Origin: Bacillota bacterium
GTDB taxonomy: Bacteria > Bacillota > Sulfobacillia > DUMF01
Length of the DNA: 52,080 nucleotides
Reading direction: 5' to 3'
Assembly: GCA_012840015.1 (NCBI GenBank)
Contig: DUMF01000003.1
Location: 1-52,080 of the forward strand
The notes under the pieces were generated by a model. The model was not told where the DNA came from and did not search any database. It was given only the letters and a program-made list of their open reading frames with translations. Position numbers and translations under genes: made by a program. Positions 1-52,080 of this stretch are shown here, one piece after another. How positions within the stretch are numbered: position 1 is the first letter of the stretch; each line of letters opens with the position of its first letter.

Positions 1-370
1 ATATGGCGGGATACTTAGTGGCCACCCGCCGTATCGTCCTGGGGCTAACTTCTTTGAGGTGGGCTGGCGCAGCCAGAGAAAGCCGGCAGCACCCAAGCCC
101 GAGATCAAGCAACTCGACGACTTCCTCGCCGCTCTCGTCCAGCACGTCTTTGCCCACAATCCCCATATCTGCAGCGCCCCTGGATACATACGTGGGCACG
201 TCGTCATCTCGAATCAAAAACATCACGATCGACAGGTTGCCGGCCATGCCTCTGGCTTTCCCCGTGACCTCGAGTATCCGCCCTTGAAAACCATCAATAC
301 CGCTGGCACGTAGAAGCGCCACCGTCGGTTCAAACAGCCTGCCCTTTGGCAAAGCGAGTGTCAGGGTCAA
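1..370 (-). CDS. hisG: ATP phosphoribosyltransferase catalytic subunit, short form (partial, cut by window edge)
   Basis: First enzyme of histidine synthesis: it joins ATP and PRPP to give phosphoribosyl-ATP in the cytoplasm. The reverse-strand reading begins at a TTG (368-370) with GAGGAGG about 8 bases ahead and reads LTLALPKGRLFEPTVALL, the typical HisG N-terminus. It continues with a periplasmic-binding-protein-like fold segment containing RGAADMGIVGKDVLDE. The gene runs off the left edge, so about 120 residues are visible. It starts 12 bases after the hisZ stop, so the two are one operon. A separate HisZ upstream shows this is the short, HisZ-dependent form. The ATG-initiated forward frames here are shadows. 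Confidence 0.9.
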   Translation of the reverse strand, partial: MTLTLALPKGRLFEPTVALLRASGIDGFQGRILEVTGKARGMAGNLSIVMFLIRDDDVPTYVSRGAADMGIVGKDVLDESGEEVVELLDLGLGCCRLSLAAPAHLKEVSPRTIRRVATKYPAI

Positions 371-382
371 TATGCCGCCTCC

Positions 383-1354
383 TCAGTGAATAGAGGCGAG
401 ACTGAGGTCGGATTCCACCCACGCAGCATGCACTCGTGCAAGCTCGGAAAGGTCCAGCGCAAACCCTACCGCGCCTATCTCCCGACCGAAGGACGCCCCT
501 AGTTTGTCATACCGGCCTCCACCGCCAAGGCTTACGGCGCTCGAATCTGCATAAACTTCGAAAACCATGCCGGTGTAGTAATTTAGGTCACGCACCAGGC
601 CCAGGTCCACCTCTGCCTGGATGCCCGGACCAGTCTCGTTGAGTGAATTGACCAACCGTTCCAGCCTGTCAAGAGCCGATACGGCTTCATCAGGCCCGGC
701 CTTCCCCAACAGCATTCTGGCTACTTCTAATTGCCGCCCCCGCACGGTAAAGCATTCCAACACCGGGCCCCCGATACATCTTTCCAGCTCCACCATATCC
801 CTTCGCAATAGCGCTCTCCGGGCGGCTTTCCGCTGCCCTTCCTCCATTTGGGCTATTTGGAGCAGCCTCGACGTAACGAGACAATCCCCCACGACTATTC
901 TGAATTGCCGGCAACCAGCTGCCAAAAGACCTTCTGCAGCTAATCGTAGAATCTCGCCGTCTGCATCTCCTGAAGTTGTCCCAATAATTTCCGCACCCAC
1001 CTGCGTATACTCGTGCGGTCTACCCGATCCCATAGGCCTCAGCCTGAAAACCTGCCCCGCGTAACATACTTTCCACGGCAACTCGCCGGTTTCCACCCTG
1101 GATAAAGCCATCCTCATCACTGGCAGGGTAAAGTCCGGCCTAAGCGCTAACACACGCCCGCGCGTATCGATGAGCTTGTACAAGCTTTCTTCGCTTTGCC
1201 CGCCCCGCCTCAGGTTCTCATACAATTCGAAGGTGGGAGTACGCACCTCCACAAACCCCGCGCGGGTCAGCAGTTTGATGAGTCTATTCTCCAGCTCCCG
1301 CTGTATCGCGGGAACCGGGGGCCATAAATCCTGCACTCCCTCCGGAAGCTCCAT
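383..1354 (-). CDS. hisZ: ATP phosphoribosyltransferase regulatory subunit HisZ
   Basis: Histidyl-tRNA-synthetase paralogue that forms a hetero-octamer with short HisG and makes it feedback-sensitive to histidine. The 323-residue product starts MELPEGVQDLWPP and has class II synthetase-like motif 2 (VFRLRPMGSGRPHEYTQVGA) and a late GGGGRYDKLGASFGR segment resembling the histidine-binding region of HisRS. It lacks an anticodon-binding domain, as expected for HisZ, and is somewhat shorter than many HisZ proteins (about 390). The ATG at 1354 follows GAGGAG with a good spacer. A sigma-A-like promoter lies about 100 bases upstream, and hisG follows directly. Confidence 0.92.
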   Translation of the reverse strand: MELPEGVQDLWPPVPAIQRELENRLIKLLTRAGFVEVRTPTFELYENLRRGGQSEESLYKLIDTRGRVLALRPDFTLPVMRMALSRVETGELPWKVCYAGQVFRLRPMGSGRPHEYTQVGAEIIGTTSGDADGEILRLAAEGLLAAGCRQFRIVVGDCLVTSRLLQIAQMEEGQRKAARRALLRRDMVELERCIGGPVLECFTVRGRQLEVARMLLGKAGPDEAVSALDRLERLVNSLNETGPGIQAEVDLGLVRDLNYYTGMVFEVYADSSAVSLGGGGRYDKLGASFGREIGAVGFALDLSELARVHAAWVESDLSLASIH

Positions 1355-1455
1355 TTACATCTATCTCCTCATTATTCCAATTCTCATCTCACTCTTGACC
1401 CCATCGCTGGTACCTTTCGTATGTTACCATGTGAAAGCGTTAACTTGACAGCATA

Positions 1456-1485
1456 ACTATAACATCGCTTCGGTCATTAGGTCAA
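1456..1485 (-). promoter_or_regulatory. Candidate sigma-A promoter of hisZ-hisG
   Basis: On the reverse strand TTGACC (1480-1485) is followed after 18 bases by TATAGT (1456-1461). TTATAG with a 17-base spacer is an equally good reading. Initiation near 1449 would leave an untranslated leader of roughly 95 bases before hisZ. I see no T-box or other riboswitch hallmark in that leader. Confidence 0.45.
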
Positions 1486-1570
1486 TTGGCCGCGGCGGCT
1501 CGGCCTCAAACTCTAGGGCTAACAGCTTCTCAGGCCTGTCGTCTAAGCTAACGGCTTCCCAGCGGTGTAT

Positions 1571-1690
1571 CAGAAGTTTGTAAGACCAACGAATTTGATC
1601 GAAAGAGCTCAGAGGTGAAGCACCGGCGGATGAAGGCAGTCACGAGCTTTTTCGACTGGAAAAGTTGTTTGAAGCCGATGTTTGCGAACC
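1571..1690 (+). mobile_element. IS256-family (Mutator-type) transposase scrap 1
   Basis: Translated with one frame change, the stretch gives VRPTNLIERA followed by EVKHRRMKAVTSFFDWKS. This matches the C-terminal RTTNxIERxxxEVKRR signature of IS256-type DDE transposases. No start, no upstream catalytic domain and no terminal repeats are visible, so this is a dead fragment. A second, different fragment of the same family follows immediately. Confidence 0.6.
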
Positions 1691-1995
1691 AGGGCAGGCA
1701 AGCCAGAGGCGGCAGAGAGCATAGACCAACCGGAGGTCTATCAAGACGTGACAGGCAAAAAGAGCAATACACGAGTTTTTGGGTTTGATGATGCTGTCGC
1801 AGTGCTGTCTTTGCGTGAAAGCCACCGGAAGAAACTGCGAACCACCAACGCTATGGAGAGGCTAAACGAGGAGATCAGGCGGAGGGAAAGGGTAATCAGG
1901 ATCTTTCCTGACGAAGAGTGAGTGATACGACTCATAGGAGCGCTGCTCCTTGAAAAGCTGCCGGCTAATGGTTCACACGGTCACAGTGGGCAGTG
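1691..1995 (+). mobile_element. IS256-family transposase scrap 2 (C-terminal end)
   Basis: The frame covering 1682-1921 contains FGFDDAVAVLSL, then LRTTNAMERLNEEIRRR and VIRIFPDEE. This is the well-known tail of IS256/Mutator transposases; reading past the TGA at 1919 gives a further family-like stretch (RLIGALLLEKL). Only the last third of a transposase remains and the reading frame is broken on both sides. It differs in sequence from scrap 1, so at least two insertions have decayed here. Confidence 0.75.
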
Positions 1996-2069
1996 GAGAT
2001 TTTACAGCAGAAAAATGACTTGACCACTGCGTGTTTCGTGTTAACGGGATGTCTGAAATCGCGGAAAGG

Positions 2070-3060
2070 TTAAGTCAGGACATACCAAGGGTTGAATACG
2101 TTATTACTGACGGTGTCGCCGCCTCCCGGTTCCGCGCTTGAAGCTCCACTTGCATCACCCCACCAGTTATCGGTGCCATCCAGTGGACTTGCCACCGACT
2201 CAATTCTCTCAACACCCACGTTGTTGCCTACGATGGAATTGTATGGATTGGCCACGCGTATTCCGACTTGATTCTTTTCGAGGAAGTTGCTTTCGATGGT
2301 ACAAGTTCCCCTGTGACTTGGGGTTGCCCAAACGCCCACGCCATCGGTGTTACGTATGACATTGTTTCTGGTCCTAACCTTGCTGAAGTGATTTTCTATC
2401 AGTGAATCCGCAATGGCGAAACTGTCGCTTGTTCTGGTACCTACGCCATCCAAAAGGTTTCCTTCAATGATTGATTGTGCCAAGGGTCCTCCCATACGGA
2501 AACCAAAAGAGGTAGACTCCTGAACTCCCAGTGTGGAACTCGTTACCGGTATTAACCAGGATATCGTGACCGAAGACGTATATACAATACATCTGAAATT
2601 GGCGGCTGTCGCTTGGCCCCGGAAAATGTTCTGGGTAATCGTGGCAGTGCCGCAGGTAGTGCTGACGAAGTTTCCCTCATTATAACCAGGACCCTCAATG
2701 ACATTGCCCTGAACAAGTAGTTTTCAAAAGCGACGCTCAAGTAGGCTAAGTACCCTCGGCACCCTGAAACAGATTGCCCGAAATGTTGACGTCCTTCACC
2801 TCACGAGTGTAAATGGCTATGGGATTACCCTGCGTTCCTTTACCCACGTTGATAAAAAACACCCGGTAACTGAAACATCTGTGATGGGCCGGTAATCCAT
2901 GGGAAAACCACTTGACGCCGCCCAGCTACTGAACTAGACGCTCCGGATGCCTATTTCCCTAAATGTGCTGTTCATTATTTCTACGGGAGAGTGGCGGGGC
3001 ATTCCGTCTGGCATCCATTCCAACCTCCACAGAATCTTTTATCGATCTCATCGCTATCAC
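2070..3060 (-). pseudogene. Right-handed beta-helix (NosD/pectate-lyase-like) protein, broken by several frameshifts
   Basis: The open part (2070-2495, reverse strand) is rich in helix-coil repeats such as SIIEGNLLDG, NNVIRNTDGVGVW and NSIVGNNVG, and ends DNWWGDASGASSAEPGGGD, typical of parallel beta-helix surface proteins. Farther upstream on the same strand further repeats appear in other frames: DVNISGNLFQG, VIEGPGYNEGN, TITQNIFRGQ, VNTGNEFHTGSSGVYLF and EIMNSTFREIGIRSV. The frame changes at least three times with no single start, so the gene is dead or the sequence carries errors. Such proteins are usually secreted and bind or cut polysaccharide. The original function cannot be told. Confidence 0.7.
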
Positions 3061-3216
3061 GAGGAACAGTTACACCTAATACCAGGGGCGCACGCACAGT
3101 GTCAGCATCGGGGCAATACGAACCATGGCTTTGGGCTCGACGAGCTGTTATAGCTCGGTAAAGGTTTGACCAGTCCCAAAACCAGATGAGAGAAAATTAA
3201 AGACAATCCGACGTTA

Positions 3217-3246
3217 TTGAAGCGGTGTTTACATAAGTGATACAAT
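3217..3246 (+). promoter_or_regulatory. Candidate promoter of the AbgT-type transporter gene
   Basis: TTGAAG (3217-3222) and TACAAT (3241-3246) are separated by 18 bases and lie about 90 bases before the chosen ATG. The tract from 3229 to 3272 is AT-rich compared with its surroundings. Confidence 0.4.
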
Positions 3247-3335
3247 TGTGACGCTGTGATATATTACAATGGTTGCATAAGGCAGTGATTCAGCCGCCAA
3301 GCTGGGCTATTATGGCGGGAAGATGGAGGGAGAAC

Positions 3336-4886
3336 ATGAAAAAGAACCAGACACGTGACAGCACTCTTACCGGCTTTTACGGATGGGTGGAAAAGATTGG
3401 TAATAAGGTACCTCATCCGGTCTACCTATTCATATGGTTTTTCGTTTTAACTCTGATATTGTCCGCATTACTAAGTGCAACGGGCCTAACGGCAGTTAAC
3501 CCCGCAACCAAAAAGCCGGTTGCAGTCGTAAACCTACTGACGAGTCAAAGCATAGCTAATATCGCTGTCAATGCCATGAAGGAATTTGTCAATTTCCCGC
3601 CTTTGGGTACGGTATTGATTTGTACCTTGGGTTTGGGAGTAGCCACTGGAAGCGGATTACTCAAGGCGTCTCTTAAGTTGGCCGGCCTATCCAAGTCAGC
3701 ATTCATGATCACGGCGATTGTAATGCTCATCGGAATCAACGGCAATATCGCCGGAGACGCCGCATTCGTGGTGTACCCTCCGTTGGTAGCGATGCTGTTT
3801 CAGGGAATGGGGCAGAATCCGCTCGCAGGGTTGTTTGCAGGTTTTGCCAGTGTGGCTTGTGGTTTCGGAGCCAATTTCCTGGTAGGCTCCGGAGATATGT
3901 CATTGGCTGGCATGACTGAAGCCGCGGCAAAACTGATCGATCCGAAATACGTAGCCTCGCCTGCCATGGGATATTACTTCCTTTTTGTATCGGCTCTGGT
4001 ATTAACGCCGATAGGCACATGGGTGACATTGAGATTCGTCGAGCCTAAACTGAACGAGATGGGGCTTGGCACAAGCGCCGCTAACGCGGAACTAAGAGCC
4101 GACAACGTCGTGGGCGATACTAAGCTTACCCCCGTGGAGTCGAAGGGGCTAAAGCTTGCCGGAGCCGTGTTGCTAGCTTATTTCGTGGTGATCGCGCTCC
4201 TAACGCTGCCTGGAATGCCCTTCTGCGCTCCGAAAGGCGGTTCCGTCATTACAGGGCCGTTAATGAAATCTCTCCCACCGCTCATAGCGCTCATGTTTCT
4301 GATCCCGGGCTACGCTTACGGTAAAGTGGTCGGTACGATGAAGACTTTCAACGATGCAATAAAGGGCATGACGAACGAAATCAAGACCCTGGCAAACTTC
4401 ATCGTCATATGCTTCTTTGCCGCTCAGTTTTTGGCGGTTTTCCGGGACAGTAACATAGGCCTTATCATCGCGATCTACGGCGGAAACTTGCTGAAAGCCT
4501 CCGGGCTTCCCGGCCCGTGGTTGCTAGCGTCCTTCGTAGTAGTGGTAGGTATCATCAACCTGTTCATCGGGAGCGCCAACGCAAAGTGGTCCGTGCTTTC
4601 CAGCGTCTTCGTACCAATGCTGATGATAGCGGGAATCAGCCCGGCAGGTACGCAGGTAGCATATCGTATGGGTGACAGCATAACGAACAATATTACGCCG
4701 ACCCTACCGTACCTGGCCATAATGCTGGGCTACGCGCAGCAGTATGATTCGAGGGCGAAAACGGGCACCGTTCTGGCCTATATGTTGCCTTATACCTTCG
4801 CCTTTACCATAGCCTGGATCGCGCTTCTTCTGGTATGGCTGTACTTGAAGCTCCCAGTCGGGCCAGGATACTATGGTTTCATGTGA
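3336..4886 (+). CDS. AbgT family transporter (p-aminobenzoyl-glutamate type)
   Basis: Polytopic inner-membrane carrier of the AbgT family, known for proton-driven import of p-aminobenzoyl-glutamate, and in some members for sulfonamide efflux. The product is about 516 residues, near the 508 of E. coli AbgT. Family features include an N-terminal GWVEKIGNKVPHPVYLFIWF, the re-entrant region INGNIAGDAAFVVYPPLVAM, GFGANFLVGSGDMSLAG, and a C-terminal FIGSANAKWSVLSSVFVPML with GDSITNNITPTLPYLA. The ATG at 3336 follows GGAGGG by 5 bases and is preferred over an in-frame ATG at 3273 that has no ribosome binding site. A downstream M20 amidohydrolase fits a role in importing an acylated or benzoylated amino acid that is then hydrolysed. 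Confidence 0.9.
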   Translation: MKKNQTRDSTLTGFYGWVEKIGNKVPHPVYLFIWFFVLTLILSALLSATGLTAVNPATKKPVAVVNLLTSQSIANIAVNAMKEFVNFPPLGTVLICTLGLGVATGSGLLKASLKLAGLSKSAFMITAIVMLIGINGNIAGDAAFVVYPPLVAMLFQGMGQNPLAGLFAGFASVACGFGANFLVGSGDMSLAGMTEAAAKLIDPKYVASPAMGYYFLFVSALVLTPIGTWVTLRFVEPKLNEMGLGTSAANAELRADNVVGDTKLTPVESKGLKLAGAVLLAYFVVIALLTLPGMPFCAPKGGSVITGPLMKSLPPLIALMFLIPGYAYGKVVGTMKTFNDAIKGMTNEIKTLANFIVICFFAAQFLAVFRDSNIGLIIAIYGGNLLKASGLPGPWLLASFVVVVGIINLFIGSANAKWSVLSSVFVPMLMIAGISPAGTQVAYRMGDSITNNITPTLPYLAIMLGYAQQYDSRAKTGTVLAYMLPYTFAFTIAWIALLLVWLYLKLPVGPGYYGFM

Positions 4887-4928
4887 AATCATCGCTGCAA
4901 TAACTGGCAATCATAATTGATGCGGGAC

Positions 4929-4957
4929 GAGCTCTTTCGCGCCTTGCGAAGGAGCTC
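4929..4957 (+). terminator. Strong hairpin between the transporter and amidohydrolase genes
   Basis: GAGCTCTTTCGC (4929-4940) pairs with GCGAAGGAGCTC (4946-4957) across a 5-base loop: 12 pairs including one G-T wobble. It lies 43 bases after the AbgT stop. The T-run behind it is poor (ACCTTCTT), so it may be an imperfect terminator, a processing site, or an element lowering expression of the downstream gene. Confidence 0.45.
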
Positions 4958-5101
4958 ACCTTCTTAAAGAGAAGTCACGGAACGCGTGCAACAGGGGGAT
5001 TCTCAGACTCGCTGGAATCGTTAACTCGATTGTGTCAGGCCGGCTTCGACTGAATAAACAAAACCTTACTCCTAACTCAAAAAATACGAGGGGATGTTGG
5101 C

Positions 5102-6286
5102 TTGGACTATTTGGCAGCAGTTCAGCTTATCAAGGACAAAGTTGTACAGTACAGAAGGCATTTCCACATGCACCCTGAGTTAAGCGGCAAAGAGTTCGAC
5201 ACAGCCAGGTTCGTAGCAGACAGGCTTGTTGAGCTGGGTCTCGACGTAACCACCAACGTGGGGCAGCCACTACCCGGTGTAGTAGCACTATTGAGAGGCT
5301 CAAGCGGTGGAAAGACAGTAGCGCTTAGAGCAGATATGGATGCATTAGCCGTCACGGAGCAAAACGACGTACCATATCGGTCGCGTGTAGAAGGCGCGAT
5401 GCATGCCTGCGGTCACGACGCTCATACAGCTATATTGCTTGGAGCGGCAGAAGTACTGTCACGATACAAGGGCGAGCTGAGTGGTAACGTGAAATTCATT
5501 TTCGAGCCTTCTGAGGAATACGTGGGTGGAGCGCTTCCCATGATACGCGCAGGTGTGCTGTCGGATCCCGAAGTGAATGCGGTTTTCGCTCTTCATGTAG
5601 ACCCTTCCTACCGGGTAGGCGAGATCGGCATTTCATATGGCGAGACTCTGGCCGCATCAGACAGGCTCATAATCAGAATCAAAGGCAAGAGCGCGCATGG
5701 TGCCACTCCCCATCTTGCGGTAGACTCTGTTGTGGTAGCAGCGCACGCGATAATCGCTCTCCAGTCAGTGATCAGTAGAGAAAAGGACCCGCTTTCGCCA
5801 GCAGTACTAAGCTTTGGGGTTTTCCAAGGTGGGAACCAGCCGAATTCCATCGCGGACGAAGTCTTGATACGGGGGATTTTGCGCACGCTTAACCCCAACG
5901 TCAGGGAAGATTTGATCCGTAAGATCGAACAAGTGCTGAAAGGCATCACGGAGTCGTTCGGTGCCAGCTACGAATTCACCCGAGAAAAAAGCTATGACAC
6001 GCTGATAAACGATGACCGAATGGTAGATTTCCTTAAGCGAGTGGCTATACAAGTCATTGGAACTCAAGGCGTAAAACTTCTGGAGCGGCCGAGATTGATA
6101 GTCGAGGATTTCGCTTATTTCCTGCAAAAAGTACCGGGGGCCTTCTTTTTCCTCGGCTGTGGGAACCCGGAAAAGGGCTTGAACCATCCTTTACATAGTT
6201 CCAGATTCGACATTGACGAAGGGTGCTTGCCCTTAGGAGTCGCCCTGGAAGTCGCTCTGGCAATGACATACCTGAAAGAAGGCTGA
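5102..6286 (+). CDS. M20 family metallo-amidohydrolase (N-acyl amino acid / aminobenzoyl-glutamate type)
   Basis: Cytoplasmic binuclear-metal peptidase of the M20D (HipO/IAA-amino-acid hydrolase) group, which removes the acyl group from N-acyl amino acids. The 394-residue product shows RRHFHMHPELSGKE at the N-terminus, ALRADMDAL, the metal-binding HACGHDAHTA (Cys103, His105), the general-base FEPSEE (Glu138/139), LHVDP, and a C-terminal HSSRFDIDE. The dimerisation-domain segment is also present. The start is the TTG at 5102 behind GAGGGG. It lies 215 bases after the AbgT gene and 3 bases before the D-aminoacylase remnant, so the three formed a utilisation locus. The exact substrate is not readable. 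Confidence 0.9.
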   Translation: MDYLAAVQLIKDKVVQYRRHFHMHPELSGKEFDTARFVADRLVELGLDVTTNVGQPLPGVVALLRGSSGGKTVALRADMDALAVTEQNDVPYRSRVEGAMHACGHDAHTAILLGAAEVLSRYKGELSGNVKFIFEPSEEYVGGALPMIRAGVLSDPEVNAVFALHVDPSYRVGEIGISYGETLAASDRLIIRIKGKSAHGATPHLAVDSVVVAAHAIIALQSVISREKDPLSPAVLSFGVFQGGNQPNSIADEVLIRGILRTLNPNVREDLIRKIEQVLKGITESFGASYEFTREKSYDTLINDDRMVDFLKRVAIQVIGTQGVKLLERPRLIVEDFAYFLQKVPGAFFFLGCGNPEKGLNHPLHSSRFDIDEGCLPLGVALEVALAMTYLKEG

Positions 6287-6289
6287 GCG

Positions 6290-7619
6290 ATGTACGATAT
6301 GTTAATCACGGGTGGGGAGTTGCTGGACGGTACGGGACAACCGTCCTTCCGATCGGATGTCGGGATCAAGGACAGCAAGATCGCTGCCATCGGGAATCTG
6401 TCGGGTAAACTGCCTGCCGAACGTCTAGACGCATCGGGCTTAATCGTAGCTCCGCGTTTCATCGATCTCACAGCCATTCCGAGCCGGCGTTAATCTTCGA
6501 TCCGGACGATTTGTCCAAGTTGAGTCAAGGCGCGACCACACAAATCGTCGGGAATTGCGGTTTTTCGGTATACCCAGTCACGAAAAAGCATGAAGACGCA
6601 TCTCGCCTATCCCGGTGAAGAGTGGAGTTGGCGGCATTTCTCGGGTCTCCTTCAACAGCTGAGATTCGTAGGGCCGAGTACCAACGTAGGGGCACTGGTG
6701 GGCCATGGGAGCATCCGTATCGCGGCAGTAGGCTTTCAGGAGAAAAGGCCCTCTGCAGACGAGTTGAACCAGATGCAGCAGTTCATATTCGAGGCCATGC
6801 AGCAGGGAGCCCTGGGCATGAGCTCAGGGTTGGCGTACGCTCCCAGTTGCTTTGCCGATGTAGAGGAACTAGCCGCTTTTGATGGTGTATATGCCTCCCA
6901 CCTGCGTAACGAAGGCAGGATGTTGCAGGACAGCGTGGGAAGCACTAGAGATCGGGCGCCGGTCCGGAGTTAAGCAAACCACGGTAAAGTCAGGTCAACC
7001 CTCAAGCTCATCCAGAAGGCCAATTCAGAGGGATTACGGGTGACGCTTGACGTCTATCCCTATACTGCGGGTTGTACTATGATGTTGATCGTGTTCCCCC
7101 CATGGGCTTTGGAGCGAGGTATCGATAACTTCGTCCAAAACCTCCGTGATCCCGCTTTCCGCCAGAGAATAATACAGGCGTTCCGCGAGGATCTAGAAGG
7201 CTGGGAAAACAGGTCAAAAACCGTCGGTTGGGAAAACATCCTGCTAAGCTCGGTTTCCAGCGATAAGAGCCCCAACAAATGGGCGGAAGGGCTTTCGACA
7301 TGAAGCTCGTGCTCAGCAATCCCATGGCAATGGTATGCAGTGACGGTCTCCATTCTGGCGGAAAACCTCACCCCAGGCTTTACGGAACTTTTCCTCGAGT
7401 TCTGGGAAAGTATGTTCGCGAGGAACATGTGCTGGAACTGCCCGAAGCGATAAGGAAAATGACCTCCCTGCCCGCACAAGTCTTCGGGCTCCGCGGTGTG
7501 GGCATCCTCAAGCTTAAGTCTCGGAAGGCATAAAACGCGTCATTGTCTCTGGGAAGTCAGCCATAAGAGACGGCAAGGCCACAGGGATTAGGGCAGGCCG
7601 GATCATCCCACGCAGGTAA
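6290..7619 (+). pseudogene. N-acyl-D-amino-acid deacylase (D-aminoacylase), inactivated
   Basis: Member of the amidohydrolase superfamily that frees D-amino acids from N-acyl-D-amino acids. The start is normal (MYDMLITGGELLDGTGQPSF, 3 bases after the M20 stop), but the metal-binding HxH segment is deleted and a stop appears at 6491. Family segments reappear in other frames: WSWRHFSGLLQQL near 6620, GALGMSSGLAYAPSC near 6805, GVYASHLRNEGRM near 6885, LDVYPYTAGCTMM near 7043, AMVCSDGLHSGGKPHPRLYG near 7328, and the tail RDGKATGIRAGRIIPRR ending at 7619. At least four frame changes plus deletions make it clearly dead. All pieces are in order and on one strand. Confidence 0.9.
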
Positions 7620-7628
7620 GATCCATGC

Positions 7629-7657
7629 TTGACTTTTTCGGAGCGCTGGGATATGCT
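7629..7657 (+). promoter_or_regulatory. Sigma-A-like promoter of the Phd/MocA operon
   Basis: TTGACT (7629-7634) and TATGCT (7652-7657) are separated by exactly 17 bases. Transcription would begin near 7664, just upstream of the palindrome at 7677-7698 and the ribosome binding site of the Phd-like gene. The promoter begins only 9 bases after the end of the D-aminoacylase remnant, so this operon is independent of it. Confidence 0.55.
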
Positions 7658-7676
7658 GCCCTAAGGAGTGGCATAG

Positions 7677-7698
7677 AATGTACAGTTTTCTGTACATT
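7677..7698 (+). promoter_or_regulatory. Perfect palindrome, candidate operator for the Phd-like protein
   Basis: AATGTACAG and CTGTACATT form a perfect 9-base inverted repeat around TTTT. It sits about 13 to 34 bases downstream of the predicted transcription start and 46 bases from its centre to the ATG at 7724+. Phd/YefM antitoxins are known to bind palindromes of the form TGTACA in their own promoters, which is the core seen here. The trailing TTTTT also leaves open a weak terminator or attenuator. Confidence 0.6.
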
Positions 7699-7723
7699 TT
7701 TGGGCCGGAGGTGCATGCCCAGC

Positions 7724-7936
7724 ATGATCAGGACTCACCCCATCACCGAGGCGCGCAGGCTTTTTCTCGGCCTCATCGATAGGCTACAGAAAACGTTTGA
7801 ACGAGTAGTCATAACGAAACACGGTCGCCCCGTGGCCGTACTCTTGAGCTACGATGACTACGTTCGGCTTACCGCTTCGTTGGAGCTGCTGCAGCAGAAA
7901 AAGGATGCGAGAGGCGGGAGTCAGACGGATGCCTGA
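7724..7936 (+). CDS. Phd/YefM family antitoxin-like protein
   Basis: Small DNA-binding antitoxin-like protein of 70 residues from the ATG at 7724. It reads MIRTHPITEARRLFLGLIDR, then VVITKHGRPVAVLLSYDDYVRL, the standard Phd/YefM fold: an N-terminal DNA-binding and dimer part with the conserved KxGRPxAVLxSxxDY core, and a short C-terminal tail that would wrap a toxin. GGAGGT lies 11 bases ahead of this ATG; an ATG at 7715 is only 2 bases from it, and a much earlier in-frame ATG at 7625 would place the promoter inside the gene. It overlaps the next gene by 8 bases (ATGCCTGA). No free-standing toxin gene follows; see the next entry. Confidence 0.8.
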   Translation: MIRTHPITEARRLFLGLIDRLQKTFERVVITKHGRPVAVLLSYDDYVRLTASLELLQQKKDARGGSQTDA

Positions 7937-8738
7937 GATAGCGTCTCTCACCTCACTGATCGACTACATAACACACCACCCCGAAGAAGGCATCCCTATC
8001 CCCGAAGAGCTCGGCGGAGGCTACTACTGGAAACTGGACGAATATCACTGGATTACATATGAAATGACCGGATCTGGGGTCAGGTTCACCGATATGCGTT
8101 TGCCAGGATCTTGCCCCTCTTCCCTCCCACACTCCGGACAATTGGCAGGAGTAGTACTTGCAGCCGGTCCAAAGACCGTGCATGGCCTGCCTACGGTGAT
8201 CGCCAGTGCCGACGGAGAACCCGCCGTAGTCAAGGTGGTGAAAAACTTACGTTCCAGCGGAGTACGCCACATCATCGTGGTGACCGGATACATGGCTGAG
8301 TCAGTACAGGATGCCATTTGCGATTGCCTTGGGAAGGAAATCGGTAGCGCCTATTGGTTACAGATCGTACAGAATAGTAAATACGCGCTCGGGCTCTATT
8401 CGTCTCTTCGAGCTGGGCTAAGGTTGGTCCCCCCTTACTTCGATGGCGTGCTCATGGCTTTCGGCGACCAACCGCAGGTATCTCCAACCGTGCTGAACCA
8501 CCTCACCCAAAGCTTCAGAGAAGGCGCGCGGATCGTCACACCGGCGTTTGCCGGAAGGCGTGGACACCCGATGCTCATCGGGAGAGAGTTCCTGCGTCAC
8601 TCCTTCTCCGACCGTCAACGCGGACCATCTTATCTGTTACGGAGATTCCGGAACTCAGTAAAAGACGTGGAAGTCTCCGACCCAAATATCTTGCGGAGCG
8701 TTCCGTCTCACGCACACACTACCCTGAAACAAGGGTAA
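7929..8738 (+). CDS. MocA/MobA-like nucleotidyltransferase with a RelE/ParE-like N-terminal segment
   Basis: About 269 residues in two parts. Residues 80-269 are a MobA-like NTP-transferase domain: GVVLAAG, VVTGYMAESV, SSLRAGLRL, MAFGDQPQVSP and RRGHPMLIGREF are hallmarks of the MocA group, which transfers a nucleotide to molybdopterin or other small molecules. The nucleotide loop is degenerate: LAAGPKTVHGLPT lacks the usual RMGxPK lysine motif. Residues 1-60 (LIDYITHHPEEGIPIPEEL, YYWKLDEYHWITYEM, VRFTDMRLPG) follow the helix then beta-hairpin pattern of RelE/ParE toxins. The first half is preceded by an overlapping antitoxin gene, which strengthens that reading but does not prove it. The ATG at 7929 overlaps the Phd-like stop. 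Confidence 0.7.
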   Translation: MPEIASLTSLIDYITHHPEEGIPIPEELGGGYYWKLDEYHWITYEMTGSGVRFTDMRLPGSCPSSLPHSGQLAGVVLAAGPKTVHGLPTVIASADGEPAVVKVVKNLRSSGVRHIIVVTGYMAESVQDAICDCLGKEIGSAYWLQIVQNSKYALGLYSSLRAGLRLVPPYFDGVLMAFGDQPQVSPTVLNHLTQSFREGARIVTPAFAGRRGHPMLIGREFLRHSFSDRQRGPSYLLRRFRNSVKDVEVSDPNILRSVPSHAHTTLKQG

Positions 8739-8751
8739 GGAGGGATCTTTC

Positions 8752-9312
8752 TTGAACGATATCAAACGAATGAGCGTCACCGAAATAGTAGAACTATCCG
8801 TTCTCGCCGTACTCAGCATGGTCACCAAACCCTACATACGTTCAGCCATTGCCCTATTCATGACAGGTCTTGCCGTCCCTGTAGGTGTTTTCGCAGGTGG
8901 CTTATATATGGCGTGGGTCGTGCTGGCGGGAGGTATATCCCAGACCAGGGGTACAACCGCCCTGTTTTGTACGCTGCAGGGGCTCTTAGCCCTGTTGCTA
9001 GGGATGAGCGGTGGACTTGGACCGTTCGTGTTGGTTTCGTACATCCTTCCCGGTCTTGCCCTCGAAGTGCTGTATGCGCTGGTTCCCCTTCAACCTAGGC
9101 CAGCCTGGCTGTGCACTCTGGCAGGTGGAATAGCAAACCTGACCGGGAGTACTCTCAACTCCATACTAATGTTTCAGCTCAAAGGCAAGATGCTCGCAAT
9201 CTGGGGGATTCCCTCCGCGTTAAGTGGCGCAGTCGGCGGCTACCTGGGCTATCTCGTCCTACGCAGGCTGGTTTCACTCGCGCTGAGGCACCCGGCGAGA
9301 GAACAGCACTAA
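8752..9312 (+). CDS. ECF transporter S-component-like membrane protein
   Basis: A 186-residue hydrophobic protein with five to six predicted membrane segments, for example VGVFAGGLYMAWVVLAGGI, ALFCTLQGLLALLLG and a C-terminal LSGAVGGYLGYLVLRRLV. Length, hydrophobicity and the AxSMVTKPYIRSA start resemble substrate-binding S-components of energy-coupling-factor vitamin and metal importers. No EcfA or EcfT gene is in the window, so it would have to share an ECF module encoded elsewhere. The start is a TTG behind AAGGAGGG with a 7-base spacer. The stop overlaps the next start (TAATG). The ligand is unknown. Confidence 0.65.
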   Translation: MNDIKRMSVTEIVELSVLAVLSMVTKPYIRSAIALFMTGLAVPVGVFAGGLYMAWVVLAGGISQTRGTTALFCTLQGLLALLLGMSGGLGPFVLVSYILPGLALEVLYALVPLQPRPAWLCTLAGGIANLTGSTLNSILMFQLKGKMLAIWGIPSALSGAVGGYLGYLVLRRLVSLALRHPAREQH

Positions 9313-9860
9313 TGAAGAACCTCTTTCTCACGGGAAAGCGTCATGTGGGCAAGACTACCCTGATTAGGGAAGTGATATCTTCCTGGAAAGGCCCTGTAGG
9401 TGGCTTCATGGTAGAGCGAAGGCGATACCCGGATGGCGCTTTCGCTTTTGACATCGTTGACATCATGACGTTCGAAAGAGCCCCCATCGCTTCCTCATAT
9501 GACGGCAATTGCTGGCTGGCGCAGCCTGGGGGTTTCGATTCCGTCGGAGTCCGCTCCATTGTAGGCGCTTTGGCAAATGCTACTCTTATTGTAATGGACG
9601 AGCTCGGCTTTTTTGAGTTGGAGGCCAAACGTTTTCAAGAAGCAGTCTTTGATGCGTTGTCCGGGAAGGTGCCCGTATTAGGAGTACTGAAGGCTGATTT
9701 GAACCCGTTCATCTCAGCAGTAAAGGAAAGGCCCGACGTGCTGCTAATAGAAGTTACGCGCGCCAACAGGGAAGAAATACGGCGCGATCTACGCCGTTGG
9801 GTCGAATTGTGGGGTGTGTGGAGTGTTCGAATGGGATCTGAAAAAGGCCGAATGGTATGA
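9312..9860 (+). CDS. THEP1-like nucleoside-triphosphatase (NTPase_1 family)
   Basis: A 182-residue P-loop NTPase. The Walker A is GKRHVGKTTL close to the N-terminus and the Walker B is LIVMDELGFFE, the pattern of the THEP1/NTPase_1 family, whose members hydrolyse several NTPs but have no firm cellular role. PVGGFMVERRRYPDGAFAFDIVDI matches the family's GFxTxExRxxGxRxGFxI segment. Translational coupling (TAATG) with the S-component gene and a 47-base overlap with the methyltransferase gene put it inside the same operon. An energising or regulatory role for the transporter is possible but speculative. Confidence 0.75.
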   Translation: MKNLFLTGKRHVGKTTLIREVISSWKGPVGGFMVERRRYPDGAFAFDIVDIMTFERAPIASSYDGNCWLAQPGGFDSVGVRSIVGALANATLIVMDELGFFELEAKRFQEAVFDALSGKVPVLGVLKADLNPFISAVKERPDVLLIEVTRANREEIRRDLRRWVELWGVWSVRMGSEKGRMV

Positions 9861-10527
9861 CCGGGCTCTGGAGAATTCGCAATATACGGCAGTATTCCTG
9901 CCTATCATCACGCAGCTGGTTCGTGGAGCTGAGACAGCATTGGATGTGTGTGCTGGAGTGGGCGCGTTCACGCTCCCCCTCGCTCGACTTGTACCGTCGG
10001 TCACCGCTATAGATTGCTCGGATGTCGCCATTCAGTATCTCCAAATCCGGGCTAAGCGTCACGGCCTGTCGAATATCACCTGCCTGAAAGTAGCGTGGGA
10101 AGATTTCAAAGGTGGCCCTTTCGACGTAATTCTGGCCGCTTATCCTGCCGATTGTGTCGTAGGTTCGGTTGAAGCACTAAGTAGACTGCACCGAATGGCG
10201 CTAAAGGCGGTCGCTTTGATCCTGCCGGTCACGAGAAAGCAGACCGACCCGCCTTCACGCCGCGTTGTTGCAGAAGATGTACGCGGTTATCTGGGGGACC
10301 TGGGGATCGAGCCATCTACAGCAGTTTTTGAATATGACTTCGGCCAACCCTTCCTCTCTCGATCCGAAGCGCGGGAATTCGTCGAGGCGTACGCTGGAAA
10401 ATCCTCCTCAAGCGGCCCTGCCTTGGAAGAGTGGTTAAACCGTTCACTGGTGCAGCGCGCCCAAGGATTTTATCTCCCCATTAAGCGCAAAAGCGCAATG
10501 GTCTGGTGGAAAGCCCGTCCCACATAA
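9814..10527 (+). CDS. Class I SAM-dependent methyltransferase
   Basis: A 237-residue protein with the SAM-binding motif I ALDVCAGVGAFTLPLA, an acidic motif II in VTAIDCSDVAIQYLQ, and a later FDVILAAYPADC stretch at the motif IV position. The fold is that of Rossmann-type small-molecule or protein methyltransferases. A C-terminal part of about 90 residues carries no motif I recognise. Its start (GTG at 9814 in the long reading, GTG at 9823 as an alternative) lies within the end of the NTPase gene, so the two are translated in a coupled fashion. The substrate is unknown. Confidence 0.75.
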   Translation: MCGVFEWDLKKAEWYDRALENSQYTAVFLPIITQLVRGAETALDVCAGVGAFTLPLARLVPSVTAIDCSDVAIQYLQIRAKRHGLSNITCLKVAWEDFKGGPFDVILAAYPADCVVGSVEALSRLHRMALKAVALILPVTRKQTDPPSRRVVAEDVRGYLGDLGIEPSTAVFEYDFGQPFLSRSEAREFVEAYAGKSSSSGPALEEWLNRSLVQRAQGFYLPIKRKSAMVWWKARPT

Positions 10528-10536
10528 GATGTATCT

Positions 10537-11742
10537 GTGACGGCTAGACGGCAAAACGCCTTCAACTATCTGGCTGCCGAGCTGATATCGGCGGCAGGGG
10601 CAGGCATTTCCTCAGTATTGTTTCCCCTGTTCCTTCTGGCAGGCGGTTTCAAAGAGGACTTCCTGGGCCTTCTCGCTTCCATAGGGAGTGGCATCGCGGG
10701 GCTCATGTCTCTGCCCGCCTCTTTGGTAGTCGCACGCCTCGGCTATCGTCGCTCCATATTGATCGGCATGGTGACAGGGGTCACAGTATCGTTCATCCAA
10801 GTGTTGTGGCCTACGAGCACCTGCCTGATCGCCACTCAGGTAATATCCGGGTGCTTCAGTTCACTCTCGCTTGTGATTCATTCTCCTTACCTCGTAGAGA
10901 ACGCCGGCGAAGAATGCGGTACCAGGATCCTCAGCCTCAGTATGGCGGGAGTTACGATCATAGGAACGGTTTTCAACATTGTGGGAGGGTGGTTACCAGC
11001 CCGTCTATCAGCTTTGACCGGCCTATTTCACCCGGACGACTTCGGCGCGTACCGGGCCGGTTTACTGGTTGCCTGCCTGATCAGCTCCATGTCCATCTTG
11101 CCTGCAGTCATGCTTAAAGAAGACCTGTCTCACCGTGTGGCCAGCCGCTTTCGGTTTGGCTGGGCCACCTACCCCTGGCTAACGCTAGCGAAAGTCACAG
11201 TGGTGTCGGTCTCGCTCGGATTCGGAGCGGGCCTATTCATGCCCTTCATGAACGTGTATTGGAAGACACGTTTCTCCTTGAACACCGAGTTGGTGGGTAT
11301 AATCTCCGCCGCGACAGCCGGGGCAGTAGGTCTGGGAGCCACCCTGGCTCCCGTAGCTGAGCGGAGGCTGGGGCTCAGGAAGGCTATTCCGATACTGACT
11401 GGGCTTTCGCTTTTTCCAATGTATGGGATGATCGGCTCTTCTAGCTTTCGGTCGGCAGCATGGTTATTCCTGACGAGAACCACGCTGGTGAATGCTACCA
11501 GCCCCTTGAGAATGAACCTCACTATGGAGGTGGTGGAAAGCGAACATCGGCCGCTGGCCGCTTCAGTGGAAAGCCTTGCCTGGAGCCTGGCGTGGGCTGC
11601 AGGAGCAGCATATGGAGGAAGGCTGATCCTAGCTGCCGGGTATTCCCTGTTGTTCAGATTGTCCGTGTGGGTGTATGCCTGGGCAACGCTCGCTTATCCA
11701 TTGTGCTTCGGATTGTATCCTCCTGGGGGTAGGGTAAAATAA
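10537..11742 (+). CDS. Major facilitator superfamily transporter
   Basis: A 401-residue, very hydrophobic protein with about 12 membrane segments and the MFS loop 2-3 pattern in VVARLGYRRSILIG. It starts with GTG at 10537, 9 bases after the methyltransferase stop, and closes the operon that begins with the Phd-like gene. Nothing in the sequence fixes the substrate; together with the S-component it gives the operon two potential transport functions, possibly import and export of related molecules. The next gene begins after a 70-base gap with its own strong ribosome binding site. Confidence 0.8.
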   Translation: MTARRQNAFNYLAAELISAAGAGISSVLFPLFLLAGGFKEDFLGLLASIGSGIAGLMSLPASLVVARLGYRRSILIGMVTGVTVSFIQVLWPTSTCLIATQVISGCFSSLSLVIHSPYLVENAGEECGTRILSLSMAGVTIIGTVFNIVGGWLPARLSALTGLFHPDDFGAYRAGLLVACLISSMSILPAVMLKEDLSHRVASRFRFGWATYPWLTLAKVTVVSVSLGFGAGLFMPFMNVYWKTRFSLNTELVGIISAATAGAVGLGATLAPVAERRLGLRKAIPILTGLSLFPMYGMIGSSSFRSAAWLFLTRTTLVNATSPLRMNLTMEVVESEHRPLAASVESLAWSLAWAAGAAYGGRLILAAGYSLLFRLSVWVYAWATLAYPLCFGLYPPGGRVK

Positions 11743-11812
11743 GCGCGGCAGGAGTTCTCTGGATACCCATCGAAGTTTAGTGCGCTTAGGTCTTAAAAGG
11801 AGGAATAGCTTC

Positions 11813-13078
11813 GTGTCAGACCTCACAGAAGTGCTCGCGGATGGCAAGCGCCGGCTAGTGGTATGGCCTACCCAAAAGTTCAAGACGCTCTTGCTCAGCG
11901 CTTTCTTGTACCGCCCTCTATCCAGGCCCTCTGCTACCCGCATTGCGTTGCTCAGCAAGCTTTTCAAGAGGGGTTGTGAGGGCTATCCCGGTACTAAAGA
12001 GCTCCAGATCCACTTAGACGAACTGTACGGCGCCAAGCTCACCACTGGTGTGCTCAAAGTGGGGGAAGAGGAAGCGCTATATGTGTCTCTGGAAATTCCA
12101 ATAGCGCCTGCGGACCGACCTAATGAGATCCACAGCTTGTTGGCAGAAGGCATGGACCTCTTGCAGCGGATCGTGAGAAGTCCTGTGCTGGCTGAAGAGC
12201 ACATCGCCCAGGAAACGGAGAACGTGCGGAAAGAGCTGGAGGACCTCAAGTCGGACAAAGAACGCTATGCAGTGATAAGGTGCATCCAGGAGATGTGTAA
12301 GGACGAGCCCTTCGGTATCTCCGAAATCGGGGATCTGGAGGACTTGAGACATACCACTCAGCAGGACGTGCAGAATGAGTTTGGTATCATCAAGGAACGG
12401 ACGCCGTTAGAGACGTATCTCGTGGGGCCCTTCGAGCAAGAGGTTGCCCGCGAGCTGTTCGAAAGAGCTTTCCCCCCTGGTATCCAAACGGAACAGCGTA
12501 TCTCACCCAGGCGTGTGACGCCGGCTGAGATTAGGCAAGTGGTTGAGCGAGACGACATCACTCAGGCAAAGTTGTGTATAGGGCTGAGAACCAACATTTG
12601 GCCCGGAGAACAGTTATACCCAGCCCTTACCATGTTCGACGGCATTCTGGGAGGATTCGTCCATTCCAAGTTGTTCCTCAACGTTAGAGAGCGAAGTAGC
12701 CTGGCCTATTATGCTAATTCATGGCTCAAGCCGTCCAAAGGCATCATGATGATCACCAGCGGAATAGACCCGGTAAACTACGAAAAGGCTCTAGGGATAA
12801 TACTTGAACAGCTGGAGCTTATGAAAAGAGGAGATATCAGTGAACAGGAGATGAATTGGACCAGATCGGGGATCGCCAACAGGTTGAAGACCGCTGCCGA
12901 TAGCGCGATGGCCCAGGTGCTCGCGGATGCAGAACTAAGGACCGCCAGCCTGGGTTGGACCCTGGAGCGCAGGCTCGAGATGCTGGAAGGAGTGACCCTT
13001 GACCAGGTAGTCGAGGTAGCCCAAGCAGTCAAGGTAGATACCGTTTACCTGCTCACCCCCAGAGGTGAAAACGCATGA
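11813..13078 (+). CDS. M16-family inactive peptidase subunit YfmF-like
   Basis: About 421 residues of the insulinase-like (M16) fold in two halves, related to B. subtilis YfmF/YmfF and AlbF-partner proteins. The HxxEH zinc motif is absent from the first half (LLSKLFKRGCEGYPGTKELQIHLDELYGA), as expected for the non-catalytic partner. RERSSLAYY near residue 295 is the conserved R-x-x-x-L-A-Y motif of the second domain. The GTG at 11813 is 9 bases after AAAAGGAGG and is preferred over the in-frame TTG/ATG at 11780. It overlaps yfmH by an ATGA junction. In B. subtilis the pair is linked to elongation factor P modification. Confidence 0.85.
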   Translation: MSDLTEVLADGKRRLVVWPTQKFKTLLLSAFLYRPLSRPSATRIALLSKLFKRGCEGYPGTKELQIHLDELYGAKLTTGVLKVGEEEALYVSLEIPIAPADRPNEIHSLLAEGMDLLQRIVRSPVLAEEHIAQETENVRKELEDLKSDKERYAVIRCIQEMCKDEPFGISEIGDLEDLRHTTQQDVQNEFGIIKERTPLETYLVGPFEQEVARELFERAFPPGIQTEQRISPRRVTPAEIRQVVERDDITQAKLCIGLRTNIWPGEQLYPALTMFDGILGGFVHSKLFLNVRERSSLAYYANSWLKPSKGIMMITSGIDPVNYEKALGIILEQLELMKRGDISEQEMNWTRSGIANRLKTAADSAMAQVLADAELRTASLGWTLERRLEMLEGVTLDQVVEVAQAVKVDTVYLLTPRGENA

Positions 13079-14352
13079 GAGAATTCAAGAGTGTGCGGCT
13101 GAACGAAATGGTCTACTGCTGGCATACCTCCACCGGCTTGGAAGTCCATTTCATCCCACGGCCGGGTTACAAGAAGGCTTATGCCAGCATAACCTTCCAT
13201 TTTGGGTCGAACGATCTCAGCTTCTCGTTGGATGGGAATGAAGTTCGCGTACCCCCGGGAACAGCTCATTTCTTAGAACACAAGCTGTTCGAAGAAGAAG
13301 ACGGGAACGCTTTGATGGAGTTCGCTGCCCTCGGAGCCAACGCCAATGCATATACCGATCACACTTTGACTTCCTACCTTTTCTCTACCACGCAGAACTT
13401 CGAGAAATGCTTAGCTACGTTACTGAGATTCGTGCAACACCCATACATAACACCCGAAAGCGTACAAAAAGAAAAGGGCATTATCGAACAGGAGCTCCGC
13501 ATGTACGACGATATGCCCGAGGTAATTCTTAATCGGCGGCTGCTGGAGTGCCTTTTTTGGGAGCACCCGGTCAAGATCGATATCGGGGGTAGCGTTGATT
13601 CCATCCAGGAGATAGAAACGAGTACCCTTTTGACCTGCCACAAGGCGTTTTACCACCCCGCAAACGCGATGCTGCTTGTGATCGGGGACTTCCAACCGGA
13701 CTGGGTAGAGAGGCTGGTAGGTGAAGGGATCGATGACGAGTCACCCTTCGCTGTCACCAGAAAGACTATCACCGAGCCGTCCCAGATAAAAGAGCACCGG
13801 AGGGATTCGCGAATGTCGGTAGGCATCCCCCTGTTGGCGGTAGCGTTTAAGGAGCAAGAGGCTCCTGCTAGCGCCAGGCTCGTCCTAGAGCACGAAGTAG
13901 CTACCAGGCTGGCCCTGGAAGTAACGCTTGGAAGAAGCAGCGACCTATATCAGGAATTATACCAGGAAGGGCTTATCGATGACACGTTCAATGCCGGCTA
14001 CGAGGCGCAGCCAGACTACGGTTTCAGCTATGTGGGATGTCGCTCGCGTGATCCTGAAAAACTGGCAGGCCGCCTTATCTCAGCTCTCACAGATTCGGCT
14101 GCGCGCTCGATAGAAGAGAAAGCAATTCTCAGGGCCAAGAAAAAGCTGATGGGCCAATTGATATCTCTTTTCAACTCTCCGGAAGGCCTGGCTCAGGTTT
14201 ATAACGAGTTGCATTTCAAAGGGGTAAGCATCTTCGACTACTTTGAGACATTGAACGAACTCCCGATAGAAAAAGTGCGCGAACGCGTAAAAGAACACTT
14301 CTCCAGAGAAAACTGTGCCGTTTCCATGGTCTTACCGGTACAGCATAGCTGA
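13075..14352 (+). CDS. M16-family zinc peptidase YfmH-like (catalytic partner)
   Basis: A 425-residue zinc metallopeptidase of the insulinase family. The inverted zinc motif HFLEHKLFE (residues 63-67 HxxEH) is intact, and the downstream glutamate of the family is supplied by QEKGIIEQELRMYDD. The second half has the usual non-catalytic M16 fold. The gene overlaps yfmF by 4 bases, so the two subunits are translated together. Known members form a pair of active and inactive subunits, which is exactly the layout seen here. A role in peptide processing or translation-factor modification is inferred from homologues only. Confidence 0.87.
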   Translation: MREFKSVRLNEMVYCWHTSTGLEVHFIPRPGYKKAYASITFHFGSNDLSFSLDGNEVRVPPGTAHFLEHKLFEEEDGNALMEFAALGANANAYTDHTLTSYLFSTTQNFEKCLATLLRFVQHPYITPESVQKEKGIIEQELRMYDDMPEVILNRRLLECLFWEHPVKIDIGGSVDSIQEIETSTLLTCHKAFYHPANAMLLVIGDFQPDWVERLVGEGIDDESPFAVTRKTITEPSQIKEHRRDSRMSVGIPLLAVAFKEQEAPASARLVLEHEVATRLALEVTLGRSSDLYQELYQEGLIDDTFNAGYEAQPDYGFSYVGCRSRDPEKLAGRLISALTDSAARSIEEKAILRAKKKLMGQLISLFNSPEGLAQVYNELHFKGVSIFDYFETLNELPIEKVRERVKEHFSRENCAVSMVLPVQHS

Positions 14353-14367
14353 AACCCCTTTGGAATA

Positions 14368-14386
14368 ACACTCATTAGAAGAGTGT
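14368..14386 (+). other. Small hairpin next to the ribosome binding site of the propeller-like gene
   Basis: ACACTC (14368-14373) and GAGTGT (14381-14386) form a 6-base stem with a 7-base loop, directly followed by the GGAGGAG binding site of the next gene. It could dampen or regulate translation, or be chance. Confidence 0.3.
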
Positions 14387-14398
14387 GGAGGAGTATTC

Positions 14399-15421
14399 AT
14401 GCGGAAGCATGCCCTGGTGGTCTTAGTCGGGCTCGCAACGGTTTTGGTTCTGGCTTTCGGATTACAGATCGAAGTGCTTACTGACTACGCTAAACACGAG
14501 TACTTCCTCGGCAACTGGGGTGCAGGCCAGGGAGAGTTCGGTTTAGTTACCGGTACCGACGGAAACACCTACGGACCGCTATGCTTTGCTGTAGGTGTGG
14601 ATGGCCGGGTGGTGGTACCGGACGTTGCCAATAAACGGCTAGTGGTGGTGAGCAGGAACAGCGACGGCACCATTTCCCATGCGAGCCTCAACCTATCCGG
14701 GAAAAAGCAAGTCACTAATATTGAAATCTTGGAGGACGGTTCTATCTGCTACGTGGGGGCTTCTCAAACAGCGCTAACAGTTATACCCCCGAACGGTGGT
14801 GAGAGAGAAATCTCCTTCCCCAAAGGAGCACTAGGGGACGTCTGCTCGGTGGACGCGATGTGGAGCTCGGGTGAGAACGTGTTGTGGGTACTAGATTCAC
14901 TGGTAACAGAATCGGGGCTCCAGAGAAGGTTGTGGCGGGTCGATGTCGCGTCCGGCAAAAGCATCCTTGCATTGAAAAGCGATACGCACGATCAGACTGC
15001 GGTCAGGACGGCTGTTCCCGGAAGGGATGGGAGTGCACTCGTCGAAGTAGGTATAGGTGCTCCATCCCAACGCCGAATCGTCGTTATAAACGCAGAGGCT
15101 AAACGAACCGCGGAATTGGTCCTACCAAATCTGGATGAATTCACTCAGGTAAGACTTCTGGGGGGCGATCGCCAGGGCTGCCTCTACTTTTACTGTGCGG
15201 GCGTAGACAAAACTCCTAGGATCCGAAAGGTCACTCAAGGAGGAGCTCTGGTTCGTGACTTCGTTCTGAACGGGCGAGCCCGCGAATTGATGCCCGTAGT
15301 GCTGAAAGTGTACCAGGACGGCAGTATCTACATGCTCGAACCCAGGAAGGAAGGCCTATACCTTTTAGTTCAAAATGCCGTCACTCGAAGAAGGGTTAGC
15401 TTGAGGAGGCTGAATGGATGA
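14399..15421 (+). CDS. Membrane-anchored extracytoplasmic protein, beta-propeller-like, function unknown
   Basis: A 340-residue protein with an N-terminal signal or anchor (MRKHALVVLVGLATVLVLAF) and no lipobox cysteine, so probably tethered outside the membrane. The rest repeats short beta-rich units of the kind found in NHL/YVTN propellers: FAVGVDGRVVVPDVANKRL, IEILEDGSICYVG, ENVLWVLDS, LKVYQDGSIYMLEP. The ATG follows GGAGGAG and the stop overlaps the hutI start (ATGA), so it belongs to the same transcript as the histidine-breakdown genes. I do not recognise a specific family. A sensor or scaffold role is conceivable but unsupported. Confidence 0.7.
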   Translation: MRKHALVVLVGLATVLVLAFGLQIEVLTDYAKHEYFLGNWGAGQGEFGLVTGTDGNTYGPLCFAVGVDGRVVVPDVANKRLVVVSRNSDGTISHASLNLSGKKQVTNIEILEDGSICYVGASQTALTVIPPNGGEREISFPKGALGDVCSVDAMWSSGENVLWVLDSLVTESGLQRRLWRVDVASGKSILALKSDTHDQTAVRTAVPGRDGSALVEVGIGAPSQRRIVVINAEAKRTAELVLPNLDEFTQVRLLGGDRQGCLYFYCAGVDKTPRIRKVTQGGALVRDFVLNGRARELMPVVLKVYQDGSIYMLEPRKEGLYLLVQNAVTRRRVSLRRLNG

Positions 15422-16719
15422 GTCGAGGCAGGCAACGCGCAGACCTCTTGATCAATCACGCTTCCACGCTTGTCACCATGTCCCCTTCCATCCCACACAC
15501 CGGCTCGATGATGTCTCAAGTGGCCGTGATCCGTGACGGAGCCGTTGCGGTTTCGGAAGGCCGCATAACGGCGGTCGGCAAAACCACCGAAGTCGAAGCC
15601 AGTGTGGAGATAGGGCCAAGCACCACCGTACTGGATGCTAATGGTAAGACGGTCACTCCGGGTCTCGTGGACCCACATACTCACCTGGTGTTCGGCGGTT
15701 GGAGGGCAGACGAATTTGGATGCCTTTTACGTGGTGTGCCCTACAAGCAGCTCCTGGCTGAAGGCAAGGGCATACAGCAAACAGTTCGGGCCACTAGGGA
15801 AGCCAGTTTCATGGCCCTGGTGGAGAAGGCCATGCCGGTGCTGGACTGGATGGTCAGATGGGGCGTGACTACCGTCGAAATCAAGAGCGGTTACGGTCTA
15901 GAGCTCGAGACCGAGCTAAAGCAGTTGAATGTGATCAGGCAGCTGATGCAAATGACTACTCTCGACCTCATTCCGACGTTCCTGGGCGCCCACGCAATCC
16001 CTCCTGAGTATAAAGATCGGCCCGATGAATACATTTCCTTTCTCGTAAATGTCATGCTGCCCCTTATCTCCGAAAGGCATCTTGCAGAGTTTGTGGATGT
16101 ATTCTGCGAACCCGGGGTTTTCACCCCCTCCCAGAGTGAGACCCTGCTGAAAGCAGCCAAAGATCAAGGCTTTGGGTTGAAGATCCACGCAGACGAGATG
16201 GAGAGCTCAGGTGGAGCAGAGCTGGCGGCCAGGCTGGGCGCTACTTCAGCGGATCACCTGATGGCAGCATCCGACGAGGGTCTAGACGCGATGGCTCGTG
16301 CAGGGGTGATCGCGGTAATACTACCGGGGACAAGCCTGGTGCTGCGAAAGCCTGCCGCAAACGCGCGCCGTATGATCGAAAAGGGGCTCGCCGTGGCCAT
16401 CGCCACGGACTTTAACCCGGGTAGCTGTCCCGTCCAGACATTGCCTCTGGTAATGTCTCTCGCTTGTCTGCTTTGCGGCATGACGCCCGAAGAGGCGCTT
16501 TGTGCCGCTACGATAAACGCCGCTTTCGCCTGTGGTCGCGGAAACGTGGTTGGTTCGTTGGAAGTAGGCAAACAAGCTGACATCGTGATATTTAACGCCC
16601 CAGACCTGAGCTACATCCCGTATCGAGTCGGGACGAACTTGGCGGAAGTCGTAATCAAGAAAGGCAAGATAGTCTCTCGATCTCAATTCAAGATGGGGGT
16701 GATCCAAGGTGTTGGCTGA
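15418..16719 (+). CDS. hutI: Imidazolonepropionase
   Basis: Third enzyme of histidine degradation: it opens 4-imidazolone-5-propionate to N-formimino-L-glutamate. The 433-residue product has the metal-binding VDPHTHLVFGGWRADEF (HxH), the substrate loop EIKSGYGLE, a later IHADEM histidine, SADHLMAASDEG, and ATDFNPGSCP, which carries the last metal-binding Asp. It starts 4 bases inside the preceding gene and overlaps the cyclodeaminase gene by 11 bases. No hutH (histidase) or hutU (urocanase) occurs in the window, so the pathway is only partly clustered here. Confidence 0.95.
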   Translation: MSRGRQRADLLINHASTLVTMSPSIPHTGSMMSQVAVIRDGAVAVSEGRITAVGKTTEVEASVEIGPSTTVLDANGKTVTPGLVDPHTHLVFGGWRADEFGCLLRGVPYKQLLAEGKGIQQTVRATREASFMALVEKAMPVLDWMVRWGVTTVEIKSGYGLELETELKQLNVIRQLMQMTTLDLIPTFLGAHAIPPEYKDRPDEYISFLVNVMLPLISERHLAEFVDVFCEPGVFTPSQSETLLKAAKDQGFGLKIHADEMESSGGAELAARLGATSADHLMAASDEGLDAMARAGVIAVILPGTSLVLRKPAANARRMIEKGLAVAIATDFNPGSCPVQTLPLVMSLACLLCGMTPEEALCAATINAAFACGRGNVVGSLEVGKQADIVIFNAPDLSYIPYRVGTNLAEVVIKKGKIVSRSQFKMGVIQGVG

Positions 16720-17302
16720 ATTGAAACTGGGTGATTTCCTGGAGCAACTGGCTTCGGCTTCGCCAGTTCCAGGCGGGGGTGCTGCCTCCGCGCTGGCCGG
16801 TGCCGCAGCTGCGGCGTTGGTGTCGATGGTGGCAAACCTCACCCTGGGACGTAAGAAGTTTGAGACTCACAAGGTAGTTATGGAAGAGGTACTTGCACGA
16901 AGTGAAACGCTTAGAAGAGAACTGCTAAAACTCGCTGACCGGGATATGGCGGCATTTCAAGCTGTGATGGCAGCCTACCGAATGCCCAAAGATACCGCTG
17001 CTGAACGAGCACAACGGGACGAACGCATCCAAGCTTGTCTCAAAGAAGCCGCGACAGTGCCTGCCGAGGTCATCAGATTGTCAGCAGAAGTATTTGAGCT
17101 ATCTGAAAAGGCACGCCGTCACGGCAATCCCAACGCAGCCAGCGATGCTGGGACGGCAGCGGCACTCGCCGTCGCGGCCATACACGGAGCCGCTCTCAAC
17201 GTTTTTACCAACCTGGAGTCGATTAACGACAAAGAATTCGTCCAGAATATGAGAAACTGCCTTGCTCACTCTGAAACTGTGAGGAGGTTGATATCTAGAT
17301 GA
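16709..17302 (+). CDS. fchA: Formimidoyltetrahydrofolate cyclodeaminase (stand-alone FTCD C-terminal domain)
   Basis: A 197-residue protein of the cyclodeaminase/cyclohydrolase family, which converts formimino-tetrahydrofolate to methenyl-tetrahydrofolate and ammonia. The family signature SASPVPGGGAASALAGAAAAALVSMV is near the N-terminus (given here only to identify the region around residues 14-40), followed by NPNAASDAGTAAALA around residue 145. In animals this domain is fused to a formiminotransferase; here it stands alone and the transferase is not in view. The GTG start lies inside hutI, and the stop overlaps the fhs start (ATGA), so hutI, fchA and fhs are translationally coupled. Confidence 0.9.
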   Translation: MLAELKLGDFLEQLASASPVPGGGAASALAGAAAAALVSMVANLTLGRKKFETHKVVMEEVLARSETLRRELLKLADRDMAAFQAVMAAYRMPKDTAAERAQRDERIQACLKEAATVPAEVIRLSAEVFELSEKARRHGNPNAASDAGTAAALAVAAIHGAALNVFTNLESINDKEFVQNMRNCLAHSETVRRLISR

Positions 17303-18999
17303 AAAGCGATATCGAGATTGCACAAGAAGCAAAGATGCTCCCGATTCTCGATATAGCCCGCCAACTGGGATTGGATGAAGAGGATATCGAGTATTACGGA
17401 AAGTACAAGGCCAAGATTGACCTAAAAGTGTTCGATAAGCTAAAGGACAGGCCGTCTGGAAAGTACGTAGTGGTGACCGCCATCACCCCGACACCTCTAG
17501 GTGAAGGCAAGACTACTACCACGATCGGGCTGGGACAAGCGTTGAACAGGTTAGGCTACCGGGCTGTCAATTGCATACGGCAACCCTCCCTTGGCCCAGT
17601 GTTCGGCATAAAGGGCGGAGCTGCCGGCGGCGGATATGCTCAGTGCGTGCCCATGGAGGACTTCAACCTCCATTTTACGGGTGATACCCATGCGGTTGCG
17701 CTTGCCCATAACTTATTGGCTGCATTTATTGATTCAAGCATTCTTCACAACAACCCCCTCGATATTGACCCGTTCTCTATCACATGGCCACGGGTAGTGG
17801 ACGTATCTGACCGCGCCCTCCGCAAAGTGGTCATAGGCCTCGGGGGTAAAGAGAACGGCTATCCGCGGGAAACCGGGTTCGACATAGCTGTGGCCTCAGA
17901 AGTAATGGCCATTCTCGCGCTCACCACAGACCTGCAAGATTTGCGCGCACGTCTGGGCCGAATAGTGATAGGATATAGCCGCTCGGGTAAACCGGTGACA
18001 GCGGAAGACTTGCGTTGCGCTGGGTCTATGGCAGTCCTACTGAAGGACGCGATTAAGCCGAACCTGATACAAACGTTGGAAAATACGCCGGTGCTGGTAC
18101 ATACAGGGCCTTTCGCCAACATCGCCCATGGTAACAGTTCCATAATCGCCGACCGCATAGCCATTAAGTGTGCTGACTTCGTGGTCACAGAGGCGGGCTT
18201 TGGTGCAGATATTGGAGCTGAGAAGTTCTTTAACATTAAATGTCGATACAGCGGTTTGAAACCAGATGCCGCGGTACTCGTTACCACGGTGAGAGCGTTG
18301 AAAATGCACGGCGGAGCATTTAAGGCGATGCCGGGGAAGGCAATCGACAAAGAGCAGATGGCCAAGGAAAATTACGAAGCGCTGCTCGCCGGTTGTGCAA
18401 ACATGGAAAAACAAATAGAAAACGTTAAGATGCACGGAGTACCAGTAGTCGTAGCGATCAATAAGTTTTACACTGATAAAGAAAAGGAATGGGCACTGAT
18501 CAAAGAAAGAGCCCTTCAGGCAGGGGCGGAAGATGCTGTACTTAGCGAAGTGTGGGAAAAAGGCGGAGAAGGGGGAGTGGAATTGGCAAAAGCCCTAGTC
18601 AAGGCCGCCCAATCTGGGAGCCGCCAGTTCCGTTTCCTCTATCCCCTTGACATGTCTGTGAAGGAGAAGATAGATATCATAGCCAAGAAGGTATACGGTG
18701 CAGGGAACGTCGAGTATCTGCCTCAAGCAGATAAACAAATAGAACGCTACGAACAGTCGGGCTTTGGCAACCTGCCTATATGCATGGCCAAAACGCATCT
18801 CTCGCTCTCGGCCGACCCAAATCTAAAGGGACGCCCCAGCGGGTTCACAATAACCGTGCGGGAGGTCCGGGCATCTGTTGGGGCCGGCTTCCTCTATCCG
18901 ATCTTGGGCGAAATGAGGACCATGCCCGGTTTGCCTTCGGATCCGGCGGGAGCTCACATTGATTTCGGCCCGGATGGAAAGATCGTGGGTCTGTTCTAG
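17299..18999 (+). CDS. fhs: Formate-tetrahydrofolate ligase
   Basis: A 566-residue enzyme that makes 10-formyl-tetrahydrofolate from formate, ATP and tetrahydrofolate, or runs in reverse to yield ATP. Seen are the ATP-binding TPTPLGEGKTTTTIGLGQAL, the conserved FGIKGGAAGGGYAQ, the signature EAGFGADIGAEKF and the C-terminal ADPNLKGRPSGFTITVREVR. Length is standard. Its place behind hutI and fchA suggests that one-carbon units from histidine are cashed in here for ATP or formate. In acetogenic or syntrophic Clostridia the same enzyme also serves the Wood-Ljungdahl pathway. Confidence 0.97.
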   Translation: MKSDIEIAQEAKMLPILDIARQLGLDEEDIEYYGKYKAKIDLKVFDKLKDRPSGKYVVVTAITPTPLGEGKTTTTIGLGQALNRLGYRAVNCIRQPSLGPVFGIKGGAAGGGYAQCVPMEDFNLHFTGDTHAVALAHNLLAAFIDSSILHNNPLDIDPFSITWPRVVDVSDRALRKVVIGLGGKENGYPRETGFDIAVASEVMAILALTTDLQDLRARLGRIVIGYSRSGKPVTAEDLRCAGSMAVLLKDAIKPNLIQTLENTPVLVHTGPFANIAHGNSSIIADRIAIKCADFVVTEAGFGADIGAEKFFNIKCRYSGLKPDAAVLVTTVRALKMHGGAFKAMPGKAIDKEQMAKENYEALLAGCANMEKQIENVKMHGVPVVVAINKFYTDKEKEWALIKERALQAGAEDAVLSEVWEKGGEGGVELAKALVKAAQSGSRQFRFLYPLDMSVKEKIDIIAKKVYGAGNVEYLPQADKQIERYEQSGFGNLPICMAKTHLSLSADPNLKGRPSGFTITVREVRASVGAGFLYPILGEMRTMPGLPSDPAGAHIDFGPDGKIVGLF

Positions 19000-19070
19000 C
19001 GTTTTAATCCCAGACGATATGCAGTGAAGATATGCAGTAACGAATGCAGTCTGATAGGAGGGACTCGGGC

Positions 19071-19844
19071 ATGTTGATGGCAATCGACGTAGGAAATACG
19101 AACATAGTAGTCGGAGCATACGACGGAGAAAGAATGCTGACCCACTGGCGGATTGCAACCAACAAACAGAAGACTTCAGACGAGCTCGGGATCCTGATCA
19201 TCCAGCTGTTTAATCACGCGCAGATCGATCCCGGTGCAGTAAACGCGATAGTGATATCGTCCGTCGTACCGCCCCTGAACCACACTTTGGAGGCCATGTC
19301 TTACAAGTTTTGGCACCTGCGGCCTACATTGGTATCGGCAGAGCTCGATTTGGGCGTCCCTATCAAGTACGATAACCCTTGGGAGCTGGGAGCTGACCGA
19401 ATAGTGAACGCCGTTGCCGCGAAGCAGCTCTATGGTGCTCCCTGCATCGTCGTAGACTTCGGAACCGCTACCACCCTGGACGTCGTATCCGCGCAAGGCG
19501 AATACCTCGGCGGTTCCATCGCCCCGGGCATCTCAATATCCACCGAAGCACTCTTCAAAAGAGCCGCCAGGCTGTACAAAGTGGAAATCCGCCGCCCCAA
19601 TCGTGTCATCGGCTCTACCACGAGCGATGCCCTTCAATCGGGCATTTTCTGGGGATTCGTGGGCCAAGTAGAGAAGTTGATAGAACGAACGCAAATGGAA
19701 CTCGGCCAGCAAGCATTTGTTGTCGCCACTGGAGGGCTCGCAGGTCTCATTGCGCCTGAATGTAAAGGTGTTCATAAGGTAGAACCGTTTTTGACATTGG
19801 AGGGACTAAGAATAATACACGAGAGGCTTACAAATGCTCACTGA
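19071..19844 (+). CDS. coaX: Type III pantothenate kinase
   Basis: First step of coenzyme A synthesis, phosphorylating pantothenate. The 257-residue product opens MLMAIDVGNTNIVVGAYDG (phosphate-1 motif), has WELGADRIVNAVAA, VVDFGTATTLDVV (phosphate-2), GGSIAPGISIS, and ATGGLAGLIAPE near the end. These are the diagnostic CoaX motifs. The ATG at 19071 follows AGGAGGG, so an in-frame ATG at 19044 is not used. The last 11 bases overlap the ThiF-like gene. Confidence 0.96.
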   Translation: MLMAIDVGNTNIVVGAYDGERMLTHWRIATNKQKTSDELGILIIQLFNHAQIDPGAVNAIVISSVVPPLNHTLEAMSYKFWHLRPTLVSAELDLGVPIKYDNPWELGADRIVNAVAAKQLYGAPCIVVDFGTATTLDVVSAQGEYLGGSIAPGISISTEALFKRAARLYKVEIRRPNRVIGSTTSDALQSGIFWGFVGQVEKLIERTQMELGQQAFVVATGGLAGLIAPECKGVHKVEPFLTLEGLRIIHERLTNAH

Positions 19845-21000
19845 TAAGGATTTGATCAGGTATTCCAGACAGATGGTGATGCCTGGCTTTGGGGAAGGAG
19901 CCCAACACAAACTTCTAGGCGCGAAGGTACTCGTAGTTGGGGCAGGAGGGCTAGGCTCACCCGTACTTTCGTATCTCACCGCGGCCGGCATCGGGCAAAT
20001 AGGAATCGTAGATCCCGATGTGGTTGATCTGTCTAACTTGCAACGCCAGGTAATACATTCCACGGCCTCGCTCGGGATACCCAAGGTGTTCTCGGCCAAA
20101 ATGAGGCTCCAGCAGATCAATCCAGGGATACAAGTCCAGACCTACCAGACGGAGCTCACCGCTAAGACGGCTGTTGAGATCATCCCCGGGTATGACCTAG
20201 TAGTAGACTGCGTGGATAATCTCGCAACCAGGTACGTCGTCAACGATGCGTGTGTCGCACTCCAGAAGCCTCTGATAGAAGCTGGAGTGACGCGCTACGA
20301 AGGTCTCATCACGACCATAATTCCGGGTAAGAGCCCTTGTTATAGGTGCATATTCCCCAACCCACCAGCAGATGACGCGATACCCTCCCCTGCTCAAACT
20401 GGTGTTCTCGGTTCAACTCCCGGGGTAATCGGGGCTATGCAGGCAACTGAAGCGATTAAGCTCATCCTCGGCGCGGGTAGGACCTTAGCCGGGCGGCTCA
20501 TGATCGTCGACCTGCTCGACATGGAGTGCAGGCTTATCGAAGTCGAGCGATCAGCGAATTGTCCTTCCTGTAGCTGGCTGGACGATCTCGCCATTGCCCG
20601 CGCAGAGCTCGAAAGGGACAACTCGATAGCAGTAGTGGCAGTAAAGGGAGGACAGGTGATCGGTAAAGAGTCCGGCAGGAGACTACTCCCTCTCATCCGG
20701 TTGGTAGACTCACTTGGGCTTACGCTGCACGGCGCCTCCGTTGCGGATAAAGTAGTGGGTCTGGCCGCAGCACGGGTCTTGCTGGCTGCTGGCGTGCGCG
20801 CTGTCTTCGGCAAAATAATGAGCCAGTCGGCACTAGAGCAATTCAAACGGGATAGCGTGCCCGCTCACTTCTCTTCGACAGTACCTTGCATCCAGGGGCC
20901 AGGCGGGAACTCGTGCCCGATGGAAGGGATCGCCCGCGCTGCTCAAACTCATGAAGAAGCTCTCACTAAGCTCCGCCAGGCACTCAAGCACATGCCCTGA
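19834..21000 (+). CDS. ThiF/MoeB-type E1-like adenylyltransferase fused to a DUF1893 (TM1506-like) domain
   Basis: A 388-residue protein of two parts. Residues 1-250 are an E1-like adenylating enzyme of the ThiF/MoeB/HesA family: nucleotide loop VLVVGAGGLGSPVLSYL, IGIVDPDVVDLSNLQRQ, VVDCVDNLATRYVVND, and two CxxC pairs (CYRC near 170, CPSC near 246) for a structural zinc. Residues 260-388 match DUF1893, known from T. maritima TM1506 with a deaminase-like fold: GRRLLPLIRLVD, HGASVADKVVGLAAARVLL, and the CPME signature followed by THEEALTKLRQ. MoeB/ThiF proteins usually end after the zinc site or carry a rhodanese domain, so this fusion is unusual. No ThiS/MoaD partner is nearby. It overlaps coaX by 11 bases. 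Confidence 0.85.
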   Translation: MLTDKDLIRYSRQMVMPGFGEGAQHKLLGAKVLVVGAGGLGSPVLSYLTAAGIGQIGIVDPDVVDLSNLQRQVIHSTASLGIPKVFSAKMRLQQINPGIQVQTYQTELTAKTAVEIIPGYDLVVDCVDNLATRYVVNDACVALQKPLIEAGVTRYEGLITTIIPGKSPCYRCIFPNPPADDAIPSPAQTGVLGSTPGVIGAMQATEAIKLILGAGRTLAGRLMIVDLLDMECRLIEVERSANCPSCSWLDDLAIARAELERDNSIAVVAVKGGQVIGKESGRRLLPLIRLVDSLGLTLHGASVADKVVGLAAARVLLAAGVRAVFGKIMSQSALEQFKRDSVPAHFSSTVPCIQGPGGNSCPMEGIARAAQTHEEALTKLRQALKHMP

Positions 21001-21373
21001 TATGAACGAGGCCGCGGAGCCTTCTGTGGGTGTATGGTCTATCGAGGCTCTGGCTGCATCGATGGTTGGCATTCTGATATCCGCGGGTTGGTTACCGCAC
21101 AACATGCTTGTGTCTGGAGCTGCTTCGGACTACTAGCGTACGTTGAGGCGTGAAGCCCCTGTACATAGTCCGGACGAGGGTTCTCATGTTGCCTATTCAT
21201 CGTGGCGGCTCTGCTTTCGTTTGTAACTCTGCAACTGGTGGTGCGGACACATCCAGTGTAGCCTACGTCTAACGACCGTGGGAGCCGGCTTCGTTCATTA
21301 AGACCAAGTCTATCAGTAATCAGCCTTCCGCCAGATGGGCACAATATTACGGACTAATGCCCGAGGTGGAGGG
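21001..21373. other. Intergenic stretch without a supported gene
   Basis: About 370 bases between the ThiF-DUF1893 gene and the DUF255 gene. Short open frames exist on both strands (a 44-codon frame from 21002 and a 101-codon reverse frame), but none has a ribosome binding site or recognisable protein features. No convincing promoter or terminator was seen. Confidence 0.5.
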
Positions 21374-23131
21374 ATGAGAGTGAGCAGCACCCTGGTCAAT
21401 TGGATGGACTGGAATCCAGGCCTTTTCGAGAAGGCGAAAGCCGAGCATAAGCCCGTGCTGCTTGCCATAAGTGCCTCGTGGTGTCATTGGTGCCACGTAA
21501 TGGACCGTACTACTTATGCTGATCCCAAAGTAGTTTCGCAGATAAACTCCAGGACCATTCCCGTTCGGGTAGATGCCGATAGGCGGCCGGACCTAGACCA
21601 CCGTTTCAACATGGGAGGTTGGCCAACCGTGGCGTTCCTCACTCCCGAGCAAGAGATTATCGCAGGGGCCACGTACCTCCCGCCAGAGGAGTTTCTCGCG
21701 CTCTTGGATGCTGCCGAGCAAGCCTACCGTACCGGCGTGCACGCCCCGCGGCCTTCGGGGTACACAAAGACGCCGGTCATGGACGTTGCAGAGCCCTTGA
21801 CCACCACGTTGCATGAGGCTTTGGCGCTCTATGATCCTCAGTATGGAGGCTTTGGAACCCAACCCAAGTTTCCCCATGCCGAGCTCCTAAGGTGGCTCTT
21901 GGTCCGTTACATAAACACCTCGGACCAGCGTTTGCGGGAACTACTGACCAACACGTTGGATGCTATGGCCCAAGGGGGGATCCGGGACAACAAACGCGGG
22001 GGGTTTTTTCGCTATTCTACAAAACGGGATTGGAGCGTACCGCACTTCGAGAAGATGCTCAACGATAACTGCGCGCTGGCATCGCTGTACATGGACGCCA
22101 GCATCGCCCTGGTCCGACCCCAGTACAGGGAGGTAGCCAAATCCACAATCGACTATCTGCTTAACACGCTATACATGCAGGAATACCAGGGCTTCGCTGG
22201 GAGCCAAGCGGCAGACGAACGCTACTACAAAGGCGAAAAAAGCCAGCCCCCACCTATCGACCGCGTGATTATTTCTGGGTGGAACGCCATGGCAAGTACG
22301 ACGTTGCTAAAGGCGTACGCCTTTTTCAGGGATGAGGGGTTTCAAGAGCTCGCAACCGGACTCCTAGATAGCATCTTCGAAAAAATGTTCTCAGAGGATA
22401 TGGGAATAGCACGTTTTTTCGAGGGGGAGACTCAAGCGCCTAATGTGCGGCCTTACATGTTAGAAGACAACGCCCTCGTGCTGCTGGCTTGTATCGAGGC
22501 TTACCAAGCGACGAGACAAAAGCTTTACATCAGTAGAGCAAAGTCTATCGCCAAATTGATTCGCACGGTGTACACCGATTCGGAAACAGGGTTGTTGAAA
22601 GACGTTGTAGGCCAAGAGGGGCTGCAAACCCGCACCCCTCTTGCCGAAAACAGCCTTGCAGCACAAGCACTTATCAGGCTTAGTCGCCTGGACCAGGACG
22701 AAAACCGGAGTGCTCCATCAGACTTTGACTTTGCAGCCGGACTTCTTAAGTCTTTGGCCTACGAAGCTTCTCGTTCTGGTATATTCGCCGCAGAGTATTG
22801 TATCGCTGCAGAAGAGCTTTCCGGTTGCCACGTAGAAATCGCCGTAGTCGGGAACCAGTCCGACCCAAGGACTAAAGAGCTTCGCTTTGCGGCATTGACA
22901 GTTCCGGTATTCCCGAAAACCACGCTGCTGCTTGACATTGCAACTGACGCCGACACCATAGCCCTTAAAGGATACCCCGCGCTCGATAAACCAGTAGCTT
23001 ACGTTTGCGTCAACCGCACGTGTGCTCCGCCTGTAGCTACCCCCGAGGAGCTGGTTGAACTGGTGAGTAAATCGAGGGATCCAGCCACACAAGGCAATTC
23101 AAGCCGCAGCGAAGCCTCACGACAACTTTGA
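21374..23131 (+). CDS. DUF255 thioredoxin-fold protein (YyaL/SSP411 family)
   Basis: About 585 residues. The N-terminal domain is thioredoxin-like with the family-specific SASWCHWCHVMDRTTYADP (WCxxC), followed by GGWPTVAFLTPE. The rest is an alpha-barrel resembling N-acylglucosamine 2-epimerase or glycosidase folds: YGGFGTQPKFPHAELL, GGFFRYSTKRDWSVPHFEKM and ISGWNAMA are conserved in the family. It is shorter than the usual 680 residues because the central linker region is reduced. The ATG at 21374 sits behind GAGGTGGA. The biochemical role of the family is unknown. Its 3-prime end overlaps the convergent CsoR-family gene by 15 bases. Confidence 0.87.
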   Translation: MRVSSTLVNWMDWNPGLFEKAKAEHKPVLLAISASWCHWCHVMDRTTYADPKVVSQINSRTIPVRVDADRRPDLDHRFNMGGWPTVAFLTPEQEIIAGATYLPPEEFLALLDAAEQAYRTGVHAPRPSGYTKTPVMDVAEPLTTTLHEALALYDPQYGGFGTQPKFPHAELLRWLLVRYINTSDQRLRELLTNTLDAMAQGGIRDNKRGGFFRYSTKRDWSVPHFEKMLNDNCALASLYMDASIALVRPQYREVAKSTIDYLLNTLYMQEYQGFAGSQAADERYYKGEKSQPPPIDRVIISGWNAMASTTLLKAYAFFRDEGFQELATGLLDSIFEKMFSEDMGIARFFEGETQAPNVRPYMLEDNALVLLACIEAYQATRQKLYISRAKSIAKLIRTVYTDSETGLLKDVVGQEGLQTRTPLAENSLAAQALIRLSRLDQDENRSAPSDFDFAAGLLKSLAYEASRSGIFAAEYCIAAEELSGCHVEIAVVGNQSDPRTKELRFAALTVPVFPKTTLLLDIATDADTIALKGYPALDKPVAYVCVNRTCAPPVATPEELVELVSKSRDPATQGNSSRSEASRQL

Positions 23132-23386
23132 CATCACCTTACTCGCTTTCTCCAGGACCTCGGCAATGTCACCGTCTTTCTTCAACTGCTCCGAGATCGC
23201 ATCGGCCATATAACACCCGACCAGAGATACTGCCGCTTTGTTTATGGCCGCTTTCATAGCTGCCAGCTGGATCATGATCTTTTCACAATCACAACCCTCT
23301 TTGATCATCCGTTGGACGCCGCGAGCCTGGCCTTCGATACGCCGCATCCTCGCTATCAACTTTTCAGGGTCCGTTGCCCGGCTCAT
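23117..23386 (-). CDS. CsoR/FrmR-family (DUF156) metal- or sulfur-responsive repressor
   Basis: An 89-residue all-helical repressor of the CsoR/RcnR/CstR family, recognised by LIARMRRIEGQARGVQRMI and QLAAMKAAINKAAV. Its cysteines are Cys32, Cys34 and Cys58. Aligned with copper-sensing CsoR, Cys34 matches the first ligand, but the later His and Cys positions are Tyr59 and Ala63, so a classical copper site is absent; sensing of persulfide, aldehyde or another metal is possible. It is the second gene of a leftward pair with trxA (42-base gap). Two palindromes upstream of trxA look like its operators. Confidence 0.85.
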   Translation of the reverse strand: MSRATDPEKLIARMRRIEGQARGVQRMIKEGCDCEKIMIQLAAMKAAINKAAVSLVGCYMADAISEQLKKDGDIAEVLEKASKVMSKLS

Positions 23387-23428
23387 TTCAACCCGCCCTT
23401 CACCTTGCCGACGGCCTGACTCCCTGCA

Positions 23429-23752
23429 TTAGAGAACAGGTTCGAGTCTCCGTTTTAGCTCGTTCTTTGGCATGAATCCCACGAACTTGCTCTTCACACG
23501 TCCGCCATCGAAAAGAATCAGAGTCGGGATACTCATGATGCTGTACTTCCCGGCGACCGTAGGGTTCTCGTCCACATTGAGCTTAGCGACGGTGAGTTTG
23601 CCATCCATATCCTGAGCGATTTCCTCTAAAACCGGTGCCATCATCCTGCATGGCCCACACCACGGAGCCCAGAAGTCAACCAATACCGGACCTGTGGCTT
23701 GCAAAACCTCGGTATCAAAATCAGCATCACTCACATGCTTTACTTCTGCCAT
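23429..23752 (-). CDS. trxA: Thioredoxin
   Basis: A 107-residue thioredoxin with the active site WAPWCGPCRMMAPVLEE, the conserved NVDENP and the cis-proline SIPTLILFDGG. It reduces disulfides in the cytoplasm. The start is the ATG at 23752 (MAEVKHVSDADF) behind GGGGGA; a longer reading from 23809 has an un-thioredoxin-like head and would run through one operator. It is transcribed leftward with the CsoR-family gene, and the pair is preceded by two CsoR-type palindromes, so it is likely induced by the signal that the repressor senses. Confidence 0.93.
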   Translation of the reverse strand: MAEVKHVSDADFDTEVLQATGPVLVDFWAPWCGPCRMMAPVLEEIAQDMDGKLTVAKLNVDENPTVAGKYSIMSIPTLILFDGGRVKSKFVGFMPKNELKRRLEPVL

Positions 23753-23801
23753 GACCGCATTCCCCCTGTGTATTTGATTTCTGGACCTACTCGATTGTCG
23801 C

Positions 23802-23844
23802 GTACCCACCGGGGTACTTCCTATACCCTATGGGGTATTGTCAA
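23802..23844 (-). promoter_or_regulatory. Two CsoR-family operator-like palindromes and a -35 box upstream of trxA
   Basis: ATACCCTATGGGGTAT (23823-23838) is a near-perfect 16-base palindrome and GTACCCACCGGGGTAC (23802-23817) a second one, 5 bases apart. Both have the GTACCC or ATACCC, G-tract dyad that CsoR and CstR proteins are known to bind. A perfect TTGACA (23839-23844, reverse strand) abuts the first, so repressor binding would cover the promoter. The -10 box is not clear (TAGGAA at a short 15-base spacer). Confidence 0.65.
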
Positions 23845-24071
23845 ATGCATTTTAGCCTACTGTTTTTATGATGTCAATAACCGGGTCAATAAAATCATGC
23901 GCCGTGCGACACTCCGCACTATGCTTCACTGCCTCCTCAAAAACCTCGCTTTTCGGCTTGGCTTTTTCTGTTAAGGCTTGCATGGCCACCGCAGGTACTT
24001 ATAGAATTGAACCGATCTTGGAACCAATCGGCAAGGTGTTGAAATGAGGTGCATCAGTCATTATCGCGTCT

Positions 24072-24947
24072 GTGGCAGTGATTGTAGCAGGGATTACATG
24101 GGCAGCGGGAGGGCTTTTCGTAAGAAATCTTCAGGCGTGTGGGCTGCAAGGGATGACCATCGCCCTACTGAGGCTATCCATTGCGTGGGCGATTTTTACT
24201 ATCTGCCTGATTCCTGCGTGGAAAGAGCTTTTCAAGGTGAGTCGCCGGGATTTGCTCTTCTTACTCCTCCTCGGCATCATCGGGCCCGCCGGCTCTCAGC
24301 CTCTTTTCATACAGAGCGTCACCTTGACCACGGTAGCAGTAGCCACTATCCTGAACTATACGGCGCCGTTCTTCGTGATCATACTCAGCCGAATCTTCTT
24401 CAACGAGGCAGTTACGCTCCGCAAGGCCACGGCTCTTGCCCTGAGTGTCGCAGGTCTCGTCCTCATCACCGGCGTGTATAAGGTCAAGGTAGTCGTCTCC
24501 ATGCCTGCGCTGCTAACCGGTCTCGGCTCTGGGGCGCTTTATGGCACATATACCTTCATGTTACGGAAAATAGCCAACAGTTACAACCCCTTGGTAATCC
24601 AATGGTGGTCTTCCCTTTTCGGCCTTCCTCTCTTGACCCTATACGCTTTCCCCTCACTGCCTCGGCCATTCGTCCTTCCGCCCCAAGCCTGGGCGAGCGC
24701 CTTGGCACTGGCCGCCGGCCCGGGGGTATTTGCGTTCATTCTGTTCACCTGGGCATTGAGGCGCATCCACGCAAGCCACGTCGCGATCATGGCTAATATC
24801 GAACCGGCTGCCGCAACCATATTCAGCGCTTGGGTACTCGGCGAAGAGGTGTCTTTTACACAGATGGCCGGTATAGCGCTGGTGTTGATAGGGATCATCA
24901 TAGTCAGCTCTGCACGAGCACCGGCGACGTCTCAGGCGACAGCCTAA
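24072..24947 (+). CDS. EamA/DMT family transporter
   Basis: A protein of about 291 residues with ten membrane segments in two homologous EamA halves: GITWAAGGLFVRNLQACG begins the first, GLGSGALYGTYTFMLRKI the second. The halves end FFNEAVTLRKATALALSVAG and LGEEVSFTQMAGIALVLIG, the family's conserved E-x-x-x-x-x-x-x-G-x-x-L-I-x-x-G element. Such carriers export metabolites or amino acids. The start is uncertain: the GTG at 24072 has no clear ribosome binding site, while GAGGTG at about 24046-24051 would suit a non-standard ATT at 24060. Confidence 0.87.
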   Translation: MAVIVAGITWAAGGLFVRNLQACGLQGMTIALLRLSIAWAIFTICLIPAWKELFKVSRRDLLFLLLLGIIGPAGSQPLFIQSVTLTTVAVATILNYTAPFFVIILSRIFFNEAVTLRKATALALSVAGLVLITGVYKVKVVVSMPALLTGLGSGALYGTYTFMLRKIANSYNPLVIQWWSSLFGLPLLTLYAFPSLPRPFVLPPQAWASALALAAGPGVFAFILFTWALRRIHASHVAIMANIEPAAATIFSAWVLGEEVSFTQMAGIALVLIGIIIVSSARAPATSQATA

Positions 24948-25141
24948 ACCTCCCCTCCCTTTTCATCACCGCCCCCGTATCGATCCGTCTCGTCAAAATC
25001 CATTTCCATTGCTGCTCCTCTCCCTTTACTTACCGGCGGGGTTTTGTCTTTTACCCCTAACGAGTTGGGGGGAGTCTTCATCGGATTTTGCCGTTTCCTC
25101 TCAGCTTCATGCAGTAGTTGCTCCTTACTCTTCAAACCCAC
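24944..25141 (-). CDS. Small hydrophilic protein, unknown function
   Basis: A 65-residue, strongly charged, apparently disordered protein: GLKSKEQLLHEAERKRQNP at the front, PPVSKGRGAAMEMDFDETDR in the middle, and a Gly/Asp/Glu-rich tail. A GGAGGTG lies just ahead of the GTG/TTG start region; the TTG at 25135 has the better spacer. Codon pattern and composition look like a real gene rather than a shadow, and it faces no competing frame except the last 4 bases of eamA, with which it converges. I do not recognise the family. Confidence 0.55.
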   Translation of the reverse strand: MGLKSKEQLLHEAERKRQNPMKTPPNSLGVKDKTPPVSKGRGAAMEMDFDETDRYGGGDEKGGEV

Positions 25142-25286
25142 ACCTCCATTCTGACTCGTATCGTATCCTCGTACCGTTCATGCAGCTAGAAAAAGTGTTC
25201 CCTTAAGGAGAGCCCTTCATCCGTGCAAACCGCGGAGTGTTGCTCCTGGGCGTTGCCCATCAGAATATCGCTTGACGAATCACCAA

Positions 25287-25350
25287 ATGCATCATTGTGC
25301 ATCACGCGATCCCCAGCTCCGCGAGACAATTATGAATCATTGTGAATCAT
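25287..25350. repeat. Pair of near-identical 17-19 base motifs 45 bases apart, each a double TG(C/A)ATCA
   Basis: ATGCATCATTGTGCATCA (25287-25304) and ATGAATCATTGTGAATCAT (25332-25350) share the frame ATGxATCATTGTGxATCA. Each is a direct repeat of TGxATCA with 9-base period, giving four half-sites. They lie 146-209 bases upstream of the small leftward gene at 25141 and downstream of the MFS gene. An operator array is the simplest explanation. The rest of 25142-25522 holds no gene that I can support. Confidence 0.5.
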
Positions 25351-25522
25351 GGGTGGCCCCTTAACGATACGCACGAGTCTTAAAAGCCAGCTAATTCAAG
25401 TTTTTCTCACATAATTCCGGTGCGTCGTGCCAGTTCGCTGATACTGACTCCCGAGATTTCACAAACGGCGCTTTGAAAGAGCCTCTACTGGATTCTTCGA
25501 AGGCACAGCTCGAAAACAAAGC

Positions 25523-26773
25523 TTAACGGTGTACAGCAACCCGCGGCAACTCCAACCTACTGAGGATAAGCAAGGTCCCGCTGGCAATAATCATAGATAC
25601 CGCGCTGAGACCAAAAACCGCGCGAAATGCTGCAACCCAGTCTCCTCTAGTACGCCTCAAAACCGCATCAACTACGCTCCCCGACAGCTGGATGAATAAC
25701 ACACTGCCCGCAAAGGACCAAGCGTTCACAACACCGACGATAGTGGCGAAGAATCCAGCAGGCGACCTATCTTTGGTACAAGCGAAGGCCAGTGTAAACA
25801 CACCCGATACAAGGCCCATAGAAAAATAGAAAGCCCAGCTCCTGATAGGCCGACCCACCACAAAAAGGACTATCCAAAACAGCGATAAGAGAAAGCTCCC
25901 CACAAGCATCGTTCCTTCGTTTGTTCTCAGGCGTTGAGCGACCCATCCGTAGAGTGGGCTTCCAACAACTCCACCTAATCCAAACAGAAGCAAGACAATA
26001 CCAACCTCGCGGGGGGTCAAACCCCCTGCCTGAGTCAAATACCGTGCCGCCCACAGCCCCTGAAATGCCAGTTTTGTCCCCGAAAAGCAAAACATCCAAA
26101 GACCCACTCCAATGAGGAATCGACTACGAACAAATCTGTAGAACCCACCCGAAGCTGTCTTAAGGGAATACCTTCTGTGCTTCTCCGCGGAATCACCGAT
26201 CACGCACAAACTGACTGGAGCCAATAGCGCCGTAAGGCATGCGACCCCGGCAAAGATAGCACGCCAACCCACAACCCCCGCTATCGAAATAAGTGGTACC
26301 GAAGCTAAAACAGCGCCGAGATTACCCACGGCTTGCAGAAGTCCGACGAATACAGGGAATTGCTCCCTGGCGAACACCTCAGCGAGCACCTTCAAAGCTG
26401 ACACGTAAACGAACGATGCTCCAAACCCAACGAGTAACCTGCCCAGAAACGCGCTTTGAAAGCTCCTCGCTTGGGCAAACCATATGCTCCCAACAGATTG
26501 AGCAATCAATGACCATAAAAGTATTCTACGTGGCCCAACAGAGTCCGAAAGCCCACCACACGGGATTTGCAGTATGGCATAAGGGTAAAAATAAGCCGAG
26601 CCGAGAGCTCCCAGAGCAGTATTGGACACCATCAGCTCGTTGGCTAACTCATTCGATATGGCCCCGGGTGCGAACCTCTGGAACATTACAATGAGATATG
26701 CAAGTGCTAGCAGCACAAAGGCCATCCATCCCCTTTTTCTCCGCGCCTCACACTCCGCCTGCACCCGCCGCAT
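25523..26773 (-). CDS. Major facilitator superfamily transporter (sugar-phosphate/ACS-like)
   Basis: About 416 residues from the ATG at 26773, with 12 membrane segments. YPYAILQIPCGGLSDSVGPRRILL carries the MFS signature between segments 2 and 3 (positions about 73-96), and a related loop LYGWVAQRLRTNEG occurs in the second half. The N-terminal pattern FVLLALAYLIVMFQRFAPGAIS is like organic-anion or phosphate-ester antiporters. The reading frame stays open 39 codons farther (to 26890), but that extension is unlike family N-termini. It is a single leftward gene, separated by about 220 bases from the catabolic operon. Substrate unknown. Confidence 0.8.
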   Translation of the reverse strand: MRRVQAECEARRKRGWMAFVLLALAYLIVMFQRFAPGAISNELANELMVSNTALGALGSAYFYPYAILQIPCGGLSDSVGPRRILLWSLIAQSVGSIWFAQARSFQSAFLGRLLVGFGASFVYVSALKVLAEVFAREQFPVFVGLLQAVGNLGAVLASVPLISIAGVVGWRAIFAGVACLTALLAPVSLCVIGDSAEKHRRYSLKTASGGFYRFVRSRFLIGVGLWMFCFSGTKLAFQGLWAARYLTQAGGLTPREVGIVLLLFGLGGVVGSPLYGWVAQRLRTNEGTMLVGSFLLSLFWIVLFVVGRPIRSWAFYFSMGLVSGVFTLAFACTKDRSPAGFFATIVGVVNAWSFAGSVLFIQLSGSVVDAVLRRTRGDWVAAFRAVFGLSAVSMIIASGTLLILSRLELPRVAVHR

Positions 26774-26990
26774 CCCCCCCCGCCTAATTAAACCGGCCCC
26801 CTTTGCGCGCAAACGCACTGCTATCCCAGTATGGCCGAATATTCTTATCTCCCAACTAGCACCCGTGCCCAGAATTAATCCGGCCTCCACAGCTCACGTA
26901 CCCAAGCTTCTCACTGCCCACTCAACGCCACCCTCACCGGTTACCAACGCAAAACAAATTCGGGTGAGCTCCCTATTCAAGGAGATAACC

Positions 26991-27557
26991 CTACCTCCTC
27001 ACCTTTCTCGGCTTACAAACCACTTCCAAAATCTCAGTATTGAAAAATTCATTTGCGTGAGCAGGTTTTAATATGAGGGCTGTGTCCGCACCCCTCCCGC
27101 TCCCTGCCACAGCGATTACCTCCACTCCGTGCGGAATAAGCCCTGCGTCCAAAGCCATAGTGGCAATCTCTACGCAAACCTTTGTTCCCTGGCCAAACAT
27201 CCGCAATGTCTCGGAAATAACCCCACCTACGTACAACCCCCCAAACTTGTTTACTACTGCCCGTTCCACGTTGGCAAACAAATGCGTTGTCGTCAGCACG
27301 TTAATCCCCGCAGCTTTCAACCTCTCCACTACGTCGGTAGCCATCTCCTGATGCCCGGGAGATTTAAAGCCAGCATGGTGTGTGACAACAGTTACTTTTA
27401 TATCCGGGTTCTCCGCCGCGATCTCCGCAGCAGCCATTGCAGTCTTACCCGTCGTCGAAGCAACTACCACATATGATATTCTGGCAGTCCTCGCCCTATC
27501 GAAGGCTGCCCTCAACGTAACCTCTGTGTTGTCCTCACCCGGCGCACCCCAATACAT
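26991..27557 (-). CDS. Stand-alone pyruvate kinase C-terminal-domain-like protein
   Basis: A 188-residue protein made of one domain: NTEVTLRAAFDRARTARISYV, VVASTTGKTAMAAAE, VTVVTHHAGFKSPG, and GVEVIAVAGSGRGADTALILKP. This is the fold of the allosteric C-terminal domain of pyruvate kinase, without any catalytic barrel. Such orphan domains occur in archaea and Clostridia and have no proven role. The ATG at 27557 follows GGAGGAGGG; an earlier in-frame start at 27587 lacks one. It is the last gene of the leftward catabolic operon, about 160 bases behind tctA, so it may report on phospho-sugar or acid levels for this pathway. Confidence 0.8.
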   Translation of the reverse strand: MYWGAPGEDNTEVTLRAAFDRARTARISYVVVASTTGKTAMAAAEIAAENPDIKVTVVTHHAGFKSPGHQEMATDVVERLKAAGINVLTTTHLFANVERAVVNKFGGLYVGGVISETLRMFGQGTKVCVEIATMALDAGLIPHGVEVIAVAGSGRGADTALILKPAHANEFFNTEILEVVCKPRKVRR

Positions 27558-27718
27558 CGGTACCCTCCTCCCCCTATCTCGCCCCAATTACGACCCTACT
27601 CCACACCTAACTCGCAAACTACACAGGGGAGCCCCCTTAAGGGACCCCACCCCTACAAACGCCAACCTCGCAGGCCGTTCCGTGCCTAACCGCCAACACC
27701 GCATGCCTCTCTGCACTC

Positions 27719-29230
27719 CTAAGCCATGTCGGGCTCCTTCACGGCCTCGCCGGCAACACCGCCACTTCTCTGCCGATAAAGAATAAACGCAAGAAGTAGG
27801 CCAGCAAGAATAAGGATTCCCAGGCTGAACGGCCGTGTTACAAACACCAATGGGCTCCCGCCACTCGTTATAAGCGCCCTCCGGAAATTCGGCTCGATAA
27901 TCGGTCCCAGGATAAACCCTAAGACGATGGGTGCAACCTGGAATCCAAACTTCGATGCTACAAACCCGACAAACCCGATCAAGACGACCATCCACACATC
28001 AAATAGAGAGTTGTTCACAGCATAGCTACCCACAATGCAGAGAACACAGATGATCGGCAGCAGAATTCTCATGGGGATCCTAAGGATCTGTGGAAAAGCT
28101 CTCGCCGCACCCAATCCAATAGCAAGCATAAACGCGTTCGCAATAATCAATATCCAGAACAGCTGAGAAACCAATGCAGGGTTGTTCCGTATTAGCAGAG
28201 GCCCGGGAGTCAATCCCTGTATCATTAAAGAACCGAGCAGCACGGCTGTCACCGAGTCGCCAGGCACCCCCAACGTCAGTAATGGGATGAGGGCACCTCC
28301 TGTCACGGCGTTGTTGGCCACCTCTGTTGCCATGACACCCTCTGTAATTCCCGTGCCAAACAGTTCCGGGTGTTTAGAACTACGCTTTGCCTCCTGATAG
28401 CTCATCCACGAGGCTATAGTCGGACCAGTCCCAGGAAGAACCCCTACAATGACGCCTATGATCGTCCCCTTAAGGAGAGTCCATCTACTTTCCCACCACT
28501 CCCGCTTCGTAGGCAACGCAATGTCGTACTCTGTAATCAGCTGGTCTTTCTTCCCCAGCTCCATCTGTTCAGCCTTAGCCAGTACCTCCGTTATCGCGAA
28601 CAACCCTACCAGCGCAGGGATCAACGCCACGCCTGCCATCAATCCTTGAATCCCCAGCGTGAACCTAGGCCTGCCCGAAATAGGATCCATTCCGATAGTC
28701 GCCAGCAACATGCCTGCTAAGCCGCCTGCAACACCTTTAAGAATGTTTCCCTCGGAAATCCCCGCGACGCATACCAATCCTAACAAGCCAATTGCGAAGT
28801 ACTCAGGCGGACCAAACCTCAGCGCTATAAGGCTAAGCGCTGGCGCCCCTACCATGAGAGCCAGTGCGGAAAGCTCACCCCCGAGCCAGGAAGCCATGAC
28901 AGCAATCGCAAGTGCCTTACCTGCCTGCCCCTTCTGCGCCATCGGATAACCATCCATACATGTGGCGGCGTTTCCAGGAGCCCCAGGCGTACGTAACAGA
29001 ATGGCCGTAATGGCTCCCCCGTAATACCCTCCGCAGTAGATACCCAGCAAGAACGACATCGATATCGTAAATGGCATTACGAACGTCAGCGGTGTAAAAA
29101 TAGCAACCGCCTGCGTCGCTGTAAGCCCTGGAAGTGCACCAAAAACGATCCCGATCACTACCCCTATAAGGTTCCACAGCAGGGCACTCGGCGTGACCAC
29201 GGCGCCCAGCCCCGTCAACACATTAACCAC
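27719..29230 (-). CDS. tctA: Tripartite tricarboxylate transporter, large membrane subunit TctA
   Basis: About 503 residues with around 12 membrane segments. Family signatures are VVIGIVFGALPGLTATQAVA, YCGGYYGGAITAILLRTPGAPGNAATCMDG (around residues 63-92), and LGVPGDSVTAVLLGSLMIQGL. It forms the transport channel of a sodium- or proton-driven TTT importer with TctB and the binding protein TctC, all present upstream in the usual order. I prefer the GTG at 29230 behind AGGGGGTG; a TTG at 29263 is also possible. TTT systems import tri- and dicarboxylates and aromatic acids, in keeping with the acyl-CoA genes of this operon. Confidence 0.92.
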   Translation of the reverse strand: MVNVLTGLGAVVTPSALLWNLIGVVIGIVFGALPGLTATQAVAIFTPLTFVMPFTISMSFLLGIYCGGYYGGAITAILLRTPGAPGNAATCMDGYPMAQKGQAGKALAIAVMASWLGGELSALALMVGAPALSLIALRFGPPEYFAIGLLGLVCVAGISEGNILKGVAGGLAGMLLATIGMDPISGRPRFTLGIQGLMAGVALIPALVGLFAITEVLAKAEQMELGKKDQLITEYDIALPTKREWWESRWTLLKGTIIGVIVGVLPGTGPTIASWMSYQEAKRSSKHPELFGTGITEGVMATEVANNAVTGGALIPLLTLGVPGDSVTAVLLGSLMIQGLTPGPLLIRNNPALVSQLFWILIIANAFMLAIGLGAARAFPQILRIPMRILLPIICVLCIVGSYAVNNSLFDVWMVVLIGFVGFVASKFGFQVAPIVLGFILGPIIEPNFRRALITSGGSPLVFVTRPFSLGILILAGLLLAFILYRQRSGGVAGEAVKEPDMA

Positions 29231-29279
29231 CCTGAAGCACCCCCTAATCTTCCCTCCGCGCAAAGCCCCACTACTCCAT

Positions 29280-29717
29280 TCAGTTCAGTACCACGTTAAA
29301 GCCCAGCGTAAATACGTAGAACACCACCAGGCTTCCGCCGATGGCAACTGCCATCAATTGCAGGGGCCTTCGCACTCCAAACGCAAACATACATATGGCT
29401 AGGAATATTGCCGTCACAATTCGAAAATCTAGTATTGGAAACAATAAGCAGTAAAGCACAAGAGAGCCTAAAACTGGTAGCACCTTTCCCCACTCGAACT
29501 TCGGAACCGGTACTTTTTCCCGCTTCAATACCCCCTCAACCAGTATGATCAGCCCGCACACGCCCAGGCAGACCGATAGAAACCCGGGATAAAACCCCCC
29601 ACCAAACTGCGTCGTTGTTTCTGACGGAACCCTCATTGATGCCACCAGACCCACAACGGAGATCACAAGCACCGCCAACCCGCCAACAATGTCCCTATCA
29701 TTCAATGCTCTCACCAC
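29280..29717 (-). CDS. tctB: Tripartite tricarboxylate transporter, small membrane subunit TctB
   Basis: A 145-residue membrane protein with four segments (GGLAVLVISVVGLVASMRV, FLSVCLGVCGLIILVEGVL, LVLYCLLFPILDFRIVTAIFL and a final FYVFTLGFNVVL). Size, hydrophobic layout and position between tctC and tctA identify it as TctB; its sequence is poorly conserved across the family. Start taken at GTG 29717; a TTG at 29705 is an alternative. Confidence 0.85.
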   Translation of the reverse strand: MVRALNDRDIVGGLAVLVISVVGLVASMRVPSETTTQFGGGFYPGFLSVCLGVCGLIILVEGVLKREKVPVPKFEWGKVLPVLGSLVLYCLLFPILDFRIVTAIFLAICMFAFGVRRPLQLMAVAIGGSLVVFYVFTLGFNVVLN

Positions 29718-29783
29718 CCTGACCCACTACGTATTTTCCTGGGGCACCCGCAAACGGGGTGCCCCAGCCCCCTTACTCTTTGG

Positions 29784-30803
29784 TTACTTTTTCGAGAGAC
29801 CGATACTTTCAACAACCTTCTGATTCGTGGCTGCGTCCTTCTTTATCCGTTGCGCGAATTCCTCGGGCCCCAGATATGCGGGCGTAAGGTAAAGCTTCTT
29901 CCACGCTTCAAGCACCTTGGAATCCTGGCAGGCCTTCTTGAAGGCGTCCGCTAGCTTGTCCACGATCTCCTTTGGGGTGCCCTTCGGAGCAAGGACCCCG
30001 TACCATACGCCGGCGACCAGATCATACCCCTGCTCCTTAAATGTCGGCACATCGGGAAGCATATCGACCCTGCTGGCACTGGTCACTCCGAGGACTCTGA
30101 TCTCCCCAGACTTGTACTGGCCTGTTATCTCCTGAGTCCCCGTGACTGTTGCGTCAACGTGACCGCCCAAAAGCGCGGCCACCGCCGGGTTGGCGCCCTC
30201 GTATGGAACCTGGGTAACCTTGATACCAACGGACTGGCAGAACCTTTCCATGGTGATGTGCTGAATGTTTCCAGCACCCGGATGGCCATACTTTATGGCT
30301 CCGGGATTCGCTTTAGCGTATTCGACAAAGTCTTTGAGCGTCTGAAACTTTGAGTTCTTGGAGACCGCAAGCGCGAGTGGTATATCAGTAAGCTGTGCTA
30401 TTGGTTCGAAACTTTCATAGTTGTATGACACTTGTGTGGTGTAAGGCACTATAGTTATAGGTCCAATAGACGCATTAAGCAGCGTATACCCATCATTCTT
30501 ACCGGCTGCCACTTCGGCGGCACCGACCGAGCCGCCCCCACCCGGCTTGTTGACAACTACCATGGGTTGACCAAGGATCTCTTTCATTGCGTCTGCCACC
30601 GGCCTAGCGCTAAGGTCAGATGACCCTCCCGGAGCATACGGGACCACCAGGGTCACGGCACGGACAGGATACTTAACCTGCTTCGAGCCCGCTCCTCCGC
30701 AACCCGCGATACCGGCCACCAACGCCATTTCCAGAAATGCCGCTATCCAACGGCTCCACCTGACTGAAGGCCTCCCCCCACCGCACCTTCGCTGCTCTCT
30801 CAC
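29784..30803 (-). CDS. tctC: Tripartite tricarboxylate transporter solute-binding lipoprotein TctC
   Basis: A 339-residue secreted binding protein of the Bug/TctC family. The signal peptide ends LVAGIAGCGG, a plausible lipobox with a Cys anchor, as expected in a Gram-positive organism. Mature-part hallmarks: RAVTLVVPYAPGGSSDLSAR, QPMVVVNKPGGGGSVG, KNDGYTLLNASIG, and GHVDATVTGTQE. The GTG start at 30803 follows GGAGGG. It would bind an organic acid outside the membrane and deliver it to TctAB. A decayed second tctC lies at about 41.2-41.5 kb. Confidence 0.93.
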   Translation of the reverse strand: MREQRRCGGGRPSVRWSRWIAAFLEMALVAGIAGCGGAGSKQVKYPVRAVTLVVPYAPGGSSDLSARPVADAMKEILGQPMVVVNKPGGGGSVGAAEVAAGKNDGYTLLNASIGPITIVPYTTQVSYNYESFEPIAQLTDIPLALAVSKNSKFQTLKDFVEYAKANPGAIKYGHPGAGNIQHITMERFCQSVGIKVTQVPYEGANPAVAALLGGHVDATVTGTQEITGQYKSGEIRVLGVTSASRVDMLPDVPTFKEQGYDLVAGVWYGVLAPKGTPKEIVDKLADAFKKACQDSKVLEAWKKLYLTPAYLGPEEFAQRIKKDAATNQKVVESIGLSKK

Positions 30804-30833
30804 GCTCTTTTCCCTCCCGAAATAAGTCGTTTA

Positions 30834-31601
30834 CTAGACCATCAACCGCCCACCATTCACGTCAATCGTGGCCCCCGTGATGTATCTAGCATCATCGGAA
30901 GCAAGGAACACTACCACCGCAGCCTGTTCCTCCGCGCTAGAAAGTCTCCCCAGCGGTATCGACTTCAAAATCTCCTCCTGTTGAGCCGAGGTCAACTCAT
31001 TCCACAAGTCAATCATTCGTCGCCCTGAGAGAACTGTCCCCGGCGCTATCGCGTTAACGTTTATCTGATACGGACCCAGCTCCAGCGCGAGCCGCCGCGT
31101 AAGCCCCAGAACTCCAGCTTTGGCCGCAGCGTAGGCAACTCCGGTCACGACACTGGCAGTCCGCCCGCCTATGGACGACACATTGATGATCTTGCCGTAC
31201 CGACGACGTTTCATATAGCGAGCTACCGCTTGGCAGCAGAAAAACGTTCCCTTCAGGTTAACGTCGAGTACCTTATCCCAGTGCTCAGGCGTTATCTCTT
31301 CAAGACTCTTCGGTGTGAACAGCGAGCCCCCTGCTACATTCACCAAGATGTCAATTTTCCCAAAATCCGCGTTCACCAGCTCCATTGTGCGCAAAACCTG
31401 GCCAGCATCTGTCACATCCAGTTCGTATTCCTTGCACTCTGCTCCAATGGCCCGCAGCCTTTCCTTCGCACTGCTCAGCAGCCTGGGATCGATATCGGTC
31501 AAAGCGATCCTCGCACCTTCCGCAGCCAGGGCCGTCGCGAACGCACAACCAAGCCCACCACCACCGCCGGTGACCACAGCCACCTTGTCCCTCAGCTTCA
31601 T
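30834..31601 (-). CDS. Short-chain dehydrogenase/reductase (3-hydroxyacyl-CoA dehydrogenase or ketoreductase-like)
   Basis: A 255-residue classical SDR. NAD(P)-binding TGGGGGLGCAF, NVAGG, catalytic Ser in INVSSIGGR, YAAAKAG (YxxxK) and the C-terminal ITGATIDVNGGRLMV are all present. An Asp after the second strand (LTDIDPRLL) suggests NAD preference. The ATG at 31601 follows GAGGTG by 6 bases. Standing between thiolase and the transporter genes, it most likely oxidises a 3-hydroxyacyl-CoA to the 3-oxo compound that the thiolase then cleaves. Confidence 0.88.
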   Translation of the reverse strand: MKLRDKVAVVTGGGGGLGCAFATALAAEGARIALTDIDPRLLSSAKERLRAIGAECKEYELDVTDAGQVLRTMELVNADFGKIDILVNVAGGSLFTPKSLEEITPEHWDKVLDVNLKGTFFCCQAVARYMKRRRYGKIINVSSIGGRTASVVTGVAYAAAKAGVLGLTRRLALELGPYQINVNAIAPGTVLSGRRMIDLWNELTSAQQEEILKSIPLGRLSSAEEQAAVVVFLASDDARYITGATIDVNGGRLMV

Positions 31602-31625
31602 CAACAACACCTCACCAGACCCCTA

Positions 31626-32813
31626 TCACACCTTAAGGACGAACGCTTCCCCCTCACCGATACCTCCGCAAATCGTTACGAGGCCATATCCCCCTCCTCT
31701 CCGCCTCAACTCGAACAACGTCGTCATGACGAGCCTTGCCCCCGTCGCTCCAGTAGGATGCCCAATTGCTATAGCTCCGCCATTCACGTTAGTCTTAGCC
31801 CTGATGGCTTCGACCTTTTTGTCATCGCCTTCGCCCAGGATCTTCGTCGACACCAGTGGCATAGCAGCAAACGCTTCATTTATTTCGATGATGTCTATGT
31901 CATCAATACTCATTTTGGCCTTTTCGAGGACCTTAAGAGCGGCAAACGCAGGGATTGTGGCAATGCCGTCGGGGTGTCCTGAAGCCTGCGCATGGGCCAC
32001 TATCGTTCCCAGCGGCGTGACCCCCAGCGCCTCCGCCTTTTCTGAAGAAGTCATAACGATTGCGGCTGCTCCAGTATTGAGGCCCGGAGCATTGCCCGCA
32101 GTAACGGTGGGACTGCCGTAGACCGTCGGCAGCTTGGCGAGAGCTTCCAGCGTGACCCCTTCGCGAGGAGGTTCATCCTTATCCATGATTATGGGGTTAC
32201 CCTTGCGTTGTGGAACTTCTACGGGAACTATCTCGTCTTTGAACTTCCCAGCCCTGAATGCCTCCCAGTATCTCGTCTGGCTCCGAAGGGCCCACTTGTC
32301 CTGATCTTCCCGAGTAATGCCGTATTCAACAGCCTTAACCCCCGCCTGAACAGCCCTCGGTACTCCAGTGTACGGGCACTTCACAACCAAGATATCCTTC
32401 AGGGTAATGTCCCCGAGGCGCTTTCCCCAACGCAGGTCCTCGATAAAATACGGGACCTGGCTCATGTTCTCCGTACCGCCGCCCACAGCGACGTCAATCT
32501 CTCCCAGTTTTATGGCCCTGTAACCCATGGCAATCGCCGCCATGGACGAACAGCAGGCACGGTCTATAGTAGCAGCATTCTTGTCCTCTGGGATCCCAGC
32601 CTCCAGGGCCACTTGGCGAGCGATAGACCTGTTAGAACACGGCATGTTAGCACCAATGTATACTTCTTCCACATCCGAAGGTTTGATCCCTGCTCTCCTT
32701 ACAGCCTCACGTACGGCGATGGCCCCCAGCTGTACCGTGCTGAAGTCTTTCAGCATGCCACCGAAATTCCCAAAGGGGGTTCTGGCTGCCCCAATGACAA
32801 CTACGTCTTTCAT
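31626..32813 (-). CDS. Acetyl-CoA acetyltransferase-type thiolase
   Basis: A 395-residue thiolase. The nucleophile is in [15 protein letters not shown], the second half has [20 protein letters not shown], and the C-terminal catalytic Cys is in [10 protein letters not shown]. It starts with ATG behind AGGAGGG. It cleaves a 3-oxoacyl-CoA to acetyl-CoA (or propionyl-CoA) plus a shortened acyl-CoA, or works in reverse. In this operon degradation is the likely direction. Chain-length specificity cannot be read from the sequence. Confidence 0.93.
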
Positions 32814-32834
32814 TTCCTAACCCTCCTCCTACAC

Positions 32835-34055
32835 TCAGATGACCTTCGCATCTTTCAGCGACCGAATCCTATCAGCATCGTACCCAAGGACCTCTTTGAG
32901 AACCTCCTCAGTGTGCTCACCGAGTCTTGGGGCCGCAGATGGCGCGTCGAGTTCAACTTCAGAAAACTTAACCGGCGACCCGACAAGTTTGGCGGATCCT
33001 ATAACCGGGTCAGGCACCTCGACCATAAGCTCTCTGGCTTTTATGTGTGGACAGTTAAAAATGTCTTCAGCATTTTGGACGGGACCCGCCGGTAAGCCCT
33101 TTTCCAACAAAATGCTGACCGCCTCTTCTCTCGTCTTGTCTTTCAGCCACTCGTTGATAACAGGCAGGAGAATATCATCCTTGTGCTTTGCGCGGCCTGG
33201 CCCGGAGGAGAGTTCGGGGTTTTGTAGGAGGTCTTCTCTCCCGATGGCCTTGCAGAACCTGGCCCACATACTCTCCGTTGGTACCATAAGGGCTATCCAG
33301 CCGTCTTTAGCCTTAAAGGGCCCCCACGGCGCTATCAGGGTTTCCCGTCCTCGGCTGAGGATCTGCCCGGTGAGCGAATATATTGATATTGCACGCTCCC
33401 CCAGCGCGACCATGCAGTCATACATGGCTATATCTATGAACTCGCCTTTTCCCGTCCGGGCTTTCTTTATCAGACCCAGCAGGCACGCGTACGCAGCGAT
33501 CATTCCGGTGACGATGTCCCCCACGGCAGTCCCAAGCCACGTAGGAGGCCCATCCTTTTCCCCAGCGAGGTGCATCAGTCCACCCATCGCCTGGGCCACT
33601 ATGTCGTACGCGGGCCTATCGCTATAAACTCCCCTGTACTTCGGGAGGCGTCCAAACCCGCTGATTGCTACGTAGATAAGTCCGGGGTTTATCCCTTTGA
33701 GCACGTCGTACCCAAGGCCGTTCTCTTCCATCACGCCGGGGCGGAAGTTCTCAACCAAAATATCGGCCTTGGCAACCATGTCCTTGAAGAGCGCCTTACC
33801 TTCCTCTTTTTGAATGTCAACCGTCACGCTTTTCTTGTTCCGGTTAAACCGCAGGAAATACCCGCTCGTGCGGTTCCCATCTGCCCCTTTGAGAATCGGC
33901 GCCATTTCTCGGGCCGGGTCTCCAATCCCAGGTCGCTCGACCTTTATCACCTCTGCCCCAGCATCGGCCAGCATCATGGTGCAATACGGGGCAGCAACTT
34001 GCTGCTCAAACCCGATCACACGCACACCCTCAAGAATGCCTTTCCGCTCTCGCAT
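32835..34055 (-). CDS. Class III (CaiB/BaiF family) CoA-transferase, copy 1
   Basis: About 406 residues. Family features: ILEGVRVIGFEQQVAAPYCTMMLADAGAEVIKVERP at the front (residues 6-41), DILVENFRPGVMEENGLGYD, and the aspartate of AVGDIVTGMIAAY at the position of the catalytic Asp of formyl-CoA transferase. These enzymes move CoA between carboxylic acids through an acyl-aspartyl anhydride. The ATG at 34055 follows GGAGGGG and is preferred to an ATG 24 codons upstream. A second copy sits on the far side of the mutase genes, so a two-subunit enzyme like BbsEF is possible. Confidence 0.9.
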   Translation of the reverse strand: MRERKGILEGVRVIGFEQQVAAPYCTMMLADAGAEVIKVERPGIGDPAREMAPILKGADGNRTSGYFLRFNRNKKSVTVDIQKEEGKALFKDMVAKADILVENFRPGVMEENGLGYDVLKGINPGLIYVAISGFGRLPKYRGVYSDRPAYDIVAQAMGGLMHLAGEKDGPPTWLGTAVGDIVTGMIAAYACLLGLIKKARTGKGEFIDIAMYDCMVALGERAISIYSLTGQILSRGRETLIAPWGPFKAKDGWIALMVPTESMWARFCKAIGREDLLQNPELSSGPGRAKHKDDILLPVINEWLKDKTREEAVSILLEKGLPAGPVQNAEDIFNCPHIKARELMVEVPDPVIGSAKLVGSPVKFSEVELDAPSAAPRLGEHTEEVLKEVLGYDADRIRSLKDAKVI

Positions 34056-34135
34056 TTGGACCCCTCCTTCATCCCCTAATCCGCGCTTGTAGTTGCACCA
34101 AGCCGCTGTGCTTACGTTCATGTTCAAGTGGTAAC

Positions 34136-34540
34136 CTATCCCCTCGCTGCGGATACATGTGACCTGATGAACGTCGCGATGTCTTCAAGAGGCGTTCCTG
34201 GCCCGAAAACACCGCTTACTCCATGCTCTTGTAGGAATGGAATATCATCCTCAGGGATAATCCCTCCGGCAACGAAAATCACATCTTCTTTGCCTTTCTT
34301 TTTTACAAGTTCCACTACTTTGGGCACCAGGGTTCTGTGAGCTCCCGACAGGATGCTCAGGCCTACAACATCAACGTCTTCCTGCACGGCAGCCTCAGCA
34401 ATTTCCTCAGGGGTAGCATGGAGTCCAGTGTAAATGACCTCCATCCCGGCATCCCTCAGTGCCCTCGCGACAACCTTAGCACCTCTGTCGTGACCATCCA
34501 GGCCGGGCTTGGCAACCAAAACCCTGATTACTCTAGTCAC
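34136..34540 (-). CDS. Cobalamin-binding small subunit of an acyl-CoA mutase
   Basis: A 134-residue B12-binding domain with [23 protein letters not shown] (the DxHxxG motif; His is the lower cobalt ligand), [11 protein letters not shown] and [15 protein letters not shown]. It is the partner of the mutase large subunit encoded just upstream (43-base gap). It is close to the paralogous subunit at 43.6 kb; both share the same core, so the two mutases are old duplicates or at least close relatives. Confidence 0.93.
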
Positions 34541-34582
34541 GTACTCTCCCCCCTTCGTCTCTCAACTCCGCCCGAGGTCGAC

Positions 34583-36172
34583 CTAGCAGATGTTTACTGG
34601 CTTGTAGCTGCCGTAGACGGATTTCAGGGTATCGCAGATTTCTCCTAGGGTGGCGTATTCCTTCACTGCAGCGATGATGGAGGGAATGACATTATCGCCG
34701 CCTTCCGCCGCCCGTTTAACCCCATCGAGCGCCCGTTTCACAGCAGCGTTATTCCTCGTTTGCCTGACCTTGCGAGTGCGCTCAACCACACGCAACTCCG
34801 ACTCCGGGTCGACCTTGAAGACGGGTATCTTTGACCTTGCCTCATCCCTGAACCGGTTAACGCCGACAATCACGCGCTCGCCGGAGTCAATCATGCGCTG
34901 GAACCTGTAAGCCGAGTCTGCGAGTTCCTTCTGGAAGAACCCCTTCTCAATGCATGGGACGGCGCCGCCGTATGCTTCGATCTTCTGCAGATATTCGTTT
35001 ACCTGTCTTTCGATTTCGTTGGTAAGGTACTCTATTGCGTAAGACCCTCCGAGTGGGTCCGCGGTGCCAGTAACGCCGCTTTCATATGCGACGATTTGCT
35101 GGGTACGCAAGGAGACAGTGACGGCTTCCTCCGTTGGAATAGAAAGCGCTTCGTCGTAGGAAGATGTAGCCAGTGTCTGAACCCCTCCAAGAACCGCACC
35201 GAGGGTCTCGATGGTCACCCTAACAATGTTGTTCAGGGGCTGTTCTGCCGTTAGGGCTCCTCCGAGGGTATAGGCGAAAATCCTGAGGGCCAAAGACTCG
35301 GGCTTCCTAGCCCCATACCTCTCCTTCATGAGCTTTGCCCATAGTCTCCGGGCAGCCCGGAACTTGGCGACCTCTTCGAGAAGGTCAATGTGTGCGCCTA
35401 AGAACTGATACAGCCTCGGGGCGAACAAATCAATTTCCACGCCTCGTTTGACAGCTGCGTCGAGATACGCGATGGCATCCGCCAGTGTAAAAGCGAGCTC
35501 TTGGACCGCGGTTGCACCAGCGTCACGGATGTGGTAACCGCAGATGGCCATCGGTGTCCATCTGTTCAGATGTTTCGCGCAGTACTCAACCACGTCGACC
35601 GCGAGCTTAACCGATGGTCCTGGTGGGAAAATAAATGTGCCCCGGCAGAAGTACTCTTTTAAAATATCGTTCTGCAGGAGCACGTTGATGCCATTAGGAT
35701 CAACGCCCTTCTTTTCAGCGAAGGCCACAATCATAGCTAGAATTATGGGCGCGATCGCATTGGCAGTCGTCCTCATCTGCCTGACCTTTTCGAACGGTAT
35801 TCCCTCGAGCAGTATCTCCATGTCTTTCAGGGAATCGATCGCGACCCCGCACCTACCCACTTCCCCTTCGGCCATCGGGTGGTCGGAATCCAGCCCCATC
35901 TGAGTTGGAAGATCGAGCGCAATTGAGAATCCCGTTTGTCCTTTCTCTATTAGATATCTGTACCTCTGATTTGCCTCCTCCGCAGAGGCGAACCCCGAGT
36001 ACTGACCCATAACCCAGAGCTGTTCCCTGTACATTTCCGGCGTTATGCCCCTGGTAAATGGATACGTGCCGGGTGCTTCTGCAGCAACATTCCTGTCCAA
36101 TCCGATGTCCTCAGGGCCATATGAAGCCTTGAGTTCGATACCTGAAAGTGTTGTATGCTTACGCTTATCCAT
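34583..36172 (-). CDS. Divergent methylmalonyl-CoA-mutase-type acyl-CoA mutase, large subunit
   Basis: A 529-residue B12-dependent mutase barrel. Kept: FTRGITPEMYREQLW (Tyr48), [39 protein letters not shown] (His214), AVLGGVQTLATSSYDEALS. Changed: the arginine that holds the succinyl/methylmalonyl carboxylate in methylmalonyl-CoA mutase, still Arg219 in the paralogue at 41.9 kb (KPSMRL), is Lys189 here (GPSVKL), and the RxHxQT stretch (paralogue LRFHTQTAG) is LRIFAYTLGG, losing His and Gln. The pocket is therefore different, and a substrate other than methylmalonyl-CoA is likely (an alkylmalonyl, hydroxyacyl or branched acyl-CoA). It is also about 30 residues shorter at the N-terminus. Confidence 0.9.
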   Translation of the reverse strand: MDKRKHTTLSGIELKASYGPEDIGLDRNVAAEAPGTYPFTRGITPEMYREQLWVMGQYSGFASAEEANQRYRYLIEKGQTGFSIALDLPTQMGLDSDHPMAEGEVGRCGVAIDSLKDMEILLEGIPFEKVRQMRTTANAIAPIILAMIVAFAEKKGVDPNGINVLLQNDILKEYFCRGTFIFPPGPSVKLAVDVVEYCAKHLNRWTPMAICGYHIRDAGATAVQELAFTLADAIAYLDAAVKRGVEIDLFAPRLYQFLGAHIDLLEEVAKFRAARRLWAKLMKERYGARKPESLALRIFAYTLGGALTAEQPLNNIVRVTIETLGAVLGGVQTLATSSYDEALSIPTEEAVTVSLRTQQIVAYESGVTGTADPLGGSYAIEYLTNEIERQVNEYLQKIEAYGGAVPCIEKGFFQKELADSAYRFQRMIDSGERVIVGVNRFRDEARSKIPVFKVDPESELRVVERTRKVRQTRNNAAVKRALDGVKRAAEGGDNVIPSIIAAVKEYATLGEICDTLKSVYGSYKPVNIC

Positions 36173-36223
36173 ACCTTGTTCCTGTGTCCTCCCCTCTACC
36201 TCACGTCCCGCCTCAGCGCCGTG

Positions 36224-37414
36224 TCAGATCACACCCTGTTCCCTCAGCTCTCTGATCCTTGATTTATCCAACCCTAGAATGCCGCCGAATACCTCATCGT
36301 TGTGCTCGCCTGGTCTGGGCCCACTTGAGCGAACCATACCAGGGGTACTCGATAGTTTTGGCGTTGGAGCCTGCATCTTGAGCACACCGAGGAGAGGATC
36401 CATCACCTCGACAATGTCCTGCCTCGCCGCGAAATGAGGATCCGAAAAAATATCCGCAATGCTGTTTATTGGTCCGTATGGTACGGTATCCTGAAGGGCA
36501 ATGCGGCACTCCTCCGCCGTATGCTTCGCAACCCATTCAGCGACAATGGCCTCTATTTCGTTGCGGTTTTCAACTCGCTTCTGGTGAGATGAAAACCTGG
36601 GATCATTGATCAGTTCCTCTCGGTCGATAGCCTTGGCGAGCCGTTCAAATACCCTGTCATTAGCACACGAAATACAAATCCATTTACCGTCGGCAGTACG
36701 ATAATGCCCGCCGGGCACAGTACCAGGGTGTACGGTTCCCATCCTCTCCCTGACTCTTCCGTTAAGCCAGTAATCGAGGGCTGTGAACTCCATGATGCGG
36801 AATACAGGCTCGTACAGACTTACGTCAACAACCTGACCTTCACCAGAGAATGTGTCTCTGTATCGCAGAGCAAACATTATTCCGGCGGTAGCGAAGATAC
36901 CCGCCAGGTAATCAGCTAAGGCTACGCCTGGCCTCATCGGCACCCCGGAAGGCTCTCCAGTTATATAGGTCAATCCCCCAACGCCCAGACCAATGCGGTC
37001 GTATCCGTATCTGTTACTGTATGGACCCGTTTGTCCGTAACCCGAAATCCTGCATAGCACAGTCCTTGGGTTCACCTGGTGTATGACTTCCCAGCCAAGG
37101 CCAAGCTTCTCTAGTGTTCCGGGCTTGAAGTTCTCCAGTACGACGTCGCAAATGCTTACCAGACGCTTTGCCAATTCCTTGCCTTCGTACGACTTCAGGT
37201 TAAGCGTTATACACTTCTTGTTCCTGTTTTCAACGTGAAACCACAGCGATTCGCCCTTCGTTATAGGGCCCATATTCCTAAGGCTATCTCCGTTCCCAGG
37301 GGCCTCGACCTTAATAACTTCTGCACCAAAGTCCGCCATCATGGCCCCGCAAAACGGCGCAGCCACAACCTGACCCAGTTCCAATACTCGAATTCCTGAA
37401 AGGGCTGACTCCAT
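36224..37414 (-). CDS. Class III (CaiB/BaiF family) CoA-transferase, copy 2
   Basis: A 396-residue CoA-transferase. It begins ESALSGIRVLELGQVVAAPF, with MMADFGAEVIKVEAPGNGD, DVVLENFKPGTLEKLGLGWE, ALADYLAGIFATAG (catalytic Asp position) and a C-terminal DEVFGGILGLDKSRIRELREQG. The ATG at 37414 follows GAGGTG. It lies between the hydratase genes and the mutase. With copy 1 it would activate the imported acid, probably with succinyl-CoA or acetyl-CoA as donor. The two copies are clearly different in sequence, which favours either two substrates or a heteromeric enzyme. Confidence 0.9.
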   Translation of the reverse strand: MESALSGIRVLELGQVVAAPFCGAMMADFGAEVIKVEAPGNGDSLRNMGPITKGESLWFHVENRNKKCITLNLKSYEGKELAKRLVSICDVVLENFKPGTLEKLGLGWEVIHQVNPRTVLCRISGYGQTGPYSNRYGYDRIGLGVGGLTYITGEPSGVPMRPGVALADYLAGIFATAGIMFALRYRDTFSGEGQVVDVSLYEPVFRIMEFTALDYWLNGRVRERMGTVHPGTVPGGHYRTADGKWICISCANDRVFERLAKAIDREELINDPRFSSHQKRVENRNEIEAIVAEWVAKHTAEECRIALQDTVPYGPINSIADIFSDPHFAARQDIVEVMDPLLGVLKMQAPTPKLSSTPGMVRSSGPRPGEHNDEVFGGILGLDKSRIRELREQGVI

Positions 37415-37511
37415 CGTTATCACCTCGATCTCTCTGACCGCAGAGCTGATTTAGCAATACCTGTGCCAGCGAGCCTAGGGTCGATGTAAGGCCGTATGCC
37501 AGGGCGCGGTT

Positions 37512-38135
37512 TCACGACGGAGTGTCTATTTTAACCAATGCTCTTAACATTTCGTTTAATCTTTGTACACTGGACCGCCTTACGTCCTCATAGAGGCTCC
37601 TCCCATGAGAGTCCATCGCCACAAGCAACGGTCCGAATCCTCTCAGTTCGAGTTCCAGGACATTGTCCGACCTACTCGGCTGCGGCCAGATTTCTCTGAC
37701 TACTGACGCAACCCCTTTGGTGTACAGGGCTGAACATCCACCGACTGCCGCAAAGTAAACCGCACCGCACTCCCTAAACGCATCCAATGTCCGGAGGTCC
37801 ATTCCGCCCTTGCCAATAACTCCACGGATGCCAAACTCGCGGATCAGCGCAGGTGTCCACTGGTTGAATTTTGAACTGGTGGTAGCCCCGACGAATCTTA
37901 TCCTGTAACCCTGTTCGCTCTCTACGTATGAAGCTGGGCAATGGTAAACAACCCCGCCTTGCATTTCGATCGGCAGAGGTTTACCAGCCCGTCTAAGGTC
38001 CAGCATCTTTATGAATTGCCACGGGTAACACATGGCCAAGACGCGGCCCGAAAGGTATACCTCGTCGCCAACCTGGAGGCTTCGGGCATCAGCTTCAGAA
38101 AGCGGCGTGTTAAGGTAGATGCTTGCCCCAGTCAC
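37512..38135 (-). CDS. Class I fumarate hydratase/tartrate dehydratase family, beta subunit
   Basis: A 207-residue C-terminal-domain subunit of two-component iron-sulfur hydro-lyases. It reads IYLNTPLSEADARSLQVGDEVYLSGRV, then VYHCPASYV, FVGATTSSKFNQWTPALI, GVIGKGGMD and YFAAVGGCSALY, all typical of the beta subunit. The GTG at 38135 overlaps the alpha stop (GTGA) and follows GGAGGG with a 7-base spacer, which rejects the longer frame starting at 38222. With alpha it hydrates fumarate to malate or acts on a substituted analogue (tartrate, mesaconate, dimethylmalate types). The operon context leaves the substrate open. Confidence 0.9.
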   Translation of the reverse strand: MTGASIYLNTPLSEADARSLQVGDEVYLSGRVLAMCYPWQFIKMLDLRRAGKPLPIEMQGGVVYHCPASYVESEQGYRIRFVGATTSSKFNQWTPALIREFGIRGVIGKGGMDLRTLDAFRECGAVYFAAVGGCSALYTKGVASVVREIWPQPSRSDNVLELELRGFGPLLVAMDSHGRSLYEDVRRSSVQRLNEMLRALVKIDTPS

Positions 38136-39010
38136 ACGATCTCCCTCCGTCCCCCTGGAAACAGTAAGGCCGTGGCTCTCCGCCCCGTCCAGCACTGAAT
38201 ATTTAATGCTACCGGCAACCATGGCTTATGGGTAAATGCATACTCGATATTCACCGCCAGGGCAGTGGTTTTCCCGCCCAATCCCATAGGTCCTATTCCA
38301 ACCTCATTCACAAGTTTAAGAATCTCATCTTCAAGTGCGGCGATATCATCCTCTTCGTGGCGAGATCCTATAGGCCGGCAACTTGCAAGCGTCGCCATCA
38401 ACGCCACTTCTTCGAGATCCCCGCCGATTCCAATACCGATTATGGTGGGCGGACAGGGATTTGAACCGGCTGTAACAACGCTTTCCAATACAAACCTCTT
38501 GACCCCTGCAATGCCTTCAAGTGGTTGTAAGAATGCCACCCTGCCCCACGTTCCAGAGCCAGCTCCTTTGGGAATTGCAGTAATCCTCACGAGGGGAAAA
38601 CCTTCCTTCATCCGGAAGTGAATAATCGGGACGCCCCGTCCAATGTTGTAGCCATACTCCTTCCGGGTGAGAGGGTGGACAGCCATCTGCCGCAGATCCA
38701 TCTCCCGCGAAACACGCTCCACCCCGCGCTCGAAGGCGCTCCTTAACCCAGAGTCAAACGTCACACCAGGACCTGCTTCAATGATGAATACTGGAATACC
38801 AGTATCCTGGCAAATTACTCGGTTGTGTTGCGCCTCCTCGGCGTTCCTAAGCATCATCTGCAGACACTGCTTGGCGATCGGTTCCGTCTCTTCGGCAACA
38901 GCCAATTCGAGTGACCGCAACACATCCGGAGGGACCTGTGTTATCGCACGCTTGAACGTCTCCGCCGCCGCCCATTCAACCTCTTCGTTCGTTACTCTGA
39001 ACTCCTCCAT
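38132..39010 (-). CDS. Class I fumarate hydratase/tartrate dehydratase family, alpha subunit
   Basis: A 292-residue iron-sulfur hydro-lyase subunit. Cluster-binding and active-site segments: NRVICQDTGIPVFIIEAGP, GYNIGRGVPIIHFRM, GAGSGTWGRVAFLQPLEG and ESVVTAGSNPCPPTIIGIGIGG. The ATG at 39010 gives MEEFRVTNEEVEWAAAETFKRA, and a sigma-54 promoter 38-53 bases upstream rules out the longer frame from 39052, which would start inside the promoter. First gene of the leftward operon. Fumarase genes likewise accompany methylmalonyl-CoA genes in syntrophic propionate oxidisers, which is one reading here; hydration of an unusual unsaturated diacid is the other. Confidence 0.92.
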   Translation of the reverse strand: MEEFRVTNEEVEWAAAETFKRAITQVPPDVLRSLELAVAEETEPIAKQCLQMMLRNAEEAQHNRVICQDTGIPVFIIEAGPGVTFDSGLRSAFERGVERVSREMDLRQMAVHPLTRKEYGYNIGRGVPIIHFRMKEGFPLVRITAIPKGAGSGTWGRVAFLQPLEGIAGVKRFVLESVVTAGSNPCPPTIIGIGIGGDLEEVALMATLASCRPIGSRHEEDDIAALEDEILKLVNEVGIGPMGLGGKTTALAVNIEYAFTHKPWLPVALNIQCWTGRRATALLFPGGRREIV

Positions 39011-39047
39011 AAGTCGACACTTCACCTGCCTACCGTAGTTGGTCCGA

Positions 39048-39063
39048 AGCAAGAGGCATGCCT
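39048..39063 (-). promoter_or_regulatory. Sigma-54 (-24/-12) promoter of the leftward catabolic operon
   Basis: The reverse strand reads AGGCATGCCTCTTGCT, with GG (39061-39062) and GC (39049-39050) separated by exactly 10 bases. This compares with the consensus TGGCAC-N5-TTGC(A/T): GGCA and TTGCT match. Transcription would begin near 39037, 27 bases before the ATG of the hydratase alpha gene. A divergent sigma-54 activator gene lies immediately upstream. Confidence 0.75.
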
Positions 39064-39118
39064 ACAATTGCGCCCTCTGCAGGAGACACAAGGGTTCCAG
39101 TAGAAGAATTAGAAGAAC

Positions 39119-39132
39119 TAATCAGATGATTA
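39119..39132. promoter_or_regulatory. Dyad TAATCAGATGATTA, candidate activator binding site
   Basis: TAATCA and TGATTA are perfect inverted arms with a 2-base centre, located about 80-95 bases upstream of the predicted sigma-54 start. That is the usual distance for an enhancer-like site of a sigma-54 activator. It lies between the promoter and the activator's own start. Confidence 0.45.
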
Positions 39133-39179
39133 AGCACGCTCTCTTCACTGCCCATGGCTCTCAACTGGAGGTGGTCGTC

Positions 39180-41096
39180 TTGCCCGAAATAGGCATAATC
39201 TTCGGGGGGCTCGCCCCATACCCTGACATTAAAGACATGGTTAAGAGCGAGGCTGAAGTTGTCGAAAGCGTGACGATGGATCAGGCGGGAGCCGTTGCAG
39301 AAGACATGGCTCGGCGCGGCGTGCAGGCGATCATCAGTCTTGGTGCGACTGCAGACATCGTGGCGGACAAGGTCGATCTCCCTGTGGTCCGGGTGGACCT
39401 TACAAACTTTGATGTGCTGGAAATGCTGGATAGGGTAAAGCACATGTCAAGAAACGTTTCGAAAATCGGCATGACCTGCTACTACAAAGCTGGCATAGAT
39501 ATGGAGAGAATACAGAAGTTCCTCGACGTGCAGGTGGAACTCGCCAGGTATAGAGGCATAGAAGACCTCAAATGGCACGTAATGGACCTATGTGCGAAAG
39601 GGGTGGACATAATTGTCGGCGGCACCTCGACTGTCAGGTACGCTGAGGACCTTGGGATCCGCACATTTCAGCTCTACGTTGGAAAGGAAACGCTTCTCAA
39701 AGCCATAGAGAAAGCGCGGGACATTGTAAACATCCGCCGCCGCGACCTCGAAAGGTCAGAGCAACTCCAGGCCATACTCCGTTTCACCCGCGAGGGAATA
39801 ATCGCGGTGGACCACAATGGGAAGGTCATGATTTTCAACCCTACCGCAGAGAAGTTGCTGGGATGCCCCTCCTCTGCAGTGATCGGCAAACCCATCAACC
39901 GCATAATGCGGGAATTTGATTGGGACGGAGTAGTAAAAGGTAAAGGACCATTGCTTGATCACTTGATTACACTGCAGGATAGCAAGGTCTTTATGAACCG
40001 GGTACCGATAATCGTAAACGGAAAGGTAACGGGAGCAGTCGCTACTCTACAGGAAAGCACTCAGATTGAAAAACTGGAGCACAAGATGCGCCGGCTCGCC
40101 ACGACCGGCTTTTCTGCGAAGTTCCGTTTTGAAGATATTGTTGGCCAGAGCGAAGTCCTGAAAAAATGCATAAGTCGCGCACGGACCTACGCCGAAACAG
40201 ACTCTACGGTCTTAATTACCGGCGAGACCGGAACGGGCAAGGAATTGTTCGCCCAGAGCATACACAACGCCAGCCCCAGACGTGAGGGGCCCTTCGTCGC
40301 CATCAACTGCGCAGCCCTCCCCGAGAATCTGTTGGAAAGTGAGTTGTTCGGTTACGAGGAAGGTGCTTTCACTGGTGCGCGGCGCGGCGGCAACCCCGGA
40401 CTGTTTGAGCTGGCCCACGGTGGCACCATCTTTCTAGACGAAATCGGTGATCTCCCTCTGTTACTTCAAGCGCGGCTGCTGCGCGTGGTTCAAGAAAAGG
40501 AAGTCCGGAGGCTTGGGGGAGGTAAGGTAATACCCGTTGACGTCCGAATAATTTGCGCAACCAACACGGACCTCGAAGAAAGCGTTGCGAAAGGCCGATT
40601 TCGAGCGGACTTGTATCACCGATTAAATGTCTTGAGAATCCATATTCCACCGCTACGAGAGCGCCCGGAGGATATTCCGCTTCTCCTTGAAAACTCATTC
40701 CGGCGGCTAACGGGCGAAGTCTCCGGCTTGATCAAACCCTTGAACAGAGCAGCCCTGGACTTATTATGCGCTTACACCTGGCCCGGAAATGTCCGCGAGC
40801 TCGAGAACTTTGCAGAAAGATATGTCACGCTTCGAGAAGAGCTTCGCGGAGAAGAAGTAGAGTGGGTAAGGAATTACGTGCTGCAGAGGCTCAAACGGAA
40901 CGAGCCTACCGAGCCTTCGCCCGACCCCCTTTCTAGCTCTAAACCAGTTACCATCAGCTTGGGCCCGCTCAGTTCGATGGAACGCGATATCATTCAGAAG
41001 GCTATTGAAATGTTTCACGGTAACAAGTCTCGGGCAGCTGACTTTCTAGGTGTCAGCAGAACGACGCTTTGGAAGAAACTGAAAGGCGTCAGCTAG
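39180..41096 (+). CDS. PrpR-type sigma-54-dependent transcriptional activator
   Basis: About 638 residues in four parts: an N-terminal PrpR-N domain ([31 protein letters not shown]) that in propionate activators senses a pathway metabolite; a PAS domain near 195-300 ([23 protein letters not shown]); an AAA+ domain with Walker [13 protein letters not shown], the sigma-54 contact GAFTGA, and Walker [13 protein letters not shown]; and a Fis-type helix-turn-helix tail [21 protein letters not shown] choose the TTG at 39180 behind GGAGGTG; an ATG at 39126 lacks a binding site and would cover the dyad. It is divergent from the hydratase operon and upstream of the methylmalonyl-CoA operon, each with a -24/-12 promoter, so it may control both. 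Confidence 0.9.
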
Positions 41097-41214
41097 GGTG
41101 ACTCTCCTGAGCAAGGCGTAACAGTGAGTGCTCAGTAACCTTGAGGTGCATGCCCGCAGCCGTTACTCGGGCCCTAGGCCTTTGTTTTCTAGTGCATCAG
41201 TTAGTACTGTATTC

Positions 41215-41476
41215 TAAGACATCACCCCGTTTGAAGCGTCTAGTAGCGTGTAGTCATCGTTCCCAGTTTTCGCAAACACCACCAGCGCCAATAGAATCAG
41301 CCCGATCATAGGTTGCCCCAAAGATACCTTCGCTGCATCTGTCACCCGCCGAGCACTCAAATCCGACGATCACCCGGGTGAAAACGGAACTACGGGCGTG
41401 ATAGGGTGGTTGGGGCCAATAGCATAACCCACTATTGTGAACACCATCAGCGCTCCAGTAAGAAGCAATAAGCCAT
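41215..41476 (-). pseudogene. Decayed TctC-type binding-protein gene fragment
   Basis: The reverse strand reads ITPVVPFSPG, a TGA stop, SSDLSARRVTDAAK, GQPMIG and NDDYTLLDASNG. Line by line these match VTLVVPYAPGG, SSDLSARPVADAMK and NDGYTLLNASIG of the intact TctC at 29.8-30.8 kb, but with an internal stop, a rearranged middle part and no C-terminal two thirds. The rest of 41097-41770 holds only short shadow frames, so this gap is a graveyard of an older transporter gene. Confidence 0.7.
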
Positions 41477-41772
41477 GTTTTGTTCTAATGAGTTTGCGCA
41501 GACCTGACTTGACCCCTTGAGCAATACCAGCACTCTACCAACTGCATCGGCGCTTCTCGCCAAGGTTGTCTGCTGTTGCAGCCGTCCCCCGGTGTTTAGG
41601 TTTTTTGCTCCCGATAACAATCTGTTCAGTTTGTAGACGTCCTTACTGCAGCCAAGGCACCGGTCATGCCGATAGGATCCGCCAGATCTCTTCGGCAGAT
41701 CTAGCAGCGAGTGAGACCAATGGCCCGCTTCCACCCGGTTTAGATGGGTGCCAGGGGCTAATCAAGTGGTCT

Positions 41773-41788
41773 TGGCATGATAGATGCA
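41773..41788 (+). promoter_or_regulatory. Sigma-54 (-24/-12) promoter of the methylmalonyl-CoA operon
   Basis: TGGCATGATAGATGCA has GG (41774-41775) and GC (41786-41787) exactly 10 bases apart and matches TGGCA and TGCA of the consensus. Transcription would start near 41799, about 70 bases before the mutase ATG. Confidence 0.7.
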
Positions 41789-41867
41789 CAGTAAATGAAA
41801 CTGAGAGAAGGCGGAGTATCACTCACACAGTTGAAACCAAAACAGGCGCACAAGGAGGAATCCCCCA

Positions 41868-43547
41868 ATGTACGACCGGGAAAGCCTCGAGTTAGTCAAG
41901 GCCTTGAAGCGGGAATGGGAAGAAGGCTCTCTGAAGACCGTCTTGTCAAAGCACCCCGAGCGCAAGGAACGATTCGTGACTGGATCCAATCTTCCGGTTG
42001 AAAGACTGTACACCCCTGCCGAGGTCGAATCACTCGATTACGCGAGGGACCTGGGTTTTCCGGGTGAGTACCCGTATACGCGGGGAGTCCAGCCGACCAT
42101 GTACAGGGGTCGCCTCTGGACCATGAGACAATACGCGGGATTCGGTACGGCGGAGGAGTCCAATGCAAGGTATAAGTACCTCCTTAAGCAGGGTCAGACG
42201 GGGCTGAGCGTTGCCTTCGATCTCCCGACCCAGATCGGGTATGACTCGGACCACCCGCTTGCCGAGGGCGAAGTGGGGAAGGTCGGCGTCGCGATAGACT
42301 CGCTGGCCGATATGGAAACGCTGTTCGAAGGGATCCCCCTGGATAAGGTCAGCACCTCGATGACAATCAACGCCCCCGCGTCGATCCTTCTCGCAATGTA
42401 CATAGTAGTTGCGGAAAAGCAAAACGTTCCTGCCGATAAACTGAATGGTACCATCCAGAACGACATCCTCAAGGAGTATGCGGCTCGAGGTACGTACATC
42501 TTCCCCCCGAAGCCATCGATGAGGCTGATCACGGATGTCTTCGCCTACTGTTCAAAGAACCTTCCCGAGTGGAACACGATAAGCATAAGCGGCTACCACA
42601 TCAGAGAGGCGGGTGCGACAGCGGTACAGGAGGTAGCGTTCACCCTGGCCAACGGCATTGCCTACGTCGACGCCGCCATTAAGGCGGGTTTGAGCGTAGA
42701 TCAGTTCGGTCCAAGGCTCTCGTTCTTCTTCAGCGCTCATTCGGATCTCTTTGAGGAGGTGGCCAAGTTCCGGGCCGCCAGGCGATTGTGGGCCAAGATT
42801 ATGAAGGAGCGGTTCGGAGCTAAGGATCCGAGGTCGATGATGCTGAGGTTCCATACGCAGACCGCCGGTTCGACGCTGACGGCGCAGCAACCCGACAACA
42901 ACATTGTCAGGGTCGCGCTTCAGGCGCTCTCTGCAGTACTGGGCGGAACGCAGTCGCTGCACACCAATTCTAGGGACGAGGCTCTCGCGCTCCCGTCGGA
43001 GGATTCCGTCCGCATCGCGCTCCGCACGCAGCAGATCATCGCTTATGAGAGCGGCGTGACGAACACGATTGATCCGCTCGCTGGCTCCTACTACGTGGAG
43101 GCACTCACCGACAGGATCGAGAAAGAGGCTGCTGAGTATATCGCAAAGATAGACGCGCTCGGCGGTTCGCCCGCGGCCATCGAAAAGGGGTTCATCCAGC
43201 AGGAGATCCAGGATAGCGCTTACAGATGGCAGAAAGAGGTCGAGAATGGCGACAGAATAGTGGTCGGCGTAAACAAGTTCCAGATCCAGGAGCCGCCGCC
43301 CACGGGCCTCCTCAAAGTGGATCCTGCCGTGGGCGAACGCCAGAAGAAGAAGATTGCCGAGCTGAAAGCGAAGAGGGACGGCGCCCGCGTGGAGGCATCG
43401 CTTAACAGCCTGCGGCGCGCCGCTGAGGGCACGGATAATCTTATGCCGTACATTCTCGAAGCAGTACGCTCGTATGCCACTCTTGGTGAAATTTGTGACA
43501 CGCTGCGCAAGGTCTTTGGTGAATACAGGTCCACTGTGAGCTACTAA
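41868..43547 (+). CDS. Methylmalonyl-CoA mutase large subunit
   Basis: A 559-residue mutase barrel that interconverts succinyl-CoA and methylmalonyl-CoA with adenosylcobalamin. Key pocket residues are present: Tyr79 in [20 protein letters not shown], Arg219 in [14 protein letters not shown], His244 in [17 protein letters not shown], and the [15 protein letters not shown] stretch. The B12-binding domain is encoded separately by the next gene, as in many Clostridia and archaea. The ATG at 41868 follows AAGGAGGA. It is the first gene of an operon that also holds epimerase, the decarboxylase subunits and the mutase chaperone, which confirms the substrate. Confidence 0.95.
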
Positions 43548-43561
43548 GGAGGGCCGGAGGA

Positions 43562-43963
43562 ATGAGTGACCGTCTTATCAGAGTGTTGGTAGCCAAGCCG
43601 GGGCTAGATGGCCACGACAGGGGGGCGAAGGTAGTCGCCCGGTCGCTGCGTGATGCCGGTATGGAAGTGATCTACACAGGTCTGCGGCAGACTCCGGAGA
43701 AGATCGTCGAAGCCGCCTTGCAGGAAGACGTCGACGTAGTTGGCCTTAGCATTCTGTCAGGAGCCCACATGGCCATCTTACCGCGGGTGATCGAGTTGCT
43801 TAAGAAGCACGGACTAAATGACGTGTTGGTAGTTGCCGGTGGGGTTATTCCCAACGACGACGTACCCGCCTTAAAAGAAATGGGCGTATCGGCAGTTTTC
43901 ACACCGGGGACTTCGACAAAGGATATAGCCGCATTCATACGGGCCAACGTGAGGCGGAGGTGA
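43562..43963 (+). CDS. Methylmalonyl-CoA mutase cobalamin-binding subunit
   Basis: A 133-residue B12 domain: [23 protein letters not shown] (DxHxxG motif with the cobalt-binding His), [14 protein letters not shown] and [14 protein letters not shown]. It starts with ATG behind GGAGG, 14 bases after the large subunit. It must associate with the large subunit to make the active enzyme. Confidence 0.95.
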
Positions 43964-43968
43964 TGTAG

Positions 43969-44385
43969 ATGGTGCTTGGGTTTGCAGCGTCCAGACTCGA
44001 CCACGTGGGGATCGCGGTCAGAAGTATTGATGAGGCCTCGAGACTTTACGTGGACATACTCGGGCTGAAGGTTCACGGTGTGGAGGTCGTCCCGGAGCAG
44101 AAGGTCAAGGTCGCTTTCATCCCAGTGGGTGACAGTGAGATCGAGCTCCTGGAGTCGACGGCGCCGGACGGCCCGGTGGCGAAGTTTATCGAGGCTAAGG
44201 GAGAAGGTATACAGCACATAGCACTTAGGGTAACGGACATTGAGGAAGCGCTCAAGAAGTGCAAGGAAGTAGGCCTTAGACTTATCGACGAGACGCCGCG
44301 CAAAGGCGCTGGCGGCGCCAGGATAGCGTTCGTACATCCAAAGGGCACGAACGGGGTACTCCTGGAACTTTGCGAGAGAGGATGA
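43969..44385 (+). CDS. mce: Methylmalonyl-CoA epimerase
   Basis: A 138-residue vicinal-oxygen-chelate protein that switches (R)- and (S)-methylmalonyl-CoA, allowing mutase and decarboxylase to work in series. Metal ligands are seen in [11 protein letters not shown] (His), [10 protein letters not shown] (His) and the final VLLELCE (Glu). It follows the B12 subunit gene by 5 bases. Length and motifs are standard for the family. Confidence 0.95.
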
Positions 44386-44415
44386 GTCTCCCAGCTTCAG
44401 ACGGAGGTGAGGCAA

Positions 44416-45966
44416 TTGGGGATCGAGGAAAGACTTATTGAGCTCAAGGAACGCCGCAATAAAGTCAGGCAAGGAGGCGGCCCCGAGAGGATCGAGAAGC
44501 AGCATTCGAGCGGCAAACTCACTGCACGGGAGCGCATCGAGCTGCTGCTGGACGCTGGCACATTTCACGAAATAGGTGGGTTCGTGAAGCACCGATGCGT
44601 GGACTTTGGAATGGATAAGGAGGTTGCTCCCGGGGAAGGCGTCGTAACGGGCTGGGGGTTGGTGGAGGGACGGCCTGTGTGCGTCTCATCGCAGGACTTC
44701 ACGGTGATCGGCGGGTCGCTCGGTGAGATGCATGCTTCGAAGATCGTGAAGGCGATGGAGCTAGCGGCCAAAATGGGCTGCCCGTTCATCGCGCTGAACG
44801 ATTCTGGTGGAGCACGTATTCAAGAAGGAGTAGATGCGCTGAGAGGATACGGAGACATCTTTTATCGCAATTCGATATACTCGGGCGTGATACCCCAGAT
44901 ATCGGTGATCATGGGCCCCTGTGCAGGCGGCGCTGTGTATTCTCCCGCTCTCACAGACTGGGTCTTCATGGTAGATAAGACCAGCCATATGTTCATCACA
45001 GGGCCTCAGGTGATTAAGGCGGTGACTGGGGAAGAGGTGGACTTCGAGCGGCTGGGTGGTGCCGCCGTCCACAATCAAATAAGCGGAGTGGCTCATTTCA
45101 TAGCTCAAGATGAGCGGACTTGCCTCGCCATGGTGAGGCGACTCCTTGGTTATATTCCTTCCAACAACGCAGAAGAACCGCCTTTCGTTCAAAGCACAGA
45201 TGACCCGCGAAGGTTGGAGCCTGGCCTGCGAGAGGTAATCCCCGACGATCCCAACAAGGGTTACGACATGCATCAGGTGGTAGAGGCAGTGGTGGATAGC
45301 GGAAGCTTCATGGAAGTACACGCCCATTACGCAACGAACATAATCGTCGGGTTTGCACGCTTGGGTGGCAGGAGTGTGGGGGTCATCGCCAACCAGCCGA
45401 GGGTAAAGGCGGGTTGCTTGGACATTGACGCTTCCGATAAAGCAGCCAGGTTCATACGCTTCTGCGATTGCTTCAATGTCCCCGTGCTTACGTTCGCGGA
45501 CGTGCCTGGGTATCTGCCAGGCGTCGGGCAGGAGCATGGCGGAATTATCAGACACGGTGCCAAGTTGCTGTACGCCTACTCTGAAGCTACAGTTCCCAAG
45601 GTCACTGTAATAGTGAGGAAAGCGTATGGTGGCGCATACATAGCCATGTGTTCCCGGCACTTGGGTGGGGATGTGGTCTACGCGCTGCCCACTGCGGAGA
45701 TAGCAGTTATGGGCCCGGAGGCTGCAGCGAACATCATCTTTCGTAATTACATCAAAGAGTCCGCAGATCCGGAAGCCGCCAGGAAAGAGAAAATCCAGGA
45801 GTTCAGGGAAAAGTTCGCAAATCCGTATGTGGCTGCGGCGCGAGGCTACGTGGATGACGTGATAGACCCGGCCGAGATTAGACCCAAAGTGATATCGGCA
45901 TTTGAGGTGCTTAGGACTAAAGCGGAAACTAGGCCAGCCAAAAAACACGGCAACATGCCGGTGTGA
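44416..45966 (+). CDS. mmdA: Methylmalonyl-CoA decarboxylase alpha subunit (carboxyltransferase)
   Basis: A 516-residue acyl-CoA carboxyltransferase that moves the carboxyl group of methylmalonyl-CoA to biotin on the gamma subunit. It shows EKQHSSGKLTARERIELLLD, CPFIALNDSGGARIQEGVD, MGPCAGGAVYSPALTDW, a C-terminal half with GIIRHGAKLLYAYSEATVPK and AYGGAYIAMCSRHLGGD, and a VMGPEAAANIIF end region. The TTG at 44416 behind GGAGGTGA fits family N-termini better than the GTG at 44407, which lies within the binding site. With propionyl-CoA carboxylase-type relatives the direction could be reversed, but the beta and delta subunits downstream show the sodium-pump form. Confidence 0.93.
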   Translation: MGIEERLIELKERRNKVRQGGGPERIEKQHSSGKLTARERIELLLDAGTFHEIGGFVKHRCVDFGMDKEVAPGEGVVTGWGLVEGRPVCVSSQDFTVIGGSLGEMHASKIVKAMELAAKMGCPFIALNDSGGARIQEGVDALRGYGDIFYRNSIYSGVIPQISVIMGPCAGGAVYSPALTDWVFMVDKTSHMFITGPQVIKAVTGEEVDFERLGGAAVHNQISGVAHFIAQDERTCLAMVRRLLGYIPSNNAEEPPFVQSTDDPRRLEPGLREVIPDDPNKGYDMHQVVEAVVDSGSFMEVHAHYATNIIVGFARLGGRSVGVIANQPRVKAGCLDIDASDKAARFIRFCDCFNVPVLTFADVPGYLPGVGQEHGGIIRHGAKLLYAYSEATVPKVTVIVRKAYGGAYIAMCSRHLGGDVVYALPTAEIAVMGPEAAANIIFRNYIKESADPEAARKEKIQEFREKFANPYVAAARGYVDDVIDPAEIRPKVISAFEVLRTKAETRPAKKHGNMPV

Positions 45967-45999
45967 CGGGCATGAGGAGACAGTTGGAGGTGAGGTCGC

Positions 46000-46386
46000 G
46001 TGATCGCTGATACGTTAGTAGGTGGGTTGTTTCTGTCGGTGGTTGACATGGCGGTGGTCTTCGCGGTTCTGTTTGGATTGGCGTTCATAACTAAAGGGCT
46101 GTCGACAGTAATAAGGCGGGGCGAAGAAGGTGGTGGCAACCCAAAAAAAGTTGAGCCGCCCAGGGGGCGGACTTCAGACACCGTAGCGGACTGGGAGGAA
46201 CCGCTGCGGGACGGCGAGGATGACCGAAGCGTAGCCGCGGTGATTGCTGCAGCCGCAGCGGCGTGTGAGGGTCGATATAGTTTTGCGAACTTAAAGGTTA
46301 GCGGAGTATTTAACACGGGGGTTGCACCCAGCCAGTGGGCGCTGTTGGGTAGACAGCGACAGATCATGGCCAAGGTAGGGAGGTAG
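46000..46386 (+). CDS. Decarboxylase delta subunit (OadG-like small membrane protein)
   Basis: A 128-residue protein with a single N-terminal membrane segment (VVDMAVVFAVLFGLAFITKGL) and a charged, Pro- and Glu-rich cytoplasmic part, the build of OadG/MmdD subunits that stabilise the complex and tie the alpha subunit to the membrane part. RYSFANLKVSGVFNTG and a final SQWALLGRQRQIMAKVGR are its conserved-looking end. It starts with GTG behind GGAGGTGAGG. Confidence 0.8.
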   Translation: MIADTLVGGLFLSVVDMAVVFAVLFGLAFITKGLSTVIRRGEEGGGNPKKVEPPRGRTSDTVADWEEPLRDGEDDRSVAAVIAAAAAACEGRYSFANLKVSGVFNTGVAPSQWALLGRQRQIMAKVGR

Positions 46387-46393
46387 CACTCAA

Positions 46394-46777
46394 ATGAAGA
46401 GATATAAGGTTACAGTGAATGGAAAGACCTATGAAGTAGAGGTGGAAGAAATCGGTGGCGGCATACGGGCCACTGCTGTGACTCCGGTGGCAGAACTAGC
46501 ACCAGCTGCGCCGCCTGCTCCAGCGCCAGCGCCGGCTGCTCCCCAGACAGCGGACACCGGGGATGGGGAAATCATCAGGGCGCCTCTCCCTGGAGTGATA
46601 ACCGAATACAAGGTCAAGGCAGGCGAACGCGTAAAGAGAGGACAGGTGCTATTACTCCTGGAAGCGATGAAAATGCAGAACGAAATCATGGCTCCTAGAG
46701 ACGCTCTGGTTAAGAGTATAGACAACAATCAGGGTGCTAACGTTAATACTGGGGATCGTCTGCTCACACTAGAATGA
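46394..46777 (+). CDS. mmdC: Biotin carrier (gamma) subunit of methylmalonyl-CoA decarboxylase
   Basis: A 127-residue biotinyl protein. It opens [19 protein letters not shown], continues through a flexible Ala/Pro linker (residues 37-55), and ends in a biotinyl domain with the lysine target in [13 protein letters not shown]. Biotin here shuttles CO2 from the alpha to the beta subunit. Only 7 bases separate it from the delta gene. Confidence 0.95.
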
Positions 46778-46793
46778 CCGGGGGCTGATAAAA

Positions 46794-47912
46794 ATGGACT
46801 TTGGAAGGGTATTTGCCACTCTGGCTAGCAGCACGGGGCTGATTCAGCTAAAGCTGGGTAACATAGTGATGCTCTTCGTCGGATTCGGCCTGCTATATCT
46901 CTCTATAAAGAAAGGTTTTGAGCCGCTTTTGCTATTGCCGATAGGCTTTGGGTGTGTGCTGGCCAACCTGCCGGCGACCGGGATAATGGATCCCGGAGGG
47001 CTAATGAAGTATCTTTACTTCGGTGTGGAACACGAGATATTCCCGCCACTGATCTTCATGGGCGTCGGTGCTATGACTGATTTCGGCCCGCTGATAGCGA
47101 ACCCCTGGACCATGTTGATGGGAGCCGGGGCACAACTTGGCATATTCATAGCCATGATGGGAGCCAAATTGCTGGGGTTCACGCTTAAAGAAGCCGGGTC
47201 AATAGGGATCATCGGCGGAGCTGATGGGCCCACCGCCATTTACGTGACGGTAAAAATGGCACCTCACCTTCTTGGTCCCATAGCCGTAGCAGCGTACTCA
47301 TACATGTCACTGGTACCGCTCATCCAGCCGCCCATAATGTACGCGCTGACTACTAAAGCTGAGCGGCAAATCGTCATGGAACAGCTCAGGCCGGTCTCTA
47401 AGACAGAGAAGATCCTGTTCCCAATAGTTACTGCGGTAGTCATAAGCTTGCTGCTCCCGATGATTGCCCCGCTGATCGGCATGTTGATGTTGGGCAATCT
47501 CTTTAGAGAAGCGGGCGTGGTGGAGAGGCTATGGAAGACAGCTCAAAATGAGCTGATAAACATCATAACCATTTTCCTGGCCACTTCCGTGGGTGCTACG
47601 ATGAGCGCTGATAGCTTCCTCACCTTAAGGACGATCGAGATAATATGCCTTGGCCTCGTAGCTTTTGCTGGCGGCACCGCCGGAGGGCTATGGGTGGGTA
47701 AGATCATGAACTGGCTGAGCAGAGGCAAGATCAACCCGCTTATAGGCTCTGCCGGCGTGTCTGCAGTGCCGATGGCAGCCAGAGTCTCGCAGGTTGTGGG
47801 GCAGAGAGAAAATCCCGGCAACTTCCTGCTGATGCACGCCATGGGCCCCAACGTGGCAGGGGTAATCGGTACCGCAGTGGCAGCCGGCTGTATGCTGGCA
47901 TTGCTCATGTAG
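46794..47912 (+). CDS. mmdB: Sodium-pumping decarboxylase beta subunit (MmdB/OadB/GcdB family)
   Basis: A 372-residue integral membrane protein with about 10 segments. It decarboxylates carboxybiotin and couples this to Na+ export. The family signature [21 protein letters not shown] contains the essential Asp, and [22 protein letters not shown] and the late [20 protein letters not shown] region are also conserved. ATG at 46794 behind GGGGGCTG. It is the end of the decarboxylase block. Confidence 0.95.
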
Positions 47913-48044
47913 TAGCCGCGATACGAAGGTTTGTAACGCTTCCGATCTGGCTCCGCGAACGCTCTATGGTAATGGCTCACGCCAGCGCGAGCGATCACAT
48001 TGATGAAAACGGCGAGGGGTACCCGTAGACCGGCCGAGCTTATG

Positions 48045-48390
48045 TGGTCGTCATATGCGGGTCGTCGGGCAGCGGAAGAGCTCTCTGAACAGCAGCCTCA
48101 TACACAAGTGGCGGCGCGAAGGCATGAAGGTCAGCGTGATCGCGGTATACCAAACCACCCATTTACTGGAGGGGCGCTCCCGGAGCGACAGGCTCATGAT
48201 GGACTCTGCGCCCTCGGCAGGGAGATCGGCGATGTATTTGTCGTGAACAAGGCAGACAGAAAGGGCTCAGACAGAACGGTCCTGGAACTGGAACGTGCTG
48301 GAACTCGCCCGGCCGGGAAGGCTTGGCGGGCGCCAGCGGTGAAGACGGCGGCAACCATAGGTGAGGAAATTGCCGCGGAGCCAGGCCCAT
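48045..48390 (+). pseudogene. Remains of a second MeaB/ArgK-type GTPase gene
   Basis: Two separated pieces in different frames: RKSSLNSSLIHKWRREGMKV with SVIAVYQTTHLLEG (decayed Walker A and following strand), and GDVFVVNKADRKGSDRTVLE with GKAWRAPAVKTAATIGEEI. Between them about 80 residues are missing, including the DxxG region. The sequence differs from the intact meaB just downstream (IKAFRSEGKRVGVIAV there), so this is a distinct paralogue rather than a recent tandem copy. Confidence 0.75.
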
Positions 48391-48458
48391 GAACCGGTTT
48401 CTTTGGTACGTGGTACTTCGGGTCGTCTGTTACTTACTACATGGAGGAGGATGGCAAC

Positions 48459-49403
48459 GTGGTGTCGATTCTTGAGCGGATCCTGGCAGGTGATAAGCTT
48501 GCGCTGGCACGGGCTATTAGCATGGTAGAAAACGAAGAGCCTGGAGCAAAGGACATCATGAAAAAGGTGCACACGATGTCGGGTAAGAGTCACATAGTTG
48601 GCATCACTGGGGCCCCCGGGGTGGGGAAAAGCACACTTGTGAATGGGCTCATCAAAGCCTTTAGATCTGAAGGGAAGAGGGTAGGCGTGATAGCTGTCGA
48701 CCCAACGAGCCCGTTCTCTGGCGGTGCCATCTTGGGTGATCGATTGCGCATGCAGTCTCATGCCCTCGATCCCGGCGTGTTCATCCGCAGTCTTGCCACT
48801 AGAGGCTACTTGGGAGGGCTCTCGAAGGCCGCAGGACAAGTAATCAAGCTCTTGGACGTTTATGGAAGTGAGGTCATATTAGTCGAAACCGTAGGAACCG
48901 GGCAGTCTGAGGTCGACATAATGAGGTACGCACACACCGTAGTAGTTGTCGTGGCTCCGGGCTTAGGAGATGAGATCCAGGCTATCAAGGCAGGAATTCT
49001 TGAAATAGGCCACGTTTTCGTGGTTAACAAGGCGGATAGGGATGGTGCCGATAAGACAATTCAAGAGCTCCAGTTCATGTTAGATATGTCGCGAGAAGAG
49101 AAAGCCTGGAAGCCGCCCATCATTAAGGCGGTAGCGAGCCGCGGTGACGGGCTCAACGAGGTCGCTCGGAACGTGAAGGAGCACTTGAAGGTACTCCAAG
49201 TCACTGGACGGCTGACCGATCATATGAAGCGGGCTGCCGAGTTCGAAGTGCGGGAGTTACTGATTGACTCCCTTGTGGACAATGTAATAAGCAGGGCCAA
49301 AGCCGCTGGCGAATGGGAACGCATCATCCACCGCGTCGCCGGTCGCGACCTCGATCCGTACGCCGCCGCATGTAGACTGAGTCGTTTCCTACGATCGTCA
49401 TAG
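48459..49403 (+). CDS. meaB: MeaB/ArgK-type GTPase, methylmalonyl-CoA mutase chaperone
   Basis: A 314-residue G3E GTPase that protects and reactivates methylmalonyl-CoA mutase and gates cobalamin loading. Walker A ITGAPGVGKSTLVNGLI, switch region VDPTSPFSGGAILGDRLRM, VILVETVGTGQSEVDIM and the base-specificity VVNKADRDG are all intact. The GTG at 48459 lies 8 bases after GGAGGAGG and gives the normal MVSILERILAGDK start; an ATG at 48441 is within that binding site. Placed after the mutase operon with 540 bases of decayed DNA between. Confidence 0.93.
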   Translation: MVSILERILAGDKLALARAISMVENEEPGAKDIMKKVHTMSGKSHIVGITGAPGVGKSTLVNGLIKAFRSEGKRVGVIAVDPTSPFSGGAILGDRLRMQSHALDPGVFIRSLATRGYLGGLSKAAGQVIKLLDVYGSEVILVETVGTGQSEVDIMRYAHTVVVVVAPGLGDEIQAIKAGILEIGHVFVVNKADRDGADKTIQELQFMLDMSREEKAWKPPIIKAVASRGDGLNEVARNVKEHLKVLQVTGRLTDHMKRAAEFEVRELLIDSLVDNVISRAKAAGEWERIIHRVAGRDLDPYAAACRLSRFLRSS

Positions 49404-49659
49404 CACCTTCAAAATTGTGCGGCAGTGCTAAGCTTATGGGCTCCTTTGTCGAGATCGATCGGATCCATCCCAACCGACCAGACCGTCGATTGTTCCAAAA
49501 TGCAACCAGTTGGACACTCGGCAGATACATCGGTCGCTTCGCACCTAACCCCGTTTCCCCGGCTGTTTTTCCGGAATCAGGCAGCGCGCTACCACCGCGC
49601 GGGCCACTCTCATCGAGGCCAGCTATCCTGGAGCCATCTCCTGATCTAGGACATTACAC

Positions 49660-49989
49660 CCTGATTGGTAGCAATCTCGCACGGTTATTCTGGAACGCTT
49701 TGTGGAGCTCCTCGGGCGCCATATAATGGATGCTCGAGTGTATCCGCCTCTTATCGTAGAATTCGGTGCACTCTGCCACAGTCCGGTACGCTTCCGTGAA
49801 CGTATCGAACCCCTGCCCAGCCTAGTATTCATCCTCAAGTACTCGATGAAACGCCTCTATGTGAACGTTCTTGTTCGGCGTCCTGCACGGTATCCTCTCA
49901 TGCTCGACGCCGTAGTGCTCGCACGCAGCCTCGAATACGTCGGCTATGAACTGTGGTCCGTTATTCGTCCTCAACACCGGACTTGCCAC
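49660..49989 (-). mobile_element. IS3-family transposase (OrfB) C-terminal remnant
   Basis: The reverse strand reads PVLRTNNGPQFIADVFEAAC, YGVEHERIPCRTPNKNVHIEAFHRVLEDEY, a stop, FDTFTEAYRTVAECTEFYDKRRIHSS and, after a frame change, YMAPEELHKAFQN. This is the DDE-domain tail of an IS3/IS150-like OrfB. The catalytic Glu is in HIEAFHR; the Asp positions differ (RTNNG in place of RTDNG). It is cut exactly where the hbd remnant begins. The stretch 49404-49659 upstream on the plus strand shows nothing I can name. Confidence 0.8.
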
Positions 49990-50420
49990 ATAACCCTGCA
50001 ATGGTCATGGAGCTTGTGGAAGTGGTTAAGGGCGAGCACACAGCCATGGAAACCGCACAAGCCGTGTACGAGTTTGCCAAGAAGATCGGCAAGGCACCCA
50101 TCCTTCTAAAGAAGGAGATCTTCGGCTTCGTAGTGAACAGGATCTTAGGGGCGATTAACCGGGAAGCCCTGTACTTAGTAGAGCAGGGGGTAGCAACACC
50201 TGAAGAAATTGATATAGGTGTGACCAAGGGGCTGGGGCATCCGATGGGACCCTTCGCGTTGATGGATCTTACAGGCATAGATACGTCCTACTTGATTGGC
50301 ATGGAAAGGTACAGGATAACCGGTGATCCCAAGGACAAACCATCGCCGTTGGTAGAAGAGAAGTATAAGAAGGGCGAATGGGGAAGAAAGACCGGCAAAG
50401 GCTGGTATACGTACAAGTAG
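49989..50420 (+). pseudogene. hbd: 3-hydroxybutyryl-CoA dehydrogenase, C-terminal half only
   Basis: The frame reads NPAMVMELVEVVKGEHTAME, KAPILLKKEIFGFVVNRIL, EIDIGVTKGLGHPMGPFALMDLTG and ends EWGRKTGKGWYTYK. This is the C-terminal domain of the 3HCDH family including the end of the linker (normally HFFNPxxxMxLVEVV). The NAD-binding half is missing; the break coincides with the truncated IS3-family gene, so an insertion followed by deletion removed it. The remaining 143 codons are open, so the loss may be recent. A small protein of this half could still be made from an internal ATG but would lack cofactor binding. Confidence 0.88.
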
Positions 50421-50510
50421 GGGCTTCTTTTGTACCGATCGTGGGGGAATCGACAGATTCCCCCGTTTTGGCAGTTAGGGAGGATGGTATGGATACGACA
50501 GGAGTGAGTT

Positions 50511-51225
50511 ATGGTGAACAGGATTTGCGAGTTACTTGGGATCAGGTACCCAATTATACAGGGGGGCATGGCCCACGTAGCCACTGGAGCACTGGCAGCT
50601 GCCGTTTCCGAAGCCGGCGGGCTCGGTATTCTTGGCACAGGGCATGCTAGCAAAGAGTGGATAAAGGCAGAGATTGCCACAATAAGGAGTATCACGCAGA
50701 AACCGTTTGGCGTCAACATTGCCATGTTTTCTCCTAACGTCAGGGACGTAGTTGACGTGGTAGTAGAGGAGGGAGTGCCGGTAGTAACCACAGGTGGCGG
50801 CAATCCCATGCCATATATTAAAGCTCTGAAGGAGGCAGGGGCGAAATTTATTCCGGTGGTGCCCAACGCATGACTGGCGAAGAAGATGGAAGACGCCGGC
50901 GCTGACGCTATAGTAGCGGAAGGCACCGAAGCGGGTGGGCACGTGAGCAACAGGATGACAAGTATTGTGCTCATCCCTGCAGTACGGGACGCCGTAAAGA
51001 TCCCTGTAATTGCAGCAGGCGGAATTGCAGATGCTCGTGGCGTGGTAGCGGCGTTTGCCCTAGGAGCTGACGCGGTGCAGATGGGAACCAGGTTTCTTTG
51101 CAGCAGGGAATGTATTGTTCACCCAAGGTATAAGAAGGCGATCGCAGAAGCTAAGGACGATTGTACCGTAGTCACAGGGATTGCTCTTGGGAATCCACTT
51201 AGAAGCCTGGCAAACCAATTTTCCA
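50511..51225 (+). pseudogene. Nitronate monooxygenase/FabK-like FMN protein with in-frame TGA and lost C-terminus
   Basis: FMN-dependent TIM-barrel of the nitronate monooxygenase/enoyl-ACP reductase II group. It begins MVNRICELLGIRYPIIQGGM behind AGGAGTGAG, continues ALAAAVSEAGGLGILGTG, KPFGVNIAMFSP, then meets a TGA at 50871-50873 where the family has a small residue before LAK. The same frame then goes on without a gap: LAKKMEDAGADAIVAEGTEAGGHV, PVIAAGGIADARGVVAAFALGADAVQMGTRFL, until homology stops near 51220 at LRSLANQF. About 80 C-terminal residues are replaced by foreign sequence. Nonsense mutation is the simplest view; read-through cannot be excluded for the TGA but the tail loss argues for a dead gene. 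Confidence 0.8.
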
Positions 51226-51480
51226 GGCTTCAAGAGCGTTGTTCAAAGAGCAGCACTTTTCGCTCGTTCGGACGAAATCGGTGCACTTGAAATTGGAGAG
51301 TCACTGCAGTCCGAGTCTGAGTACGACCTAGATAAGGAGCAAGATCTAAGAAAAGACGAAATGCAGTTACTACTCGCAGCAAAAGCAAAATACAAGACCA
51401 CACGTGAAATGGCAAGGCATCTTGGCATTAGCCAGTCCACGGTAGTGCGGAAGCTTAAGAAACTTGGCATAAACGGCTAG
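51205..51480 (+). pseudogene. C-terminal remnant of another sigma-54-dependent activator
   Basis: In a frame different from the preceding gene, the sequence reads NFPG, FKSVVQRAALFARSDEIGAL, then a charged linker, KDEMQLLLAAKAKYKTTREM and ARHLGISQSTVVRKLKKLGI. The first part is the end of an AAA+ sigma-54 activator (normally NFPGNVRELxNVVERA, here with NVREL deleted), the last part a TyrR-like helix-turn-helix. It fuses directly to the broken nitronate monooxygenase gene, so a deletion joined the two. Confidence 0.75.
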
Positions 51481-51668
51481 AGACGTAGTGAGGTGACCTA
51501 GGGAAGGTAGTTGGTCCCATTCTAGCTGATCTAGCCGCAAAACGCTGACTTTCTGCCAGGGCCTCCCCGGGAGCTTCTGTTCGCCAGGCTCTCTATGGCA
51601 GCCCCTGTAAGGGGTTTATGTCCCTGAAAGCCTTGTACGTGTGCAGTGGGAATCTTCTCCCCAGAAGG

Positions 51669-51941
51669 TCACGCCCCGTCGATCTTCTTAATCTCGAAGA
51701 CAACGGCATTTGCTACGTCGGGACACTGTAACCGCGCGACGTCTTCCACCCAACCCGAACCGGGCTGAGAGAAAGCCTGACCGGTGAGGTAGCCGCTTAT
51801 GGCGTTCAACGCGTACAGGCAGAGAGGTCCTTTGACGTCGGCTATTACAGTACCGTCCAGGAGCGTAAATCCGTCTCCTACCTTTAAACCAGCTGAACAA
51901 TGGCCCTTTATTTGACTGACCCGAACCCGAATGTTCTTCAC
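51669..51941 (-). CDS. TIGR04076-type small protein
   Basis: A 90-residue protein beginning MKNIRVRVSQIKGHCSAGLKVG, with GPLCLYALNAISGYLTG, VARLQCPDVANAVVFEIKKI. The CxAGxKVGD start and the LQCPDxxNxVVFxI end are the signature of a small family (TIGR04076) of unknown role, with three conserved cysteines that could bind metal. The GTG at 51941 follows GAGGGGAGGG, so an in-frame ATG at 51992 is not used. It stands alone; nothing was recognised in 51942-52080 or in 51481-51668 apart from a tiny CCCCT/AGGGG stem near 51605. Confidence 0.78.
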   Translation of the reverse strand: MKNIRVRVSQIKGHCSAGLKVGDGFTLLDGTVIADVKGPLCLYALNAISGYLTGQAFSQPGSGWVEDVARLQCPDVANAVVFEIKKIDGA

Positions 51942-52080
51942 AATACTTCCCTCCCCTCGTATGCTTTGGTTTAGAGAGTTTGAGTCAAACAAAAGGTTGT
52001 TAGCTGTTCAGTTGAAATAGGGCGGGCTTCCTGACAAAATCGATTTAGCGATCCGGGCGAGTCTATCTACCTCCCTGTTG

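Follow-up and report, generated by a model that had tools for sequence, protein, structure and literature searches.

What is the function of an operon that opens with the antitoxin half of a toxin–antitoxin cassette and continues with an ECF transporter subunit, an NTPase, a methyltransferase and an MFS carrier? Such a block lies within a 52,080-nt stretch of DNA from a Bacillota bacterium (referred to here, at its full length, as the window). The original prediction for this locus was that of a new antitoxin-led system, of a make-up not previously described, that would make, methylate, import and export a nucleotide-linked molecule. Our preferred reading, to which we assign a probability of roughly 0.6, is that the block is an accessory operon for molybdenum-hydroxylase cofactor supply, with captured YefM control and a dead YoeB toxin fused to a MocA-like domain.

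Layout of the block and its upstream signals

Six genes on the same strand make up the block at 7724–11742 (Table 1), and are spaced, from 5' to 3', by an 8-nt overlap, 13 nt, a 1-nt overlap, an overlap of about 38–47 nt and 9 nt. The unit of six overlapping or nearly abutting genes had thus been correctly recognized; its start had been placed at 7629, which is the start of a promoter-like site rather than of the first gene. The P5 open reading frame opens at 9814, but family members begin like the GTG at 9823 (M-F-x-W), which is the better start. Profile matches (PhdYeFM, NTP_transf_3, ABC_cobalt, NTPase_1, methyltransferase and MFS) confirmed the families that had been proposed and, with them, the description of nucleotide-handling, methylating and membrane proteins combined in one unit. 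The export that had been proposed through P6, the product of the final gene, would be conceivable; an MFS gene adjoins an NTPase homologue at only one other locus (L013).

Promoter-like sites in the region were no more numerous in a consensus scan than in shuffled sequences. The palindromic operator that had been proposed is indeed present as a perfect inverted repeat, 25 nt upstream of the first start codon, and its core (TGTACA-N6-TGTACA, 7679–7696) occurs only once in the 2.04-Mb genome, before P1, the reversed control pattern occurring 0 times. Paired TGTACA cores, spaced 12 bp centre to centre, constitute the operator of yefM-yoeB (PMC3920265, PMC7730913).

Table 1. Positions in the window of the genes, domains and upstream signals of the block
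Feature	Position	Strand	Basis
Promoter-like site TTGACT-17-TATGCT	7629..7657	+	Consensus scan, 9/12 matches
Perfect inverted repeat AATGTACA-GTTTTC-TGTACATT	7677..7698	.	YefM operator geometry; TGTACA pair, centres 12 bp apart
P1, YefM/Phd-type antitoxin-repressor, 70 aa	7724..7936	+	PF02604 (PhdYeFM) 1.7e-16; C-terminal toxin-binding segment shortened
P2, putative degenerate YoeB-like domain fused to MocA-like nucleotidyltransferase domain	7929..8738	+	Profile, alignment, model, Foldseek
YoeB-like remnant, P2 residues 4–59	7938..8105	+	YoeB HMM, hhalign, model
MocA-like domain, P2 residues 74–257	8148..8699	+	PF12804 (NTP_transf_3) 3.6e-18
P3, ECF S component, YkoE-like fold, six membrane helices, TTG start	8752..9312	+	PF09819 (ABC_cobalt) 2e-8
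P4, THEP1-like NTPase	9312..9860	+	NTPase_1 4e-27, 95.5 bits; Walker A GKRHVGKTT, invariant MDELGFFE
P5, class I SAM methyltransferase, subfamily motif [DE]FGQP	9823..10527	+	Class I methyltransferase profile 1e-9
P6, MFS transporter	10537..11742	+	PF07690 1.8e-15

The antitoxin and the N terminus of P2

A Phd/YefM-like repressor-antitoxin does stand first, as predicted: P1 scores 60 bits on PF02604 (cut-off 29.8) and is the sole Phd/YefM protein of the genome. In the alignment it lacks the conserved C-terminal segment, which in yefM-yoeB binds the toxin. The further view that no toxin follows the antitoxin did not hold, as P2 residues 4–59, at the N terminus of the MocA-like protein, are identified by sequence comparison as a degenerate YoeB-type toxin domain. 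The start of P2 overlaps the final codons of P1, the position expected for a yoeB start. Against a YoeB HMM the P2 N terminus scored 17.7 bits (maximum of 2000 shuffles, 5.5), and among 3778 ORFs scanned with this HMM P2 ranked first (E 0.0075; next distinct ORF, 1.9), a rank it kept when the E. coli row was omitted (15.7 bits, against 7.4 for the best shuffle). In our alignments, the rows for E. coli MocA, YoeB and YefM served only as extra yardsticks. Alignment by hhalign matched the P2 N terminus to YoeB columns 26–82 with 93% probability, and the AlphaFold model places there a helix (7–16) and three strands (32–35, 41–47 and 50–56), the arrangement that this portion of the RelE/YoeB fold should show. 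Searches of Pfam, NCBIfam and PDB sequences with the P2 N terminus alone did not recognize the remnant, a desulfoferrodoxin match (E 0.14) being attributed to chance, and a profile search of the window genome found no YoeB above the cut-off. The first 60 residues of P2 occur in no MocA homologue of the aligned set.

Missing from the remnant are the first ~25 residues of YoeB, as well as positions R65, H83 and Y84. The gap at the C terminus of P1 and that at the N terminus of the YoeB domain meet at the gene junction, so that a single deletion across the junction would be the simplest history. The resemblance to yefM-yoeB (axe-txe) therefore comprises a YefM-type first gene, YoeB-like sequence directly after it and the paired TGTACA operator, whereas the block differs in having a truncated, MocA-fused toxin and an antitoxin with a shortened C terminus, and in that these head a metabolic operon. 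We consider it highly probable that the front end of the operon is toxin–antitoxin in origin, namely a decayed yefM-yoeB cassette. A toxin–antitoxin or defence operon that is still functional, with P2 as fused toxin, P1 as antitoxin and the remainder as cargo, would account for the order of the two genes and their standard operator, but it is very improbable given what both the YoeB part and the antitoxin have lost, and an active module was dropped from consideration. A phage defence reading was likewise considered and dropped.

Profiles of YefM and YoeB had no match anywhere in 1.13 Mb of sequence covering 96 related loci, from which it follows that capture of the antitoxin is lineage-specific. 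The original prediction had itself named the absence of Phd-like and MocA-like neighbours from all other genomes as grounds for its refutation; such a pair was found in none of the 96 loci, and the antitoxin cannot be upheld as a core part of the system.

The MocA-like domain of P2

MocA is the enzyme that attaches CMP to molybdopterin destined for enzymes of the xanthine-dehydrogenase type. The corresponding domain of P2, modelled with a pLDDT mostly above 85, had Rv0371c (2we9) as its best Foldseek match, with MobA further off, and P2 is the genome's only MocA-like protein besides GlmU. P2 shares the fold of the MocA/DVU_1551 family of NTP transferases, whose members are neighbours in relatives of the block, and scores 91 bits on both profiles, TIGR03310 (MocA; 91.5) and NF045665 (DVU_1551), but it falls below both cut-offs (186.45 and 315, respectively), has no C-terminal HD domain and carries the YoeB-like N terminus. 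Alignments show that LAAG, GDQP and GHP are retained. Within LAAGxxxRxGxxK, however, R and K are replaced by V84 and T89, and DxDTPxD is absent, with RSVPSHA in its place, although other family members retain these residues; all motifs are intact in the MocA of a locus from the same class (L144). The codon-usage signal of the block is also lowest in the MocA-like domain (−0.03 versus 0.05 to 0.13 bits per codon). Because R, K and DxDTPxD are lost and the codon-usage signal is the weakest, P2 may be inactive or decaying: its sequence suggests a pseudoenzyme with a binding or sensing role, or else a decaying gene.

These losses also bear on a rival history, in which a yefM-yoeB cassette inserted into a molybdenum accessory operon, the toxin and MocA genes are wrecks, and P1 represses itself and a half-dead operon with no new regulation. 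Missing active-site residues in both domains of P2, the low codon-usage signal over the MocA-like domain, a frameshifted D-aminoacylase-like pseudogene directly upstream of the block (6290–7533) and the absence of Phd/YoeB from all related loci (0/96) are in keeping with this. However, the P2 frame is open over 269 codons and its MocA fold is well predicted, the P2 losses hit active-site motifs while much of the remainder is conserved, P3–P6 are intact, and the operator is perfect and unique in the genome. We regard simple decay as possible, although not probable.

P4, P5 and molybdenum-hydroxylase neighbourhoods

P4 possesses both the Walker A motif and the NTPase_1 profile match, and its homologues were traced in 50 Clostridia-type loci, the neighbouring genes of which were clustered and then named. 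Among these neighbours are XdhC, YqeB, YqeC, DVU_1551, DVU_1553, DVU_1556, TrsS and a MoeA-like protein, together with xanthine-dehydrogenase subunits, an ABC importer of the FecCD type and a regulator resembling LysR/ModE. Of the 50 loci, 21 have a molybdenum-hydroxylase or maturation gene within 1.5 kb of the NTPase homologue, whereas none of the 34 unrelated loci used as controls carries one (p 3e-6). Windows 8 kb away in the same neighbourhoods contained molybdenum genes nearly as frequently (15/61, p 0.07); the association is therefore with the cluster and not strictly with the next gene. A methyltransferase of the P5 family is found near the NTPase at 18 loci, with a fusion of the two at L016, and nine other loci encode a fusion of the NTPase with another kind of methyltransferase. 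The order XdhC, NTPase, methyltransferase, S component, EtfB, DVU_1551 and MoeA-like protein is found in a row at L017 and L022. The nearest relatives covered belong to the same class, where L144 has an FAD subunit, an Fe-S/Mo subunit, an S component, MocA and the NTPase together, and where methyltransferase matches were mostly to generic methyltransferases.

The block thus has the NTPase, methyltransferase, MocA-like and S-component families in common with the maturation clusters of selenium-dependent molybdenum hydroxylases/aldehyde oxidoreductases (YqeB, YqeC, XdhC, DVU_1551–1556, TrsS), although it is itself without XdhC, YqeB, YqeC, MoeA or a hydroxylase. The single xanthine-dehydrogenase-type enzyme of the window genome, its only MoCoBD_1 match, lies on a different contig (C27) from the operon, and the molybdenum cofactor genes lie on two others (MoaA, MoaC, MoaB and two MoeA on C25; XdhC on C26). 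With MoaA and MoaC present the cofactor is self-made, so that salvage is not essential.

From these neighbourhoods it is likely that P3–P5 are linked to molybdenum. The statement that no described system has such a make-up does not stand, since Clostridia and members of the same class have the NTPase, methyltransferase, S component and MocA/DVU_1551 next to molybdenum-hydroxylase maturation genes. The block, several of whose genes have relatives there, does not constitute a stand-alone small-molecule system of a new kind. The gene families do match those of the antitoxin-led system originally envisaged, but relatives without an antitoxin sit within molybdenum-hydroxylase clusters, and a new system of that kind now appears most unlikely.

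P3 and its substrate

The S component was correctly recognized, as P3 scores 34.7 bits on PF09819 (cut-off 25.2) and its model shows the six-helix fold; import through it, as had been proposed, is suggested by genomic context. The best Foldseek match of the P3 model is YkoE (5edl, TM 0.72), an ECF S component of solved structure (5EDL) that binds thiamine (PMC5037267). In the tree P3 groups with NTPase-linked S components, the nearest being those of L143 and L144 (93/89). Its sister S components are found at eight loci of the same class (L168–L175), all of which encode MobB together with EcfA, EcfA and EcfT (8/8), while seven also encode exported Oxidored_molyb proteins, which have a molybdopterin-binding fold. 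An exported type I phosphodiesterase is encoded at three of the sister loci and at the related locus L006. At L165 and L166 more distant S components form fusions with an Oxidored_molyb domain, the one at L166 being preceded by an exported metallophosphoesterase. The dedicated EcfAAT module is confined to the sister operons; in the window genome EcfA1-A2-T lies beside ribosomal genes (C19), with one EcfT in the genome.

The recurrence of MobB and Oxidored_molyb as partners suggests import of a molybdopterin-type compound, and import of a trimmed molybdopterin, following extracellular cleavage of its dinucleotide or phosphate, would explain the recurring partners. From this context we put a molybdopterin-type substrate for P3 at only a little short of an even chance. 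Uptake of thiamine or its pyrimidine precursor, as by YkoE, with the molybdenum neighbourhoods being incidental, is the obvious alternative, as YkoE has the closest solved fold, matches PF09819 and has a Y-x-x-W on helix 2 (Tyr46/Trp49) with the spacing of the invariant Y52/W55 on helix 2 of P3, a mapping made from spacing and helix only. However, structure-based identity to YkoE is 21%, a profile search with the S-component family of P3 did not recover YkoE, no thiamine genes lie near the P3-family members examined, the partners in the sister operons are those of molybdenum metabolism, and stacking on tryptophan would equally suit a pterin ring. We consider thiamine import improbable, and plain thiamine uptake was dropped from consideration. 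Profiles of the S components, searched against the PDB, yielded only chance matches.

Literature searches on this subject found no published ECF transporter for a molybdopterin-type substrate and no paper describing a bacterial importer of molybdopterin or molybdenum cofactor; a search on DVU_1551 found no relevant paper. How the molybdenum cofactor crosses membranes is a stated open question for bacteria-eating animals (PMC9793310).

Proposed function of the operon

Our current working hypothesis is that P1, a repressor derived from a yefM-yoeB cassette, binds the paired TGTACA operator predicted at the start of an operon for cofactor supply to molybdenum hydroxylases. The YoeB toxin would have lost its key residues, probably through the deletion at the yefM/yoeB junction, and become the N-terminal domain of P2, the C-terminal domain of which appears to have descended from MocA. 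P3 would be the substrate-binding membrane subunit of an ECF importer that can be powered by the cell's shared EcfA1-A2-T module, its likeliest substrate being a pterin of the molybdopterin type or such a pterin stripped of its phosphate or nucleotide, and P4 and P5 would act as a conserved pair within the same accessory set, with a presumed role in hydroxylase maturation. The YoeB domain might still serve as a corepressor, as YoeB does in repression, and the MocA-like part could, speculatively, inform the repressor of the state of cofactor or nucleotide; such a regulatory use of the fusion is doubtful. A wider version, in which salvage of a molybdopterin-type cofactor runs through P3 and its sisters as ECF importers and, in this lineage, captured YefM with a YoeB-MocA-like sensor switches the route according to cofactor state, we offer as tentative. 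Such salvage would begin with exported molybdopterin-binding proteins and phosphoesterases and proceed by ECF import to re-nucleotidylation through MobB or MocA.

The S-component family to which P3 belongs makes import of molybdopterin or molybdenum cofactor directly testable in bacteria. In addition, the operon provides a concrete case of possible cassette domestication, in which the promoter and repressor of a toxin–antitoxin pair have been kept to control metabolic genes and the dead toxin has become part of a protein that those genes encode.

Gene neighbourhoods and domain fusions

The broken D-aminoacylase-like gene immediately 5' of the block is either a pseudogene or a consequence of sequence errors, and beyond it lies a transporter-amidohydrolase pair, identified by eye, arranged as in p-aminobenzoyl-glutamate use. 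On contig C27 of the same genome, the two ORFs of the sole xanthine-dehydrogenase-type large subunit share an ATGA overlap and may represent a split gene, a frameshift or a sequence error. At another locus of that genome, a MoeA fusion adjoins MoaA, MoaC and MoaB.

Fusion of a UbiE-like methyltransferase to NTPase_1 was seen at nine loci of homologues of the block's NTPase (L004, L005, L007, L008, L009, L010, L012, L014 and L015), of which the domain scan covered L010 alone. In same-class genomes, dedicated ECF operons (L168-L175) combine an S component with exported Oxidored_molyb proteins, two EcfA, EcfT and MobB, and in some cases an exported phosphodiesterase; these operons are candidate molybdopterin importers.

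Coordinates of the features discussed
Locus	Positions	Feature
Window	3273-6286	AbgT-like transporter, then M20-type amidohydrolase
Window	6290-7533	D-aminoacylase-like amidohydrolase, split over at least four frames
L105 (own genome)	8242-10499	Large subunit: MoCoBD_1 half, MoCoBD_2 half
L106 (own genome)	6132-8060	MoeA joined to periplasmic-binding-protein-like domain
L010	5102-6292	NTPase_1/UbiE-like methyltransferase fusion
L016	10001-11284	NTPase_1/P5-type methyltransferase fusion
L165	1450-2622	S component-Oxidored_molyb fusion
L166	1006-2040	Exported metallophosphoesterase
L166	2037-3509	S component-Oxidored_molyb fusion
L041	275-1186	MocA-like/ModE- or LysR-like HTH fusion (seen by eye)

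The MocA-like domain of the L041 protein itself has a degenerate N-terminal motif, and this HTH fusion is a possible precedent for a regulatory role of the MocA fold.

Follow-up and report, generated by a model that had tools for sequence, protein, structure and literature searches.

A single gene of the analysed window (the whole stretch of 52,080 nucleotides) encodes an E1-like enzyme of the MoeB/ThiF type that passes, without any linker, straight into a domain of the DUF1893 family. Pfam analyses of the 388-residue product revealed ThiF at residues 10-244 (PF00899; E = 2.7e-82; 275.9 bits versus a cut-off of 28.1; profile positions 1-237 of 238) and TM1506/DUF1893 at residues 262-383 (PF08973; E = 1.4e-21; 76.9 bits versus a cut-off of 27). 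Since the PF08973 profile is covered from position 8 to 129 of 130, the DUF1893 domain is complete, and when scored in isolation it reached 80.5 bits. An initial annotation had proposed a ThiF protein fused to DUF1893, with residues 260-388 matching the DUF1893 profile, and the occurrence of both domains in one ORF bears this out; the coordinates given there (20590-21000) cover the DUF1893 half, but the gene itself begins at 19834.

The fusion is a genuine single gene. The alternative, already raised in the initial annotation, that two genes were joined through an error of sequencing or assembly would agree with the fusion being known from one genome only. However, there is no frame break, and no in-frame ATG, GTG or TTG was found in the ORF between residues 230 and 268, so that a separate DUF1893 gene could not begin there. 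The GC3 values of the two halves (0.60 and 0.61) equal those of the neighbouring genes and are even over the junction, both MoeB zinc CxxC motifs, CYRC and CPSC, lie in one frame with DUF1893, and both domains are complete on a 52-kb contig. A joining error is therefore very unlikely.

Table 1. Features of the fusion gene and of the genes upstream (positions in the window)
Feature	Position	Strand	Evidence or remark
FTCD_C/FchA-like cyclodeaminase	16709..17302	+	PF04961
Formate-tetrahydrofolate ligase (FTHFS)	17299..18999	+	PF01268
coaX, type III pantothenate kinase	19044..19844	+	PF03309; overlaps start of fusion gene
Fusion gene, MoeB/ThiF-type E1 + DUF1893	19834..21000	+	single intact ORF, 388 codons/388 aa
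ThiF/MoeB adenylyltransferase domain, aa 10-244	19861..20565	+	PF00899
CYRC, aa 169-172, MoeB zinc site half 1	20338..20349	+	sequence; conserved among aligned MoeBs
Pro186, crossover-loop position	20389..20391	+	Cys in most MoeB relatives
CPSC, aa 243-246, MoeB zinc site half 2	20560..20571	+	sequence; conserved among aligned MoeBs
DUF1893/TM1506 domain, aa 251-388, deaminase-like fold	20584..20997	+	PF08973, AlphaFold2, 1vk9 match
ADKVVG, aa 304-309, Asp305 and Gly309 invariant	20743..20760	+	86 DUF1893 sequences
CPME, aa 361-364, Cys361 and Glu364 invariant	20914..20925	+	86 DUF1893 sequences

The E1 half passed the NCBIfam model for the MoeB subfamily NF004281 (276.5 bits versus 266) and stayed below the cut-offs of the MoeB equivalogs (TIGR02355, NF005902 for MoeZ, and others). 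Over the ThiF half it is 46-54% identical to its best relatives of the same class, several of which carry a rhodanese. No Pfam match to rhodanese (PF00581) was obtained for the fusion protein, and DUF1893, which starts only a few residues beyond CPSC, stands in that place. Also, the cysteine that follows CYRC in the crossover loop is absent from this E1 half, where the loop reads IPSPAQTG as opposed to VPSCxxAG in most MoeB relatives.

The order FchA-FTHFS-CoaX-MoeB is repeated in a genome of the same class (G051), in which MoeB stops after the zinc site and lacks DUF1893. CoaX-MoeB is kept in two further genomes (G035 and G014) and BirA-CoaX-MoeB in another one (G019). The ThiF half of the fusion groups with the MoeBs of these four genomes and of G012 (six rows, 91/87); the crossover-loop cysteine is missing in all six rows of this clade, and a fused DUF1893 is absent from the Cys-less relatives. 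In G039, BirA is followed by CoaX-TusA-MoeB, with TusA between CoaX and MoeB, and a separate DUF1893 of the same genome is the sister of the window's domain (85/88). A DUF1893-BirA fusion lies between FTHFS and CoaX in one genus of the class (g27; loci L019-L021 and L122), and MoeB-rhodanese proteins are present in other relatives. From these sequence comparisons it appears that a gene at a conserved locus acquired DUF1893 where relatives carry a sulfur donor. Further downstream, the window holds a methylmalonyl-CoA pathway cluster (39039-47912) led by a PrpR_N/sigma-54 regulator, which is followed by methylmalonyl-CoA mutase, a B12-binding protein, a carboxyltransferase and the beta subunit of a Na+-pumping decarboxylase.

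In the host genome (2.04 Mb, 96% complete), the fusion is the sole E1 of the MoeB/ThiF kind. One further ThiF-family ORF (641 aa) adjoins a SMODS nucleotidyltransferase and a JAB protein in a CBASS-like cluster (L045:231-3646 on contig C3), with another large ORF upstream. Membership of the fusion in CBASS was rejected, as the CBASS-like E1 is this different gene, and the fusion is therefore the only E1 seen that could serve sulfur carriers. The initial annotation was right in that no ThiS or MoaD gene adjoins the fusion, which is explained by carriers encoded elsewhere: a search of the genome for ThiS/MoaD revealed, away from the fusion gene, five small MoaD-like proteins (Ubls) ending in GG, and four of their five genes touch or directly adjoin genes for tungsten-type aldehyde:ferredoxin oxidoreductases (AORs), for which the genome gave nine AFOR_N matches. 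MoaA, MoaC and MoeA were identified by Pfam and a MogA/MoaB-like ORF was assigned by eye; the corresponding Moco/Wco cluster (L188:1888-7050 on contig C25) also contains a second MoeA-like ORF, which has 642 aa and an additional C-terminal part. MoaE, the large subunit of molybdopterin synthase, was not found in the genome. Neither was a convincing ThiG, the best candidate being a partial match that scored 30 bits and covered one third of the profile, and a thiamine role of the fusion was rejected on this ground.

AOR-linked MoaD and MoeB have been proposed to act in the synthesis of the tungsten cofactor (Wco; PMC1779556), and in Thermococcus kodakarensis one E1 serves several Ubls as well as the AOR-linked tungsten cofactor (PMC11323500). 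Given a sole E1, AOR-linked Ubls, the presence of MoaA, MoaC, MoeA and MogA/MoaB and the absence of MoaE and of a convincing ThiG, tungsten-cofactor synthesis is the most likely task of the E1 half, whose pairing with the carriers of the host we infer. The first 250 residues would use ATP to adenylate the C-terminal glycine of the five MoaD-like carriers which, once sulfurated, would supply tungsten-pterin synthesis for the AORs of the host. For the E1 half, we consider this function highly probable, with both the choice of substrates and the link to tungsten deduced.

The DUF1893 half was modelled with AlphaFold2 (pLDDT 96.6; pTM 0.91), and the closest structure was 1vk9 (TM1506; Z = 20.3), in agreement with the deaminase-like fold expected by the initial annotation. 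Next came PurH (AICARFT part; Z about 10-12), the sulfurtransferase FdhD (2pw9; Z = 9.7) and deaminases of the RibD type (Z about 9). Another match (Z = 10.0; 107 residues; 21% identity) was to chain DA of PDB 9ou7, a 538-aa chain on the 50S dimer of Methanosarcina acetivorans. Asp305, Gly309, Cys361 and Glu364 do not vary in any of 86 DUF1893 sequences, the latter two belonging to the CPME signature that, as noted initially, has been kept in the fusion. Neither the HxE nor the PCxxC element of a zinc-deaminase site was detected in the sequence of the domain or in its conserved columns, and a zinc-dependent nucleoside deaminase was rejected because these classical residues are missing. With FdhD the domain has a D-K-x-x-G element in common; profile comparison gave no significant similarity (hhalign probability 1.8), and the CxxC motif of FdhD lies outside the segment aligned with DUF1893.

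DUF1893 is widespread (gut Bacteroidales, where a scan with a query alignment of three sequences showed it to be common, Clostridia, Bathyarchaeia and Thermotoga), and some of the genomes that carry it lack AOR. DUF1893 usually stands alone, as the initial annotation held, but not always: it was found fused to biotin ligase BirA in genus g27 and, at loci L160-L168, to a homoserine-kinase-like GHMP kinase and, in either order, to ECF S-components. As a partner of an E1 it was met in no other genome searched: a second E1-DUF1893 fusion was not found among 154 genomes of the class, 398 genomes of the phylum, where many matches were judged by frame length only, and 62 GTDB loci, a search that was not exhaustive. 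DUF1893 frames often overlap the gene upstream. Family f5 of the class has stand-alone DUF1893 immediately in front of AOR genes. FmdE, thioredoxin and NadA are among the neighbours of DUF1893 in Bathyarchaeia, and in Bacteroidales and Clostridia it is accompanied by an ECF S-component and a 4Fe-4S aldo/keto reductase.

Within the class, AOR is present in 27 of 35 genomes with DUF1893 versus 37 of 119 without it (by family, 11/12 versus 17/36; p = 0.008) and MoaE in 4/35 versus 86/119, a pattern that kinship and anaerobic lifestyle can explain in part. Recognisable MoaE is missing from 45 of the 64 AOR-bearing genomes of the class, and 16 of these also lack MoaC. DUF1893 occurs in 24 of those 45 genomes versus 3 of the 19 AOR genomes with MoaE; 21 AOR genomes have neither MoaE nor DUF1893, and several genomes with both DUF1893 and AOR lack MoaC.

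We tentatively propose that the DUF1893 tail is a sulfur or thiol relay that works through the invariant Cys361, every step assigned to DUF1893 being conjectural. As an accessory module at the rhodanese position of MoeB-rhodanese proteins, it might use thiol chemistry of Cys361, with Glu364 and Asp305, to help bring sulfur to the MoaD adenylate, and it might thereby stand in for the donor, rhodanese or TusA, and for the crossover-loop cysteine lost in this MoeB clade. Besides the rhodanese position, the lost loop cysteine and the invariant cysteine, this reading is favoured by the adjacency to AOR genes, the FdhD-like fold, TusA beside MoeB in G039, the co-occurrence of DUF1893 with AOR and the thioredoxin that adjoins DUF1893 in archaea. 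The main argument against it comes from the fusions to BirA, GHMP kinase and ECF S-components, in which no sulfur step is evident. It is further weakened by the abundance of DUF1893 in gut Bacteroidales, by the position of the FdhD CxxC motif together with the lack of significant profile similarity, by the Cys-less MoeB relatives that have no fused DUF1893, by the occurrence of the fusion in a single genome, from which selection for it cannot be shown, and by TM1506 itself, for which a review (PMC8946771, citing Iyer 2011) reports auto-ADP-ribosylation on an Asp. The latter report would rather suit a nucleotide-binding regulator for cofactor- or vitamin-linked enzymes, perhaps an auto-ADP-ribosylating sensor of NAD or ADP-ribose that tunes MoeB to the energy or redox state. 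The invariant Asp305 would be a candidate modification site, DUF1893 is fused to or lies next to the cofactor genes for MoeB, BirA, ECF S-components, CoaX, NadA and FmdE, and its closest folds beyond DUF1893 (PurH AICARFT, RibD, FdhD) bind nucleotides or folate-type ligands. However, the invariant Cys and Glu look catalytic more than sensory, and the homoserine-kinase-like GHMP kinase does not belong to the cofactor enzymes. We regard a regulator as equally tentative.

DUF1893 might also act independently on a substrate of its own and have been joined to MoeB opportunistically, as operon neighbours in these genomes often overlap or fuse. Such a neutral fusion would agree with a single occurrence, with the attachment of DUF1893 to four unrelated partners across lineages, on either side of the ECF S-component, with the frequent overlap with the upstream gene, and with the DUF1893-BirA fusion of a relative in the same FTHFS...CoaX neighbourhood. 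In contrast, the exact join without linker, the motifs kept in both halves and the position shared with rhodanese in homologues speak against it. We consider a neutral fusion about as likely as the other two readings. A further idea, that DUF1893 does the missing MoaE step and is supplied with sulfur by the MoaD thiocarboxylate formed on this very polypeptide, is suggested by the presence of MoaA, MoaC, five MoaD, MoeB and MoeA without MoaE, and by the higher frequency of DUF1893 in AOR genomes that lack MoaE. It is improbable, however, as many AOR genomes lack both proteins, MoaC is missing from several DUF1893/AOR genomes and DUF1893 occurs without AOR too. In summary, relay, regulator and neutral fusion fit the data about equally, and the relay, narrowly ahead, is our leading guess; the explanation as a whole, a tungsten-cofactor E1 with a DUF1893 sulfur relay, we consider possible.

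The initial annotation had suggested that DUF1893 acts on the product of the adenylation or sulfur-transfer step. The rhodanese position and the placement of DUF1893 directly before AOR make it reasonable to assume a role close to sulfur transfer, whereas action on the E1 product is unsupported. Fusions to BirA, GHMP kinase and ECF S-components, AOR-less genomes and the occurrence in gut Bacteroidales indicate that the general role of DUF1893 is not limited to Ubl activation, and a purely E1-specific role is doubtful. We know of no established function for DUF1893, and a literature search on this name gave no match. Its fusion to an enzyme of known mechanism, together with the other fusions and the AOR adjacency, narrows the search towards cofactor metabolism, its placement exactly where relatives carry a sulfur donor offers a handle on a possible function of the domain, and the fusion is a construct with which the effect of DUF1893 can be measured in standard MoeB/MoaD assays. 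The inventory also exposes a gap, as many AOR genomes of the class have MoaC and no recognisable MoaE.

Accessory domains at the C-terminus of E1 enzymes are already known. Like MoeB-rhodanese proteins of the MOCS3/MoeZ/MoeBR type, the fusion extends a MoeB-type E1 at the C-terminus by an accessory domain that bears a Cys, but it has DUF1893 for rhodanese, no linker, and Pro for the crossover-loop Cys. With the stand-alone CoaX-linked MoeBs of G051, G035, G014 and G019 it has the locus order, the clade and the missing loop cysteine in common, whereas those proteins have no DUF1893 attached. The TK2117/Ubl system of T. kodakarensis is similar in that one E1 serves several Ubls, a Ubl gene lies beside AOR and the tungsten cofactor is involved; however, no DUF1893 fusion is reported there (PMC11323500), and in the host genome of the fusion MoaE was not found. 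FdhD, the Moco sulfurtransferase, resembles the DUF1893 half in its deaminase-like fold and the D-K-x-x-G element, but DUF1893 has no CxxC loop domain and no significant sequence similarity to FdhD. Finally, the fold and the Asp/Gly/Cys/Glu pattern are those of the DUF1893/TM1506 family (1vk9, 9e9a); TM1506 is a single domain, whereas here DUF1893 is joined to an E1.
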